NCBI GenBank assembly: GCA_012960305.1
Contig: DUBM01000014.1
Coordinates: 496,001-560,000, forward strand
Reading direction: 5' to 3'
DNA: 64,000 nt
From: Gammaproteobacteria bacterium
GTDB taxonomy: Bacteria; Pseudomonadota; Gammaproteobacteria; Pseudomonadales; Pseudohongiellaceae
In this document: piece after piece, positions 1-64,000 of the stretch
How the letters are laid out: every line of letters starts with the position of its first letter
Position numbering within the stretch: position 1 is the stretch's first letter
Position numbers and translations under genes: made by a program
Notes under the pieces: generated by a model
Told to the model about the DNA's origin: nothing
Database searches by the model: none
The model's input: the letters and a program-made list of their open reading frames with translations, nothing else

Positions 1-1193
1 AGTTTTAATATTGCATTTCTCGCATGACTTAAACTTAACTGAAGACCTCCTGCGAAAACGGCTCCAGGCAAGAGCCTGCCCAGCACCAAATTTGCATCAG
101 TGACAGTAGCTTCGTCTCCGCCATGGTTATAACAAGCTGGACCTGGCTCAGCACCTGCGGACTTGGGACCAACTTGCAACATACCGCCATCATCAACATA
201 GGCAATTGATCCGCCGCCAGCGCCGATTGTATGCATGTCAACCATAGGAACTGCGATGGGATAGCTGGCAATTCTTCCTTCGTTAGTCGTACTTATCTCG
301 CCATCTAAAAGTGACACGTCAGTAGAGGTGCCTCCCATATCAAAACTTAGTAATTTTGTCCGCCCAGTTTGAACTCCTAAATAATGCACCGCGGTAAGAC
401 CACCGGCGGGGCCAGACAGCAACAAATTGACCGCCCGTTCAGCTGCTGTACTCGCAGAAATTGTTTCCCCTGAAGATTGCATAATTTGTAGCGAGCAATT
501 AGAAATCTGACTCTGCAATCGTGAAAGATAACCGCTAATAACAGGCCCAAGCGACGCATTTAGCCAGGTCGCGATTCCTCTTTCATATTCCTTATACTCC
601 GGTAAAACCGCTGAAGATCGGCTCACGAAGAGAGTCGGATCGGCGGTTTTAATGGCGTGGTAAATTCTCTTTTCGAAGCTGTCATCGAGGAATGAGAACA
701 ATAAATTAATAGCGACAGCTGCTGGCTTCAGCTGCTGAATCTGCTTTACTAGAGTATCTAGCTCAGTAGCATCAAAGGAATTTAAAACCGAACCGTCAGC
801 GGCAAGCCTGCCATCGATCTCAAGACAGAGAGTAGGATCAACCGGCGGCGGAGCGGGTTCAAATTCCAGTTGATACAAACTTGGCCGGGTTTGTCGCGCC
901 AACTGAAGTAAGTCAGCAAATCCTTTATTGGTAACGAAGATAGTCTTGGCGACCTTGCCCTCGAGCACCGCATTAGTCGCAACTGTGGAGCCATGGATAA
1001 TACTTAAGTCTCCTGCAGCCACTTCTTGCTCTAATTGCAAGTCTCGAATCCCATCGAGTATGGCTTGCTCAGGCGCCGAGGGTGTTGAAAGCGACTTATG
1101 GATTCGAAGCGATATTGACGTACCAATTTCGATTAAAACGAAATCAGTAAAAGTGCCACCTGCATCAATGCCTAAAATTTTTATCGAGGACAA
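1..1193 (-). CDS. Hydantoinase/oxoprolinase family protein, subunit A type (partial, runs off left edge)
   Basis: The reverse frame is open without a stop from 1193 to the window start, about 397 codons, so the C-terminal part lies outside. Near the N-terminus is the family's nucleotide-binding signature GIDAGGTFTD (residues 8-17), then HGSTVATNAV (about 67-76), a SGPAGG segment, FDMGGTSTDV, and a GAGGGSIA stretch. These match the ATP-dependent HyuA/5-oxoprolinase N-terminal and central domains; the family hydrolyses cyclic amides such as hydantoins or 5-oxoproline. No ATG fits the start. I chose TTG at 1193, eight bases after a GAAGAAG purine run. Substrate cannot be told from this fragment. 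It is divergent from mutM. Confidence 0.85.
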   Translation of the reverse strand, partial: MSSIKILGIDAGGTFTDFVLIEIGTSISLRIHKSLSTPSAPEQAILDGIRDLQLEQEVAAGDLSIIHGSTVATNAVLEGKVAKTIFVTNKGFADLLQLARQTRPSLYQLEFEPAPPPVDPTLCLEIDGRLAADGSVLNSFDATELDTLVKQIQQLKPAAVAINLLFSFLDDSFEKRIYHAIKTADPTLFVSRSSAVLPEYKEYERGIATWLNASLGPVISGYLSRLQSQISNCSLQIMQSSGETISASTAAERAVNLLLSGPAGGLTAVHYLGVQTGRTKLLSFDMGGTSTDVSLLDGEISTTNEGRIASYPIAVPMVDMHTIGAGGGSIAYVDDGGMLQVGPKSAGAEPGPACYNHGGDEATVTDANLVLGRLLPGAVFAGGLQLSLSHARNAILK

Positions 1194-1338
1194 GTTAACT
1201 TCTTCAAGAATAATGAGAAAGAGAATGATTATAAAGTAATTCTGCAGATCGACTAGTAAGCTGAACATTAATCGCGGAGAATCCTTATTAAGCATTGTTT
1301 GAATCAACATCCTTTCTAATTAAAAAGTGGATTAACTG

Positions 1339-2154
1339 TTGCCTGAACTCCCTGAAGTTGAAACTATCCGTCGCGGAATACTCCCTCATATAAAAGGGAA
1401 AAAGGTATCCCGCGTTTTAGTTCGACAAAAACAATTAAGGTGGCCAATACCTTTATCCCTGAGTAAAGAATTACCAACACAACGAATATTGGCGGTTCGA
1501 CGGCGCGGAAAATACCTGTTAATTGAATCTGAAAATGGCAATCTGCTTATTCATCTCGGAATGTCAGGTAGTCTCCGTATCCTAAAAAAACAAATCCCAC
1601 CGGCTAAACATGATCACTTAGATATTTTATTCGACGACAACTCACTGCTGCGTTATACAGATCCTCGTCGATTTGGCTGCATACTTTGGCAACATGACAA
1701 CTTCGAAAGTCACCCGCTGATAAAGTCCATGGGTCCTGAACCGCTCGAAGATGGATTCAATGGCGGCCATCTTTATAAGCAGAGCAGAGGACGAAAAGCT
1801 CCGATAAAAACATTTATTATGGATGGAAAGATAGTTGTCGGTGTGGGAAACATTTATGCCAATGAATCACTGTTCATGGCAGGTATTAGTCCGAAGCGTG
1901 CAGCGGGGAAAATTTCTTTATTGAGTTACGAAGAATTGGCTTGTTGCATTAAGAAAATTTTAGCGACTGCGATTGGGGTTGGAGGAACAACTCTAAAAGA
2001 TTTTACTAATAGCGAGGGTGAACCAGGTTATTTTAAACAAGCTTTGCAGGTCTATGGTCGTGGCGGGAAACAATGTAAGGGCTGCAAACAAGAGTTAACA
2101 GAAATTAGACTTGGCCAACGCAGCACAGTGTACTGCAAGAATTGTCAGAAATAG
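1339..2154 (+). CDS. mutM: Formamidopyrimidine-DNA glycosylase (Fpg/MutM)
   Basis: Bifunctional base-excision repair glycosylase/AP lyase that removes 8-oxoguanine and formamidopyrimidines. The N-terminus MPELPEVET supplies the catalytic proline (residue 2) and glutamate (residue 3). Lys58 in RRGKYL corresponds to the conserved catalytic lysine. The C-terminal zinc finger has Cys246, Cys249, Cys266 and Cys269. Length, 271 residues, is normal. The start codon is TTG at 1339; it is fixed because the nucleophilic proline must follow the initiator methionine directly. Upstream AAAAAGTGG is a plausible weak ribosome site. It converges with coaD, an arrangement common in gammaproteobacteria. Confidence 0.97.
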   Translation: MPELPEVETIRRGILPHIKGKKVSRVLVRQKQLRWPIPLSLSKELPTQRILAVRRRGKYLLIESENGNLLIHLGMSGSLRILKKQIPPAKHDHLDILFDDNSLLRYTDPRRFGCILWQHDNFESHPLIKSMGPEPLEDGFNGGHLYKQSRGRKAPIKTFIMDGKIVVGVGNIYANESLFMAGISPKRAAGKISLLSYEELACCIKKILATAIGVGGTTLKDFTNSEGEPGYFKQALQVYGRGGKQCKGCKQELTEIRLGQRSTVYCKNCQK

Positions 2155-2178
2155 TACACGATTGTAAATTGAGGCCTT

Positions 2179-2682
<504 letters not shown>

Positions 2683-2736
2683 CTAATTGACCTTAGTTGC
2701 TCAATCGGCAGAGTTGCCTATCTGCTCAACACTGAT

Positions 2737-3741
2737 TTAAGACTCAATAAATCGGAGAATTCTATGTTCAAGCCAATTCTCAGCTGAGCCACAAATAAAG
2801 CCTACATGGCCACCTTTTGCACTCAGGTCCATAGAAACATTAGCGGGAAGTGACGCTATACTTGGTAGCGAGGATGCCGGTATTAGTGGATCATTCGCAC
2901 TTTGAACTAGTAAAGTATCTGTTCTGATACTGCTTAAGAAGTTATTACTAGAACAGCGTTCATAATAGTCCTCTGCATCGACAAAACCATGTAAAGGGGC
3001 GGTTATCTTGTCATCGAATTCCCAGATGTTCGAAATCCCCGCCAAATTTCCTAATGATTCAATTCGTTCCAACTCTATGGAATTACCACTGGCCCTAAAA
3101 TATTCACACTTCTTTTTGAATTCTAGTGAGAGTTTACGAACAAAATATTTTCCATAGACCTTACTCATACCACTCAACATTGCATGCGAGCAATGGGTTA
3201 AAGAGAACGGTGTCGAAACAGCCACTGCTTTTTTAATATTTTCCTGACGCTGACTCTCCCCTAAATATTTGAGTATTACATTGGCTCCTAGTGAGTATCC
3301 TACCAAAATAAAACTGTGCTCAGGATATTGTGACGATAATTGCGAATACACAGCACCGACGTCTTCAGAAATACCAGAATGGTAAGCCGTGGCTAGCCGG
3401 TTAAAGTCTCCACTACAACCTCTAAAATTCATTGCTACACTCGCAATTCCTTGTGAATTAAGTAGAGTTTGCAGGGTGGTGATGTAGGCGGATTGCGAAC
3501 AGCCACAAAGGCCATGCAGAACAAGTACGATTGTTTTGTCATTAGATTTTTTCGGATCTATTTGGGCCGACCAATCTAGATCGATAAAATCTCCATCGGC
3601 GAGCTCGATGCGTTGGCGGCTTTGAGAAATTACTTTGGGCGAAGATATTCGTCTCCACAAAGTTTGACTGTGTCCGTCTCGCAACCACCAAGCTGGTTTA
3701 AACTGCTTATTAGAACTGTTTTTAATAGTACCGCTTGTCAT
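2737..3741 (-). CDS. YheT-family alpha/beta hydrolase
   Basis: A 334-residue alpha/beta hydrolase fold protein. It carries the HGLCG oxyanion-type motif near residue 75, the nucleophile elbow GYSLGAN (GxSxG) near 150, and a late GGHVGF segment that supplies the catalytic histidine. The opening KPAWWLRDGHSQT is characteristic of the YheT/EMB8 group, whose members act on acyl or ester substrates that are mostly undefined. It is followed closely by rsmD on the upstream side, with 11 bases between, so the two are probably co-transcribed. The exact substrate is unknown. Confidence 0.85.
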   Translation of the reverse strand: MTSGTIKNSSNKQFKPAWWLRDGHSQTLWRRISSPKVISQSRQRIELADGDFIDLDWSAQIDPKKSNDKTIVLVLHGLCGCSQSAYITTLQTLLNSQGIASVAMNFRGCSGDFNRLATAYHSGISEDVGAVYSQLSSQYPEHSFILVGYSLGANVILKYLGESQRQENIKKAVAVSTPFSLTHCSHAMLSGMSKVYGKYFVRKLSLEFKKKCEYFRASGNSIELERIESLGNLAGISNIWEFDDKITAPLHGFVDAEDYYERCSSNNFLSSIRTDTLLVQSANDPLIPASSLPSIASLPANVSMDLSAKGGHVGFICGSAENWLEHRILRFIES

Positions 3742-3752
3742 TATTAATTGTT

Positions 3753-4319
3753 TTAACTTTCAAATAGATAAAAATACACCTCGCCTGCTCGTTTAGATTT
3801 GAGTTCATTCCATGAATCTGGAATCGATTCAAGCTTTAGTTGCCCCGGTGATTCCAAATATATCTTACTCTCGTTGTCTAAACAGCCACATTCCTCTAGC
3901 AATTTACAGTAAACATTCAAGCCACCTTCAGCAAATGGCGGGTCTAAAAATATAACTTCGAATTTCATTTCTGTGTCTTGTATATTTTTTAGATATTGTT
4001 CAGCACTTGTCTTATAACAATATGCATTTTCAATATTCAGCAAGGTCAGGTTTCTTTCTATTGATTTCGCCGCCTGCAAATTTTTCTCTACAAAAATCAC
4101 ACTGGTAGCACCTCGTGAGAGAGCTTCAAATCCGAGAGCACCGCTCCCGGCAAAAAGATCAAGGCAGTTCCCATTTGGTACGCTATCCTGCAACCAATTA
4201 AACAAAGTCTCTCGAATACGATCTGTAGTTGGCCTTAAGTCCGGTAGGTTTGGAAAATTGATCTTGCGACTTCTAAATTTCCCGGCGATTATTCGTACTG
4301 TATTTCGGTGAGCTGGCAC
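3753..4319 (-). CDS. rsmD: 16S rRNA (guanine(966)-N(2))-methyltransferase
   Basis: RsmD methylates G966 of 16S rRNA using S-adenosylmethionine. The 188-residue protein shows VRIIAGKFRSRKI at the N-terminus, the region RPTTDRIRETLFNWL, the SAM-binding loop LDLFAGSGALGFEALSRGA, and the catalytic LDPPF motif. All are hallmarks of the RsmD family at normal length. It is divergent from ftsY across a 167-base spacer, the usual rsmD/ftsY arrangement in gammaproteobacteria. Confidence 0.95.
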   Translation of the reverse strand: MPAHRNTVRIIAGKFRSRKINFPNLPDLRPTTDRIRETLFNWLQDSVPNGNCLDLFAGSGALGFEALSRGATSVIFVEKNLQAAKSIERNLTLLNIENAYCYKTSAEQYLKNIQDTEMKFEVIFLDPPFAEGGLNVYCKLLEECGCLDNESKIYLESPGQLKLESIPDSWNELKSKRAGEVYFYLFES

Positions 4320-4486
4320 TGCTATTTATTCCTAGCACTGAGATTTAGAAGTCGAATAATAAACCATAGAGCTACCGGGGCGGTATGTTAATTAAAATTC
4401 CCAACTAGAGAAGCCTGTGTCACCAAAAACCGACAAGTGGTAGCATAGTCAGAATAATAGTACAAATCCTAGAGAGTTTGTAAGCA

Positions 4487-5518
4487 ATGTTCGGTTTTAG
4501 TAACAAAGATAAATCCGCGAGCCAAAGCAAAGAAAAAACTGAAGATACAGAGCTTAGTCCCGAATCCAAGTTAAACGCCATTGCGTCAGAAGAGGCGGAA
4601 TTAGGCCTTTTTCCGCGTCTAAAACATAGCTTAAGTCGCACTCGTGGTCGTCTCAGCGAAGGCTTAACTGACTTGGTCTTAGGGGTGAAAAAAATTGATG
4701 ACGACTTATTAGATGACGTGGAAGCTCAACTACTTTCTGCCGATGTTGGAATTGAAGCTACAGATCAAATAATTGCTAATCTAAAAAAACGACTGAGTCA
4801 AAAACAACTTTTTGATTCGGCAGAATTCATTCGCGCTCTTAAAATTGAGCTGCAAGAAATTCTCAAACCCTGTGATGTTCCATTGAAGATCAGCAATTCC
4901 GAAAAGCCATTTGTCATTCTTATAATTGGAGTTAACGGTGTTGGAAAAACAACGACAATAGGCAAGCTGGCCAAACGGTTTCAATCTCAGGGCCACAGCG
5001 TAATGTTAGCTGCTGGTGACACTTTTAGAGCTGCCGCTGTTGAACAACTGCAAGTTTGGGGAGAACGCAATAGCGTGCCCGTTGTTGCACAAACTAGCGG
5101 TGCGGACAGTGCCTCGGTAATTTTCGACGCCTATGAATCGGCAAAGGCCAGGAAATTAGACATTTTGGTTGCCGATACGGCAGGACGTTTACACACGAAA
5201 AACAATTTGATGAATGAGTTAGAGAAAATTGTCAGAGTACTTAAAAAACAAGATGACCGGCTGCCAGATGAGATTATCTTAGTCCTTGATGCCACCACTG
5301 GACAGAACGCCTTAAACCAAGCCGAAAGTTTTCATTCCACTGTCAATTTATCTGGGCTAATACTTACTAAACTTGATGGAACAGCAAAGGGCGGCGTCGT
5401 GTTTGCTCTTGCTAAGCGATTATCGTTGCCAATTCGATTCATCGGAATTGGTGAACAAGTTGACGACCTCCGCCCTTTTGACTCCCAACAATTTGTTGAA
5501 GCCCTTTTTTCAAAATGA
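4487..5518 (+). CDS. ftsY: Signal recognition particle receptor FtsY
   Basis: Membrane-associated SRP receptor GTPase that docks ribosome-SRP complexes at the Sec translocon. The 343-residue protein has a short charged A domain (about residues 1-45), an N domain, and a G domain with GVNGVGKTTTIGKLA (G1), DTFRAAAVEQL, DTAGR (G3) and TKLDGTAKGG (G4/G5). The acidic A domain is short compared with E. coli FtsY. The last codons overlap the start of ftsE by four bases (ATGA), which indicates translational coupling within an ftsY-ftsE-ftsX operon. Confidence 0.97.
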   Translation: MFGFSNKDKSASQSKEKTEDTELSPESKLNAIASEEAELGLFPRLKHSLSRTRGRLSEGLTDLVLGVKKIDDDLLDDVEAQLLSADVGIEATDQIIANLKKRLSQKQLFDSAEFIRALKIELQEILKPCDVPLKISNSEKPFVILIIGVNGVGKTTTIGKLAKRFQSQGHSVMLAAGDTFRAAAVEQLQVWGERNSVPVVAQTSGADSASVIFDAYESAKARKLDILVADTAGRLHTKNNLMNELEKIVRVLKKQDDRLPDEIILVLDATTGQNALNQAESFHSTVNLSGLILTKLDGTAKGGVVFALAKRLSLPIRFIGIGEQVDDLRPFDSQQFVEALFSK

Positions 5519-6189
5519 TTAAAATCAACAAATTGAGCAAACGTTATGGTGATGGCCAGGACGCACTTACCAATATTAATTTTGAAATTGGTAAAGGCGA
5601 AATGTCTTTTGTTACCGGTCATTCTGGAGCGGGAAAAAGCACTCTACTAAAACTAATTCTTGCCATCGAAAAACCCAGTGGTGGGGATCTTATTGTCAAT
5701 GGTCTAAATTTAAATAAGCTTAGCCGGCGGGAAATTCCTTATCACCGCCGCAAAATTGGAACGGTTTTCCAAGACCATCAGCTACTTACTGACCGTACAG
5801 TTTTTGAAAATGTTTTACTTCCTTTAGAAATTTCGGGATTTCCAGTTGAAGATGCTAAAAGACGTGTTCGCGCGGCACTGGACAAAGTTGGTTTGCTGAA
5901 AAAAGAAAAAATATTCCCTGCTGCCTTATCTGGCGGCGAACAACAGCGAGTAGGAATTGCTCGTGCCGTCGTAAATCGGCCAAGTATAATTCTTGCAGAT
6001 GAGCCCACAGGAAATTTAGATCCGAATCTTTCCGCAGAAGTAATGAAGGTTTTCGAACAGTTCAAAAATGTCGGTGTGAGCTTGTTGGTAGCAAGCCATG
6101 ACACTAGCCTGATTAAGACGCTGAATTATCGAGTAATCCATCTCGACCATGGCCGAATGGTTAATGATATCGGAATTAGCAATGAATAA
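5515..6189 (+). CDS. ftsE: Cell division ATP-binding protein FtsE
   Basis: ATPase of the FtsEX ABC-type complex, which activates septal peptidoglycan hydrolases at the divisome. The 224-residue protein carries Walker [13 protein letters not shown] signature [14 protein letters not shown], Walker [13 protein letters not shown], and the H-loop SHD. The start overlaps the end of ftsY by four bases, and the end overlaps ftsX, so the three genes form one operon. Confidence 0.96.
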
Positions 6190-7141
6190 GGTCAAGGCAG
6201 CAAATCGACAAAACCAGGCGAGTCATCGTGGTAATGACGTTAGCGCACTGCAAATTCACCGCAAAATCGCCCTCGATAGTGCAAAACGATTAATTCTGAG
6301 CCCTCTCTCCAGCTTAATGACCATCGTGGTAATAGCGGTTTCCTTGCTACTCCCGGCGCTGTTATTTGGTTTAAATGAAAACCTACAATCGATTTTACTT
6401 GAGTTTCAAAACAGTGCTCGCATCACCCTCTTCCTGGATAACTCAGTTAGTGAATCCCAAGGGCAAAAAGTTAGTGATGACTTACTAACTGATAACACTA
6501 TACAATCTGCTATCTATGTCTCGGCAACGAAGGCTTTAGAAGAATTTAGTCTGAGTTCAGGCTTGGGGGAAGTCTTGCGAAGCCTCAGCAGCAACCCTCT
6601 ACCAGCGGCAGTAATTATAACTCCAGCAACACTAAATACGAGGGAGGTGAATGCCCTCTCGCAGCGCCTGGAAACAATTTCTGAAGTGGATTTCATTCAG
6701 CTTGATAGTCAGTGGATTAATCGACTGTCCGCACTTTCAGATTTGATCTCAATTGTAGGCCAACTACTCGCAGCGATTGTAATTACTGGACTATTTTTCA
6801 TAATCGGCAACACGATCAAGCTCAGTATTGAAAATAGACGACAGGAAATTCAAGTAATAAAACTGGTCGGCGGCACCGATATTTATATTGCCCGACCTTT
6901 TCTCTATACTGGCTTACTCTTTGGCATACTCGGTGGAAGTGTGGCTGTATTCCTGCAACTTATTATTTTAATTATGCTTAATGGGTCTTTACAGGAACTA
7001 ATACAGCTCTATAGCAGCAACTTCGAGCTACGAGGCTTCGGCTTCTTCAATAGCCTCTCCTTGGTAATAACTGGTGCGTTAGTCGGTTGGTTGGGGGCAT
7101 TTTTAGCGAGTTTTCGCTATATTCGCGGTGTTAATCCTTAG
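6182..7141 (+). CDS. ftsX: Cell division protein FtsX
   Basis: Integral membrane partner of FtsE. The protein has a cytoplasmic N-terminus, a first transmembrane segment (SLMTIVVIAVSLLLPALLF), a periplasmic domain, and three more membrane helices near the C-terminus, as expected of FtsX. The reading frame is open from an ATG at 6149. I prefer ATG 6182, whose ATGAATAA overlaps the ftsE stop; it gives 319 residues and avoids a long overlap. An inner-membrane location and a bridging role to periplasmic amidase activators follow from the family. Confidence 0.93.
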   Translation: MNKVKAANRQNQASHRGNDVSALQIHRKIALDSAKRLILSPLSSLMTIVVIAVSLLLPALLFGLNENLQSILLEFQNSARITLFLDNSVSESQGQKVSDDLLTDNTIQSAIYVSATKALEEFSLSSGLGEVLRSLSSNPLPAAVIITPATLNTREVNALSQRLETISEVDFIQLDSQWINRLSALSDLISIVGQLLAAIVITGLFFIIGNTIKLSIENRRQEIQVIKLVGGTDIYIARPFLYTGLLFGILGGSVAVFLQLIILIMLNGSLQELIQLYSSNFELRGFGFFNSLSLVITGALVGWLGAFLASFRYIRGVNP

Positions 7142-7322
7142 ATTTTTTAATATTTTGCTTAATTTCAGCAGTTTAGATGTTCTCCACAACAAAAGATTTT
7201 CGCCGATGGGGCTTGAAATTGCCACGTTCAGCCCCATTTATTTAGTTAACTCACGAAATTGCGCTCATAATATGTTGCATCGGGGTCTCAATTACAGCAC
7301 TTAAGCCCAGTATCCATGCGTT

Positions 7323-7350
7323 TTGAATACCATATATGGTGAATTTAAAA
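7323..7350 (+). promoter_or_regulatory. Candidate promoter upstream of rpoH
   Basis: TTGAAT at 7323-7328 and TTTAAA at 7345-7350 are separated by 16 bases in the 269-base ftsX-rpoH spacer. A perfect palindrome, ACCATATATGGT, lies between them at 7329-7340 and could be an operator. Similar weak hexamers occur elsewhere in this A+T-rich spacer, so the assignment is tentative. Confidence 0.3.
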
Positions 7351-7410
7351 TTTGAGTGCTAAAATACTGTCTTATTGCACGTTACATTCAATTGCGGTGA
7401 AAATAAAAGA

Positions 7411-8268
7411 ATGAGTATAGAAAAGAATTTACAAGTTTTCGACCCCACCACTCCGGGTCGCGATTTAACGGCTTACATGACTTCTGCGAACAGCATTGCG
7501 GTGCTGACACAGGAGCAAGAGCAGGAACTCGCGCGGCAATATTATTACGATGACAACGTTGACGCAGCCCGCCAACTGGTGCTTGCTCACTTACGTTTCG
7601 TCGTGCACATGGCAAAAACTTATTCTGGCTACGGATTATCTCAAGCGGATCTAATTCAAGAAGGTAATGTAGGATTGATGAAAGCAGTAAAACGCTTTAA
7701 TCCTGAAGTTGGTGTGCGTTTAGTTTCTTTTGCTGTGCATTGGATCAAAGCAGAGATGCACGAATACATTCTCCGTAACTGGCGCATTGTAAAAGTCGCC
7801 ACTACTAAGGCTCAGAGAAAATTATTTTTTAATCTGCGCAGCTCGAAGAAAAAATTGGGTTGGTTGAACAACGCAGAAACTCAAGCAGTGGCAGATGATC
7901 TGGGAGTGGATGCTAAGGTTGTACAGCAGATGGAAGGTCGCATGAGCGCTTATGACACTTCATTCGATGCTGATGCTGATGACACTGCTTATCGTGCGCC
8001 TGCTTTCTACTTGGAAGATCAGAATTCCGACTTGGCAAAACAAGTTTCAGACGCCGAATGGGAAGAAACGACCAATAACAGTTTACATACTGCCATGGCT
8101 GAACTTGATGATCGTAGCAAAGATATTTTGAATAGTCGCTGGCTAACCGATGGTAAGGCAACTCTGCATGAGCTTGCCGATAAATATGGTATTTCTGCGG
8201 AACGTATTCGACAGCTAGAGAAAAACGCGATGAATAAAATTAAGGCAAAAATGGAAGTTGCTGCCTGA
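7411..8268 (+). CDS. rpoH: RNA polymerase sigma-32 (heat-shock sigma factor)
   Basis: Alternative sigma factor that directs transcription of heat-shock genes. The protein has region 1.2/2 ([39 protein letters not shown]), and the RpoH box QRKLFFNLR, which distinguishes sigma-32 from other sigma-70 relatives. Region 4 carries the helix-turn-helix [21 protein letters not shown]. An upstream in-frame GTG-type codon would extend it by 12 residues. ATG at 7411 gives 285 residues, matching family length. It follows ftsYEX, as in many gammaproteobacteria. Confidence 0.97.
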
Positions 8269-8299
8269 AGCTAGCGTTAATCAAAAATGGCTCATAAAA

Positions 8300-8325
8300 A
8301 AGCCGCGAATTTCGCGGCTTTTTTA
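8300..8325 (+). terminator. Rho-independent terminator after rpoH
   Basis: AGCCGCGAA and TTCGCGGCT form a G+C-rich hairpin that is followed directly by a run of T residues. It lies about 32 bases downstream of the rpoH stop. Confidence 0.9.
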
Positions 8326-8389
8326 TGCCCGAAATAGTTCACTTAGTAGTAAACTTGATTCCCGAATTCACCACATCCAAAATGTCACT

Positions 8390-8770
8390 ATGTCCTACCC
8401 ATTTCTAGTTTTCGCCAGTATCAACGGTTTTATTGCCGTAGCCTTAGGCGCTTTTGCCGCACATGGGCTGCAATCCAGACTGACCCCAGAGTTACTCAAT
8501 ACCTTTCAAACCGGGGTGCAGTACCAGATGTACCATGCGCTGGCTTTGTTTGGAGTTGGCTTGCTTATGGTAAATTCCCCAAATGCTATTTTACCTAAAT
8601 ACAGTGGCTATCTTTTCCTCATTGGCATAATTTTATTTTCTGGCAGTCTCTACGTGCTCAGCCTCACTGGTATACGTTGGTTAGGGGCAATAACACCCGT
8701 CGGTGGGCTGGCGCTTCTAGCTGCATGGGGATTGCTGTTTTGGTTTGCCGTAACGGGAACAGTTAAATAA
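8390..8770 (+). CDS. DUF423-family small integral membrane protein
   Basis: A 126-residue hydrophobic protein with four predicted membrane helices. The signature NGFIAVALGAFAAHGL lies near the N-terminus, followed by YQMYHALALFGVG; both are typical of DUF423 (YgdD-like) proteins of unknown function. The frame is open upstream to 8258, but that stretch overlaps the rpoH end and terminator and lacks family similarity, so I start at ATG 8390. In pseudomonads this gene precedes thiS-thiG-trmB; here only a thiG remnant follows. Confidence 0.85.
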   Translation: MSYPFLVFASINGFIAVALGAFAAHGLQSRLTPELLNTFQTGVQYQMYHALALFGVGLLMVNSPNAILPKYSGYLFLIGIILFSGSLYVLSLTGIRWLGAITPVGGLALLAAWGLLFWFAVTGTVK

Positions 8771-8776
8771 CCAGAT

Positions 8777-8959
8777 ATGGAGTTAGTATGTGATGGTATA
8801 TTGATGAGCACTGCGATAGCGGAAACAACAAATCCGGTGCTTATGGCATCAGTCGTGAAAAAAGGGGTTGAGTTAGGGCGCGAGGCTTTTATTGCAGAGC
8901 ATATGCCGCACAGGCACTACGGCAGCGCTTCATCTACAATCGGTAAAACCTTCTTTTAA
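8777..8959 (+). pseudogene. thiG: thiG remnant: C-terminal ~60 codons of thiazole synthase
   Basis: A 60-codon frame whose product reads MELVCDGILMSTAIAE, then NPVLMASVVKKGVELGREAF, then HYGSASST. This matches the last quarter of ThiG: the GCDGVLMNTAIA phosphate-binding strand, the VEAGREAF helix, and the YASASSP tail. The normal enzyme is about 250-270 residues, and the catalytic lysine and N-terminal barrel are missing. Similarity begins at the first codon, six bases after the DUF423 stop, so a deletion appears to have removed thiS and the front of thiG. The remnant keeps an intact frame and stop. Translation or function is unknown. It sits directly before trmB, as thiG does in pseudomonads. 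Confidence 0.8.
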
Positions 8960-8976
8960 GTAAGGCTAGCTGCAAG

Positions 8977-9660
8977 TTGATTCCCACAGACAACAAAAGA
9001 CCGATTCGTAGCTATGTTATTCGCTCCGGCCGTCTGACAGATTCGCAACGCAAAGCCCTCAAAAGTCATTGGCAGGACCATGTCATTGAGTATGAAACGA
9101 AACTCATTGATATTGATACCGTATTCCCTGAGACAGGAAAGCTCATTATCGAAATCGGCTTTGGCATGGGCGACTCTTTGTTGACAATGGCGATCGAAAA
9201 CCCTGATTCCAATTATATTGGCATCGAAGTTCACAAACCCGGCATCGGCAAATTGCTCCATGGCATAACGGAGCAAAAATTGACTAATCTGAAAATAGTC
9301 TGCCATGATGCTAAAGAAGTGATGCTCAACTGCTTTAAAGCCGCCACTATCGATAAGATTCAAATCTATTTTCCTGATCCATGGCCAAAAAAGCGCCACA
9401 ATAAACGTCGAATAATTCAACCAGACTTTGTCGAATTATTAGAGCGACGTCTTAAACAAAATGGTTTGATTCATTTGGCCACAGACTGGGAAGCCTATGC
9501 GGAGCACATACTAGAAGTAATGGAATCATTTGAAGGTCTGCAGAACTATTGTGGAGATTCTAACTATTGGTTACAAGCAGATCGCCCTGGGACAAAATTT
9601 GAACGGCGAGGTCAGGAACTCGGCCACGGCGTTTGGGACCTACTCTTCGAGAAGTGCTAA
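8977..9660 (+). CDS. trmB: tRNA (guanine-N(7)-)-methyltransferase
   Basis: TrmB forms m7G46 in the variable loop of many tRNAs. The 227-residue protein shows IRSYVIRSGRLTDSQ at the N-terminus, SAM-binding EIGFGMGDSLL, NYIGIEVHKPGIGKLL, the catalytic-region FPDPWPKKRHNKRRI, and the C-terminal TKFERRGQELGHGVWDL, all characteristic. The start is TTG at 8977, preceded by TAAGG. It follows the thiG remnant after 17 bases. Confidence 0.96.
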   Translation: MIPTDNKRPIRSYVIRSGRLTDSQRKALKSHWQDHVIEYETKLIDIDTVFPETGKLIIEIGFGMGDSLLTMAIENPDSNYIGIEVHKPGIGKLLHGITEQKLTNLKIVCHDAKEVMLNCFKAATIDKIQIYFPDPWPKKRHNKRRIIQPDFVELLERRLKQNGLIHLATDWEAYAEHILEVMESFEGLQNYCGDSNYWLQADRPGTKFERRGQELGHGVWDLLFEKC

Positions 9661-9703
9661 TCGAGCGATTCAAATTGCACAAGCTACAAAATCACTAAAT
9701 TGC

Positions 9704-10435
9704 CTAAAACCAAAAACGATGTTCATGTTCTTTTAACCAGCCAATATAGTGTTCGTGGTTAGGACAAATAGATTCCACCAAATTCCAGAATCGCTTCGAA
9801 TGATCCATGTGAACCAAATGACATACTTCGTGGGTAATCATGTAGTCGATAACGCTATAGGGTGCCATCATGATCAGCCAGTTGTATTGAATTACTCCCG
9901 CCGAAGTACAATGCCCCCATTTTGATTTGGTTTTCCGCAACTTTATTTCAGTAATTTTATGATCAACTCCAAGATGACGCGCTAAACCACGAGCTCTAGG
10001 AAGTAAGTATTCGCTAGCTTTATCTATGAGAAAATCTTCAACCTGGATTCTAGCTTTATCTGTCGTAAGCTTATGGCCCTGAACAATGAACTTATCACCA
10101 TTGATCAATACTCGACTCTTGCGGCCTTCCTTAAACACCACGGTTAGCTCACGTGCTCGATAAAAAATCCGTGCCCCTTTTTCGATCCGCAGAGTCTCTT
10201 GATCCCTCACAGATTCTTCGAAGAGTCGCTTTTCAATCCATTCTTGGTTGGCGCTCACAAATTCCTGAACTTCAGCTTTAGACGCTCTTAGTGGGCACCT
10301 AACGACGACTTTCTTATGGGTGATATAGATAGCTAAAGTTTTGCGCTTACTGCGTAAAACCTCATAGCTTAATGCCAGCAGCCCTTGTCTACGGCTAGCA
10401 CCAAAATTTAATGGGACAATTTTCGATCTTGTCAT
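9704..10435 (-). CDS. YgjP/DUF45-family putative zinc metallopeptidase
   Basis: A 243-residue protein with an N-terminal beta-rich region and a C-terminal metallopeptidase-like domain of the SprT/YgjP (DUF45) type. The core reads KSKWGHCTSAGVIQYNW, then THEVCHLVHMDHSKRFW; the HExxH histidines and glutamate are present, with the downstream H-S-x-x-F-W that typifies the family. Members are poorly characterised. It is convergent with trmB and only two bases from the methyltransferase gene that precedes it on the same strand, so the two are probably co-transcribed. Confidence 0.8.
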   Translation of the reverse strand: MTRSKIVPLNFGASRRQGLLALSYEVLRSKRKTLAIYITHKKVVVRCPLRASKAEVQEFVSANQEWIEKRLFEESVRDQETLRIEKGARIFYRARELTVVFKEGRKSRVLINGDKFIVQGHKLTTDKARIQVEDFLIDKASEYLLPRARGLARHLGVDHKITEIKLRKTKSKWGHCTSAGVIQYNWLIMMAPYSVIDYMITHEVCHLVHMDHSKRFWNLVESICPNHEHYIGWLKEHEHRFWF

Positions 10436-10437
10436 AA

Positions 10438-11004
10438 CTATCCAGGTTTTCTGGCTATTAAACTGGCAATCGCTCTTTGCGGTTTTCTTCGAATCCCTTC
10501 AAAATAATATAAAGTTTCCCAGCCTAAGAAATGCTCGAGTAACTCATTTTTTGTTAACAAATAGTCCAGGTTTTTTGGCCTGCCAAATTGTTGCTGATCA
10601 ATAGTAAAGGTTTGGTAAACGACTATTCCGCCGGGCTTTATACACTGTGTTATGTATGGAAACAATGGTCTATGCAAATAGTTAAAAACTAATACTCCAT
10701 CAAATAATTTCCCCGCCAAAGGATTTGTATTTCCAAGCTCAAGATCAACGGTCCAGAATTCTGCCTTTAGGGTTTTCCCCATTACTTTTTCTGTTGGTTT
10801 TTCAACAAGCTTAGTTCGAACTTGCTCCAGAGATTCCTTATTACAATCGGCAAAAATTACCGGAATTCCATTCTCCAGCAAAAACAAGCCGTTCCTTCCG
10901 GAGCCACAAGCCAAGTCCAAAAACCCAAATTCATTATCCAGGCCTTTTAGCAGTGGAAGGTTTGCCACTACTAACTCGGCGGCGTTGTCATTTAAATGTG
11001 GCAT
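10438..11004 (-). CDS. Class I SAM-dependent methyltransferase (TehB-like), substrate unknown
   Basis: A 188-residue protein with the SAM-binding motif LDLACGSGRNGLFLLENG near residue 30 and an acidic strand end (IPVIFADCN) for ribose binding. Later, the GGIVVYQTFT segment is typical of Rossmann-like methyltransferases related to TehB. The C-terminus ends AIASLIARKPG. It is immediately upstream of the YgjP-like gene on the same strand and divergent from cmoA. No substrate can be assigned. Confidence 0.7.
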   Translation of the reverse strand: MPHLNDNAAELVVANLPLLKGLDNEFGFLDLACGSGRNGLFLLENGIPVIFADCNKESLEQVRTKLVEKPTEKVMGKTLKAEFWTVDLELGNTNPLAGKLFDGVLVFNYLHRPLFPYITQCIKPGGIVVYQTFTIDQQQFGRPKNLDYLLTKNELLEHFLGWETLYYFEGIRRKPQRAIASLIARKPG

Positions 11005-11158
11005 GGATTATCAGTAATATAAAAACGAGCAAGCAAGTAGAGCATTGCGTAAAATAAGGCAAACCGGCGCGGCCTACAACAATTGAATTATCTTTGTTAG
11101 ATAAGAAAACATATAGTCACAGGTCAGCCTATGCGGAATCGAGTTAGTCAATCCTGAT

Positions 11159-11896
11159 ATGAACAGTTCAAACAACAGGGATGAAATCTTTGCCGGGACA
11201 ATGCTCCCGGGAGACTTCGTATTTGATGCTAAGGTAGCAAATGTTTTTGAGGACATGATTAATAGGTCTATACCTGGTTATAGCACCATCACTGCAATGA
11301 TCGGAGTGCTAGCTGAGCGTTATTGTCAAGCGAACAGTACAATTTATGACCTGGGCTGCAGCCTTGGAGGAGCCAGCTTTGCGGTGTTAAATCGGATCCA
11401 ACGTGAAGACATACAACTTATCGCTGTGGACAATTCTAAAGCCATGATTGAAAAGTTGAAAGAAACTGTGTCTGATAATATAAAGAACCCAAGGAATCTT
11501 AGTTGTCAATGTGAGGACATTCTCGATACGGATATATCTAATGCCTCGGTAGTCATCCTCAACTTTACTCTGCAGTTTGTTCCTGCCGAGCAAAGGACCG
11601 AACTACTTAAGAAAGTGTTTGCAGGAATGCGTGTAGGCGGAATACTTATTATTTCAGAGAAGATCACGTTTCCGGATAAAAAGCTGAATCAGCTTTTTAT
11701 CGAGATGTACCATAGCTTTAAAGAAAATATGGGGTACAGCAAACTTGAGATAGCCCAAAAAAGAGCCGCTCTGGAGAACGTACTGCTTCCAGAAACTCTT
11801 GAAATCCATAAAACCCGTCTTACCGAGATCGGCTTTCGATCATTTGATGCTTGGTTTCAGTGTTTTAACTTCGCCTCCATGGTCGCGTTCAAATAA
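11159..11896 (+). CDS. cmoA: Carboxy-S-adenosyl-L-methionine synthase
   Basis: CmoA converts SAM and prephenate to carboxy-SAM, the donor for 5-carboxymethoxyuridine formation at tRNA position 34. The 245-residue protein begins with the family's RDEIFAG segment, and has RSIPGYSTI, the SAM-binding YDLGCSLGGAS, and VVILNFTLQFVPAEQR. Its stop overlaps the first base of the cmoB ATG (TAATG), so the pair is translationally coupled. Confidence 0.95.
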   Translation: MNSSNNRDEIFAGTMLPGDFVFDAKVANVFEDMINRSIPGYSTITAMIGVLAERYCQANSTIYDLGCSLGGASFAVLNRIQREDIQLIAVDNSKAMIEKLKETVSDNIKNPRNLSCQCEDILDTDISNASVVILNFTLQFVPAEQRTELLKKVFAGMRVGGILIISEKITFPDKKLNQLFIEMYHSFKENMGYSKLEIAQKRAALENVLLPETLEIHKTRLTEIGFRSFDAWFQCFNFASMVAFK

Positions 11897-12867
11897 TGGA
11901 CTTCTCTTCTCTGCAATCATACCTCGAAGGGTCTAGCCTTGAAGTACTAAGCCCGACCCTACAAACCGAATACTTCGATCAACTTAAATTAGGTGATTTC
12001 CCTCGTTGGAGAGCTTTACTTACTCAACTACCGACTATTCAACCATCTATTCACAACTTCGATAGCACTATTTCGATAGGTCAGGCTAATGACGCTGATG
12101 AAGCCACACTCCAGCAGCTAAAATCTCAATTGCGAGAATTCATTCCGTGGCGCAAAGGACCTTTTGAGCTCTTTAATATTTCCATCGATACCGAATGGCG
12201 ATGCGATTGGAAATGGGATCGACTCAAATCTCAAATCTCCCCTCTTGCCGGTCGCAAGGTGCTCGACGTTGGTTCAGGAAATGGCTACTACAGTCTCCGA
12301 ATGTTGCAGGCTGGCGCCGAAAGAGTTATCGGCGTCGATCCCCATATAGCCTATGTTGTGCAGTTTTGGCTCATCAAACATTTCCTCAAGGACATTCCCG
12401 CAGATGTTCTACCGATAGCCCTGGAAGCCTTGCCGGAGAATTCTGCCTATTTTGATAGTGCTTTTTCCATGGGGGTTCTCTATCACCGCCGCTCCCCCAT
12501 CAATCACCTTTTGCAACTAAAAAATTCTCTAAAGCCAGGGGGAGAATTGATTTTGGAAACTTTATTTGTAGATGGCGGAAAAGGTTATAGCCTTACACCC
12601 GAAAGTAGATACGCTCGTATGACAAACATATGGTTTATTCCGAGCATTCCTACATTAGAAAGTTGGTTAAGCCGTTGCGGATTCGTCGACATTCACGTAA
12701 TCGATGAATCCACCACTTCAGTCGATGAACAGAGGAAAACCAACTGGATGCCTTTTGATTCTTTAGAAGACGCCCTGAGCAAGGAAAATCCTACTCAGAC
12801 TATCGAAGGATTGCCCGCACCAAAAAGAGTCATAATGCTTGCTGCCCGCTCAAAACAAAGCCTCTAG
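11896..12867 (+). CDS. cmoB: tRNA U34 carboxymethyltransferase
   Basis: CmoB transfers the carboxymethyl group from carboxy-SAM to 5-hydroxyuridine at the tRNA wobble position. The 323-residue protein has FIPWRKGPFELF, IDTEWRCDWKWDR, SAM fold motif VLDVGSGNGYYSLRML, GVDPHIAYVVQF and SMGVLYHRRSPI, all typical. It is coupled to cmoA by a one-base overlap. Confidence 0.96.
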   Translation: MDFSSLQSYLEGSSLEVLSPTLQTEYFDQLKLGDFPRWRALLTQLPTIQPSIHNFDSTISIGQANDADEATLQQLKSQLREFIPWRKGPFELFNISIDTEWRCDWKWDRLKSQISPLAGRKVLDVGSGNGYYSLRMLQAGAERVIGVDPHIAYVVQFWLIKHFLKDIPADVLPIALEALPENSAYFDSAFSMGVLYHRRSPINHLLQLKNSLKPGGELILETLFVDGGKGYSLTPESRYARMTNIWFIPSIPTLESWLSRCGFVDIHVIDESTTSVDEQRKTNWMPFDSLEDALSKENPTQTIEGLPAPKRVIMLAARSKQSL

Positions 12868-13207
12868 CATCCAATTGAAGATATTGAAAGGGGTCAAGCC
12901 TCGCTTTATATTTTTTTATGCCTTTTCTGACACATTGCAATCGCAGTGACACACATTCAATTTAATATTCCAAGGTTTCTCTGACTGTAGAATTTCAATT
13001 TACAACTGAGTATTAAAGTTGACGTGCTGTAATTTATTGCGTTAACTACATGTCGCAATCATGATACTCCTGGAACCTTAGTGTCAGCTCTAATACTATT
13101 CGACCAATCCGAGTTATTTCTATTACACGATTCAAATTTATTGTGTTTAGTAATAAGAAGTTTAGAAACATATAATACCCACTAACAAAAATAGAGAGTA
13201 AGAAAAT
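12868..13207. other. Gene-free spacer before transposase homologue (340 bp)
   Basis: No supported gene is seen. At 12890-12900 lies GGGGTCAAGCC followed by CTTTATATTTTTTT, resembling left-end sequence I associate from memory with this class of Y1 transposase genes. The rest is A+T-rich. ATAATACCC near 13171 could be part of a promoter for the downstream gene. Confidence 0.4.
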
Positions 13208-14176
13208 ATGGCCAGACCTCTCCGCATAGAATATCCAGATGCCGTGTATCACGTATCTAACTTCGGCTTAGATTCACAACGCGCTTTTCCATCTGCCAAA
13301 TATTTCGAAGCATTTCTTGCTGTGCTAGGCGAAACCTGCGCTCGCTTGAACGTTGAAGTACATGCTTATTGCTTGCTCAGAGATCAATATCATTTGGTCG
13401 TTAAAACACCTGAAGCTAACCTCAGCAGATTCATGCGGCAGGTTGATGGCCTGTATACTCAACAATATCAACGAATCAAGCGAAGCGATGGCTCCCTCTT
13501 TCGTGGCCGCTATAAGGCAGTACTAATTCAAGCTGACAAATACCTTTTACCTCTGTCCAGATTTATACACTCCAAAGTTAAAGCTTCGGAGGTCAATAGT
13601 TATCCCTGGACTAGTTACACATTTTTCACTCGTAAAGCCAAGCCTCCTGTATGGTTTAATCGTGACGAAACTCTCAAAAAGCTAAAATCTATCGCAGCAA
13701 AGCGCCCTGCGGCTTATAAAAAATTTGCCGGCCAAAGTGTCGATAAAGAGATCTCTCATTTCTATGGAAAGAAGAATCTTTCTTCCATTATGGGAGACGA
13801 CAAATTTCGTAAAGCTGCACAAAAGAAACGCTCTGCTACTTCCACGAGAGGTGCTTCCAAGGGAGCGAATTCTAGGTGGCGCCCTTCGTGCAAACAAATT
13901 ATTACTGCTGTAGCAAAACAATTTAAGGTTTCGGAAGCCAGCATCTACAAAGCAGCTCGTGGTCCAGGTTCGAAAAATGTGCCCCGCTGGGTTGCAATGT
14001 ATTTGTGCCAAGAATTATCCGCCGTGACTCTGCAATCCATAGCGAAATTATTCAAACTAAAACGCTACGGCACAGTCTCCACAACAGTAGGTAAATTGAA
14101 GAAAGAATTTAAGGAGAACCCGAAGGCGCGTTCGGCTGCTGAGAAATTGGTGAAACAACTCAGCAAAGCAAAATAG
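13208..14176 (+). CDS. Y1/REP-associated tyrosine transposase homologue with altered catalytic residues
   Basis: The protein, 322 residues, opens MARPLRIEYPDAVYHV, the hallmark of the Y1_Tnp (IS200-like, REP-associated) family, and shows HAYCLL, LFRGRYKA and YLLPLSR. In active relatives the HUH motif reads NHYHLL; here it is DQYHLV, so the first histidine is glutamine. The catalytic tyrosine in RYIHLNP is replaced by phenylalanine (RFIHSKV). The C-terminal third (about residues 215-322) has RWVAMYLCQELS and STTVGKLKKEF, resembling DnaA domain IV. Strand-cleaving activity is therefore doubtful; a DNA-binding role is possible. A+T-rich flanks and a terminator surround it. Confidence 0.8.
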   Translation: MARPLRIEYPDAVYHVSNFGLDSQRAFPSAKYFEAFLAVLGETCARLNVEVHAYCLLRDQYHLVVKTPEANLSRFMRQVDGLYTQQYQRIKRSDGSLFRGRYKAVLIQADKYLLPLSRFIHSKVKASEVNSYPWTSYTFFTRKAKPPVWFNRDETLKKLKSIAAKRPAAYKKFAGQSVDKEISHFYGKKNLSSIMGDDKFRKAAQKKRSATSTRGASKGANSRWRPSCKQIITAVAKQFKVSEASIYKAARGPGSKNVPRWVAMYLCQELSAVTLQSIAKLFKLKRYGTVSTTVGKLKKEFKENPKARSAAEKLVKQLSKAK

Positions 14177-14240
14177 AATTGGTATAGAAAACTGAAAACT
14201 TTTTAGCGACTTTATTTTCGATAAAATTTTCAGCTAAAAG

Positions 14241-14274
14241 AAAGCCGGCATACCTTAATAGGTACGCCGGCTTT
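14241..14274. terminator. Bidirectional hairpin between transposase homologue and rpmG
   Basis: AAAGCCGGCATACC and GGTACGCCGGCTTT form a 14-bp stem with one A/C mismatch and a six-base loop. A-rich sequence lies on the left, with a shorter T-containing stretch on the right. It probably ends the rpmB-rpmG transcript and perhaps the transposase transcript. Confidence 0.75.
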
Positions 14275-14294
14275 CGTGTTTCTTACTGGTAGAT

Positions 14295-14450
14295 TTACTT
14301 AATTTTTGATTCTTTGTAAATCACGTGCTTTCGAACAACGGGGTCAAATTTCTTGATCTCCATTTTGTCAGGCATAGTTCGCTTGTTTTTATCAGTAGTG
14401 TAGTAATGACCTGTCTTAGCGCTTGATACTAATTTTATCTTATCTCTCAT
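14295..14450 (-). CDS. rpmG: 50S ribosomal protein L33
   Basis: A 51-residue protein reading [19 protein letters not shown] at the start, then a [18 protein letters not shown] core and ending ESKIK. This is the L33 family pattern. It has no cysteine pairs, so it is the zinc-independent form. It follows rpmB by 38 bases in the usual rpmB-rpmG order. Confidence 0.97.
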
Positions 14451-14488
14451 AATCTATACCTACTTAATCTAGCTAATTCTGTACCGAC

Positions 14489-14725
14489 TTAAACTCTAGC
14501 GCCGTTATTGCGAATATCAGCCAATACGGCATCAATGCCAAGTTTATCGATGATTCGCATTCCTTTAGTTGAAATACGGAGTTTCACAAAGCGTTTTTCC
14601 GACTCTACCCAAAATCGATGGCTGTGGATATTAGGAGAAAAACGACGTCGTGTTTTGTTATGTGCGTGAGAAACATTGTTTCCCGCAACTGGTTTCTTGC
14701 CAGTTACCATGCAAACCCTGGACAT
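14489..14725 (-). CDS. rpmB: 50S ribosomal protein L28
   Basis: The 78-residue protein begins [20 protein letters not shown] and contains TRRRFSPN and [15 protein letters not shown], diagnostic of L28. It is the first gene of the rpmB-rpmG pair and normally lies downstream of radC, whose decayed copy is found just upstream here. Confidence 0.97.
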
Positions 14726-14910
14726 GTTGCTGCCTCGTTCTGTTGAGTTCTAATTTGGTTCCCCTAAGCTGAATCACTCGATTCAACTTAGAATTGAATT
14801 TGGGTCAAAAATGAGCTGCGTTTTATACCAGAACAATTTTGGAATAGCAAGGTAAACCGGTGCTGAAGCCAGCACGCCACGGTCGCTTCAGGCTTGAAGG
14901 CATTCTTAGT

Positions 14911-15588
14911 GCATACCTCTTCTGCAAATGATGCTATTTCATTGCGGCCGGCCACCAAATGATCTAAAACCCTCACGTCGATGGCTAGTAACGCGGATTC
15001 TAGCTTCCACGTGATTGCCAAGCCTACCTGACTCGATTCGGCCATAACTGAAGCGTGGTTATGGGCCAAAATTACCGCTGCGGCTATTAGAAAAAGACAG
15101 CGTTTGACTACTTCTCGAAGTTAAACAGCAGCGCTTTCGATAGTACTCTGAAACAATTATTGGTGCTTGAGTGCCTAGTGTTGATTGTCTAGGCGCAAGC
15201 AGATGAAGATTTCGTGTTCGTGATGTAGGGGTCAGGTTTTTAAGTACGAGCGGGTCTAAGCAGAACTATTCACCTGCATTAGCGGCATCGCCTTCTCTCG
15301 CAACATTGACAAAGAGGCTTCTTTTATAGATAAGAAGCGAGCAGCCTTTGCAGGTCAACTCCTTTGATCTCTGTCGATTCTCGGATATTCCCGTTTAATA
15401 CCCCGCCCATGTTCCCAAATTGTAATAATGGGCGTGCTAGCTCCAATGCACACTGACCCAAACTGCCATTCTTTAAGAACAAGACAAGCGACCCTGCATC
15501 AAATAAGAGTTGTGGGACCAAATTGAGCAATTTCTCACAGGATCTTTCCGACTCCGGCAAGCCATTGGTTGCTATTAATAGTTTTCAT
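14911..15588 (-). pseudogene. radC: radC pseudogene (JAB/MPN-domain DNA repair protein RadC)
   Basis: RadC-like sequence can be followed across the region but is broken. It reads MKTINSNQW from ATG 15588, then after a frameshift LPESERSCEKLL and GQCALELARPLLQFG (helix-hairpin-helix region). After a degraded middle come HEHEIF, LRLDNQH, TIESAAV, LREVVKR, then ILAHNHASVMAESSQ, LDHLVAG and SFAEE. In the core frame at least three in-frame stops occur, at codons where relatives have RHRV, EELF and VYPR. The JAMM metal motif HxH is kept, but the following conserved serine-glycine is S-V. Position between coaBC and rpmB is the normal radC site. Confidence 0.88.
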
Positions 15589-15749
15589 TCTTCAACTCGC
15601 TGTCTTCTCTCCGACAGCCGGCCTCTATTTGGTTGTATCTTATTAGTAGATCAATCCCACCATTGTTCCAAAACTCGCCCAAATTGCGCATACTCAACCT
15701 AACTGCTAATCTAGCCATTCGGAAAAAGGCCTGTATTTACTGAGTTTCC

Positions 15750-17950
<2,201 letters not shown>

Positions 17951-18010
17951 GGCTGAAGCATAGAACAATCGAAGTAATTAAAAATCAAAGAGCGTTGAGT
18001 TAGTTAACCT

Positions 18011-18637
18011 ATGGAAAGCACTGTGAAAGTCTCAAGAAAAGACCAGATCCTGCAGGCCTTGGCGCGCATGTTGGAGTCTGCCCCTGGGGAGCGAATAACT
18101 ACAGCTGCTCTAGCGAAAGAAGTTGGCGTTTCAGAAGCAGCTCTCTATCGGCATTTTCCAAGTAAGGCCAGGATGTTCGAAGGCCTAATTAAGTTTATTG
18201 AAGATACATTGTTTCTGCGGATTACCAGAATCATTAATGAGGAGCAAAACGCCGCTATACGTTGCGAGAAAATTCTCAGTTTATTATTGACATTCAGTTC
18301 AAAAAATCCTGGCATGACACGCATACTAACAGGTGATGCCCTCGCCGGAGAAACTGAGAGACTGCGCACACGAATTGCTCAATTTTTCAGCCGTATTGAA
18401 TCTCAACTAAAACAAATATTGCGCGAAGCACAAATTAGAGAAAATCTTAAGCCAACAGCATCGCCTGCCGCTTTAGCGAATTTATTATTAGCGACTTGCG
18501 AAGGTCGGCTTATTCAATTTGTTCGAAGTGAATTCAAAAATTCTCCATTGGAGAATTGGGACGTTCAGTGGGAATTTCTAAACAGAAATCTTTTAGCTCC
18601 GTACTCAATACCCTCTAATACGAGTAACTATTTATAA
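18011..18637 (+). CDS. slmA: Nucleoid occlusion factor SlmA
   Basis: TetR-type DNA-binding protein that blocks FtsZ assembly over the nucleoid. The 208-residue protein has the helix-turn-helix [24 protein letters not shown] (split here as [15 protein letters not shown] and ALYRHFPSK), then [11 protein letters not shown], and [20 protein letters not shown]. These are SlmA-specific. Its neighbour pyrE is convergent with it, as in E. coli and related genomes. Confidence 0.93.
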
Positions 18638-18655
18638 CGGTAGTAGTTACTTGCT

Positions 18656-19303
18656 CTAAATTCCGAATTGCTCTCTATATGCTGATACTGCGATCAGGTG
18701 TTGTTGCAGCGATTCATTATTAGATTCGATTAGATAATCAATAATATTTTTTAGTGTAATAATACTAATAATTTTTATTTGATAATTTTGTTCTATTTCT
18801 TGAATCGCCGACAGTTCGCCAGTGCCTTTTTCTTGCCGGTCCATTGCTACTGCAATTCCACAGAGTTTTGCTCCATTAGCTGCAATAATATCCGCCGCTT
18901 CGCGGATAGCTGTGCCCGCGGTAATAACATCATCGATTATTAGCGCGTTGCCGGAAAGTTTCGCGCCGACAACCGTGCCCCCCTCGCCGTGATCCTTTGC
19001 TTCTTTTCGGTTAAAACAATAAGGCTTGTTAATTTCGTGCTCGCTGGCTAATGCCATCGCGGTAGCCGACACAAGGGGGATACCTTTGTAGGCAGGCCCG
19101 AACAAAACTTCGAAGGTTAATCCAGAGCTAACAATAGCTTTGGCATAACATCGGGCAAGAAATGAGAGTTTCTCGCCAGTGTTAAATAACCCAGCGTTAA
19201 AAAAGTAGGGGCTTATACGGCCTGACTTTAATGTGAACTGGCCGAATTTTAAAATCTCATTGTCGATTACGTACTCGAGGAATTTGGATCGAAAATCTTG
19301 CAT
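18656..19303 (-). CDS. pyrE: Orotate phosphoribosyltransferase
   Basis: Converts orotate and PRPP to orotidine monophosphate in pyrimidine synthesis. The 215-residue protein has [27 protein letters not shown], the catalytic-loop [13 protein letters not shown], and the PRPP-binding motif [14 protein letters not shown]. Length matches the family. It is downstream of rph on the same strand, 30 bases after it, forming the rph-pyrE operon seen in gammaproteobacteria. Confidence 0.97.
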
Positions 19304-19333
19304 TTATACCTCTCTTTATAAAATAATCTGCGT

Positions 19334-20059
19334 TTATGCTAATGCTTGTTTTTGCACTTCAATCAAAGTTTTTATTCCTTCATCAGCTAAATTAATCATT
19401 TCCAATAGTTGCTGGTGAGAAAAGTCACCGTCTTCGCCGGTTCCTTGAATTTCAATAAATCCACCGGAGTCTGTCATGACAATATTCATATCAGTTTCTG
19501 CATTCGAATCCTCGGCGTAGTCCAAATCCAAAACTGCTTCCCCTTTATATATGCCTACAGACACTGACGCGATTAGCTGATGTAGAGGATTTGTTTTTAC
19601 CGAATCCTTAGCTATTAAGTGATTAATTGCGTCAGATAGCGCCACACAGCCACCAGTAATGGACGCTGTTCGGGTTCCACCATCTGCTTGAATAACATCA
19701 CAATCAATCTTGATAGTGTTCTCTCCAAGGGCATGCAAGTCCACCGCTGCTCTGAGGGAGCGGCCAATGAGTCGTTGTATTTCTAGGCTCCTTCCTGATT
19801 GCTTGCCCCGAGCAGCCTCTCTATCCATGCGGCTGCCAGTGGACCTTGGCAGCATACCGTATTCTGCAGTAATCCATCCCTTGCCACTGCCCTTTAAAAA
19901 CCGCGGTACCGATTCTTCTACGCTGGCATTGCAAAGAACCTTAGTATCGCCAAACTCCACTAGTACTGAGCCTTCGGCATGCTTGGTATAGTTTCTGGTG
20001 ATAGAAATGCTTCTGAGTTGATTCGCTTGACGTTGACTAGGTCTGATTACATCCTTCAT
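19334..20059 (-). CDS. rph: Ribonuclease PH
   Basis: Phosphorolytic 3'-to-5' exoribonuclease acting in tRNA 3'-end trimming. Sequence includes [48 protein letters not shown], the phosphate-binding region [15 protein letters not shown], and [19 protein letters not shown]. The frame is open to an ATG at 20080. I prefer ATG 20059 (MKDVIRPS), with GGA nine bases upstream, because family proteins begin close to the RPS motif; this gives 241 residues. Confidence 0.94.
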
Positions 20060-20264
20060 AAATTTTTCCGTTTTTACCATATGGGTTTGACCCGATTAAT
20101 GTGACATAAATTATCCTTGAATTTATGAACTATAGCGAGAAAGCCCCGATCAAATACAAAGTAAAGCACTCCAGCGCTTTGTGCTGTTTGATAGTCAAAA
20201 AGTTCGCTGTGATTAAATTTCTATTACGTTAAAATAGCGTCTCTTTGAAATCTGGCGTAGAAAT

Positions 20265-21131
20265 ATGATGTTAAGCATGACTGCATTTGCGAGGCAGCAA
20301 TTAGAACAGGATTGGGGTTCGCTCACTTGGGAGATTAGATCAGTTAATCACCGTTACCTCGAAACCAGTGTACGCGTGCCGGAAACATTTAGAAGATTAG
20401 AGATTGTTATCCGAGAAACCGTGCGCAAACGACTAAGCCGAGGCAAAGTTGAATGCCAATTACGTTATCAATCCGTGGGAAATTCCTCCACTGAGATTAA
20501 TCTCAATCAAAATTTGGTGGTCAAGTTGCTCAATGCCAATAAGGAAATTGAAGAAATGACTGGTTCTTCAGGGTCCTTATCTAATATGGAAATATTACGC
20601 TGGCCTGGCGTAGTCTCAGACCAGCAAATGGATACCGCAAGTATTGATAAACAAGCAATTAAGCTTTTTTCCGTGGCGCTAGATGACCTTATCTCTAGTA
20701 GAAAAAGGGAAGGTGAAGAACTCAAAGGCTTCGTGCAAAAACGCCTAGATGCCATTCGCGAGATCGTCATATCCGTAAGAACTAAAATGCCTGAAATTCT
20801 CGCTGTGCAAAAACAAAACCTATTAGATAAAATTGAAGACTTGAAAGCTGAATTAGATCCAGCTCGTGTAGAACAAGAAATCGTCTTGCTGACTCAGAAA
20901 GCTGATGTTGATGAAGAACTCGACCGACTTGATTCCCACCTCAACGAAGTACAGCGGGTAATCGAGACAAAAGATCAGAAAGGTCGGCGCCTAGATTTTC
21001 TGATGCAAGAGTTGAATCGAGAAGCTAACACCCTTTCTTCTAAGTCGGTCGTAGTCGACACAACACGCAGTGCGGTGGAACTAAAGGTGCTAATAGAACA
21101 AATGCGCGAACAAATACAAAATATCGAATAA
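20265..21131 (+). CDS. yicC: YicC-family endoribonuclease
   Basis: A 288-residue protein with the YicC N-terminal pattern MTAFARQQLEQDWGSLTWEIRSVNHRYLE (conserved elements SMTAFAR and EIRSVNHRYL) and C-terminal GRRLDFLMQELNREANTL and EQMREQIQNIE. Experimental work on the E. coli homologue links it to RNA turnover as an endoribonuclease. It ends three bases before gmk, so co-transcription is likely. Confidence 0.92.
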   Translation: MMLSMTAFARQQLEQDWGSLTWEIRSVNHRYLETSVRVPETFRRLEIVIRETVRKRLSRGKVECQLRYQSVGNSSTEINLNQNLVVKLLNANKEIEEMTGSSGSLSNMEILRWPGVVSDQQMDTASIDKQAIKLFSVALDDLISSRKREGEELKGFVQKRLDAIREIVISVRTKMPEILAVQKQNLLDKIEDLKAELDPARVEQEIVLLTQKADVDEELDRLDSHLNEVQRVIETKDQKGRRLDFLMQELNREANTLSSKSVVVDTTRSAVELKVLIEQMREQIQNIE

Positions 21132-21134
21132 CTA

Positions 21135-21749
21135 ATGAACAACGGCATTTTCTTTATAGTGACTGCACCTTCCGGTGCTGGAAAAACCAGCCTGGTGAAC
21201 GCTGTTGTGGAATCCGATGATTCCCTCTGTGTTTCTATCTCGCATACAACCCGGCCAGCACGTCCTGGAGAAATTGACGGGGAAAACTATCACTTCGTGA
21301 GCAAAGAGCAATTTATTAAGATGTTAGAGAAAGGTGAATTTCTCGAAAACGCCGAAGTCTACGGTCACCATTACGGAACTTCACATGCCTGGGTTAAAGA
21401 CAAGCTCAAGAGTGGCACCGACGTGATATTGGAAATAGACTGGCAGGGAGCTGAACAGATTCGCAATCTTTTCCCGAATGCTTGTTCGATATTTATCTTG
21501 CCGCCTTCTGTCGCCGCGTTAAGTGAACGCCTTCAAGCCAGAGCCCAAGATGACGTCGAGACAATCGAAAATCGCATGCGTCAGGCAGTCAATGAAATGA
21601 CCCATATGGCTGAAGCAGATTACGCGATTATTAATGACAATTTCGGTACTGCAAAGGAAGATTTAAATGCAGTAATTCGCTCACGACGCTTAACGGTGAA
21701 AGCTCAGGAAGCCCGTCAGACAAAATTACTGGATAATCTGACTCGCTAG
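21135..21749 (+). CDS. gmk: Guanylate kinase
   Basis: Phosphorylates GMP to GDP with ATP. The 204-residue protein shows Walker A TAPSGAGKTSLV, the GMP-binding segment HTTRPARPGEIDGENYHF, GTSHAWV, LEIDWQGAEQI, and IFILPPS. Family length is normal. It is in the yicC-gmk-rpoZ-spoT cluster, which ties purine nucleotide supply to ppGpp metabolism. Confidence 0.97.
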   Translation: MNNGIFFIVTAPSGAGKTSLVNAVVESDDSLCVSISHTTRPARPGEIDGENYHFVSKEQFIKMLEKGEFLENAEVYGHHYGTSHAWVKDKLKSGTDVILEIDWQGAEQIRNLFPNACSIFILPPSVAALSERLQARAQDDVETIENRMRQAVNEMTHMAEADYAIINDNFGTAKEDLNAVIRSRRLTVKAQEARQTKLLDNLTR

Positions 21750-21753
21750 TAGA

Positions 21754-21797
21754 CCTCTAGTTTCGGCACCGAAAAGCGTGCCAGCCTTCGCTAGAGG
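21754..21797 (+). other. Nested inverted repeat between gmk and rpoZ
   Basis: CCTCTAG (21754-21760) pairs with CTAGAGG (21791-21797), and inside it GGCAC pairs with GTGCC. No T-run follows, so it is not a standard intrinsic terminator. It could be an RNA processing or attenuation structure. Confidence 0.45.
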
Positions 21798-21942
21798 CCA
21801 TTAAAACCGCTACCACTGCAAGAAAAATATGCATTTTAGGATGGAATTCAGTAAAATCCCCGGTTCTCGATGAAACAAGCTCTGGTTTAGGTTAGACACT
21901 AGACAGCAAGTATGAAACTTAGTTAAAACAACAGGTATAGGT

Positions 21943-22245
21943 ATGGCACGGATTACTGTAGAAGATTGTTTAGAAAACGTAGACAACCGGTTTGAGTTGG
22001 TAATGGTCTCCAGTAAGCGCGCTCGCCAGCTACAGATAGAAGGCAAAGACCCTCACGTAGCCGTAGATAACGATAAACCTACAGTGATCGCTTTGAGAGA
22101 AATAGCTGAAGGACATGTTAATGCCGCTATTTTGGTCGAAAAGCCCAGCATCGAGATCAAAGAAATTGTAGAGCCTGCAGAAACCGAAACAGAAGAAGCT
22201 ACTACTGCTCCCACGGAAGAAGCTAAGCCTGCCACTGAAGAGTAA
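21943..22245 (+). CDS. rpoZ: RNA polymerase omega subunit
   Basis: Small RNA polymerase subunit that helps beta' assembly and contributes to a ppGpp binding site. The 100-residue protein begins [20 protein letters not shown], then SSKRARQL and [13 protein letters not shown], characteristic of omega. The acidic C-terminal tail from about residue 75 is glutamate- and threonine-rich. It is 30 bases upstream of spoT. Confidence 0.96.
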
Positions 22246-22274
22246 GTCTTACCTAGCGCTTATGGAGTCGCGTC

Positions 22275-24455
22275 TTGCAAGTTGAAACTATTGAGACAAT
22301 CGACTCCCTTGCCACCGGTCTTTCCAGCTATCTTGGCAACGATCAAGTCAATAATGTTCGGCGTGCGTATTACTACGCCGAACAAGCCCACGAAGGTCAG
22401 TTCCGCCGCAGCGGCGATGCCTACGTAACACACCCTCTTGCCGTTGCCAGTATCCTCAGTGAAATGCACATGGACCATCAGAGTTTGATGGCAGCTATGT
22501 TGCACGATGTAATTGAAGATACTGGAATCACCAAGACTGCAATCAAAAATCAATTCGGTAACACTGTCGCTGATCTTGTCGACGGCGTTAGCAAGCTCAA
22601 CAAAATGACTTTTAGCAGTCGGGCTGAAGCGCAGGCTGAGAATTTTCAAAAAATGGCTATGGCTATGGCCAAAGATCTTCGCGTTATTCTGGTAAAGATC
22701 GCGGATCGGCTTCATAACATGCGTACTTTGAATGTACTGGCGCCCGATAAGCGACGGCGCATTGCCCGCGAAACTCTAGATATTTACGCGCCCATAGCCA
22801 ATAGATTTGGTATGAACAATGTGCGTATCGAATTCGAGGAATTGGGCTTCGGCGCTTTATACCCAATGCGAGCTAGTCGTATTAGTGCCGCAGTAAAACA
22901 AATACGAGGAAACCGAAAAGAAATCGTTTCGCAAATTCAAACTTCTCTAGAAGCCTGTCTAGAACGCGAAAGTTTGCCAGGGCGGACAATCGGTCGCGAG
23001 AAGCATCTATACAGTATTTATGAGAAAATGCGCAGCAAGCGCAAATCCTTTTCTGAGATTATGGATGTCTATGCATTTCGAATTTGTGTTGATCGCGTAG
23101 ACACCTGTTACCGAGTGCTTGGCGCAGTGCATAGTTTATATAAGCCGGTACCTGGTCGTTTTAAAGACTATATTGCCATTCCTAAAGCTAACGGCTATCA
23201 ATCATTGCATACCACTTTGTTTGGGATGCACGGCGTGCCTATTGAAATTCAGATTCGTACTGAAGAAATGGAAGCTATGGCCAATAACGGTATTTCATCC
23301 CATTGGTTATATAAATCCAGCGACGACATCCCAAGCAACGCTCATATGCGCGCGCGTGAGTGGGTTCATGGACTTTTAGAACTGCAAAAACATGCTGGCA
23401 ACTCTCTCGAATTTATCGAAAATGTTAAGATAGACCTCTTTCCAGATGAGATTTATGTCTTTACCCCCAAAGGTACAATCTTCGAACTACTTGCTGGATC
23501 AACTGCCGTAGACTTTGCCTATGCTATTCATACTGATGTCGGAAATTCCTGTGTTGCTTGCAGAATTAGCCGGCGCCTGGCCCCATTAAGCGAACCACTG
23601 CAGAGCGGCCAAACTGTCGAGATTATTACTGCACCGGGCACTCAGCCGAATCCGGCTTGGTTAAGCTTCGTGGTAACTGGCAAAGCTCGGAGCAATATTC
23701 GTCACTACTTAAAAAATCAGAAGCATTCTGAATCAGTTGCTCTTGGCCGTAGACTTCTTAACAAGGCACTTGCTGGATTTGGCAATCAACTTGAGTCCAT
23801 TCCACAGGAAAATATTCAAGCAGTTCTTAAGCAAACTAATGTCACCGGCGTGGATCAATTGTTAGAGGAGATCGGATTAGGCAATCGAATGTCTTATATG
23901 ATTGCGCAACGACTTGCTGCACATGCACAATCTAGCTCAGCAGAAAACACGGATGGTAGAGAAGGTCAAGATTCTCTGGCTATTCGTGGCTCAGAAGGCA
24001 TGGTGGTGAATTATGCCAAGTGCTGTCACCCGATCCCTGGGGACCCAATCGTAGGTCATATTAGCTCGGGACGCGGCATGGTTATACACACTGATGATTG
24101 CAATAACGTTGCCGATATTCGTGACAATCCAGAGAAGTGCGTCTCAGTGCGCTGGGATCCACAAGTTGAAGGTGAATTCTCCGTTGAACTTAGAGTTGAA
24201 CTGGAAAATCAACGTGGCATTATTGCAACTCTGGCGACTACAATAACCGGCGCTGAAGCAAATGTTGAGAAAATCAGTACCTTAGAAAGAGACGCGCGAT
24301 TCAGTATTGTTAATCTTTCTCTCAATGTTCGTAACCGTGTTCATCTCGCCAGAGTGATGAAGAGGGTTCGACTGATCCTAGCAGTTTCACGAATCACCCG
24401 GGTTAAAAGTCGTAAAGTTCGCAAAACAATTAAAAGTACAATTGGAATACACTAA
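22275..24455 (+). CDS. spoT: Bifunctional (p)ppGpp synthetase/hydrolase SpoT
   Basis: Controls the stringent-response alarmone. The 726-residue protein has an HD hydrolase domain ([19 protein letters not shown]), a synthetase domain ([20 protein letters not shown], with the RFKD form of the RxKD motif found in bifunctional enzymes), a TGS domain ([16 protein letters not shown]), a conserved-cysteine region ([17 protein letters not shown]), and a C-terminal ACT domain. The start is TTG at 22275, with GGAG eight bases upstream. ridA begins at the last base of the spoT stop codon. Confidence 0.97.
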
Positions 24456-24838
24456 TGGCAAACTCTGAACCAGTACAAACCTCAGCAGCCCCTGCTGCAA
24501 TAGGTCCTTATTCTCAAGCGATAAAGAATGGCGGCGTCGTTTTCCTCTCGGGACAAATTCCCCTGGATCCTGAAACAATGGAATTAGTAGAAGGTGATAT
24601 AGAAGAACAAACGAAACAGGTATTCAAAAATCTCTCTGCCGTCTGCGAGGCTGCCGGTGGAATATTGCAAGATGCCGTAAAGCTCACAATTTACATAACT
24701 GATCTGACAAATTTCGCTGTGGTGAATGAAATCATGGCGGAACAATTCGATCAGCCTTTTCCCGCCCGCGCCACTATTCAGGTAAGCGCCCTTCCTAAAG
24801 CTGCTGAAGTAGAGATCGACGCCATTCTGGTCATTTAG
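24455..24838 (+). CDS. ridA: RidA-family reactive enamine/imine deaminase
   Basis: Hydrolyses reactive 2-aminoacrylate and related imines that arise from PLP enzymes. The 127-residue protein has [34 protein letters not shown], and [19 protein letters not shown], in which the arginine of PARAT is the substrate-binding residue. Length is normal. It overlaps the spoT stop by one base (TAATG), so it is coupled to spoT. In E. coli trmH occupies the position between spoT and recG. Confidence 0.94.
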
Positions 24839-24968
24839 AACTACTATATAAAAACACGGATAGTTGGCTTTACGTACCTAACGGGCTTAACCAAATATGT
24901 GCCCGCAACAGCCTACACCTACAAAGGTTTGCCTATTCTCCCCCTCTAGCCAATGAAGAAAGCGTCAA

Positions 24969-27056
24969 ATGACTAATTCACCACTGGATCAAATAACTCT
25001 GCGCAGCTTAAAAGGTGTTGGTTTGGCACTAGAGAAAAAATTTGCAGTAATCGGTATTCATAACGTACAAGATTTACTTTTCCACTTACCTTTTCGTTTT
25101 GAGGACCGAACCCGAATAAATACTATTAGCTTGATTCGCGCCGGCGACCAAGCCCAGTTAGAAGGCGAGATAGTTACCAGCAAAATTCTTTTTGGACGCC
25201 AACGTAGTCTTCAGTGTGGCTTATTAGATAGTAGTGGCATAGTGAATCTGCGCTTTTTCCATTTCAGTGCCGCACAAAAGAAATCGTTGCAGCCGGGCAC
25301 AAAAATTCGTTGTTTCGGAGAGGTACGCCGTGGACACAACGGTATTGAAATCTATCATCCAGAATACAAAATTCTGCGCCCAGGCGAGGACTTGCCGGTT
25401 TCAAAAACATTGACACCGATTTACCCTGCCACCGAAGGCCTGCAGCAAACTAGACTTCGCAACATAATCCAACAAGCTCTTGTATTACTTGAATCTACTA
25501 ATTCAATAAAAGATTATTTGCCAGCGTCTTTAATCGCAGAACTCAAGATGCCTTCGCTGATCGATGCCATCAAGCTTATTCACCAACCACCGCTTGAAAT
25601 ACCTTTGGATTGGATTAATAACGGAATGAATCAGGGGCAACGCCGGCTTGCTTTTGAAGAACTTCTAGCTAATCGTTTGTGTATGAGGCGCTTCAAACTG
25701 CAGTCTAATCAGCAAAATGCACCGGCATTCAACGACAGTGACAAACTGCTTAGTCCTTTCCTCAAACAGCTGCCGTTTAAGCTAACTAATGGTCAGCAAA
25801 AAGCCTTTTTAGAAATTGAACAGGACCTCAATCAAAGTCATCCCATGTTGAGAATGTTACAAGGTGATGTCGGCTCAGGAAAAACTGTAGTGGCAGCGTT
25901 ATCTTGCTTAAAGGCAATTGAAAATTCCCATCAAGTCGCCTTGATGGCCCCAACAGAATTGTTAGCGGAACAACATCATATAAATTTTTGTCAGTGGTTA
26001 GAGCCTCTAGGGATAAATGTTGGCTGGTTAAGCGGCAAATCCAAAGGATCTCTTCGATCACAACAGTTAGAATCGTTAGAGGATGGAAGCTGCCAATTAT
26101 TAATTGGGACCCATGCTTTATTTCAGGAGGGAGTGAACTACAAACGATTAGGGCTAATTATTATCGATGAGCAACATCGTTTTGGTGTTCACCAGAGGTT
26201 GGCATTAAGAGAGAAGGCAACTGTTAACAAACTAAGCCCGCACCAATTAGTGATGACGGCAACTCCAATTCCACGAACACTTGCCATGAGTGCTTATGCC
26301 GACCTTGATTGCACGATAATTGACGAATTGCCTCCCGGACGTACACCGGTTAACACTGCAGTCATATCTAGCGAACGAAGAGAATCTGTTACAGAAAGAA
26401 TCGAGAAATCCTGCGCTAATAATAATCAAGCCTATTGGGTTTGCACTCTGATTGAAGAATCTGAAACACTACAATGTCAAGCCGCCGAAGTTACAGCCGA
26501 ACAGCTGACAATTCAGCTGCCTAATATTAGAGTCGGACTCATTCACGGTCGCATGAAGCCGAAAGAAAAATCAGACACTATGGAACAATTCAAATCAGGG
26601 GATATTCAGCTACTAGTTGCAACAACTGTTATAGAAGTAGGCGTCGACGTTCCTAACGCAAGTTTAATGGTAATCGAAAACCCCGAGCGCCTGGGCCTAG
26701 CCCAATTACACCAACTTCGTGGCAGAATTGGCCGTGGTCCACTTCAGAGTCATTGTATTTTGTTATATCAAACCCCTCTTTCAGATGCGGGCAAACAACG
26801 CCTTGGTGTTATGAGAAAAAGTAATGACGGGTTTTATATTGCTGAGAAAGACTTAGAATTGCGTGGACCAGGGCAAGTGCTCGGCACGCAACAGACCGGA
26901 TTAATGAGTTTCAAAATTGCTGATATTGGGCGAGACTCGAGTTTGCTGGACTCTGTGCGAGATACCTCTGAACAAATTATGCAATTACACCCGGAAATAA
27001 TTGATCCATTAATCCAACGTTGGCTCGGCGATCGAGTCAATTATGTCAATGTATAG
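24969..27056 (+). CDS. recG: ATP-dependent DNA helicase RecG
   Basis: Branch-migration helicase that remodels stalled forks and Holliday junctions. The 695-residue protein has a wedge/OB domain at the N-terminus (about residues 60-160), then helicase motifs: QGDVGSGKTVVA (I), MAPTELLAEQH (Ia), IIDEQHRFGVHQR (II), VMTATPIPRTLA (III), TTVIEVGVDVPNA (V), and HQLRGRIGRG (VI). The C-terminal TRG region precedes the DLELRGPGQVLGTQQTG motif. Length is typical. Confidence 0.97.
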   Translation: MTNSPLDQITLRSLKGVGLALEKKFAVIGIHNVQDLLFHLPFRFEDRTRINTISLIRAGDQAQLEGEIVTSKILFGRQRSLQCGLLDSSGIVNLRFFHFSAAQKKSLQPGTKIRCFGEVRRGHNGIEIYHPEYKILRPGEDLPVSKTLTPIYPATEGLQQTRLRNIIQQALVLLESTNSIKDYLPASLIAELKMPSLIDAIKLIHQPPLEIPLDWINNGMNQGQRRLAFEELLANRLCMRRFKLQSNQQNAPAFNDSDKLLSPFLKQLPFKLTNGQQKAFLEIEQDLNQSHPMLRMLQGDVGSGKTVVAALSCLKAIENSHQVALMAPTELLAEQHHINFCQWLEPLGINVGWLSGKSKGSLRSQQLESLEDGSCQLLIGTHALFQEGVNYKRLGLIIIDEQHRFGVHQRLALREKATVNKLSPHQLVMTATPIPRTLAMSAYADLDCTIIDELPPGRTPVNTAVISSERRESVTERIEKSCANNNQAYWVCTLIEESETLQCQAAEVTAEQLTIQLPNIRVGLIHGRMKPKEKSDTMEQFKSGDIQLLVATTVIEVGVDVPNASLMVIENPERLGLAQLHQLRGRIGRGPLQSHCILLYQTPLSDAGKQRLGVMRKSNDGFYIAEKDLELRGPGQVLGTQQTGLMSFKIADIGRDSSLLDSVRDTSEQIMQLHPEIIDPLIQRWLGDRVNYVNV

Positions 27057-27378
27057 CAACGTCAAGATTTAGTCGTTGCAAGTTCTAACTCTGTCATAGA
27101 TAAAAAAGTCCGCACCTTTAGCTAGTTTTCTTAGGCCACATCCTTCAATCGCTTTCTAAATTTGTCTCGCCAGACTTTCTAGATGCTTTCATAACTAGTG
27201 ATGAATGGTTACTTGCCTTAACCTTTCTGTTCTCTATTCTTAGTCAAATCGTTCTAAATCACGGAATTCCTGAAGGATTCCGTTTATACTCTCATGCAAT
27301 TACTTTTAGGCTGAGTCTCTACTAGTTTCCTAGTGGACTAATAGCTTTTAGCAGCTGTAACTAACGCGTGAAAATCCC
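27057..27378. other. Gene-free spacer recG-ubiA (322 bp)
   Basis: I see no supported gene on either strand. A hairpin-like repeat with ACGGAAT and ATTCCGT arms spans 27261-27283. In many gammaproteobacteria ubiC lies immediately before ubiA; no ubiC-like frame is visible here. Confidence 0.5.
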
Positions 27379-28293
27379 ATGAGCTCCATTCAGAGTTTCT
27401 GGTCTCGAGTAGACAGAAAATTCAAATCTAGATTCCCTGGCCTTTATCAGAAATTGCCGGCTCTTATAGAGTTATCACGCCTGAACAAACCCATTGGCAT
27501 CTATTTACTCTTGTGGCCAACCATGAGCGCTCTGTGGATTGCCGGTAAGGGTGTTCCTGATATTTCCGTGTTGCTAATTTTTGTATTGGGCACCGCTATC
27601 ATGCGATCTGCCGGCTGCTGCGTTAATGATTTCGCCGACTATCAAATCGATGGCATGGTAAAACGAACCGAACAACGCCCATTGGCAAGAGGGGAGCTCT
27701 CGAGAAAGGATGCTCTCCTGTGTTTTCTTTTCTTATCTGCAATCGCATTTTTACTTGTGCTCTTAACCAATCAACGAACAATTTTACTTTCATTTGGCGC
27801 GATTGCTCTAGTTGCAACCTATCCCTTCATGAAACGATTTACTAACCTGCCGCAATTAGTCTTGGGTATCGCTTATTCCTGGGGAATATTGATGGCGTTT
27901 ACTGCACAAACAAATGGAATCCCGCAGTCAGCATACCTCTTGTTTATCGCTAATTGTTTGTGGACTGTGGCTTATGACACTCAATATGCGATGGTCGATC
28001 GGGAGTTTGACCTTCAAATTGGTGTTAAATCCACCGCTATCTTGTTCGGCGATGCAGACAAATTAATGATTGGTGTGCTGCAGTTTATGTTTGTAATGGC
28101 CATGTGGTTAGCCGGACATCAACTTGAAATGATGAATTGGTATTATTTCTCGTTACTACTTGCCAGTCTTTTGCTGATCTATCAACAATTTCTCATTAGA
28201 AACCGTCTGCCGGGACCTTGCTTTCGTGCGTTTCTTAACAACAATTGGGTGGGTGCAATAATTTTTATAGGTGTTTTACTAAACTATCTTTAG
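27379..28293 (+). CDS. ubiA: 4-hydroxybenzoate octaprenyltransferase
   Basis: Membrane prenyltransferase that attaches the polyprenyl tail to 4-hydroxybenzoate in ubiquinone synthesis. The 304-residue protein has LNKPIGIYLLLWPTMSALW, the first aspartate-rich motif NDFADYQIDGMVKRTEQRPL, and the second, YDTQYAMVDREFD. About eight hydrophobic segments are visible. Length is slightly above E. coli UbiA. No ubiC is adjacent. Confidence 0.96.
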   Translation: MSSIQSFWSRVDRKFKSRFPGLYQKLPALIELSRLNKPIGIYLLLWPTMSALWIAGKGVPDISVLLIFVLGTAIMRSAGCCVNDFADYQIDGMVKRTEQRPLARGELSRKDALLCFLFLSAIAFLLVLLTNQRTILLSFGAIALVATYPFMKRFTNLPQLVLGIAYSWGILMAFTAQTNGIPQSAYLLFIANCLWTVAYDTQYAMVDREFDLQIGVKSTAILFGDADKLMIGVLQFMFVMAMWLAGHQLEMMNWYYFSLLLASLLLIYQQFLIRNRLPGPCFRAFLNNNWVGAIIFIGVLLNYL

Positions 28294-28422
28294 TAATCCA
28301 GCTCAACTTAGACAGCAGAAAAACTCACGCATGGAACAGTGTCCATGACTGAGGTCATAAATACTAATTGTTAAGCTATTCCGTTGGTTAAGGATAGTAG
28401 CCTGCTGTTTAGCTTCAGCTTT

Positions 28423-29616
28423 TTAAGCCCCAGTAAATGCCTGAATTCCAGTAATAGCGCGACCAAGAATAAGAGCGTGAATATCTTGAGTGCCTTCATA
28501 GGTGTTCACTACTTCAAGATTCTGACAGTGGCGCATAACTGGAAACTCATCAGAAATTCCATTTCCCCCTAACATATCCCTTGCTTCCCTCGCGGTATCC
28601 AAAGCCTTCAAGCAAGAATTTCTTTTTAGGAGAGAAATTAGTGGAGGGGCAAGCTTGCCTTGATCCCGTAATCGGCACGCCTGCAAACAACCTTGTAAGC
28701 CTAAAGAAATATCTGTTTGCATGATCGCTAACTTCTTTTGAATAATCTGATTCGCCGCTAAGGGACGGCCAAACTGTTTCCGATCAAGTGTATATTGCCG
28801 CGCTGTGTGCCAACATGTTTCAGCTGCTCCTAAGGCTCCCCAGGAAATACCAAGTCTGGCGGAGTTCAAACAACTAAAAGGTCCAGCAAGCCCGGTTGCC
28901 CCCGGCAATTTGTTCTCTTCTGGACAAAAGACTTCGTCCATGACGATTTCGCCTGTTACTGACGCTCTTAAGGCCAGTTTCCCCTCGATTTTAGGGGCGC
29001 TGAGGCCTTCCATCCCCTTATCTAGAATGAATCCTTTGATGACGCCAGCTTCATCCTTCGCCCAAATGATGAAAACATCGGCAAATGGAGAGTTGCTTAT
29101 CCAATTCTTAGCGCCACTAATGCTGTAGCCCCCGTTTACTGATCTGGCTCGGGTAATCATGCCGCCAGGATCGGAGCCATAATCTGGTTCAGTCAATCCG
29201 AAGCATCCGATGAACTCTCCCGTTGCCAACTTCGGCAAATACTTTTGTTTTTGTTCCTCACTGCCGAAAACATTGATCGGATGCATAACGAGAGAAGACT
29301 GCACGCTCATCATCGAACGATAGCCCGAATCCACCGCTTCAATCTCACGGGCCGCCAGCCCGTAGCAAACATAATTCACTCCCGCACAACCGTAGCCTTC
29401 TATAGTAGAACCAAGGAGGCCCAACGCACCCATTTCACGGAAAATCTTCGGGTCAGAATACTCGTTCCGATACGCTTCACGCACTCTTGGTAATAGCTTT
29501 TCTTGAGCATATTGCTTTGCTGTGTCTCTCACCAGACGTTCTTCTTCTGTGAGCTGTTCTTCCAATAGAAAAGGGTCTTCCCAGTTGAAAGCTGCGTTGT
29601 CCGATCTGACAGACAT
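28423..29616 (-). CDS. gcdH: Glutaryl-CoA dehydrogenase (acyl-CoA dehydrogenase family)
   Basis: Oxidative decarboxylation of glutaryl-CoA to crotonyl-CoA in lysine/tryptophan degradation is the activity of the closest family. The 397-residue protein has [51 protein letters not shown], the FAD-binding [15 protein letters not shown] and GAKNWISN, and the catalytic glutamate in [21 protein letters not shown]. It is a single gene, divergent from uvrD. Assignment to GcdH rather than another acyl-CoA dehydrogenase rests on overall resemblance. Confidence 0.88.
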
Positions 29617-29805
29617 AAATATCTCCTAGCAAATTCAAATTCAATTTCGGTGGGCGCGATAGTTTATCAAATTACTCATGTTTTCACTAAATAGTCTCGT
29701 TTAAGTGAACTCAAGTCAGAGAGATCATGCAGAATGCAGAATTTTTCCTAGTTCACTGCGATAAATTCGCGAATGTAAGTGACATTTTTTGTAGAATAAC
29801 GCGCC

Positions 29806-32007
29806 ATGGATGTTTCCCACATACTCGATTCTCTTAATGATGAACAACGCAATGCGGTTGCGAGCCCAGCACCAAATTTATTAGTTCTTGCCGGAGCTGG
29901 CAGTGGAAAAACCCGAGTGCTAGTTCATCGCATTGCATGGTTATTGGAGGCAGAAGATGTCTCTCCATTCGCGGTTCTTGCAGTGACTTTCACGAATAAG
30001 GCTGCGAGAGAGATGCGCGGTCGCATTGAAGAGTTATTAGGGCAATCATTTAATGGTATGTGGGTGGGCACTTTTCACGGCCTTGCTCATAGACTGCTCC
30101 GCTCTCACTCACATGAAGCAGGTCTGCCCGATGATTTTCAAATTCTCGACAGTGATGATCAATTACGTCTAATTAAGCGGCTTAATCGCTCTTTGCATAT
30201 TGATGAAGAAAAATGGCCGGCTAAACAATGCCAATGGTACATCAATGGTCAAAAAGATGAAGGTTTACGAGCTGCAAACATTGAACACTTTGATGATGAT
30301 TACACAAAGACTATGTTGGATGTGTATCGTGCCTATGAGGAAGCCTGCGATCGCGGTGGCATGATCGATTTTGGTGAGATTTTATTACGGGCTCACGAGC
30401 TTTGGTTAAAAAACCCGCAGGTGTTATCTCATTATCAAAATCGTTTCCGTCATATCCTCGTCGATGAGTTTCAAGACACTAACTCAATTCAATATGCATG
30501 GCTGAGAGTGTTGGCGGGTAATGAGAATCAATTGATGGTAGTCGGTGATGACGACCAATCTATTTATGGTTGGCGTGGTGCGAAGATTGAAAATATTCAG
30601 CAATTCAGTGTGGATTTCCCAGATGCGGATACGGTCAGGCTAGAACAGAACTACCGCTCCACCTCGACGATTTTGCAGGCCGCAAATAAACTGATTTCAA
30701 ACAACCAAGGCCGACTTGGAAAAAATCTATGGACCGATGGCGCTGAAGGTGAAGCCATCGGATTGTATGAAGCATTCAATGAACAAGACGAAGCCCGCTT
30801 CATTGTTGATCGAATCCAAGATTGGTTTAATTCAGGCAATCGTCGTTCCGATTCAGCGATCCTCTATCGTTCCAATGCTCAGTCGAGAGAACTAGAAGAA
30901 GCTCTTTTAAGAGTAGGAATGCCCTATCGAATTTATGGCGGACATCGATTCTATGAGCGCCTGGAAATAAAAAATGCTCTAGCTTACTTAAGGTTGCTGA
31001 TTAATCGAAACGATGATACTGCTTTTGAACGAATCGTCAATGTTCCCACTAGAGGCATCGGTGGTCGCACTATTGATCTCATTCGAGGTATAGCCAGGCA
31101 GGAACCCTGCTCTTTATGGACTGCATGCGGTAAGGCTATTAATGAATCACATCTGACATCTCGGGCGGCAAACGCTATTCTTGCATTTCTTGAATTGATC
31201 GACAAAATGCAACATGCCTGCGACGACCTCGAACTTCACGAAAAAGTGGAACATGTAATCACAAATAGTGGACTGGTTCAGCATCACGAAAAAGAAGGCG
31301 GCGAGAAAGCTCGTGCTAGAATCGAAAACTTGCAAGAGCTGGTCACTGCTGCGAGTAATTTTGATGATGTCGATATGGAAGAAGATTTCGACCTCAAGTC
31401 GAATAAATTTCTCGCTGCATTCTTAGATAAGGCTGCGCTCGATGCAGGCGACACACAAGCAGACGAGAGTGATGATGCTGTCCAGTTAATGACATTGCAC
31501 TCGGCCAAAGGTTTAGAATTTCAATTAGTTTTTCTTGCAGGTCTAGAAGAAGGGCTTTTCCCTCACAAGATGTCTATGGATAATCTCTCCGGACTCGAAG
31601 AAGAACGTCGGCTCTGTTACGTGGGCATCACTCGAGCCAAAACTATGCTTTATATGAGCCATGCGGAATCACGCCGGCTCCATGGAGATATAAACCTATG
31701 TCGACCGTCTCGCTTCATAAAAGAAATACCCAAGGAGCTAATTAGTGAGATTCGTCTCAAATCGACAGTCAACCGACAAACTAGTCATGCAAGAAGCAGT
31801 GGCTTAAGCAGTGGATTGAGTGCCAATGCAGAAGTTCCACAAACCGATATCTCCTTGGGCCAAAGAGTGATTCACGGAAAATTCGGCGAAGGTGTGGTAT
31901 TAAACTACGAAGGTCAGGGTACAAATGCCAGGGTTCAGGTAAATTTTGATGAGGTTGGTAGCAAGTGGTTGGTACTGTCCTACGCCAAGCTTGAAGTACT
32001 CGCATAA
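29806..32007 (+). CDS. uvrD: DNA helicase II UvrD
   Basis: Superfamily I 3'-to-5' helicase for nucleotide excision and mismatch repair. The 733-residue protein begins MDVSHILDSLNDEQRNAV and has LVLAGAGSGKTRVLVHRI (motif I), TFTNKAAREM (Ia), ILVDEFQDTN (II), VVGDDDQSIYGWRGA (III), RLEQNYRST (IV), TLHSAKGLEF (V), and CYVGITRAKT (VI). The C-terminal SLGQRVIHGKFGEGVVL is the UvrD-type Tudor-like RNA polymerase-binding domain. It closely resembles E. coli UvrD rather than Rep. Confidence 0.97.
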   Translation: MDVSHILDSLNDEQRNAVASPAPNLLVLAGAGSGKTRVLVHRIAWLLEAEDVSPFAVLAVTFTNKAAREMRGRIEELLGQSFNGMWVGTFHGLAHRLLRSHSHEAGLPDDFQILDSDDQLRLIKRLNRSLHIDEEKWPAKQCQWYINGQKDEGLRAANIEHFDDDYTKTMLDVYRAYEEACDRGGMIDFGEILLRAHELWLKNPQVLSHYQNRFRHILVDEFQDTNSIQYAWLRVLAGNENQLMVVGDDDQSIYGWRGAKIENIQQFSVDFPDADTVRLEQNYRSTSTILQAANKLISNNQGRLGKNLWTDGAEGEAIGLYEAFNEQDEARFIVDRIQDWFNSGNRRSDSAILYRSNAQSRELEEALLRVGMPYRIYGGHRFYERLEIKNALAYLRLLINRNDDTAFERIVNVPTRGIGGRTIDLIRGIARQEPCSLWTACGKAINESHLTSRAANAILAFLELIDKMQHACDDLELHEKVEHVITNSGLVQHHEKEGGEKARARIENLQELVTAASNFDDVDMEEDFDLKSNKFLAAFLDKAALDAGDTQADESDDAVQLMTLHSAKGLEFQLVFLAGLEEGLFPHKMSMDNLSGLEEERRLCYVGITRAKTMLYMSHAESRRLHGDINLCRPSRFIKEIPKELISEIRLKSTVNRQTSHARSSGLSSGLSANAEVPQTDISLGQRVIHGKFGEGVVLNYEGQGTNARVQVNFDEVGSKWLVLSYAKLEVLA

Positions 32008-32275
32008 AAAAATAGATAATAGATTCTTGCAGCGCCACTGAGCCCATCTGAAAGACATAACGTAGGGTCACGATTAACACCATCATGAGAACCATGAGCA
32101 AACTGAGTCATGAGCTAATACGGCCAATGACATCATTGATTCTATCTATGAATATGCAGATCTTATTCATCTTAGTAACTGCACCTAAAAAAACGGAAGT
32201 TGAAATTATTAATCTTGACCATTGCTAGCACACTGCAAGGGAGCAGTATTATTGCACAACAATGAACCAACTAAG

Positions 32276-32638
32276 CTAGTTCATAAACCAGGTTCTAAGT
32301 AATTGGTAGGTGAGAATAAGTAGAGCGAAGGAGAGGACCAGCATCAATACAGCCAAAATCCAGATTCCCCCCCTACGGAGAGCAACCGAAAGGCGTTTTC
32401 GAAAGCCCGCTCCTTTCCCCGGCAATATTGGCACAGCAACAAAGAGCACGCTAAAACTATAGAGGATAAGAGTCCACAGAAACGCGGCCAGAGAAGGCAT
32501 TAACAACTCATATTCCGAGACTAGTTCTAGCTCGAACAGGCTTGTTAGAACTAGAGTTAGAAACATCAGGTTAAGAATTACAATTCCGAGGCGAAAGTGA
32601 GCTAAAAAAGTAGCAATTCGCTGTAAGCGCTCTATCAT
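32276..32638 (-). CDS. Hypothetical small membrane protein
   Basis: I do not recognise the family. The 120-residue product has three hydrophobic stretches (about residues 15-35, 48-70 and 90-112) and a basic loop GKGAGFRKRLSVALRRGG, so an inner-membrane location is likely. It lies between uvrD (convergent) and a DUF4265-like gene (divergent, ~100 bases away). The 268-base stretch between uvrD and this gene holds no supported gene. Confidence 0.5.
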   Translation of the reverse strand: MIERLQRIATFLAHFRLGIVILNLMFLTLVLTSLFELELVSEYELLMPSLAAFLWTLILYSFSVLFVAVPILPGKGAGFRKRLSVALRRGGIWILAVLMLVLSFALLILTYQLLRTWFMN

Positions 32639-32738
32639 ATCGATTTATACTCCTAGCTGGTTAATTGGTTGTCTAGGCTGGAAAGAACCTAGACATTAAG
32701 CTTACCCGCTAATCTAATCAGCATCTAGAAGGTTATTA

Positions 32739-33233
32739 GTGATCCCGCCCGATACGCAAACTGAATTACCCTTCCTCGCAGGTATTGATGATGAGGGAGA
32801 GCCGATTTTTGAAAGCCTTAGCGTTACTGTGATCGACGAAGAACAAGCCTTGGTTAAGTTGCTCCGCTCTCCTTTATTTGCTCGGAATCTAGCTTCTGGT
32901 GACAGAGTTAAGGTCCTCAATTCGGCGACTGCGGAATACCAACTGGAAGAACGAAGCGGCAATTTATCCATTCGGGTTTTCTGCAAGGAAGATATCAATC
33001 CGTTAGCAGAATTTCTTACACCTGCTCTGGAAAAGATTGATGGAACTCTGGATCTTCAACACGAACGAGCTTTGGTCTATAGCATCCACTACTCGATTGG
33101 ATTTCCAGAGATTGAAGATACGCTGAATGATGCCCTTGAGGATTATCCTTATGCTGTTTGGTACTATGGCAATGTCTACGATCCCGAGGACGGCGCGACA
33201 CCAATAGGATGGTGGCTCGATATCGATGAATAA
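32739..33233 (+). CDS. DUF4265-like protein
   Basis: A 164-residue acidic protein, with GTG start at 32739. The segment AGIDDEGEPIFESLSV and the later GDRVKV resemble DUF4265 proteins. The C-terminal EDYPYAVWYYGNVYDPED and GWWLDIDE are hydrophobic/acidic motifs of unknown role. No membrane segment or signal is present, so it is probably cytoplasmic. It lies upstream of yaaA on the same strand. Function is unknown. Confidence 0.6.
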   Translation: MIPPDTQTELPFLAGIDDEGEPIFESLSVTVIDEEQALVKLLRSPLFARNLASGDRVKVLNSATAEYQLEERSGNLSIRVFCKEDINPLAEFLTPALEKIDGTLDLQHERALVYSIHYSIGFPEIEDTLNDALEDYPYAVWYYGNVYDPEDGATPIGWWLDIDE

Positions 33234-33293
33234 TAGACTTTTTATCTATAACTATGTTGATAATCAATAACTTGTAAAGAAATAGGTTGATGT

Positions 33294-34067
33294 ATGTTAA
33301 TTGTAGTATCCCCTGCAAAATCTCTAGATTATGAATCTAAAGGATTATCGCGAAAGTTCACGGAACCAGAGTTTTTAGATGATGCGGAAATTCTCAATGA
33401 GAAAATTAAAATTTTCGAGCCAGATCAACTGGCGGAACTGCAACATATCAGTAGTGATTTAGCAGAACTAAACTTCGTTCGTAATAATAGTTGGCAAACT
33501 CCTTTTACACTGAAGAACTCTCGACAATCTATTTATGCATTTCGTGGTGATGTCTACTTAGGCATTCAAGCAGAAAATTATAGTGGACATGACCTAAATT
33601 TCGCTCAGAAGCACTTGAGAATTCTATCGGGGCTCTATGGTCTATTAAGGCCATTAGACTTAATGCAAGCGTATCGGCTAGAGATGGGCACTCCGCTCAA
33701 AAATATCCGTGGGAAAAACTTGTATGAATTTTGGGGATCGAAGCTTTCGGAAAAGTTGAATAGTGAATTCTTAAAGCAGAAATACAAGGTGTTGATTAAC
33801 TTGGCATCAAATGAGTACTTCAGTGCAATACAAGCGGATGTACTTGATGCGAAAATCATCACACCCGTGTTTAAAGATTACTCCAATGGCAAATACAAAA
33901 TTGTAAGCTTCTTCGCTAAAAAAGCGCGAGGGCTAATGGTGAGCTACATTGTGAAAAACAGAATTACCTCGCCAAGTAAATTGAAACATTTTGATGAAGA
34001 AGGCTACCGATACTGTGAAGAGGAATCTAACAAATCTGAATTAGTTTTCCTTCGGAAAAAAGATTAA
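33294..34067 (+). CDS. yaaA: Peroxide stress protein YaaA
   Basis: Reduces intracellular free iron and oxidative DNA damage during peroxide stress in E. coli. The 257-residue protein begins MLIVVSPAKSLDYES and has NSRQSIYAFRGDVYLGI, LSGLYGLLRPLDLMQAYRLEMGT, LINLASNEYFSAI, and RGLMVSYIVKNRI, the complete YaaA/UPF0246 pattern. It is followed 33 bases later by a DUF938 methyltransferase. Confidence 0.95.
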   Translation: MLIVVSPAKSLDYESKGLSRKFTEPEFLDDAEILNEKIKIFEPDQLAELQHISSDLAELNFVRNNSWQTPFTLKNSRQSIYAFRGDVYLGIQAENYSGHDLNFAQKHLRILSGLYGLLRPLDLMQAYRLEMGTPLKNIRGKNLYEFWGSKLSEKLNSEFLKQKYKVLINLASNEYFSAIQADVLDAKIITPVFKDYSNGKYKIVSFFAKKARGLMVSYIVKNRITSPSKLKHFDEEGYRYCEEESNKSELVFLRKKD

Positions 34068-34100
34068 CTCTATCCTGGTTAGAATTGAATATACATCAAA

Positions 34101-34739
34101 ATGAAATTCAATAATTCTCTGCCTTATAGTCAAGCTAGTGAAAACAATAAGATAGCCATTCTAAAAGTTTTTAAACAACACCTTAAAGGTTCAAGCACGC
34201 TCTTAGAGATAGGCGGGGGCACTGGTCAGCACGCTGCCTTTTTCTCAGATATTTTTAAAACTATTCACTGGCAATCTACAGACCTTACAAGCAATGTGAA
34301 CTTACTAAATTTGCGGATTCTACAGACCAATCTTTCAAATCTGCCACGAGCAACTGCGCTCGATGTAAATCAAGCTGATTGGAAGCTAAAAGACGAAACA
34401 GATGGAGATGTAAAAAATAGAAAGTTCGATAGTATATTTACTGCAAATAGCTTACACATCATGTCCGCGAGTTCAGTGGAAAATTTTTTCCAAGGCATCG
34501 CTAGACATCTGCGGGGCTCTGGACTTCTTTTAGTTTATGGCCCATTTAAATATAGCGGTAGCTTTACCTCTAAAAGTAATGCCCTCTTTGACCAATGGCT
34601 AAAAGACAAGGATCCAATGAGTGGTATAAGAGACTTCGAGTGGGTTAACACGATTGCAAAAACAAATAGACTACAGTTAATCGAAGACAATGCTATGCCC
34701 GCCAATAATCAAATGCTGGTATGGACCAAATTCGAGTAA
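34101..34739 (+). CDS. DUF938-family SAM-dependent methyltransferase-like protein
   Basis: The 212-residue protein shows YSQASENNKIAILKVF, then the SAM-binding motif LLEIGGGTGQHAAFFS, WQSTDL, NSLHIMS, LLVYGPFKYSGSFTSKSNALFDQWLK and GIRDFEWV. This set is characteristic of DUF938 proteins, whose substrate is unknown. It is probably co-transcribed with yaaA. Confidence 0.85.
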   Translation: MKFNNSLPYSQASENNKIAILKVFKQHLKGSSTLLEIGGGTGQHAAFFSDIFKTIHWQSTDLTSNVNLLNLRILQTNLSNLPRATALDVNQADWKLKDETDGDVKNRKFDSIFTANSLHIMSASSVENFFQGIARHLRGSGLLLVYGPFKYSGSFTSKSNALFDQWLKDKDPMSGIRDFEWVNTIAKTNRLQLIEDNAMPANNQMLVWTKFE

Positions 34740-34791
34740 TGATTTAGTTAATTTTTCTAGCGCCTAGAGTAAGTAGTGATATCCTTCCGTC

Positions 34792-35298
34792 TCATTGCAA
34801 TCTTGGCTCTACTAAGAATATGTGTACGTTTTCGACCCCTGGGCTCTGCCAATTTGAATATTTTTCCACAAAAGCCTTATGAATAGGGCCTTTTTCTGAT
34901 TCATTGCTAACGAAGCTCAAATTCTGCTGGAAAATTTCCTCACCAATTTTTAACCTCACCCGGGGGTCTCTCATAACATTCTGATTCCAGCGACGCGCGC
35001 TTGGAAATTTCCCACCACCATAGTAGGCCGAAAAAAGATAAAACTTTCCTTCATAAACCGCACAATAGGTAGTAATGGAATGTGGAACTAAGTAAGACGT
35101 TCGAGTTTCAATAAATATTTCATCAATTTCATTTGTGAATGACCAATCAACAACCGGTTCACTTACGATGTTTCCGCTAATCCAGAGGCCGGGGTTGGTG
35201 TCTTGTGGTTCGTATCCTAATGTGCGTAACGAAATAAGAACTACGAAAAGAAAACCACATATTGACAATAGTGCTCTTACTAATACTTTCTTGGCCAT
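34792..35298 (-). CDS. Hypothetical membrane-anchored protein, possible split-barrel (PNPOx-like) fold
   Basis: The 168-residue product has an N-terminal hydrophobic segment (about residues 7-26), a signal anchor or signal peptide. The remainder includes VPHSITTYCAVYEGKFYLFSA and RRWNQNVMRDPRVRLKIGEE, which have the spacing seen in pyridoxamine-oxidase-like split barrels. This is a weak resemblance only. It stands alone between convergent and divergent neighbours. Confidence 0.45.
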   Translation of the reverse strand: MAKKVLVRALLSICGFLFVVLISLRTLGYEPQDTNPGLWISGNIVSEPVVDWSFTNEIDEIFIETRTSYLVPHSITTYCAVYEGKFYLFSAYYGGGKFPSARRWNQNVMRDPRVRLKIGEEIFQQNLSFVSNESEKGPIHKAFVEKYSNWQSPGVENVHIFLVEPRLQ

Positions 35299-35365
35299 TT
35301 TCCCCCTTAGTCGATTTTGCTCTGGAATGATTCAATTAAAAAAATGGCTCATACTTTCTTTTACT

Positions 35366-35797
35366 CTACTCAATATAGCAAAGATTATCAGTGTTCATAA
35401 AGCAGTCAGCTAGATCGAGAGCAATATGTAGATTAAGTCCAATTCCGAACACGCGAGTTTTAACCGGAATCAACAACAGCAAATAGATAATCACCGGTAG
35501 TAATGTGTGTAGAGGATGGAATCCTATGCTACACCGAGATGAGTCATAAAGCGGATTTGCCAACAGGTGATCTAGGTCTATAAGCAACCCTAATAGCAAT
35601 ATGCCGTAACTACTTAGCCACTTTGTCTTATAGAGGGCCAGCGCTATTAGCAAAGGGGCTGTAATATGCAAGACGATATGAATAGTGTGAAATTTCCTAT
35701 TTGCAGCTATCGATACTTTGTTTAAGCTATTCTTTCTTGAACGGCAGCAATTCTCGAGCGCTGTCTTTGTACTGAAGAATATGCGGTTTTTCTTCAT
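35366..35797 (-). CDS. DUF6122-family membrane protein
   Basis: The core IHIVLHITAPLLIALALYK, then LLGLLIDLDHLLANPLYDSSRC, SIGFHPLHTLLPV, and a C-terminal hydrophobic stretch with HIALDLADC resemble DUF6122. The D-x-D-H and H-P-L-H residues suggest a metal- or lipid-related membrane enzyme, but the function is unknown. The annotated ATG at 35797 overlaps the upstream gene by 71 bases; the true start may be the in-frame TTG just before HITAP. Confidence 0.6.
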   Translation of the reverse strand: MKKNRIFFSTKTALENCCRSRKNSLNKVSIAANRKFHTIHIVLHITAPLLIALALYKTKWLSSYGILLLGLLIDLDHLLANPLYDSSRCSIGFHPLHTLLPVIIYLLLLIPVKTRVFGIGLNLHIALDLADCFMNTDNLCYIE

Positions 35798-36917
35798 CGA
35801 GAAAATTTGCTATCGCATCCCTAAAGCCTTGGTGAGATAACCAATGATTCGAATACGTAAGAATTGGCTCGAATCCCCGCTGAATCTTGTGTTCGCCCTG
35901 GGCTCCTGAGTCGAAGGATTTAAGCTTCTCTCTAATTGCGTATTCCTGACCCTGGTAGTAGCAAGTTTCAAAATGAAGGAAGTGATAGTCTTGGGCGCTA
36001 CCCCAATATCTGCCAAACAGGGTTTCGGAATTCTTGAAAAACAGGGCAGCTGCTATATCCCGCTGATTTTGCATAGCATTAATAAGCATTAATTGTTCAG
36101 GCATTGATTCAGCTACAGCCTTAAAAAAAGTTTGTTTTAGATAGCCCTGCATTCCTCGCATAGCATAAGTGCTCTGATAGAAAAGATAAAAGTCTGCCCA
36201 TTGTTGTTCCGATATCTCATCCCCTTCAGTGCATCGAAAAGAGACCTCTTGATCAGCGACACTCTTTCGTTCTTTCCTAATTGATTTTCTCTTACGTGAA
36301 TTCATCGCGGCAAGAAAATCATCGAAACTTCCATAGCCTCTATTTTGCCAATGAAACTGGCTGCCGACTCTCGCTGCTATGCCAAGTTTATTTAGAAGCA
36401 GGTGCTCGTCTTCTTGGGGGAATAGAATATGCCAGGACGATGCGCCAATGAATTCAGCTTTTTCCTTGATCTTATCAGTGATTAACTTGAACAATTCTTC
36501 TTGTCTGTTCTTATCCCTTACGAAGATTCTTTGCCCTACGCTTGGCGTGAAAGGTGCCGCTGTTACAAACTTTGGATAATACTCGAATCCATGACTCTTA
36601 TAAGCATTAGCCCAGGACCAGTCGAAGACATATTCGCCCCACGAATTATTTTTTAGAAATAGTGGGACAATCGCTTCAACTGTATTGATAGTCTCCGTCT
36701 CGCTCTGGTCGGCTAAGACGTTAGCGCCATTCCCCGAAGTTCTTACAATTACATGATGTGGTTGCCAGCCTGTTTCTTCAGTGGTGCACGCAGTGTACTC
36801 AAGTGCATGCAAGAACTCATAACGAGTAAATGGATTTTCTTTACCAACTAATTCTCTCCAGGTTTCTTCGCCGATTTTGGCAATGGAATCGACAAAACTA
36901 AGTTCTAACTCTTGCAT
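35727..36917 (-). CDS. FemAB/GNAT-like protein (DUF482, PF04339-like)
   Basis: The 396-residue protein has NPFTRYEFLHALE near the N-terminus, WSWANAYKSHGFEYYPKFV, SSWHILFPQEDE, QFHWQNRGYGSFDDFLAAMN, SRKRKSIRKERK, and near the end FETCYYQGQEYAI and QGEHKIQRGFEP. These are hallmarks of the DUF482 acyltransferase-like family. Relatives are proposed peptidogalycan/aminoacyl transferases, without a firm substrate. It overlaps the DUF6122 gene, so translational coupling is likely. Confidence 0.8.
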   Translation of the reverse strand: MQELELSFVDSIAKIGEETWRELVGKENPFTRYEFLHALEYTACTTEETGWQPHHVIVRTSGNGANVLADQSETETINTVEAIVPLFLKNNSWGEYVFDWSWANAYKSHGFEYYPKFVTAAPFTPSVGQRIFVRDKNRQEELFKLITDKIKEKAEFIGASSWHILFPQEDEHLLLNKLGIAARVGSQFHWQNRGYGSFDDFLAAMNSRKRKSIRKERKSVADQEVSFRCTEGDEISEQQWADFYLFYQSTYAMRGMQGYLKQTFFKAVAESMPEQLMLINAMQNQRDIAAALFFKNSETLFGRYWGSAQDYHFLHFETCYYQGQEYAIREKLKSFDSGAQGEHKIQRGFEPILTYSNHWLSHQGFRDAIANFLDEEKPHILQYKDSARELLPFKKE

Positions 36918-37026
36918 AGGTTTGCTGCTAGCCCTGAAGTAAGTTGAAAACAGTAGGTGCGGTGCTTTATCAAATTGAGTAGCATGGATTGCAGTTAATT
37001 TCTGAGCACAATTTAGCAGGTCACAA

Positions 37027-37884
37027 GTGGAATCACCTAATTTGATACGCCGGATTGCAGACAGTCAATCGGTGTTAAGAAAATCTGAAGCAAAGGTCGC
37101 CAGCTTTGTGCTCGAGAATGCCAATGACGTGATAAACATGCGTATTGTCGATTTAGCAGCCAGTACTGAGGTAAGTGAACCTACGGTAATTAGGTTTTGC
37201 CGCGCAATCGGCTATAACGGTTTTAAGGCTTTTAAACTACAGCTGGCACAGCAACTTGGGCTGGGAGGCGTTTATACACAATTTGCAGTCGACGATACTG
37301 ACACGGTAGCTGATCTGAGGAATAAGGTGTTTGACACAACGGTGGGCTCCTTGATTACCGTTCGCGATGAGTTAGATCCTTCGGTGATGGAACAGGCTAT
37401 AAATACTATTAGTAAAGCCAGGAGAGTGGAATTTTATGGCTTTGGGGCATCAGGTTCTGTCGCTGCTGATGCTCAACATAAATTTTTTCGGCTACAGCTC
37501 TCAACTTCAGCTTACACCGACCCCCATATTCAGCATATGTCTGCAATATCATTGGGCAGTGAAGATGTCGTGGTAGCAATATCTCAATCGGGACAGTCTC
37601 GTGCTTTACTCCAAAGTGTTCGACTAGCACGTGAAGCCGGCGCCACAGTAATCGGTCTAGCGCCAATGAACACCCCACTGAGTCAGCAATGTAGTATCCC
37701 AATTTACGTCAACATGAAGGAAGACCATCAAGCGTTTGCGCCGGTATCTTCCCGAATCGCTCATCTAGTAGTCATTGATGTTTTGGCTACGGGTGTAGCT
37801 CTGCATCGAAAGCCATTATTGAAAGACCATTTAAAACGCTTAAAGAAGAGTCAGAAATCGCTGCGGACGCCGGACTCTGACTGA
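37027..37884 (+). CDS. hexR: RpiR/HexR-family transcriptional regulator
   Basis: The 285-residue protein, GTG start at 37027, has an N-terminal RpiR helix-turn-helix (IVDLAASTEVSEPTVIRFCRAIGYNGFKAFK in two parts: VDLAASTEVSEPTVIRF and CRAIGYNGFKAFKLQLAQQL), and a C-terminal SIS sugar-phosphate domain (FYGFGASGSVAADAQHKF, AISQSGQSRALLQSV). HexR homologues sense 2-keto-3-deoxy-6-phosphogluconate and control central carbon genes. No glycolytic genes are nearby, so the targets are unknown. Confidence 0.88.
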   Translation: MESPNLIRRIADSQSVLRKSEAKVASFVLENANDVINMRIVDLAASTEVSEPTVIRFCRAIGYNGFKAFKLQLAQQLGLGGVYTQFAVDDTDTVADLRNKVFDTTVGSLITVRDELDPSVMEQAINTISKARRVEFYGFGASGSVAADAQHKFFRLQLSTSAYTDPHIQHMSAISLGSEDVVVAISQSGQSRALLQSVRLAREAGATVIGLAPMNTPLSQQCSIPIYVNMKEDHQAFAPVSSRIAHLVVIDVLATGVALHRKPLLKDHLKRLKKSQKSLRTPDSD

Positions 37885-37908
37885 GAAGCAGCCTTTCAAA
37901 CTTTGGGA

Positions 37909-38235
37909 TCAGTAAGCAACACCCTCTTTCTTCACCTTCTTTAGAATCCAAAAACCAAGCCAAGTACTAAATGTCCCTTTTAGAGAAACTACAATTATTA
38001 GCGGAAAGCTAAGAATCAAATCTAGGTACGCATTCCAAAACCAAGTATACAACCAGTCGATAATGGGCATGATGAATGCAAAGTAATTGGCGTAGAACTC
38101 AAGAATGCTGAGAGTGCCGATAGTGTAGTCAGTAGCGATGGTTATCCAGACACCCCACGCAAAGAAGAAAATTTGTAGCGGGGTTATCCAAATGCAGAAG
38201 TGACCAATGCCGCGCAAAAACGAATTAATAGTCAT
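37909..38235 (-). CDS. Hypothetical small membrane protein (glmS-distal module)
   Basis: I do not recognise the family. The 108-residue product has hydrophobic stretches around residues 12-32, 45-68 and 70-95, rich in Trp and Phe. GGGAAG lies ten bases before the ATG. The start lies about 24 bases downstream of a degenerate copy of the glmS 3' end (38259-38290), like the two other small genes nearer glmS. It converges with hexR. Confidence 0.5.
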   Translation of the reverse strand: MTINSFLRGIGHFCIWITPLQIFFFAWGVWITIATDYTIGTLSILEFYANYFAFIMPIIDWLYTWFWNAYLDLILSFPLIIVVSLKGTFSTWLGFWILKKVKKEGVAY

Positions 38236-38258
38236 TTTATTAGCTTCCCGAAAATTAG

Positions 38259-38290
38259 CTTACTCCACTGTTACCGACTGAGTTCAACAG
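38259..38290 (-). repeat. glmS-tail repeat, copy 4 (most diverged)
   Basis: The + strand reads CTTACTCCACTGTTACCGAC then TGAGTTCAACAG, related to the glmS 3' end and to copies 2 and 3 but with a small length change. It precedes the 108-residue membrane protein gene. An eight-G run follows at 38290-38297. Confidence 0.5.
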
Positions 38291-38430
38291 GGGGGGGTCT
38301 CACATTCACCGCAATAATTACTACCAACCAACTTCATTCACACTATCGTAAAGACACTCCCTTCACAAAGAAAGAGGCAACTTCTCTTTTGTTTGAATAC
38401 TTTGATGAATAACAACAAATACACCTTTAT

Positions 38431-38478
38431 CTACTCCGCAGTGACTGACTTGAACAAAACAGAGAATTAGATTTCTTG
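38431..38478 (-). repeat. glmS-tail repeat, copy 3
   Basis: The first 21 bases (38431-38451) match the glmS 3' end at 19 of 21 positions. On the minus strand they spell KSVTAE followed by a stop. The outer part, to 38478, matches copy 2 rather than glmS (AACAGAGAATTAG versus AACAGTGAATTAC). No clear gene follows this copy. Confidence 0.65.
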
Positions 38479-38543
38479 CCCTGAAATGCTTTATGGAAAC
38501 TTTGATAGAACTTTATATATTTTTCTACCATAAAAATTAGTAT

Positions 38544-38918
38544 CTAATTAGAAGAGATGCCTATTTTCTCCCTCGCAATTTCATTATTTACCTCAGCATC
38601 ATTTAAAGACCATGAATTATTTAAAAGTCTCGTTGAATATTGCTTGTTATAAAGAAAAGGCATTATTAATTGGAAAACACCAAAAGTTACTATAGAAAAT
38701 ATCAAATGGAAAACACCGATTGAAATCTCTCCCCTAAAAATAGGAACAAAAAAACCAAAAAAGAAATAAGTCCAAGAGTATCCAACAAAACAGTGTTTTA
38801 GTATTCCAGACTCATTGTGTTTTACTTTTATTTTCTTCTGCCATCCAAGAAATATGCTGCCAATTATTAGTGGTGAAAACACAACCAAGATTATTAGTAA
38901 AAACATTATTGCTTCCAT
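38544..38918 (-). CDS. Hypothetical small membrane protein (glmS-proximal module)
   Basis: The 124-residue product has hydrophobic stretches near residues 3-22, 46-64 and 70-95. The middle segment YSWTYFFFGFFVPIFRGEIS is reminiscent of DUF2628-like proteins; that is only a resemblance. AAAGGAAAAAATT before the ATG is a good ribosome site. It is preceded by copy 2 of the glmS-tail repeat, with a leader nearly identical to that of the sORF at 38985-39095. Confidence 0.6.
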   Translation of the reverse strand: MEAIMFLLIILVVFSPLIIGSIFLGWQKKIKVKHNESGILKHCFVGYSWTYFFFGFFVPIFRGEISIGVFHLIFSIVTFGVFQLIMPFLYNKQYSTRLLNNSWSLNDAEVNNEIAREKIGISSN

Positions 38919-38998
38919 AATTTTTTCCTTTTAATTCTCTGTTTTCTTCTACTCTACTGTGACTGAGTTGTTCACAACAGTGAATTACTCTTTCTTGT
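38916..38998 (-). repeat. glmS-tail repeat, copy 2, plus shared leader
   Basis: 38949-38969 matches the glmS 3' end at 17 of 21 bases and on the minus strand spells NSVTVE plus TAG stop. The leader from there to the ATG at 38918 (AGAATTAAAAGGAAAAAATT) closely matches the leader after the true glmS stop. The outer part, to 38998, matches copy 3. Confidence 0.65.
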
Positions 38999-39095
38999 AA
39001 TCCTGATCCAGGATTCCTTTTTCTTTCAAGGTTTTTATTAATTTTTCCGTTCTTACAAGTGCAAAACAAAAAGCCGCTGCTGATAATCCGTCCAT
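38985..39095 (-). CDS. 36-residue small ORF downstream of glmS
   Basis: The ORF begins MDGLSAAAFCFALVRTEKL and ends LDQDYKKE, with an N-terminal hydrophobic part and a charged C-terminus. It starts 31 bases after the glmS stop, with an ideal AAGGAGA ribosome site seven bases before ATG. No family is recognised. It may be the third in a run of glmS-tail-plus-small-gene modules. Its short length makes protein coding uncertain. Confidence 0.45.
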   Translation of the reverse strand: MDGLSAAAFCFALVRTEKLIKTLKEKGILDQDYKKE

Positions 39096-39146
39096 AATTT
39101 TCTCCTTCTAATTTACTGTTGTGAACTACTCCACAGTGACGGACTT
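39093..39146 (-). repeat. glmS 3' end, reference copy 1 with shared leader
   Basis: 39126-39146 is the coding end of glmS (KSVTVE and stop). The following 33 bases to the ATG at 39095 are the leader shared with copy 2. The 3' end of glmS is the sequence recognised by TnsD of Tn7-type elements, so this is the natural attachment locus; no Tn7 genes are present. Confidence 0.65.
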
Positions 39147-40961
39147 AGCGAGGTTTCTCGGGTGGTCCACATCAGTGCCTTTGATGATTGCTACATGGTA
39201 AGAGAGCAACTGTAACGGTATGGCAAAAACGATTGGGTCAAGAATGTCGGGACAACTTGGCACATTAATGACTCTGCAGCTCTTGTCGCTTTGATACTTA
39301 ATACTTTCATCAGCAAATACGTAAAGCTTGCCGCCTCTAGCACTTACTTCAGATAAATTCGCTTTTAGCTTGCCGAGCAAATCATCGTTTGGAGCAACAG
39401 CGATAACGGGCATCTTGCTATCCACAAGGGCTAAAGGCCCGTGCTTCAATTCACCAGCAGGGTAAGCTTCTGCGTGAATATATGAAATTTCCTTTAGCTT
39501 AAGTGCGCCCTCTTTGGCAATCGGGTATTGAATGCCCCTGCCGAGAAAAAGACTATGTTGTTTATCCGAAAACTGTTTTGAGATTTTCTTGATTTCTTTA
39601 CTGAGCGACAAAGCTTGTTCAACGAGATCTGGAAGCTTGGCTAGATCTTTAACCAGCTTAGCTTCTTTTTTTGGCTTTAGCCCCGTTCTACGTGCTAGCA
39701 CTATTGCGAGAATTAAAAGCAAGCTCAACTGTGCAGTGAATGCTTTAGTAGAGGCTACGCCAATTTCCTGCCCAGCCATAGTAAGAATACAAAGATCGGA
39801 TTCCCGAACTAACGAACTCGTTGCGACATTACAAATTGCTAGGGTAGCGACATAGCGTTTTTTTTTCGCATAGCGCAGTGCCGCTAGAGTATCTGCAGTT
39901 TCACCGGATTGAGATATAGTGACAAATAAAGTGCCAGGTTGCACTATTATGTCGCGGTAACGATAATCGCTAGCAATATCAACTTGACAGGGAATTGTAG
40001 CAACAGATTCAAGCCAGTATTTAGATACTTGTCCGGCATGAAAGCTAGTGCCACAGGCAACAATTTGTACCCTTTGAATTTTGTCAAAAATTGTATTTGC
40101 CTTTACTCCAAATGCTTCTTCTAAGACTTTATTCTCACTTATTCTGCCATCGAGAGTGTCTTGCAGAACTCGGGGTTGTTCATGTATTTCCTTCAACATG
40201 AAATGTTTATAGTCGCCTTTTTCTGCAGCTTTAAGATTGGATCTAACCGTAGTAATTGGCCGTTTGACAGGTTTTCCATCATGCCAAATTTCATAATTAA
40301 CAAGACCGACTCTAGCTATATCTCCTTCTTCCAAATACACAAAGCGATCAGTTACTTGGCCGATTGCCAATGGGTCAGAGGCAACGAAATTCTCATCGAT
40401 ACCCACACCAATTACTAATGGGCTGCCGCTCCGGGCGACCACTAGTTCATTGGGCTGAGTATTGTCCATGACGCAAAGCCCGTAGGCACCGTGAAGTTTC
40501 TTGACAGTTTTGTTGACTGCATCCAAGAGAGATACTTTGCCGTCTTTGCGCGCCTGATGGATCAGGTGGACAATTGTCTCAGTATCAGTTTCTGTTCTAA
40601 ATTGATAACCATCACTAATTAACTTATTTCTAAGTGATTCAAAATTTTCTATAATGCCATTATGTACGATAGCGATTTGATCGTAGGAGGTATGAGGGTG
40701 CGCGTTGGAAACTGTTGGTTTGCCGTGGGTTGCCCAGCGAGTGTGGGCAATACCAATGTTTCCTTTAGTCTTATTCTTGCCCGCCGCATCGATTAGTTTT
40801 TGGACCTTGCCAACCGCCCTAACATTATCGATTCTATTGGTATTCTGTTGCAGTAGGGCGATTCCAGCCGAATCGTATCCGCGGTATTCGAGACGCTTCA
40901 GACCTTCCAACAAGATGCCTGATACATTCCTTTCTGCTATTGCCCCTACTATCCCACACAT
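39126..40961 (-). CDS. glmS: Glutamine-fructose-6-phosphate aminotransferase (isomerizing)
   Basis: Makes glucosamine-6-phosphate for cell wall precursors. The 611-residue protein begins MCGIVGAI (catalytic Cys2), and has RWATHGKPTVSNAHPH, the glutaminase-domain core, then two SIS domains (ACGTSFHAGQVSKYW, ISQSGETADTLAALR, LGRGIQYPIAKEGALKLKE in two parts). It ends DVDHPRNLAKSVTVE. It is downstream of glmU on the same strand, with a 99-base gap. The 3' end is repeated downstream (see findings). Confidence 0.97.
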   Translation of the reverse strand: MCGIVGAIAERNVSGILLEGLKRLEYRGYDSAGIALLQQNTNRIDNVRAVGKVQKLIDAAGKNKTKGNIGIAHTRWATHGKPTVSNAHPHTSYDQIAIVHNGIIENFESLRNKLISDGYQFRTETDTETIVHLIHQARKDGKVSLLDAVNKTVKKLHGAYGLCVMDNTQPNELVVARSGSPLVIGVGIDENFVASDPLAIGQVTDRFVYLEEGDIARVGLVNYEIWHDGKPVKRPITTVRSNLKAAEKGDYKHFMLKEIHEQPRVLQDTLDGRISENKVLEEAFGVKANTIFDKIQRVQIVACGTSFHAGQVSKYWLESVATIPCQVDIASDYRYRDIIVQPGTLFVTISQSGETADTLAALRYAKKKRYVATLAICNVATSSLVRESDLCILTMAGQEIGVASTKAFTAQLSLLLILAIVLARRTGLKPKKEAKLVKDLAKLPDLVEQALSLSKEIKKISKQFSDKQHSLFLGRGIQYPIAKEGALKLKEISYIHAEAYPAGELKHGPLALVDSKMPVIAVAPNDDLLGKLKANLSEVSARGGKLYVFADESIKYQSDKSCRVINVPSCPDILDPIVFAIPLQLLSYHVAIIKGTDVDHPRNLAKSVTVE

Positions 40962-41060
40962 GTGTAACTGATCTCTCTTTAATATCCAAAATTGTTATTT
41001 AATTTGAAGCTTTTAGCCAACTTCTTGTGTACCGCTATGCGATCGGGTCGTTCTAGTAAA

Positions 41061-42443
41061 TTATTTTTTAATAGGCCTTTTCCATCCTGGGATATTTCGT
41101 TGCTTGGCGCGTCCTACTGCTAAATTATCTGCTGGCACATCACCGTTGATGGACGATCCTGCCGCGATAAAGGCATTGTCAGACAAAGTTACTGGCGCCA
41201 CCAACACGCTATTAGAACCAACGAATACGTTGTTGCCTATTATCGTTCTGTGTTTATTCACTCCGTCATAATTGCAAACTATAACTCCAGCTCCAATATT
41301 AACGCTTTCACCTAATTCAGCATCGCCTATATAGGCAAGGTGGCTTGCTTTAGAGCCGGCCCCAATAATGGCATTTTTCGTTTCAACGAAGTTACCTATT
41401 TTCGTCTCGTCTTTAAGCACAGTGCCAGGTCTAATTCTTGCCATTGGACCAACACTAGCATTACTGCCGATTGTTGCGCCGTCAATACTCGTTCCTGTTA
41501 AAATTTTCGTGCCAGTGCCAATTGATGTATCTTTAATAGTGCTGTTTGCTCCAATGACTACTTTGTCGCCGAGAACTACTTCTCCTTCAAAGATTGTATT
41601 AACATCAATTTCAACATCTTTGCCGCAACTTAATGAGCCTCTGACGTCTACCCTGTTTGGGTCTCTTAAAGTGACCCCGGACTGTAGAAGTTCTGTGGTT
41701 TTGATCATTTGATAGTGTCGCTCTAATGCTGCCAATTGTTCTTTATCATTTACCCCGAGCACTTCCATGCCATCGTTGATAGCAAGCCCAGTGATCTCGG
41801 TCCCGTCTATTGCAGCTAGTGCAACGATATCCGTTAAATAATACTCGCCTTGTTGGTTGCTGTTGCCAATTTTCCCTAGCCAGTTTATCAGCTTCGACTT
41901 AGGAGCCACCATAATGCCACTGTTAATTTCTTTTATCTGCCTTTGTGCTTCTGTGGCATCTTTCTCCTCAACTATTGCCTCGATATTGCCTGCTTGGTTT
42001 CGCAGAATTCTGCCTAGACCAGTTGGGTTTTCCGCAACCAAGCTAAGCACGGACAGTTTGTTGTTGCCGGCAAGCCTTACTAATTCTCTTAATGTGGTTG
42101 ATTTTGTGAGAGGCACGTCTCCATAGAGCACGATAATCAGATCATCAGCTCCATTGTATTCAAGGTTCGGTAATGCCTGTCGCACCGCATGCCCTGTGCC
42201 TAGCTGTTCTTCCTGGGTTGCCCAAAAAATCTCGTCTTTATGTTTTTCGGCCGAAAATGCTGCTTTTATCTGACCGGCGCCATATCCAACAACAACGTGG
42301 ACTTTAGTAGCCTCTAATAACATTGCAGCATCAACGACATGCTCAAGCATGGGTATACCACCGATCGAGTGTAAGACCTTGGGCTTGTTCGAATTCATTC
42401 TGGTGCCCTTGCCTGCAGCCAGAATAATTGCTTCTAGAGTCAT
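41061..42443 (-). CDS. glmU: Bifunctional N-acetylglucosamine-1-phosphate uridyltransferase/glucosamine-1-phosphate acetyltransferase
   Basis: Final two steps to UDP-N-acetylglucosamine. The 460-residue protein has an N-terminal uridyltransferase (AIILAAGKGTRMNSNKPKVL, ATQEEQLGTGHAV, YGDVPL), then a left-handed beta-helix acetyltransferase (hexapeptide repeats such as IGSNASVGPMARIRPGT), and the motif NYDGVNKHRTIIG. It is in the atp-glmU-glmS order common to gammaproteobacteria. GlmS makes its precursor upstream in the pathway. Confidence 0.97.
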   Translation of the reverse strand: MTLEAIILAAGKGTRMNSNKPKVLHSIGGIPMLEHVVDAAMLLEATKVHVVVGYGAGQIKAAFSAEKHKDEIFWATQEEQLGTGHAVRQALPNLEYNGADDLIIVLYGDVPLTKSTTLRELVRLAGNNKLSVLSLVAENPTGLGRILRNQAGNIEAIVEEKDATEAQRQIKEINSGIMVAPKSKLINWLGKIGNSNQQGEYYLTDIVALAAIDGTEITGLAINDGMEVLGVNDKEQLAALERHYQMIKTTELLQSGVTLRDPNRVDVRGSLSCGKDVEIDVNTIFEGEVVLGDKVVIGANSTIKDTSIGTGTKILTGTSIDGATIGSNASVGPMARIRPGTVLKDETKIGNFVETKNAIIGAGSKASHLAYIGDAELGESVNIGAGVIVCNYDGVNKHRTIIGNNVFVGSNSVLVAPVTLSDNAFIAAGSSINGDVPADNLAVGRAKQRNIPGWKRPIKK

Positions 42444-42487
42444 ATTATTTCGCGTTTATTTTTACTATGTTCTTAAATTCGAGAATA

Positions 42488-42518
42488 TCAAAAAAAAAGG
42501 TAGCTAGTGCTACCTTTT
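42488..42518 (-). terminator. Rho-independent terminator after atpC
   Basis: On the minus strand AAAAGGTAGC pairs with GCTACCTTTT around a four-base loop, followed by a run of T. It lies about 55 bases after the atpC stop and closes the atp operon before glmU. Confidence 0.9.
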
Positions 42519-42574
42519 AGGTGATTTCTTTCATCGCTATTGATTGGCGAGGGCTTCCATCGCTTCAAATTGCT

Positions 42575-42988
42575 CTATTTCTTAATTTGTCGCAATGCCC
42601 GCAACTGTGCAGCTGCTTCGGCAAGCTGGACAGCAGCAGTTGAATAATCAAATTCTGCTCCTTGGTTTGCCATTGCCTTCTCGGCATCTTCCATGGCTTT
42701 AATTGCTGCAGCTTCATCAACATCGCCAGCACGAGTCGCGGTGTCAGTTAACAAAGTTACCGTATTACGTTGAACCTCAAGGAAGCCTCCAGAGACATAG
42801 AACACTTCTTCTTCGCCACCGGACAAAGTTAATTTAACCGGGCCGGGTATCAAGGCCGTTAAAAGTGGCGCATGCCCAGGAGCTATACCCAGGTCACCTA
42901 GTGAGCCAGCGGCTACAACCATCTCGACCAGGCCAGAGAAGATACTCTTCTCCGCGCTCACGATGTCGCAGTGCATTGTCATTGCCAT
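42575..42988 (-). CDS. atpC: ATP synthase F1 subunit epsilon
   Basis: Central-stalk subunit that regulates F1 ATPase. The 137-residue protein begins [19 protein letters not shown] and has [19 protein letters not shown] and the [20 protein letters not shown] strand, then a helical hairpin C-terminus. It is the last gene of the nine-gene atp operon, 51 bases after atpD. Confidence 0.95.
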
Positions 42989-43039
42989 AGTGCTTATGCC
43001 TATTCGCTTATTTCTATTTCTAGATTTTCAGACATCAAA

Positions 43040-44449
<1,410 letters not shown>

Positions 44450-44550
44450 TCAACTCTTGTACTACTGTTGTAGTAAGTTTGTAGTGCGTTAAATTTTTCT
44501 GAACGTCATTTTAAAACGTTCGCTAGTATTGCAAAGTTTCTAATGTGGCG

Positions 44551-45411
44551 TTATACCGCCGCCGCACCGCCGGCTATTTCAGATAGTTCCTGAGTAATTG
44601 CCGCTTGCCGCGCTTTGTTATAAACCAATTCCAATTCATCAATAAGATCACCCGCATTGTCAGATGCGCTCTTCATAGCAATCATTCGAGCTGCTTGTTC
44701 ACACGCATTATTCTCAACCACAGCTTGATAAACCTGTGACTCTATAAATCGAAGTAACAAGCCATCCAATAATTCCTGCGCATCAGGTTCGTAGAGATAA
44801 TCCCAATGATGTTGCAAGTCTTCTTCTTCGGAAGCTAAGAGTGGTAGTAATTGAGTAACTTCTGGTTTGTGAGTCATGGTGTTAACGAAGTCATTACTAA
44901 CAATCATTATCTGGTCAATTTTATTTTTGTCGAATTTCTCCAGCATGACCTTGACGGCACCGATCACGTCTGAGATTTCAGCACTATCACCGATATCTCT
45001 AACCGAAGCTACAACATTGCCCCCGTAGTTATTAAAGAAAGTAGCTGCTCTTCCACCGATGGTGCAGATATCGATTTCGACATTTTTATCGCTCCATTCT
45101 TTCATTGAAGCTACAGTCGCTTTAAACGCATTTATATTTAATCCGCCACATAGGCCTCTATCTGTAGAAACAACAATGTAGCCAACTCGTTTTACTTCAC
45201 GGGTATTAAAATAGATATGGCGATACTCAGGTGTAGAATTGGCAATGTGTCCAATCACCGAACGAATGCGATGCGCATAGGGCTTACCCAGCTTCATACG
45301 ATCTTGTGCTTTACGCATTTTACTGGCCGAAACCATTTCCATAGCCTTGGTAATCTTCTGAGTATTTTTAATACTCGAGATCTTTGTGCGTATTTCTTTT
45401 CCGCCAGCCAT
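44551..45411 (-). CDS. atpG: ATP synthase F1 subunit gamma
   Basis: Rotating central shaft. The 286-residue protein begins [21 protein letters not shown] with the long N-terminal helix ([15 protein letters not shown]), has [16 protein letters not shown], and ends with the C-terminal helix [22 protein letters not shown], which inserts into the alpha/beta ring. Confidence 0.97.
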
Positions 45412-45461
45412 TTAGTGAGTTCTCTTATGTGTATTCGTAATCAAAATCGTTTTCTACCCGC

Positions 45462-47006
45462 TTACCAGGATTGGGTTGCTTTAAACTTTTCGATAGCAGC
45501 TTTAAACTGTCCTTCGATGTCATCGCTGTAGTCACCTGTCTCGTTGATTTGACCTAACAAATCACCGTGCTCACTGTTCATGTAAGACAGTAACGCAGAT
45601 TCGAAATCCAATACCTTTTTTAGCTCGATGTCTTCTAAGTGGCCTTCATTGGCTGCATAAATAGAGACGCCCATTTCAGCTATAGAAAGTGGTGAGTACT
45701 GCTTCTGCTTCATTAATTCTGTAACCCGCTGCCCATGCTCTAGCTGCGCGCGCGTAGCATCGTCGAGATCAGAGGCAAATGCGGCAAATGCGGCCAATTC
45801 ACGGTATTGAGCCAGGGCAATACGAATACCACCACCGAGTTTCTTAATAATTTTTGTTTGTGCAGCTCCACCCACACGAGAAACTGATATCCCTGGATTC
45901 ATCGCTGGACGAATACCTGCATTGAATAAATCAGTCTCGAGGAAAATCTGGCCGTCAGTAATGGAAATTACATTAGTCGGTACAAACGCAGATACGTCGC
46001 CCGCCTGAGTCTCAATAATAGGCAAAGCTGTCAAAGAGCCAGTCTTACCCTTAACTTCGCCATTGGTGAATTTCTCAACGTAGTTAGCGCTCACTCTCGA
46101 CGCGCGCTCTAAAAGACGAGAGTGTAAGTAAAAAACATCCCCCGGATAAGCTTCTCGGCCCGGCGGTCTTCTGAGCAGCAATGAGATTTGGCGATAAGCC
46201 CACGCTTGCTTAGTAAGATCATCATAGATGATCAAAGCATCTTGCCCACGGTCGCGGTAGTACTCTCCCATGGAACAACCAGAATAAGGCGCAATAAACT
46301 GCATCGATGCCGGGTCAGATGCACTGGCCGCAACTACAATGGTGTATTCCATAGCACCATGCTCTTCCAGCTTGCTCACTACGTTGGCAATTGACGACGC
46401 TTTCTGGCCGACGGCCACATAGACACATTTTACGTTCTTGCCTTTCTGATTGATGATGGTGTCGATAGCAACAGCAGTCTTACCCACCTCGCGATCACCA
46501 ATAATCAACTCGCGCTGCCCGCGACCTACAGGCGTCATTGCGTCAATGGATTTCAATCCTGTCTGCACTGGTTCGGAAACTGACTGTCTGGCTATTACGC
46601 CCGGAGCGACTTTCTCAACCGCGTCGGTAAGCTCGGTTTCAACTGGCCCCTTGCCATCTATTGGTTTACCCAGCGCATCTACAACTCGGCCTTCCAATTC
46701 TGGGCCAACCGGCACCTCCAAAATTCGTTGAGTACAGCGACATGTTTGCCCCTCTCTCAGACTCAAGTAGTCTCCAAGAACTACGGCGCCGACTGAGTCT
46801 CTTTCAAGATTAAGGGCCATTCCGTAAATGCCACCCTCGAACTCAATCATCTCACCGTACATCACATCAGCTAGACCATGGATACGAATAATACCGTCTG
46901 ATACAGAAACGATAGTCCCTTCGTTCTTGGCTTGCACTGATACATCTAAGCTATCAATGCGCTGTTTAATAATTTCACTGATTTCGGATGGATTCAGTTG
47001 TTGCAT
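45462..47006 (-). CDS. atpA: ATP synthase F1 subunit alpha
   Basis: Non-catalytic nucleotide-binding subunit. The 514-residue protein has [15 protein letters not shown] (P-loop form), [44 protein letters not shown] (in two parts), [28 protein letters not shown], and [12 protein letters not shown]. The family length is 513 in E. coli. Confidence 0.98.
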
Positions 47007-47031
47007 GCTTTTTTCCTTGTTCCTGACCTAC

Positions 47032-47568
47032 TCAGGAATTCATTAATTCAGCTAATTTTGATAATTTGCCACGAACAGAGCTGTCGATAACATTGTCACC
47101 TGCTCGAATAATCGCGCCTCCGATCAAGCTCTGATCAACACTGGTTGCCAACTTGATTTCTCTCTGTAAACGATCTTTAAGTGACTCCGCCAGCTTATTG
47201 GAAACATCTGAACTGATTTCAAAAGCTGTCGTAATTTCAACGTCTACTGCTTTTTCCTGATTGGCTTTCAGGCCTTCAAACAATGCGGATATTTCTGGGA
47301 GTAAAACAAGACGCTTATTTTCAGCGAGCAACCGCACAAAGTTTTTTGCTTTTGCATTAAGCTCATCACCACAAACCTTAATAAATGATTCTGAAATTTG
47401 CTCCGTGGACAGAGATGGCGAAGCTAAAACTGCACTGACTTCATCTTGCCCAGTGATGGCTGCAGACAAAGACAATATGCGCGACCATTCTTCTAAGGCG
47501 CCATCTTGCAATGCCACTTCAAAGGAAGCTCTTGCATAGGGTCTTGCTAAAGTTGTTAACTCTGCCAC
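47032..47568 (-). CDS. atpH: ATP synthase F1 subunit delta
   Basis: Peripheral-stalk subunit joining F1 to the b dimer. The 178-residue protein starts MAELTTLARPYARASFEVA and ends with the DQSLIGGAIIRAGDNVIDSSVRGKL signature of delta/OSCP. It is 25 bases before atpA. Confidence 0.95.
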   Translation of the reverse strand: MAELTTLARPYARASFEVALQDGALEEWSRILSLSAAITGQDEVSAVLASPSLSTEQISESFIKVCGDELNAKAKNFVRLLAENKRLVLLPEISALFEGLKANQEKAVDVEITTAFEISSDVSNKLAESLKDRLQREIKLATSVDQSLIGGAIIRAGDNVIDSSVRGKLSKLAELMNS

Positions 47569-47626
47569 TTTTTAAGCTCTCGTTTTACTTTCAGTTACTT
47601 CCGATTTCTTTCTTCTACAACTGCTC

Positions 47627-48097
47627 TTAAAGTTCCGACGCAAGCTTGCTCAACATTTCTTCGTTTGCAGCTTCATCTATAGACCCTTCAAGAATTTTTT
47701 CTGCACCGGCAATAGCGATTGCTGAGACTTGGGAGCGTAAAGCTTCTTTTGCTCTATTCACTTCCTGTTCAATCTCTGCTTGAGCGCCTGTAATAATTCG
47801 CTGGCCCTCTTCTCTCGCCTGCCCTTTTGCTTCATCGACTATTTGCGCTGCGCGCCTGTTAGCTTGGTCTATAATGCCGGCCGCATCAGTTTTAGCTTCT
47901 TTGATCTGCTCTGTTGACTCAGATTGTGCTAACTCCAGATCTTTTTCTGCCCTGGCAGCCGCCTCTAGTCCGTCGGCAATTTTTTGTCTGCGTTCGTCCA
48001 TGATGCCCATAAATAATGGCCATACATATTTTGAGCAGAACCACCAAAAGACAAAGAAGGCTATCGATTGTCCAAATATGGTTAATGTAATATCCAC
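47627..48097 (-). CDS. atpF: ATP synthase Fo subunit b
   Basis: Peripheral-stalk membrane subunit. The 156-residue protein has an N-terminal membrane segment (ITLTIFGQSIAFFVFWWFC), followed by a long charged alpha-helical region (DERRQKIADGLEAAARAEKD) and a C-terminal helix that binds delta. Length equals the E. coli protein. Confidence 0.96.
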   Translation of the reverse strand: MDITLTIFGQSIAFFVFWWFCSKYVWPLFMGIMDERRQKIADGLEAAARAEKDLELAQSESTEQIKEAKTDAAGIIDQANRRAAQIVDEAKGQAREEGQRIITGAQAEIEQEVNRAKEALRSQVSAIAIAGAEKILEGSIDEAANEEMLSKLASEL

Positions 48098-48124
48098 CGC
48101 AATCTCCCGCTTTTAGATGTCTTT

Positions 48125-48406
<282 letters not shown>

Positions 48407-48471
48407 TCAGATAACTTCAGTTCAATATAAGTAGTACAAATAAGTAATTCAAATAACTAGTCCGATACAAT

Positions 48472-49353
<882 letters not shown>

Positions 49354-49400
49354 TTATAAGCTCTTAGAAGGCCTGTGTGCCTGATCGACTATAAAAAGAT

Positions 49401-49793
49401 CTATGTTTTATTGTTTGTCGGGCTATAGTTAATGAAGCCTGACATCATGACGCCAACAAAATGAGTTACGATAAACCCAAGCATTAAAGCCAATTCATTC
49501 AAATTTGTAATTAAGGTAAAGCTTAGTGCAAAAAGCACCATCGTAATGAGTATTTTGCCTAGCTCACCTTTAATAAAACTCTTAACAACTCTATCGGCAT
49601 TTCGTGCTCCCTGATATCTGAAAGCATGAAGAGCGAAATAACTGTTTGGCAATGCGCTAATTAGGCCGCCCAGCAACACCGAATAAGCCATTGTCGTGCC
49701 CGGAAATAACAGAGAAATTATTGCTATAAAGACCGTTATTGCTAGCTGTGCAACTATCACTTTATAAACTGGCGGGGCTTTTAAATTAGACAT
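49401..49793 (-). CDS. atpI: ATP synthase assembly protein AtpI
   Basis: First gene of the atp operon; AtpI helps c-ring assembly. The 130-residue protein has four hydrophobic segments (about residues 8-27, 35-50, 75-93 and 98-118), and the segment LLGGLISALPNSYFALHAFRYQGA typical of gammaproteobacterial AtpI. It lies 47 bases upstream of atpB. Confidence 0.9.
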   Translation of the reverse strand: MSNLKAPPVYKVIVAQLAITVFIAIISLLFPGTTMAYSVLLGGLISALPNSYFALHAFRYQGARNADRVVKSFIKGELGKILITMVLFALSFTLITNLNELALMLGFIVTHFVGVMMSGFINYSPTNNKT

Positions 49794-49881
49794 TTAAGCG
49801 TGGCTTTTTAATCTAGCTCAGCTCCCCAAGGCATCTGTTACAAACACCTCTAGTCATAGCGGTGCTTACCAAAGCACGCGC

Positions 49882-49910
49882 ATTATAGGGACTTTGCACT
49901 CGGGTATCAA
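49882..49910 (-). promoter_or_regulatory. Strong sigma-70-like promoter for the atp operon
   Basis: On the minus strand TTGATA (49905-49910) and TATAAT (49882-49887) are separated by 17 bases, a near-consensus sigma-70 promoter. Just downstream, GTGCTT and AAGCAC form a six-bp hairpin in the leader (49862-49877). Confidence 0.85.
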
Positions 49911-49923
49911 CTGCGCTGGAAGT

Positions 49924-50826
49924 CTAGTTTATGTGGGAAAGAATGCCGTCTAATTCATCGAGAGAATTGTATTTTAGAATAAGCCGCCCTTTACCCTTGG
50001 CGGTATGTTGAATCATCACTTTTGCGCCAAGTTTATCAGCTAAATTCTCTTCCAGGTTCTTTATGTCTGGGTCCACCGGTCTGTTTTCATTAGCTGTGCC
50101 AGCTCTGGCAATGAGCCTTCTAACCAGCGATTCTGTCTGCCGAACCGAAAGGCCGCGACCGACAACTGACCGCGCAGCTTCAGATTGCTGTATGTCTGGG
50201 AGGGACAGTAGTGCTCGAGCATGGCCCATTTCTAGATCACCGTGCTCCAGCATACGCCGAACATCGATATTCAAACCAATAAGGCGTATTAAATTGGTAA
50301 CAGAAGTTCTGGACTTTCCAACTGCGTCAGCAACTTCTTGCTGAGTGAGTTCAAATTCATCCTGTAGCCGTTTTAAGGCCATGGCCTCTTCGATAGGGTT
50401 GAGATTCTCACGCTGAATATTTTCAATTAACGACATCGCAATGGCAGCTTCATCACCAACTGATTTTATCAGCGCCGGAATCGTGTCTAAGCCAGCAATT
50501 TGGCAAGCTCTCCAGCGACGTTCGCCAGCAATAATTTCATACCTATTCGACGTAATCGGCCGGATTACAATGGGCTGCATCACTCCTTGGGCCTTTATAG
50601 AATTTGCCAATTCCTCCAGCGCCTCTTCATGCATATCAGTTCTTGGCTGATATTTACCGCGCTGGATTAGGTCGAGAGGAATATTCTTGAGATCACCATC
50701 TTTGTCTGTGGACGCGGCCGGAAAAGTCCGGCCTTTTGGTTTGTCCAGCAGGCTGGCCATGGTTTCTGTGCTACCTACGGAAAGCAGAGCATCAAGGCCC
50801 TTGCCTAATTTTCTTTTCTCTGTCAT
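49924..50826 (-). CDS. parB: Chromosome partitioning protein ParB
   Basis: CTP-dependent DNA clamp that loads at parS sites. The 300-residue protein has GRTFPAASTDKDGDLKNIPLD, then QPRTDMHEEALEELANSI, the CTPase motif GERRWRACQIAGL, ENIQRENLNPIEEA, and the helix-turn-helix LTQQEVADAVGKSRTSVTNLIRL. The C-terminal dimerisation region follows. It is downstream of parA. Matching parS sequences lie in recF at 62443 and 63079. Confidence 0.97.
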   Translation of the reverse strand: MTEKRKLGKGLDALLSVGSTETMASLLDKPKGRTFPAASTDKDGDLKNIPLDLIQRGKYQPRTDMHEEALEELANSIKAQGVMQPIVIRPITSNRYEIIAGERRWRACQIAGLDTIPALIKSVGDEAAIAMSLIENIQRENLNPIEEAMALKRLQDEFELTQQEVADAVGKSRTSVTNLIRLIGLNIDVRRMLEHGDLEMGHARALLSLPDIQQSEAARSVVGRGLSVRQTESLVRRLIARAGTANENRPVDPDIKNLEENLADKLGAKVMIQHTAKGKGRLILKYNSLDELDGILSHIN

Positions 50827-50877
50827 TTACTACCCGCTCTTAAATCTGGGCTCAAGTGAGTGTGTCCTCCGGTTTTA

Positions 50878-51696
50878 TTAACCGGAAGCACTAGCCGCCG
50901 CCGCTTCATCATGACGACGCAACATTTCTCCTGCTAGCGCTAAATAAGCAATCGCACCCCTTGATTGTCGATCATATTTAATTACTGGCTTACCATAACT
51001 GGGCGCTTCCGCGAGCCTAATATTCCTCGGCACGACAGTCCGATAAACAGTATCTCCAAAATAATTTAAGAGCTGGCCGTTTACTTCTGTAGTGAGTTTG
51101 CTCCGAGGGTCATACATCGTGCGTAAAATACCTTCAATTTTCAGATCTGGATTAATTCTGTCTCGAATGGCACTAATAGTATCCATCAAGGCCGAAAGTC
51201 CTTCTAGTGCATAATATTCACACTGCATCGGTATCACTACGCCGTCGGCAGCAACCAATGCATTAATGGTCAGCATGTTTAGCGAGGGAGGACAATCAAT
51301 AACAATAAAATCGTAGTTCGATCTTACTTCCTCAACAATCTGCCGCAGTCTCAACTCTCTGTTTTCAACATTAATGAGTTCGATTTCTGCCGCTACCAGA
51401 TCACCATTAGCAGGCAAGAGGTCATATTCCCCCTCTGCTGGCCGTTGGACAACCTCATCGAAAGTCTTGCCCTGAACCAGCAGATCGTAAACCGAGGCTT
51501 CTAAAGTAGATTTGTTAATTCCGCTGCCAGTAGTTGCGTTCCCTTGGGGGTCAAGGTCTATAAGCAAAACTTTTTTCCGGGTTACTTTCAGAGAGGCGGC
51601 AAGATTAACCGAGGTGGTTGTTTTGCCCACACCACCCTTCTGGTTGGCAATCGCTATTACTTTTCCTGCTGCTATGTCCAATTTAAATCTTTCCAT
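50878..51696 (-). CDS. parA: Chromosome partitioning ATPase ParA (Soj)
   Basis: Walker-type ATPase that moves ParB-parS complexes. The 272-residue protein has the deviant Walker A KGGVGKTTTSVNLAA, LIDLDPQGNATTGSGI, VIDCPPSLNMLTINAL, and VVPRNIRLAEAPSYGKPVI. It is followed by parB 51 bases later. Confidence 0.97.
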   Translation of the reverse strand: MERFKLDIAAGKVIAIANQKGGVGKTTTSVNLAASLKVTRKKVLLIDLDPQGNATTGSGINKSTLEASVYDLLVQGKTFDEVVQRPAEGEYDLLPANGDLVAAEIELINVENRELRLRQIVEEVRSNYDFIVIDCPPSLNMLTINALVAADGVVIPMQCEYYALEGLSALMDTISAIRDRINPDLKIEGILRTMYDPRSKLTTEVNGQLLNYFGDTVYRTVVPRNIRLAEAPSYGKPVIKYDRQSRGAIAYLALAGEMLRRHDEAAAASASG

Positions 51697-51856
51697 CTGG
51701 GTCTTTTATTCTCAATTAAACATGATCGTTTTAATTGAGGGGGGATTGCTTAGCTTTGCAAATATCTACATTCAATACTGTTGCTTACTGCTACAATGAA
51801 AAATAAAAGTTTTATTTTTTAAGCTACCTAATACGGTCAAAGCCTTAAAAAAAAAT

Positions 51857-52489
51857 TCAACACTTTTTGACAACTTCAATCAAGTGCCGCTCGGAATCAT
51901 TTCCTGGTATCTCAAGCTTTGTCGTTTTGCTAATTTCGAAACAATTAGGAAGTGCAGCAATTTCGTCTTCGGGATACCTCCCTTTCATTGCCAGAAATTT
52001 TCCTTCTTTCTCAAGTAAATGTTGTGACTTAGATACCGCATCACCTAAAGCAGAGAATGCTCTACACATCACCATATCAATTTGCTGGGTACTTTGATAG
52101 TGCTCTATTCGACAATTTTCCACATCAATATTTGCTAAACCTAGTTCCGTTTTTGCTTGAAACAGGAACCTAGTTTTCTTGCCATTACTGTCCACCAGTA
52201 TGAAGTGATTTTCCGGATTTAGGATCGCAAGTGGTATTCCTGGAAGGCCTGCACCACTACCAATATCAACAAACACTGAGCCTTGCAGATGGGCATTGAT
52301 AGCCAGGCTGTCGAGTAGATGACGCGAGACCATGGAATTAATTTCTACTACACCGGATAAGTTAAAACTAGCATTCCATTTATCGAGCAACAGCAGATAA
52401 CTAAGAAGCAAATTAAGTTGTTGGTCTGTGGCAAATAAGCCCAGCTCTACTAAACCCTGTCGTAGTTCTTCTTCAATGGGCGGGATCAC
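51857..52489 (-). CDS. rsmG: 16S rRNA (guanine(527)-N(7))-methyltransferase
   Basis: RsmG (GidB) forms m7G527 in 16S rRNA. The 210-residue protein has NLSGVVEINSMVSRHLLDSL, the SAM-binding VDIGSGAGLPGIPLAI, DSNGKKTRFLFQAKTELGL, and CRAFSALGDAV. It is downstream of mnmG by 32 bases. Confidence 0.96.
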   Translation of the reverse strand: MIPPIEEELRQGLVELGLFATDQQLNLLLSYLLLLDKWNASFNLSGVVEINSMVSRHLLDSLAINAHLQGSVFVDIGSGAGLPGIPLAILNPENHFILVDSNGKKTRFLFQAKTELGLANIDVENCRIEHYQSTQQIDMVMCRAFSALGDAVSKSQHLLEKEGKFLAMKGRYPEDEIAALPNCFEISKTTKLEIPGNDSERHLIEVVKKC

Positions 52490-52521
52490 TAAATTTTTCC
52501 TGCTAGTTCTAGCGGCTGGCT

Positions 52522-54432
52522 CTAAGAGGCCCGGCGACTAGGAGGTTGATATTTTTTCAAATAGATAAGCAAGAGTGATATCGCGGCTGGCGTCATTCCT
52601 GGGATGCGGGAGGCTCTACCAATATTCTCTGGTTTCGATTCTTGCAGCTTTTGTTTTAACTCATTCGATAAACCCTGCATTTGTGCGTAGTCAAAATCCT
52701 CTGGTAGCCTGGTCCCCTCTTGTTTTTTGAGTCGCTCTATTTCATCCTCCTGTCGGTCTATGTAGCCCTGATATTTAATTTGTATCTCAACTTGCTGCGC
52801 CACTTGCTCAGATTGTGGGCTCTCAGACATATCGATGCATTCCGGATCGCCAATTGCCTCACAGAGCGACTGGTAACTTACTCGCGGCCTTGCCAGTAAA
52901 TCGACCAAGCTGTACTCGCGAGATATAGGTTTTTCTAATAGCTGGTTTACGCTTTCTGCTTTTTTAGTTCCTGCTTGCACCCAAACTTTCTTAAGTCGGC
53001 CCAGTTCCCGGCTTATTCTCTCGCGTTTACAATTAAAGAATTCCCACCGTTCGTCATCAACAATTCCCAACTCTCTACCTGCTTCGGTTAAGCGCAAATC
53101 TGCATTGTCTTCCCGGAGTGTTAGTCGATACTCGGCTCGGCTGGTGAACATGCGATAAGGCTCATTGGTGCCCAAAGTAATAAGATCATCAACTAAAACT
53201 CCGATGTAAGCTTGATCTCTTCGTGGACACCAAGCATCTTTTCCTCGTACGGCTAATCCTGCATTTAAGCCTGCCAATAGTCCTTGCGCCCCAGCCTCTT
53301 CATATCCTGTAGTTCCATTAATCTGACCAGCAAAATAAAGACCTCTCACATGTTTAGTTTCCAAAGAATATTTTAAATCTCGCGGGTCGAAATAATCATA
53401 TTCTATGGCATAGCCAGGACGAATTATCTCTGCCTTTTCAAAACCTTTAATCTCTCTTACCAAAGCGATCTGAACGTCGAATGGGAGACTTGTAGAAATG
53501 CCGTTGGGGTATAGTTCATTTGTATTAAGCCCTTCTGGTTCGACAAAAATTTGGTGAGATGTTTTGTCAGCAAAGCGCATAACCTTGTCTTCGATGGAAG
53601 GGCAATACCTCGGGCCTGTGCCTTCAATAACACCGGCGTAAATCGGCGATCGATCTAACCCCTTCCGAATAATCTCGTGGCAACGCTCATTAGTTTGAGT
53701 GATGTAACAATTAACTTGTTGTGGATGCTCTTCTCGTCTTCCGAGAAATGACATTACTGGCAAGGGAGTATCTCCCTGCTGTTCCTGCATGGCTGCAAAA
53801 TCCACTGTCCGTGAGTCGATGCGTGGTGGTGTCCCGGTTTTTAGTCTGTCTACACGAAAAGGAAGCTCGCGCAGCCTTTCGGCAAGAGCTATTGAGGGTG
53901 GATCTCCAGCTCGACCGCCGGAGCTATTTTCCAATCCGATGTGAATTTTCCCGCCGAGAAAAGTGCCTGTGGTTAGCACCACGCGCTTCGCTCGGATCTT
54001 CAATCCCATTTGTGTCACAACGCCATAGATTTGATTGGATTCAATGATTAGGTCATCAACTCCTTGTTGGAATATGCTGAGGTTATCCTGGTTTTCTAAT
54101 ATCTCGCGAATTGCAGCTTTGTACAAAACTCGGTCCGCCTGCGCCCTCGTCGCTCTAACTGCAGGTCCCTTACTAGCATTAAGCACGCGGAACTGAATTC
54201 CTGCCTGATCCACTGCCTTTGCCATAGCACCACCCAGAGCGTCAATCTCTTTAACTAAATGGCTTTTACCGATTCCACCAATAGCAGGGTTACATGACAT
54301 TTGGCCGAGGGTTTCGATACTGTGACTAACCAACAAGGTAGAAACACCCTGCCTTGCAGACGCCAATGCAGCTTCAGTGCCAGCATGACCGCCGCCAATA
54401 ACTATAACTTCATACTGTGTGGGGTATTCCAT
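52522..54432 (-). CDS. mnmG: tRNA uridine-5-carboxymethylaminomethyl modification enzyme MnmG (GidA)
   Basis: FAD enzyme that, with MnmE, modifies U34 of certain tRNAs. The 636-residue protein has the dinucleotide motif [76 protein letters not shown]-type [22 protein letters not shown] (read as [16 protein letters not shown]) and the C-terminal helical domain. Length is normal. Confidence 0.97.
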
Positions 54433-54854
54433 AATTTGCTCGGTTACCGCCAGTCGATCAAAAGGAGGGCTGAGAAGTATACTGACTTATTCTCTATTGT
54501 GAATGGCTGTTTTTATCTAACGAAATAATTATTAAAGATCTTATTATTATTAATATATATATATAATAATAATATAGAGATATGTATATATAAGGTATTA
54601 ATGTTGATATTAATAGTCAAAAGGAAATCTGTTGAAAAGTCTATTTAATGATTATATATCAATAAGTTATACGTATTATAACTTATAGGATAAGCCCTTA
54701 ATAATCTTGACATACCCTATGGATGAGCTGTGAGTACAATGTCATCTTTTCAACCTTTATAATAGTTGCTAAAAACAACTCACCTTTTATTCACTCTTTA
54801 GTGGTTCTTACTAACAGCTAGTTAGTTCAGTAATTATTTCTCCTCGTTTTCAGC
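54433..54854. other. A+T-rich spacer between mnmG and mnmE (422 bp)
   Basis: No gene is supported. About 54530-54720 is extremely A+T-rich, with long TATA and ATT repeats. A perfect 10-bp inverted repeat, ATAAGTTATA and TATAACTTAT, around a five-base spacer lies at 54662-54686. GATCTTATTATTA near 54537 resembles, loosely, E. coli oriC 13-mers. No consensus TTATCCACA box was found. Confidence 0.6.
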
Positions 54855-56306
54855 TTATTTCCCTACACAGAAATTGGAAAATATTTCTCCCAGCAGGTCA
54901 TCACTCGTAAATTCGCCAGTAATTTTACCGAGTTCACTTTGCGCCAAACGGAGATCTTCGGCGACTAACTCTAATAACACCCCTTCGTTTATATGAGCCT
55001 GTGCCGAGTTTAACAAATTTTCTGATTCTCTTAGAGCCGCCAAATGCCGTGCTCTTGCCACAAAAACGCCTTCTTCGCCGGAGAGAAAGCCAGCGCTTGT
55101 TTTTAAATAATCCCGTATCAACTCTATGCCAAGCTGTTCTTTGGCGGAGATGGCAATAGTGACTACGTCAGTTTCGAAAACTCTAATGTAAGCTCTTGCA
55201 GGCTTCTCATTACTAATGAGGTCAATTTTGTTGAAGAGAATGACTATATTGCTTGGCATGGATAGTTTTTTTTCTACGCCATCTTTATTTAATTCGCCAT
55301 TGGCTCTGTTAGCTTTGCCTGAAGGAGAGATATCATTCAGTAATCCCAACTCATCTAACAGCTTTTCAACAACGAGCTCGGGATCGGTTTTATCCACAAG
55401 TAATAATATTTGGTCTGCTTGGGACATTGCAGATCTAGCTCTTTTAACACCTTCTTGCTCCACGACATCTTCGCTAGATCGCAAGCCGGCTGTGTCTACA
55501 ATATGCACCGGCATTCCATCAATATTTATTTCTTCACTAAGAGTATCTCGGGTGGTGCCTGGGATACTGGTAACTATAGCGCTGTCATGGCCTGACAAGG
55601 CATTAAGCAAACTTGATTTACCTGCATTAGGTTTCCCCGCAATAACAACACGTATACCCTCTTTGAGCAGAGCCCCTTGTTGTGCTTGGTCAAACACCCC
55701 CTTCAATGTAACTAAAACACCTGCAAGCGACTCTTTAACCTTGTGATCTGACAGCAGGTCTATATCTTCATCGGAGAAATCAATAGCAGCTTCAACATTG
55801 ACGCGGATGCTAATAAGCTGTTCAAGTAAAGAGAAAATTCGGCGTGAAAAATCACCTTGAAGGGTGCGCATTGCAGATCGAGCTGCCTGTTGAGAATTGG
55901 CGTCGATCAAATCAGCGATGGCCTCAGCCTGCAGCAAATCGATCTTGTTATTTAGGAATGCTCTTTCTGAAAATTCGCCAGGCCTTGCCAACCTGGCACC
56001 AGCATTAATTATTCGATCGCGTAACGTGTTTAGCACATGTGTGCCGCCATGGCCTTGTAATTCAAGTACGTCTTCGCCAGTAAAGGAGTTGGGTTTATCA
56101 AAGTATAGCGCAATACCCTGATCGATTACGGTCTGATTCTCATCAAGAAAGCTGCCGTAGTGGGCGTGTCGCGGCTTTGGTATTAGGCCGAGGACTGCTG
56201 CAGTTATCGGTTGTACTAAGGGCCCGGAAACTCTAATTATCCCAACGCCACTTCTTCCGGGCGGCGTTGCTATAGCACAGATTGTATCGCTATCTAGAGA
56301 ATCCAT
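54855..56306 (-). CDS. mnmE: tRNA modification GTPase MnmE
   Basis: Partner of MnmG in U34 modification. The 483-residue protein begins with DTICAIATPPGRSGVGIIRVSGP (folate domain), then a helical domain, a G domain (VVIAGKPNAGKSSLLNALSG, IPGTTRDTL, HIVDTAGLRSS, LFNKIDL), and ends FCVGK, which carries the C-x-G-K motif. Length is typical. It is separated from mnmG by a 422-base A+T-rich spacer and 63 bases from yidC. Confidence 0.97.
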   Translation of the reverse strand: MDSLDSDTICAIATPPGRSGVGIIRVSGPLVQPITAAVLGLIPKPRHAHYGSFLDENQTVIDQGIALYFDKPNSFTGEDVLELQGHGGTHVLNTLRDRIINAGARLARPGEFSERAFLNNKIDLLQAEAIADLIDANSQQAARSAMRTLQGDFSRRIFSLLEQLISIRVNVEAAIDFSDEDIDLLSDHKVKESLAGVLVTLKGVFDQAQQGALLKEGIRVVIAGKPNAGKSSLLNALSGHDSAIVTSIPGTTRDTLSEEINIDGMPVHIVDTAGLRSSEDVVEQEGVKRARSAMSQADQILLLVDKTDPELVVEKLLDELGLLNDISPSGKANRANGELNKDGVEKKLSMPSNIVILFNKIDLISNEKPARAYIRVFETDVVTIAISAKEQLGIELIRDYLKTSAGFLSGEEGVFVARARHLAALRESENLLNSAQAHINEGVLLELVAEDLRLAQSELGKITGEFTSDDLLGEIFSNFCVGK

Positions 56307-56369
56307 TGGGGTTAGCCTTAAGCCTAAATCTAACGTGGATTAGTAGACCTGAAAGCCGACACTACAGTC

Positions 56370-58073
56370 TTACGCTGCCTTCTTTGCATTATAGGCGGCT
56401 TCGATCTTTCGGGTGATGTACCACTGCTGTAGGATGCCCAATACGCCGTTGGTTAACCAATAGAGGACCAAACCAGCCGGGAATAATAGGAATAGCGCTG
56501 TCATCATGACAGGCATTATTTTCATAACCTTTGCTTGCATCGGATCTGCAGGTGCTGGACTCAATGTTGTTTGTAGATACATCGTACCGCCCATTAATAG
56601 CGGCAGAATAAAGAAAGGATCCCGAACCGAAAGGTCGGTTAGCCATAGCATAAAAGGGGCATGCCTCAGCTCAACACTTTCAAGTAAAACCCAATACAAA
56701 GCGATAAAAACGGGCATTTGGACAAGCATGGGAAGGCAGCCACCAAAGGGGTTAATTTTCTCCTTCTTGTATAAATCCATGGTTGCTTTTTGCAACTTCA
56801 TTTTATCATCGCCATAACTTTCTTTAAGCTGCTGTATTTTTGGCATAGCGCGACGCATTCCCGCCATAGACCGATACTGTGTTTCAGAAAGTTTGTAAAA
56901 TAATGCTTTAACACAAACGGTTAACAGCACGATTGAAATTCCGTAGTTACCTACGGCCGAGTCAATGCGGGTCAAGAGCCAATAAATAGGTGCGGCGAGA
57001 AACCAGAGAAAGCTGTAATCGATAGTGAGGTCTAAATTGGGAGAGATGTCTGCAAGAATATATTGGTCCTTCGGCCCAGCGTAGTATTGTAATTTGTGTT
57101 CCTTGATTTCACCGGCAGCAACTGTAAATGCCGATCCAGTAAATTCACCAAAATATTGATTCGCGTCATTCTTGCGGGTGGTAAAACGATTTGTCGTTTC
57201 AGTATTAGGAATCCAGGCAGAGACAAAGTAGTGTTGGCTAAAACCGACCCAACCACCAACCATTTCGGTTGAGCTGCTGCCGTCATCGATATCGTCAAAC
57301 TCATACTCTATATACGGATCATCGTCGGCAGTTGATACAAAACCTAGATAAGTTCTGCTGAGGCCTCCTGCGTTGCTGGGATCATCGAAACTATCCCGCT
57401 TTATTTGGCCGTAGGCATTAGCCTGCCAGTCTGATGAAGACTGGTTGTCGACTAGGTAGCTCACGTCGATTAGATAGCTGCCGCGAGTAAACTCGTACCG
57501 CTTGGTGATTCGAACACCGTTGTTAGATTGAGTTTGCAGATCAACAATAAGACTGTCGGCGGACTCGGCCATCACATAACTGTTTAAAGAAGAGCGGTAT
57601 GCCGCTCTACCGGCGCTGTCAACGCCATCTCTGCCAATCAATCCACTTTGAGAAACGTAATTTCGGCCTGGTTGTGCGTCTAACAATACAAAGGGGTCAT
57701 CTGGCACATCTATTTGTTTTAGATACAGCGGAAATGCAAGATAGGTGATATCGCCACCAGATAAATTGATATCAAGCTTGAACGTATCAGTTTCGACAGT
57801 GATAGTATCTCCGCTATCAACAACTACCCGGGCAGAGTTATTTGTTGTTGCTTGACTTGCGGTTGTTCGGTTTGTTGGTAAATTGCTAGGCACGTCAGAG
57901 GCGGCAGAGCTGTTTAAGATCGGTGGATTGTCAGGGGTTTGCAGCGCCTCTACTTGGCCTCGCGAATTCCTGCCGTCATCAACTACAGGCGGATAGTCTG
58001 CTTGCCATGCTAAGAGCATTAGATAAGTGACAACAGCTAGAGATGTATAAAGAAAGAAACGGGTTAAATTCAT
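56370..58073 (-). CDS. yidC: Membrane protein insertase YidC
   Basis: Inserts and folds inner-membrane proteins, alone or with Sec. The 567-residue protein has an N-terminal membrane segment (FFLYTSLAVVTYLMLLAWQ), a long periplasmic beta-domain (about 40-340), then the conserved core with ALFYKLSETQYRSMAGMRRAMP, INPFGGCLPMLVQMPVFIALYW, and C-terminal LYWLTNGVLGILQQWYITRK. A single base separates it from yidD. Confidence 0.97.
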   Translation of the reverse strand: MNLTRFFLYTSLAVVTYLMLLAWQADYPPVVDDGRNSRGQVEALQTPDNPPILNSSAASDVPSNLPTNRTTASQATTNNSARVVVDSGDTITVETDTFKLDINLSGGDITYLAFPLYLKQIDVPDDPFVLLDAQPGRNYVSQSGLIGRDGVDSAGRAAYRSSLNSYVMAESADSLIVDLQTQSNNGVRITKRYEFTRGSYLIDVSYLVDNQSSSDWQANAYGQIKRDSFDDPSNAGGLSRTYLGFVSTADDDPYIEYEFDDIDDGSSSTEMVGGWVGFSQHYFVSAWIPNTETTNRFTTRKNDANQYFGEFTGSAFTVAAGEIKEHKLQYYAGPKDQYILADISPNLDLTIDYSFLWFLAAPIYWLLTRIDSAVGNYGISIVLLTVCVKALFYKLSETQYRSMAGMRRAMPKIQQLKESYGDDKMKLQKATMDLYKKEKINPFGGCLPMLVQMPVFIALYWVLLESVELRHAPFMLWLTDLSVRDPFFILPLLMGGTMYLQTTLSPAPADPMQAKVMKIMPVMMTALFLLFPAGLVLYWLTNGVLGILQQWYITRKIEAAYNAKKAA

Positions 58074-58074
58074 G

Positions 58075-58326
58075 TTACTGCTTACTCGATGGTTGACTCA
58101 GATAATCGGTATTGTCCGGAACAGGATCATGCCCGCCCTCGTGCCAGGGGTGGCAACTACAAATTCGACGAATCCCTAACCAGGACCCTTTTCCTGCACC
58201 ATGTTTTTCAATGGCTTCTTTTGTGTATTGTGAACAGGTGGGATAAAAACGACACTGTCTACCAATTAACAAGCTTAAGCTATTTTGATATAGCGTTATG
58301 AGCCGAATGAGTAGTTTATCTACCAT
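58075..58326 (-). CDS. yidD: Membrane protein insertion efficiency factor YidD
   Basis: Small membrane-associated protein that assists YidC. The 83-residue protein has LLIRLITLYQNSLSLLIGRQCRFYPTCS in parts (YQNSLSLLIGRQCRFYPTCS), YTKEAIEKHGAGKG, and CHPWHEGGHDPVP, the diagnostic YidD pattern. It lies between rnpA (37 bases) and yidC. Confidence 0.97.
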   Translation of the reverse strand: MVDKLLIRLITLYQNSLSLLIGRQCRFYPTCSQYTKEAIEKHGAGKGSWLGIRRICSCHPWHEGGHDPVPDNTDYLSQPSSKQ

Positions 58327-58363
58327 GATTTTGTTTGCTCTTAAAAAACAAATTGCTAATTAT

Positions 58364-58732
58364 TTAGTGATCGCCTGATCTTAATTTATTACTTATACCG
58401 TTTAACAGTTTTTCCAGCTTCTCGCAGATCAAGGAATTGTGGAGTTTATCAGCATCTTTTCTAGCTAGCACAACTAAATCGAGCCTCTCGACTAATCCGG
58501 GGTTGAGACGGAAGGACTCTCTTATAAGACGCTTTATTCTGTTGCGGTGAACTGCTGTAGGCACGTTTTTCTTTGCAATTACGAGACCTAGCCTAGGTTT
58601 CAAGGAATCGTTTTTAATCGCAAGTATCAAAAAATAGCGGCAGGAGACTTTGAACTGGGCTTTTGTGAAAACAGCTTTGAAGTCAGCGGCACTGAGCAGC
58701 CGAGAGGTTTTAGAAAAGCTGCTATTAGCCAC
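58364..58732 (-). CDS. rnpA: Ribonuclease P protein component
   Basis: Protein subunit of RNase P, which matures tRNA 5' ends. The 122-residue protein has RLLSAADFKAVF, RLGLVIAKKNVPTAVHRNRIKRLIRESFR (signature in two overlapping parts), and LDLVVLARKDAD. It is 41 bases after rpmH on the same strand. Confidence 0.96.
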   Translation of the reverse strand: MANSSFSKTSRLLSAADFKAVFTKAQFKVSCRYFLILAIKNDSLKPRLGLVIAKKNVPTAVHRNRIKRLIRESFRLNPGLVERLDLVVLARKDADKLHNSLICEKLEKLLNGISNKLRSGDH

Positions 58733-58773
58733 TTCCCATTCTCTTTTCTTATTAACTAGTGAAAAATTAGAAA

Positions 58774-58908
58774 CTAGGCTGATAGCTTGGCGCGACCCTT
58801 TGAGCGGCGTCGTTTGAGCACCAAGCGGCCGCCTTTAGTAGCCATGCGGGCTCTGAAACCGTGAGTTCGAGCTCTTTTTAGTACGCTGGGTTGAAATGTT
58901 CTTTTCAT
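58774..58908 (-). CDS. rpmH: 50S ribosomal protein L34
   Basis: The 44-residue protein reads [18 protein letters not shown], then [19 protein letters not shown], and ends AKLSA: complete L34. It is the first gene of the rpmH-rnpA-yidD-yidC chain and flanks the origin region. Confidence 0.98.
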
Positions 58909-58970
58909 ATCAGTAAATCCGATTTTTCTATTACAAACCGAACGTCAGGCGGTTCGAAAAAGGAGCGCGA

Positions 58971-58999
58971 AGTCTAGAGGTTTTGTCTGTAAGTTGCAA
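58971..58999 (-). promoter_or_regulatory. Candidate promoter for rpmH
   Basis: On the minus strand TTGCAA and TAGACT are separated by 17 bases. The placement, about 65 bases upstream of the rpmH start, fits a promoter for the rpmH-rnpA transcript. Confidence 0.5.
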
Positions 59000-59118
59000 C
59001 GTAATCAGCAGCTATTAGCCCTGTCAGCTTTTGTTGGCAGTGACTAGTTTTCGTAAATGGACCATATTGATTCACTTTCGAAAGGCAATGAAATATTTAC
59101 TCCCTATTTAGACACAAG

Positions 59119-59127
59119 TTATCCACA
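59119..59127 (+). promoter_or_regulatory. DnaA box, consensus
   Basis: TTATCCACA, the perfect nine-base DnaA box, lies in the rpmH-dnaA interval. Confidence 0.85.
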
Positions 59128-59268
59128 GTTTATTTACCAACAGGGGGTGAGTATTTTGTCTAAGAGAGGCATTTTTTCGACTCGGAATTTATCAGCGAAT
59201 GGCACATAAGACATTGATAATTAAGTAAATAAAAACATCTGTCAAAACAAGTTTTTTCTCTTGGAGCC

Positions 59269-59277
59269 AGTGGATAA
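59269..59277 (-). promoter_or_regulatory. DnaA box, one mismatch
   Basis: On the minus strand TTATCCACT, one base from consensus, opposite in orientation to the box at 59119. Confidence 0.6.
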
Positions 59278-59365
59278 CTCTTATCTAAGCCGTTAGAATT
59301 ATGTTCATGTTTAACAAAAACAGTAAAAAATAAAAACAATATCTACAAATTATGGGCAATCGATA

Positions 59366-60862
59366 GTGGTATCAGTAAATTGGCAAAAATGTACGGACTG
59401 TTTGAAAGCAGAATTACCTTCTCAGCAATTCAACACTTGGATTAGGCCGCTCCAGGCTGAAATCGATTCCGGTGTGCTTCGGTTGCGAGCACCCAACAGA
59501 TTTATTCTTGACTGGGTAAAAGGGAAGTTTTTGACGCGGATCCAGGAGATCTTTGAAGAAATGGGCGAAGGCAGCACCCAGATCAGCCTCGAGGTTTCGG
59601 ATTTGATGACACCGGCGGCGGACGGCAGAAGTACGCAGCCCCAGATCGTTACCCAGACTGCGAGCTCAAACCGGGCTACCAATTCGCAACAGCACATTCA
59701 AACCGCTAATCTCGGCAGTAAAACCATCATGAACTTGAAGCGAGGTGTGTTTTCAGACCCGCCAAGTTCAATCTCGGATATACAGCCTGGCCATCCCGAA
59801 CGGCGTAATGTAGACACTATCATTGAAGGCAAGCTTAGGCATCGCGGAGCACTCAATAGAGAGAATACTTTTGAGAATTTCATTGAGGGAAAATCCAACC
59901 AGTTGGCTAAGGCGGCGGCGATACAGGTGGCGGAAAACCCCGGTTATGTTTACAACCCACTTTTTATTTATGGAGGTGTGGGGTTAGGAAAGACTCACTT
60001 AATGCATGCGATTGGTAACTATCTAGTGGCGAAAAAACCTGGAGCCAAGGTAGCTTATCTGCATTCTGAAACATTTGTGGCAACTATGGTGACAGCCTTG
60101 CAATTAAATGCGATTAACGAGTTTAAGAGGTTTTATCGCTCGGTTGATGCGCTATTAATTGATGATATTCAATTTTTTGCTGGTAAAGAGCGCTCCCAAG
60201 AAGAGTTTTTTCACACATTTAATGCGCTTTTAGAAGGAGGCCAACAGATCATTCTGACTTGCGATCGCTATCATAAAGAGATAAATGGCTTGGAAGAACG
60301 GCTCAAGTCTCGTTTTGGTTGGGGATTGACGGTTGCGGTTGAACCGCCTGAATTAGAAACCAGAGCAGCGATTTTGATTAATAAGGCAGCGCTGAGCAAT
60401 GTGCACTTACCTAATGAAGCGGCGTTGTTTATCGCACAGCGATTACGCTCAAACGTGCGGGAATTAGAAGGTGCGCTGAAAAGAGTTATTGCCCACGCGA
60501 ATTTTAAGGGAGAACAGATCAGCCTTGATTTGATAAAAGAGGCGCTGAGAGATTTGTTTGCCCTACAGGACAAGTTGGTAACTATCGATAATATCCAACG
60601 TTCCGTGGCGGAATATTACAAAATCAAAATGGCAGATATGTTGTCGAAGCGTCGAAATCGTTCGGTTGCGAGGCCAAGGCAGGTAGCCATGACCCTTTCC
60701 AAGGAATTAACAAACCATAGCTTGCCTGAAATTGGTGATGCATTTGGAGGAAGAGATCACACGACGGTGATCCATGCTTGTAAACAGGTTAACAAATTAC
60801 GTCATAGCAGTATCGACATTGAAGAAGACTATAATAACTTGTTGCGCGCACTTTCTAGCTAG
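59366..60862 (+). CDS. dnaA: Chromosomal replication initiator protein DnaA
   Basis: Initiates replication at oriC. The 498-residue protein, GTG start at 59366, has domain I ([20 protein letters not shown]), a linker, domain III AAA+ ([33 protein letters not shown]), and domain IV with the signature [19 protein letters not shown], and [11 protein letters not shown]. Length is typical. It starts the dnaA-dnaN-recF-gyrB cluster. Confidence 0.98.
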
Positions 60863-60896
60863 ATAAGCTATTGATATTTAAGGAAATATAATAAAA

Positions 60897-61997
60897 ATGC
60901 ACTTTGAAATTTCACGTGAGGTTTTATTGAAACCGCTGCAAATGGTTAGTGGTGTAGTTGAACGCAGACAAACTCTACCAGTGCTTTCCAATGTATTGTT
61001 AGTGCTCAAAGGCAGCGAGCTATCACTTACGGGAACTGACTTAGAAGTTGAGCTCGTTGGTCGAGTCACTGTGGATAAAGCACAGAAGTCTGGCGAGATA
61101 ACAGTACCGGCTAGAAAGCTTCTCGATATCTGTAAATCGCTATCAGATGACTCTGCGATCGAAATTTCACTCAGCGGAGCTAAGCTTATATTAAAATCGG
61201 GCCGGAGTAGATTTACATTGGCGACTCTTCCAGCTACGGAATTTCCCAATGTTGATGAAGAGCTAGACACATGTTCACTAACTATGCCCCAAGCAAGGTT
61301 GCGTGAGTTACTCGACAATACGAGTTTTGCAATGGCACAACAGGATGTTCGGTACTATTTGAATGGAATGCTTTTCGAAGTGGCCGCAGATTATTTGCGA
61401 GTAGTTGCAACCGACGGCCATCGACTGGCGATGGAAACTCTGAGCATGGAGAACCCTACCGGGGAAGTTCAGCAACTAATCTTGCCAAGAAAGGGAATAA
61501 TGGAATTATCACGTCTATTAGAAGAAGATGGCGACATCTCATTAACATTTGGCCAGAACCATATTCGAGCCAAGGTCGCCGCCTATACTTTTACATCGAA
61601 ATTGGTTGATGGAAAATTTCCAGACTACAACAGAGTTCTACCAAAAGGCGGTAACAAGGTTCTGGTTGGAGATTGTCAGGAGCTGCGGCAAGCGTTTTCT
61701 CGAGCCTCAATTCTTGCTAATGAGAAATACCGAGGTGTACGAGTAATGCTCTCTAATGAAGAGTTGAAGATTTTGGCAAATAACCCGGAACAAGAAGAGG
61801 CGGAGGAGGTTGTGTCCGTAGAATACCAAGGAGACACTCTCGAGATTGGTTTCAATGTTAGCTATCTTATCGATGTCCTTTCCACGCTAACAAGCAAAAA
61901 AGCCAGGATTACATTATCTGACCCCAACAGCAGCGCATTGCTCGAAGCTGAAGAAGGTAGTGATGCCTTGTATGTTGTGATGCCAATGCGGCTTTAG
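60897..61997 (+). CDS. dnaN: DNA polymerase III beta sliding clamp
   Basis: Ring-shaped processivity factor. The 366-residue protein begins MHFEISREVLLKPLQMVSGVVERRQTLPVL (first part MHFEISREVLLKPLQMVSGV), has VATDGHRLAMETL, DGKFPDYNRVLPK, and ends ALYVVMPMRL. Length matches E. coli DnaN. It follows dnaA by 34 bases. Confidence 0.98.
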   Translation: MHFEISREVLLKPLQMVSGVVERRQTLPVLSNVLLVLKGSELSLTGTDLEVELVGRVTVDKAQKSGEITVPARKLLDICKSLSDDSAIEISLSGAKLILKSGRSRFTLATLPATEFPNVDEELDTCSLTMPQARLRELLDNTSFAMAQQDVRYYLNGMLFEVAADYLRVVATDGHRLAMETLSMENPTGEVQQLILPRKGIMELSRLLEEDGDISLTFGQNHIRAKVAAYTFTSKLVDGKFPDYNRVLPKGGNKVLVGDCQELRQAFSRASILANEKYRGVRVMLSNEELKILANNPEQEEAEEVVSVEYQGDTLEIGFNVSYLIDVLSTLTSKKARITLSDPNSSALLEAEEGSDALYVVMPMRL

Positions 61998-62030
61998 TGA
62001 GATGTGGTCACTTTCAGCCATTTCTGAATA

Positions 62031-63113
62031 ATGAGTCATATTGCCCAGCTTAATGTTTCTTTTGTGCGAAATGTTATTGGTCAGTCTTTGACTTTTAGTC
62101 CTTCCGTTAATCTTCTGTACGGTGAGAATGGCAGCGGCAAAACCTCTTTACTAGAAGCTATTCATTTATTGGCCACGGGCCGTTCATTTAGAAATAGCAA
62201 AATTGATCTAATAATCAATCATGAGAGCGATGAGGCAGTAATTTTTGCTGAGCTGGGCGATGGTTCCAAAATTGGAATGAGTAAGCCCCGTAGACAAAAT
62301 CATCAGCTTCATCTTCAATCAGAGAAGCAACGAAATTGGGATCAAGTCGCAAAACTTCTTCCAGTACAAATCCTAGATTCGGCATCATTTGGATTGATTG
62401 AAGGTGGGCCGAAAGCGAGGCGCAGATATTTGGATTGGGGAGTGTTCCACGTGGAACAAACCTTTCTAGCAAACTGGCGAGTGACCCGAAAGTGTCTAGC
62501 AAACAGGAACTTTCTATTAAAGCAAAAGCCGGTAGATAAAAATCAGATTTCTGCATGGGATGTTGAGTTAGTAAATGCGTCCAATTTAGTCGATCTGGCT
62601 CGGCAAACGTATTTTAAGCAATTGGTACCTCAGTTCGATGGCGTCTATAGAGCGCTTGGTGGGTCGCATGTTGAGAATATTGACATTGAGTATGAGCGAG
62701 GCTGGGATAGCGATAGAGAGTTGCCCTCTGTTTTTGCCGATAATTTCCGCAATGATGCCCGTTATGGGTTCACTCAAAATGGCCCACATAGGGCAGACAT
62801 CTTTATCAAAGCCGGAAAAAGCAAAGCAGTGGATATTCTTTCTCGCGGCCAGCAGAAAATTCTCGTGAGCGCATTAAAGATTGCACAAGGAAGGTTACTG
62901 TCTCAAAGTACAGAGCGCCAAACAATTTACTTGGTTGATGACCTCCCTGCCGAGTTAGATAGTGAGAACAGAGCGGCTGTAATGAGCAATCTGATTGATC
63001 TGGGAGGCCAAATATTCATTACCTGTGTGGATAGAACAGCCATGGAAGAGTCTTTGAAATCCTGCCCGCAATTAGCAACGTTCCACGTGGAACGTGGTAT
63101 AATAACGGCTTGA
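62031..63113 (+). CDS. recF: DNA replication and repair protein RecF
   Basis: RecFOR component that loads RecA at gaps. The 360-residue protein has Walker A YGENGSGKTSLLEAIHLL, ATGRSFRN, ABC-type signature LSRGQQKILVSALKIAQG, and Walker B IYLVDDLPAELD. Length is normal. Two parS-like palindromes lie inside the gene, both encoding Phe-His-Val-Glu. Confidence 0.97.
   Translation: MSHIAQLNVSFVRNVIGQSLTFSPSVNLLYGENGSGKTSLLEAIHLLATGRSFRNSKIDLIINHESDEAVIFAELGDGSKIGMSKPRRQNHQLHLQSEKQRNWDQVAKLLPVQILDSASFGLIEGGPKARRRYLDWGVFHVEQTFLANWRVTRKCLANRNFLLKQKPVDKNQISAWDVELVNASNLVDLARQTYFKQLVPQFDGVYRALGGSHVENIDIEYERGWDSDRELPSVFADNFRNDARYGFTQNGPHRADIFIKAGKSKAVDILSRGQQKILVSALKIAQGRLLSQSTERQTIYLVDDLPAELDSENRAAVMSNLIDLGGQIFITCVDRTAMEESLKSCPQLATFHVERGIITA
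62443..62458. promoter_or_regulatory. parS site (perfect 16-bp palindrome)
   Basis: TGTTCCACGTGGAACA is a perfect palindrome and matches the parS consensus for ParB. It lies within recF, encoding a Val-Phe-His-Val-Glu-Gln stretch, about 3 kb from dnaA. Confidence 0.92.
63079..63094. promoter_or_regulatory. parS-like site with changed outer bases
   Basis: CGTTCCACGTGGAACG keeps the central GTTCCACGTGGAAC but carries C and G at the outer ends. It is near the end of recF and abuts the gyrB extended -10 element. Confidence 0.8.
63095..63103 (+). promoter_or_regulatory. Extended -10 promoter for gyrB
   Basis: TGGTATAAT, a perfect extended -10 (TGnTATAAT), begins one base after the second parS palindrome. 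No -35 hexamer fits at 17 bases; that space is occupied by the palindrome. It precedes gyrB by about 85 bases. Confidence 0.7.
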
Positions 63114-63186
63114 TTTTCCGTTGATTTATCCGATATTAGGGTTAGAAAAATAGTTTTTTGCAGACCGCATTGCCTGGAGATTTAGC

Positions 63187-64000
63187 ATGGCTGAAGAATC
63201 ACGACCTAAATATAATTCTGAGAGCATCAAGGTCTTAAAGGGTCTAGATGCGGTCCGAAAAAGACCAGGGATGTATATTGGTGATACTGATGATGGCACT
63301 GGCTTACATCATATGGTGTTTGAGCTAGTAGATAATTCCATCGATGAAGCCTTAGCTGGCCACTGCGATGAAGTCCAAGTAGTTATCCATATTGGTGAGA
63401 CCATTACAGTCTCTGACAATGGCCGGGGCATTCCAACAGAGATGCATAAAGAAGGCGTTTCTGCTGCAGAAGTTATCATGACGGTCCTCCATGCTGGCGG
63501 TAAGTTTGATGATAATAGCTACAAGGTTTCTGGCGGCCTCCATGGGGTTGGTGTCTCGGTGGTCAATGCTTTATCCGAGGAGCTAAAATTAACCATTCGT
63601 CGAGAAGGCGAGGTACACGAACAGTTCTACGCACACGGCGTCCCTCAAGCCCCACTCGCAGTTGTTGGCGAGACCAATAGCACGGGTACTGAGTGTCATT
63701 TCAAGCCATCTAAAGGTACGTTTACCAATGTTGAATTTCACTATGATATTCTCGCAAAAAAGCTGCGCGAGTTAGCATTTCTTAACGCGGGAGTCGCTAT
63801 TCGGCTTACTGATGAGCGGACCGGCAAAGAAAACCTCTATCGATATGAAGGTGGCCTAATGGCCTTCGTTGATTATCTGAACAAGAATAAGTCAACAGTA
63901 AATAAACTATTCCATTTTGTATCTGGGGTGCGAGAAGACGGGGTTACTGTCGAGATTGCCTTGCAATGGAATGATTCATATCAGGAAAATATTTTCCCCT
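63187..64000 (+). CDS. gyrB: DNA gyrase subunit B (partial, runs off right edge)
   Basis: ATPase subunit of DNA gyrase. The frame is open from ATG 63187 to the window end, 271 codons. It has [20 protein letters not shown], the GHKL ATP-binding elements [13 protein letters not shown] and DNGRGIP, and [21 protein letters not shown] lies eight bases before the start. The C-terminal two thirds lie outside the window. Confidence 0.97.

Follow-up and report, generated by a model that had tools for sequence, protein, structure and literature searches.

Putative mobile gene cassettes arrayed at the 3′ end of glmS in marine bacteria

Integrase-borne genomic islands copy the 3′ end of their target gene and so restore the gene upon insertion, and in pdif modules, which exploit Xer recombination, small gene modules are flanked by inverted recombination sites. 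Tn7 is described as inserting just downstream of glmS (PMC2918618), and SE-6945 and SE-6283 of Vibrio are described as elements with imperfect 19-bp inverted end motifs and a few chosen target sites, which carry the recombinase genes IntA and IntB and whose attB is without an inverted repeat (PMC9345347). No description of cassette arrays at glmS was found in the open literature by titles, abstract starts and term counts, and one may be in print elsewhere. In the portions of text covered by term search, glmS was absent from PMC11582366, PMC12416821 and PMC9345347, the word cassette from PMC11582366 and PMC12416821, and the word integron from PMC12416821. The locus analysed here contains an array of small units behind glmS, and the reading that we consider quite probable is that these units are mobile gene cassettes, brought in at the 3′ end of this gene by site-specific recombination.

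The array behind glmS in the window and in related genomes

In the window (the whole 64-kb stretch of DNA that was analysed), glmS (611 aa; ORF at 39126..40961, minus strand) was found to be followed on its 3′ side by an array on the minus strand composed of two intact cassettes and one composite remnant; all positions below are on that strand unless stated otherwise. The last 18 bases of glmS (39126-39143) are the docking core. The corresponding degenerate core, TCNGTNACNGTNGARTAR, encodes Ser-Val-Thr-Val-Glu-stop and, at a tolerance of one mismatch, was found four times on the minus strand and nowhere else in the 64 kb, compared with a mean of 0.05 matches in shuffled sequence (0/100 shuffles reached 4). 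This confirmed the additional copies of the glmS end behind the gene that the first-pass annotation had pointed out.

Each intact cassette was shown to start with a 17-bp left arm directly after a glmS-type stop codon and to end with an inverted right arm that leads into the next core. Cassette 1 spans 177 bp between the inferred crossover points (38960..39136) and belongs to family 0, which was present in 8 loci at 71–97% identity. Its left arm (TTCACAACAGTAAATTA; 39109..39125), immediately 3′ of the glmS stop codon, is complementary at 16 of 17 positions to its right arm (38971..38987). The 36-aa ORF of this cassette (38985..39095) has a purine-rich stretch 5′ of the ATG, its stop codon constitutes the first three bases of the right arm, and all Pfam matches of its product were below the curated cut-off. 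Core copy 1 (SVTVE stop; 38949..38966), detected as a match to the degenerate pattern, leads into the left arm of cassette 2 (AAGAAAACAGAGAATTA; 38932..38948), which was delimited by arm comparison. Cassette 2 itself, delimited by unit comparison, has 518 bp between the inferred crossover points (38442..38959) and contains an ORF from the ORF list that encodes a hydrophobic protein of 124 aa (38544..38918). Its right arm (38453..38469), again complementary to its left arm at 16/17 positions, is followed by core copy 2 (SVTAE stop; 38431..38448), which matched the degenerate pattern with one mismatch. In both units, 4 nt separate the right arm from the next core, and the inverted repeats around them comprise 23 nt (91% complementary for unit 1 and 87% for unit 2). 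The DNA of cassette 2 showed 82% identity over 387 bp to a record titled SAR86 (L229).

Unit 3 (171 bp; 38271..38441) contains arms of two classes: by arm comparison its left arm (38414-38430) is of the ATAAAGGTGT class, and its right arm (38282-38298), of the CAACAGGGGGG class, matches the left one at 5 of 17 positions. The right arm together with its core was 90% identical over 40 bp to an array in another record (L260). From this arrangement, unit 3 is read as the putative product of a deletion between two cassettes. Core copy 3 (SVTVE stop; 38260..38277), the last core of the array, had been described as diverged. It was shown to match the degenerate core perfectly, and it is the flanks that differ from those of copies 1 and 2.

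Between the last core and the rpiR-type regulator gene (HTH_6 and SIS domains; 37027..37884, plus strand), which adjoins glmS in relatives without an array, lies an ORF that encodes a hydrophobic protein of 108 aa (37909..38235). It ends just before the end of rpiR and has no core after it, and DNA related to it was detected elsewhere in the same genome (contig C20) and in two relatives. All three small ORFs listed by the first-pass annotation (36, 124 and 108 codons) are present at these positions. Those of 36 and 124 codons lie within units, and the one of 108 codons, past the last core, is a candidate cassette gene only. The annotation was also correct that the array in the window contains no transposase or integrase. 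A promoter and terminator scan of 36.9–41.1 kb predicted fewer sites than were found in shuffles of that region. Across this genome, the right-end and left-end patterns matched 2 and 2 places, all inside the array of the window.

Across the genus, the pattern of right arm, spacer and core matched 18 places in 16 of 84 genomes, and the reversed control gave 0 matches. The left-end pattern matched 34 places in 27 genus genomes versus 6 matches in the control, and part of these places are therefore due to chance. A set of 75 glmS loci was compiled, 5 of them from other families of the order and 2 cut at contig ends. Among the 73 scorable loci, 16 contained a left arm (0–2 mismatches) exactly at position +1 after the stop codon; the remaining loci had at least 4 mismatches to a left arm, the next best having 4 mismatches and another offset. 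In 17 of these glmS loci, the start of rpiR is less than 150 bp from the glmS stop codon, which is taken as the state without an array. This refutes the possibility, considered at the outset, that the spacer is invariant single-copy DNA in relatives.

Architecture of the sites and exchange of units

The two arms of a unit were found to covary. In 208 units delimited by consecutive cores, a set that keeps duplicate records, the left and right arms of the same unit agreed on average at 11.45 of 17 positions, compared with 7.90 (sd 0.15) for shuffled partners; none of 2000 shuffles was as high (maximum 8.42), with related sequences treated as independent. Exact duplicates were dropped from the later sets, which comprise 190 and 186 units and 172 internal cores. 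Since the units of a first arm profile had been chosen by the same 17 positions, the profile was repeated without selection on all 190 distinct units. Identity between the arms was 0.53–0.79 at positions 1–17, 0.36 and 0.43 at positions 18 and 19, and 0.19–0.31 thereafter. Units chosen by arm positions 1–8 or 5–12 gave 0.65 and 0.63 at position 17 and 0.38 and 0.35 at position 18. Positions 16 and 17 are already weaker, and the palindrome is therefore estimated to extend about 26–28 bp to either side of its axis. At least 11 of 17 arm positions were matched in 122 of the 190 units and fewer in the other 68, including unit 3 of the window; some of the units with unmatched arms may span a lost core or be composites. 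The arm sequences fall into many classes with one 17/4/18 geometry, and different classes stand side by side within one array. Folding of the joined ends gave a mean of −9.4 kcal/mol with the unit's own partner versus −4.8 kcal/mol with shuffled partners (186 units), which is compatible with, and does not prove, recombination through a folded single strand.

The position of the crossover was computed from the linkage of synonymous core positions to the neighbouring arms, using about 170 distinct internal cores (171 for the wider margins) and arm classes with at least three members (113–135 cores for right arms and 40–92 for left arms). With permutations that ignore relatedness, positions N3 and N6 were linked to the upstream right arm (0/2000 permutations, whichever of three class thresholds was applied) and showed no link to the left arm downstream, whereas N12, R15 and R18 were linked to the left arm (0 or 1 of 2000 permutations) and not to the right arm. 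Position N9 showed a weak link to the left arm (8, 41 and 52 of 2000 permutations) and none to the right arm. Right-arm linkage was at background from N9 onward, and left-arm linkage was near background at N6. Because the linkage switches between N6 and N9, the exchange point is placed at the AC pair, which in the glmS gene of the window is located at 39137/39136. By these sequence comparisons, the crossover coincides with the axis of the palindrome.

Comparison of relatives showed that exact units are exchanged. In the genomes G016 and G047, the 6970 bp that end precisely at the glmS stop codon were 97.5% identical and the 12,071 bp that begin at base 5 of the last core were 96.9% identical, and different units were found between these two points; as the flanks on both sides are common to both genomes, the content of the array must have been exchanged. 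A 681-bp cassette of G019 was 96.9–97.2% identical over 677–683 bp to three records titled SAR86, although the glmS tails of G019 and one of these records (L213) showed 63.9% DNA identity. The order of units was found to change as well. Family 2 (248 bp, 98–100% identity) adjoins glmS in two genomes and stands behind three different neighbours in three other genomes, and families 2 and 4 were found in both orders. After removal of 9 loci that repeat genus records, 195 units were divided into 146 families, of which 24 are recurrent, some of the recurrences being between close relatives. The suggestion of the first-pass annotation that the array was built by repeated insertion is strongly supported by the exact-unit exchange between relatives, the changed order and the transfer between distant lineages.

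The units measure 0.15–2.5 kb. In the 195 units, the longest ORF was directed with glmS in 156 and against it in 19, and no ORF of 50 aa was present in 20. The cassette contents include restriction-modification genes, HNH nucleases, GFA, DUF805, DUF2306 and ASCH proteins, a sulfotransferase, an aldo-keto reductase and, in addition, many proteins that had no Pfam match. These were identified from 124 proteins representing 182 ORFs (40 of the 124 were also scanned singly with Pfam), and a few of the ORFs may be located outside arrays, as the region taken from loci without glmS included as much as 2.5 kb ahead of the first right end.

In the model that we propose, a free cassette would be circular, and its joined ends would make up an imperfect palindrome of 56 bp consisting of a 17-bp right arm, 4 nt, an 18-bp glmS-like core and a 17-bp left arm. 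The palindrome would be recognised as a structure, and not as a sequence, by a recombinase that acts in trans. Strands would be exchanged with the glmS end at the centre of the core, at the AC of the Thr codon, and the incoming cassette would supply the last codons of glmS and the stop codon. The displaced host end would move to the far side of the cassette, where it could act as the next docking site, and repeated rounds would build an array with genes mostly read in the direction of glmS. These genes are probably expressed by read-through from glmS.

Spread of the arrays and candidate recombinases

A scan of public genomes detected the array grammar in 89 stretches, in which the core is conserved by construction of the search pattern. 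Fifty-one of these were titled SAR86, a very abundant marine group, and other titles were SAR92, Halieaceae, Luminiphilus, Porticoccaceae and Woeseia; a few stretches were titled SAR202, Gemmatimonadetes, Verrucomicrobia and others, and titles of metagenome bins can be wrong. An upstream glmS on the same strand was found in 57 of the 89 stretches and also in all three that were extended among the other 32. In all of those 32 but L218 (4.6 kb), the first right end is no more than 2.7 kb from where the stretch starts. In the genome G144, 11 cores were found across 14 kb, the first being the glmS end and the last having one mismatch.

No recombinase family common to all hosts was found among the families searched. 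PF00589 was detected in all 26 genomes titled SAR86 (two matches in 18, one in 5 and three in 3). For eight PF00589 proteins from four SAR86 genomes, the best NCBIfam model was XerD or XerC, four each; XerD was above the cut-off in all four genomes, and XerC was above it in one and just below it in the other three. The genome of the window contains three PF00589 matches in open frames of 404–504 residues, none of XerC or XerD length. The serine recombinase family PF00239 was found in 1 of the 26 SAR86-titled genomes, and PF01548 (IS110), PF01797 (Y1) and PF06527 (TniQ) in none of them. A weak match to a Y1 transposase, the enzyme of REP/RAYT and IS200-type systems that acts on hairpins, was found in 10 of 13 genus genomes and in 0 of 30 others. 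Of 61 genus genomes, 14 contained IntI; among the 10 array genomes in this set it was present in one (G046), split over two frames. No PF00589 was present among the 25 listed of 96 Pfam families from the 124 representative cassette ORFs; the matches listed for cassette ORFs included one Resolvase, which was traced to a broken gene in L218. This leaves as the enzyme a Xer-type protein of the host, one that comes from outside, or a member of a family beyond those searched.

Several recombinase genes and isolated site-like sequences were observed in addition. In the genome of the window, a 400-aa tyrosine recombinase gene is located beside ABC transporter and protease-like genes (L178:3703-4905; G000:C20), and a weak match in a frame of 401–434 aa was obtained for 14 of the 24 genus genomes searched. 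In the window, a 324-aa open frame contains a weak match to the Y1 transposase domain (13307-13570). A small serine recombinase (L286; G000:C13:79011-79472), in an open frame of about 230–250 aa, was detected in 11 of 13 genus genomes, and no match of this kind was found in the 26 SAR86-titled genomes. A 15.5-kb contig (L285; G147:C5) contained serine recombinase matches at three places 5.06 kb apart and similarly spaced tyrosine recombinase matches, as in a concatemer of a small element. In L041:7135-7980 (G002:C70), close to the end of the contig, a left arm without mismatches stands after a GAGTAG that does not belong to a glmS end; a tyrosine recombinase gene precedes it by about 230 bp. 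In L218:3311-4640, a right arm and core come after a tRNA-like stretch and a serine resolvase gene that is broken; L218 is the only stretch with more than 4 kb upstream and no glmS. An IntI-like gene was located about 3.3–3.9 kb downstream of glmS in L048, L049, L061 and L162, and another, in two frames, beside fem in L034:5220-6252. In G018 (L033:2600-12800), the genes that separate glmS from rpiR are larger and, by ORF reading, SIR2-like, HerA-like, DNA methylase and transposase-like.

The searches made revealed no phage or plasmid as a carrier, and no viral contig matched the right-end pattern. One viral match to the left-end pattern (L294), inside a seemingly long coding stretch, was read as chance. 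The DEDD recombinase of IS110/IS1111 (PF01548) was rejected, being present in 1 of 43 array genomes. A serine integrase as general mover was likewise rejected, as large ones were found in two genomes without a nearby core and the short gene in L218 is broken.

Alternative explanations and comparison with described systems

The alternative to which we give most weight, while considering it unlikely, is that the cassettes are non-autonomous passengers moved in trans by class-specific serine or tyrosine integrases of phages or islands that target the glmS end, in which case the arms would be ordinary dimer binding sites and the many arm classes would reflect many enzymes. The attP of large serine integrases has a central crossover within a palindromic site, which the central crossover and palindrome sides of about 28 bp described above resemble, and a serine recombinase of 525–526 aa was found in 2 of the 43 array genomes. 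However, the stretches of about 3.4 kb around these two genes contain no core, and by reading their frames end in a tRNA-like read-through. Against many separate enzymes, the arm classes hold one 17/4/18 geometry and are neighbours in one array, and the right-end pattern was without a match in viral contigs. A chromosomal integron, in which the glmS end would serve IntI as a secondary site and the palindromes would be unusual attC sites, would account for the integron-like cassette contents (GFA, GNAT, SnoaL-type and small membrane proteins) and for the IntI-like genes near glmS in L034, L048, L049, L061 and L162. We regard it as very improbable: IntI was rejected as the mover because 9 of the 10 array hosts searched (among 61 genomes) are without it, the tyrosine recombinases of the four SAR86 genomes are XerC and XerD, and the crossover is at the centre of the palindrome and not in an outer GTTRRRY box. 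By eye, outer RYYYAAC / GTTRRRY attC boxes were not seen in the arms, and the intI-adjacent array in L089, which belongs to the same genome as L048, was read as having AACATAAC / GTTATGTT ends. In place of an attI beside intI, the docking site is the glmS end in the 57 of 89 stretches and the 3 of 3 extended ones.

Tandem duplication of the gene end, one of the two origins offered by the first-pass annotation, or RecA-dependent homologous recombination via the 18-bp core would explain why the cores resemble one another, and is still less credible than an integron. Spread crossovers would give graded linkage, in contrast to the switch observed within the core, and the differing synonymous bases of the core copies are linked to different arms; the units, moreover, are mostly unrelated, as reflected by the number of families. 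Serial insertion of Tn7-like transposons, or remnants of them, at attTn7 is the least probable explanation of the arrays. As the annotation noted, the 3′ end of glmS is the classical target of Tn7, and in G018 glmS and rpiR are separated by about 10 kb of other genes, so that glmS may be a hotspot for other elements too. Yet each unit begins at position +1 behind the stop codon and contains the gene end, the crossover is inside glmS, TniQ (PF06527) was found in 1 of the 43 array genomes, and no tns-like ORF was seen in the array of the window.

The hallmarks for which integrons, Tn7, IS110 and integrase-borne islands were tested were not found in the arrays. We give an even chance to the view that the arrays represent a second, integron-independent gene-capture platform of ocean bacteria. 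Such a platform would recognise the structure of a palindrome and use the glmS end as both anchor and crossover site, its recombinase (host Xer-type or outside the known families) would act in trans, and it would support exchanges between SAR86, OM182, SAR92 and OM60-type lineages and perhaps other phyla. To our knowledge, the glmS end is present in nearly every bacterium. The question of how such marine cells gain genes becomes testable in this way: the cassettes can be listed by a simple pattern, which makes gene flow between ocean lineages countable, and the arrays are a source of many small unstudied genes and point to the missing recombinase. An insertion tool could possibly be developed from the sites, provided that they function in common laboratory bacteria.

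Compared with the described systems, the cassettes share with integrase-borne islands that the element carries a copy of the gene end, but they are units of 0.15–2.5 kb that are stacked serially, and no integrase gene was seen in the scanned cassettes. Inverted flanking sites are common to pdif modules and the glmS cassettes, and in both a host recombinase could act in trans; the arms at glmS, however, are of many classes, which would set them apart from a single dif-like sequence, and the genome of the window contains no PF00589 match of Xer length. The inverted end motifs and the few target sites of SE-6945 and SE-6283 are alike, whereas the Vibrio elements carry recombinase genes and have an attB without an inverted repeat. 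Tn7 and the cassettes both target the glmS end, and the cassettes differ in exchanging the gene end. Similarity also exists to integron arrays, among them CALIN arrays, in which attC clusters occur without an integrase; integron arrays likewise consist of small units, mostly with one gene and in one direction, with changes in order, horizontal transfer and palindromic sites in which the pairing is kept while the sequence varies. Unlike integrons, the glmS arrays are without IntI in 9 of 10 array hosts in the genus, dock at the end of a housekeeping gene, have the crossover at the centre of the palindrome and contain a core that is set by the coding sequence of glmS. The arrays are best explained as a system that works like an integron array and yet is separate from it.
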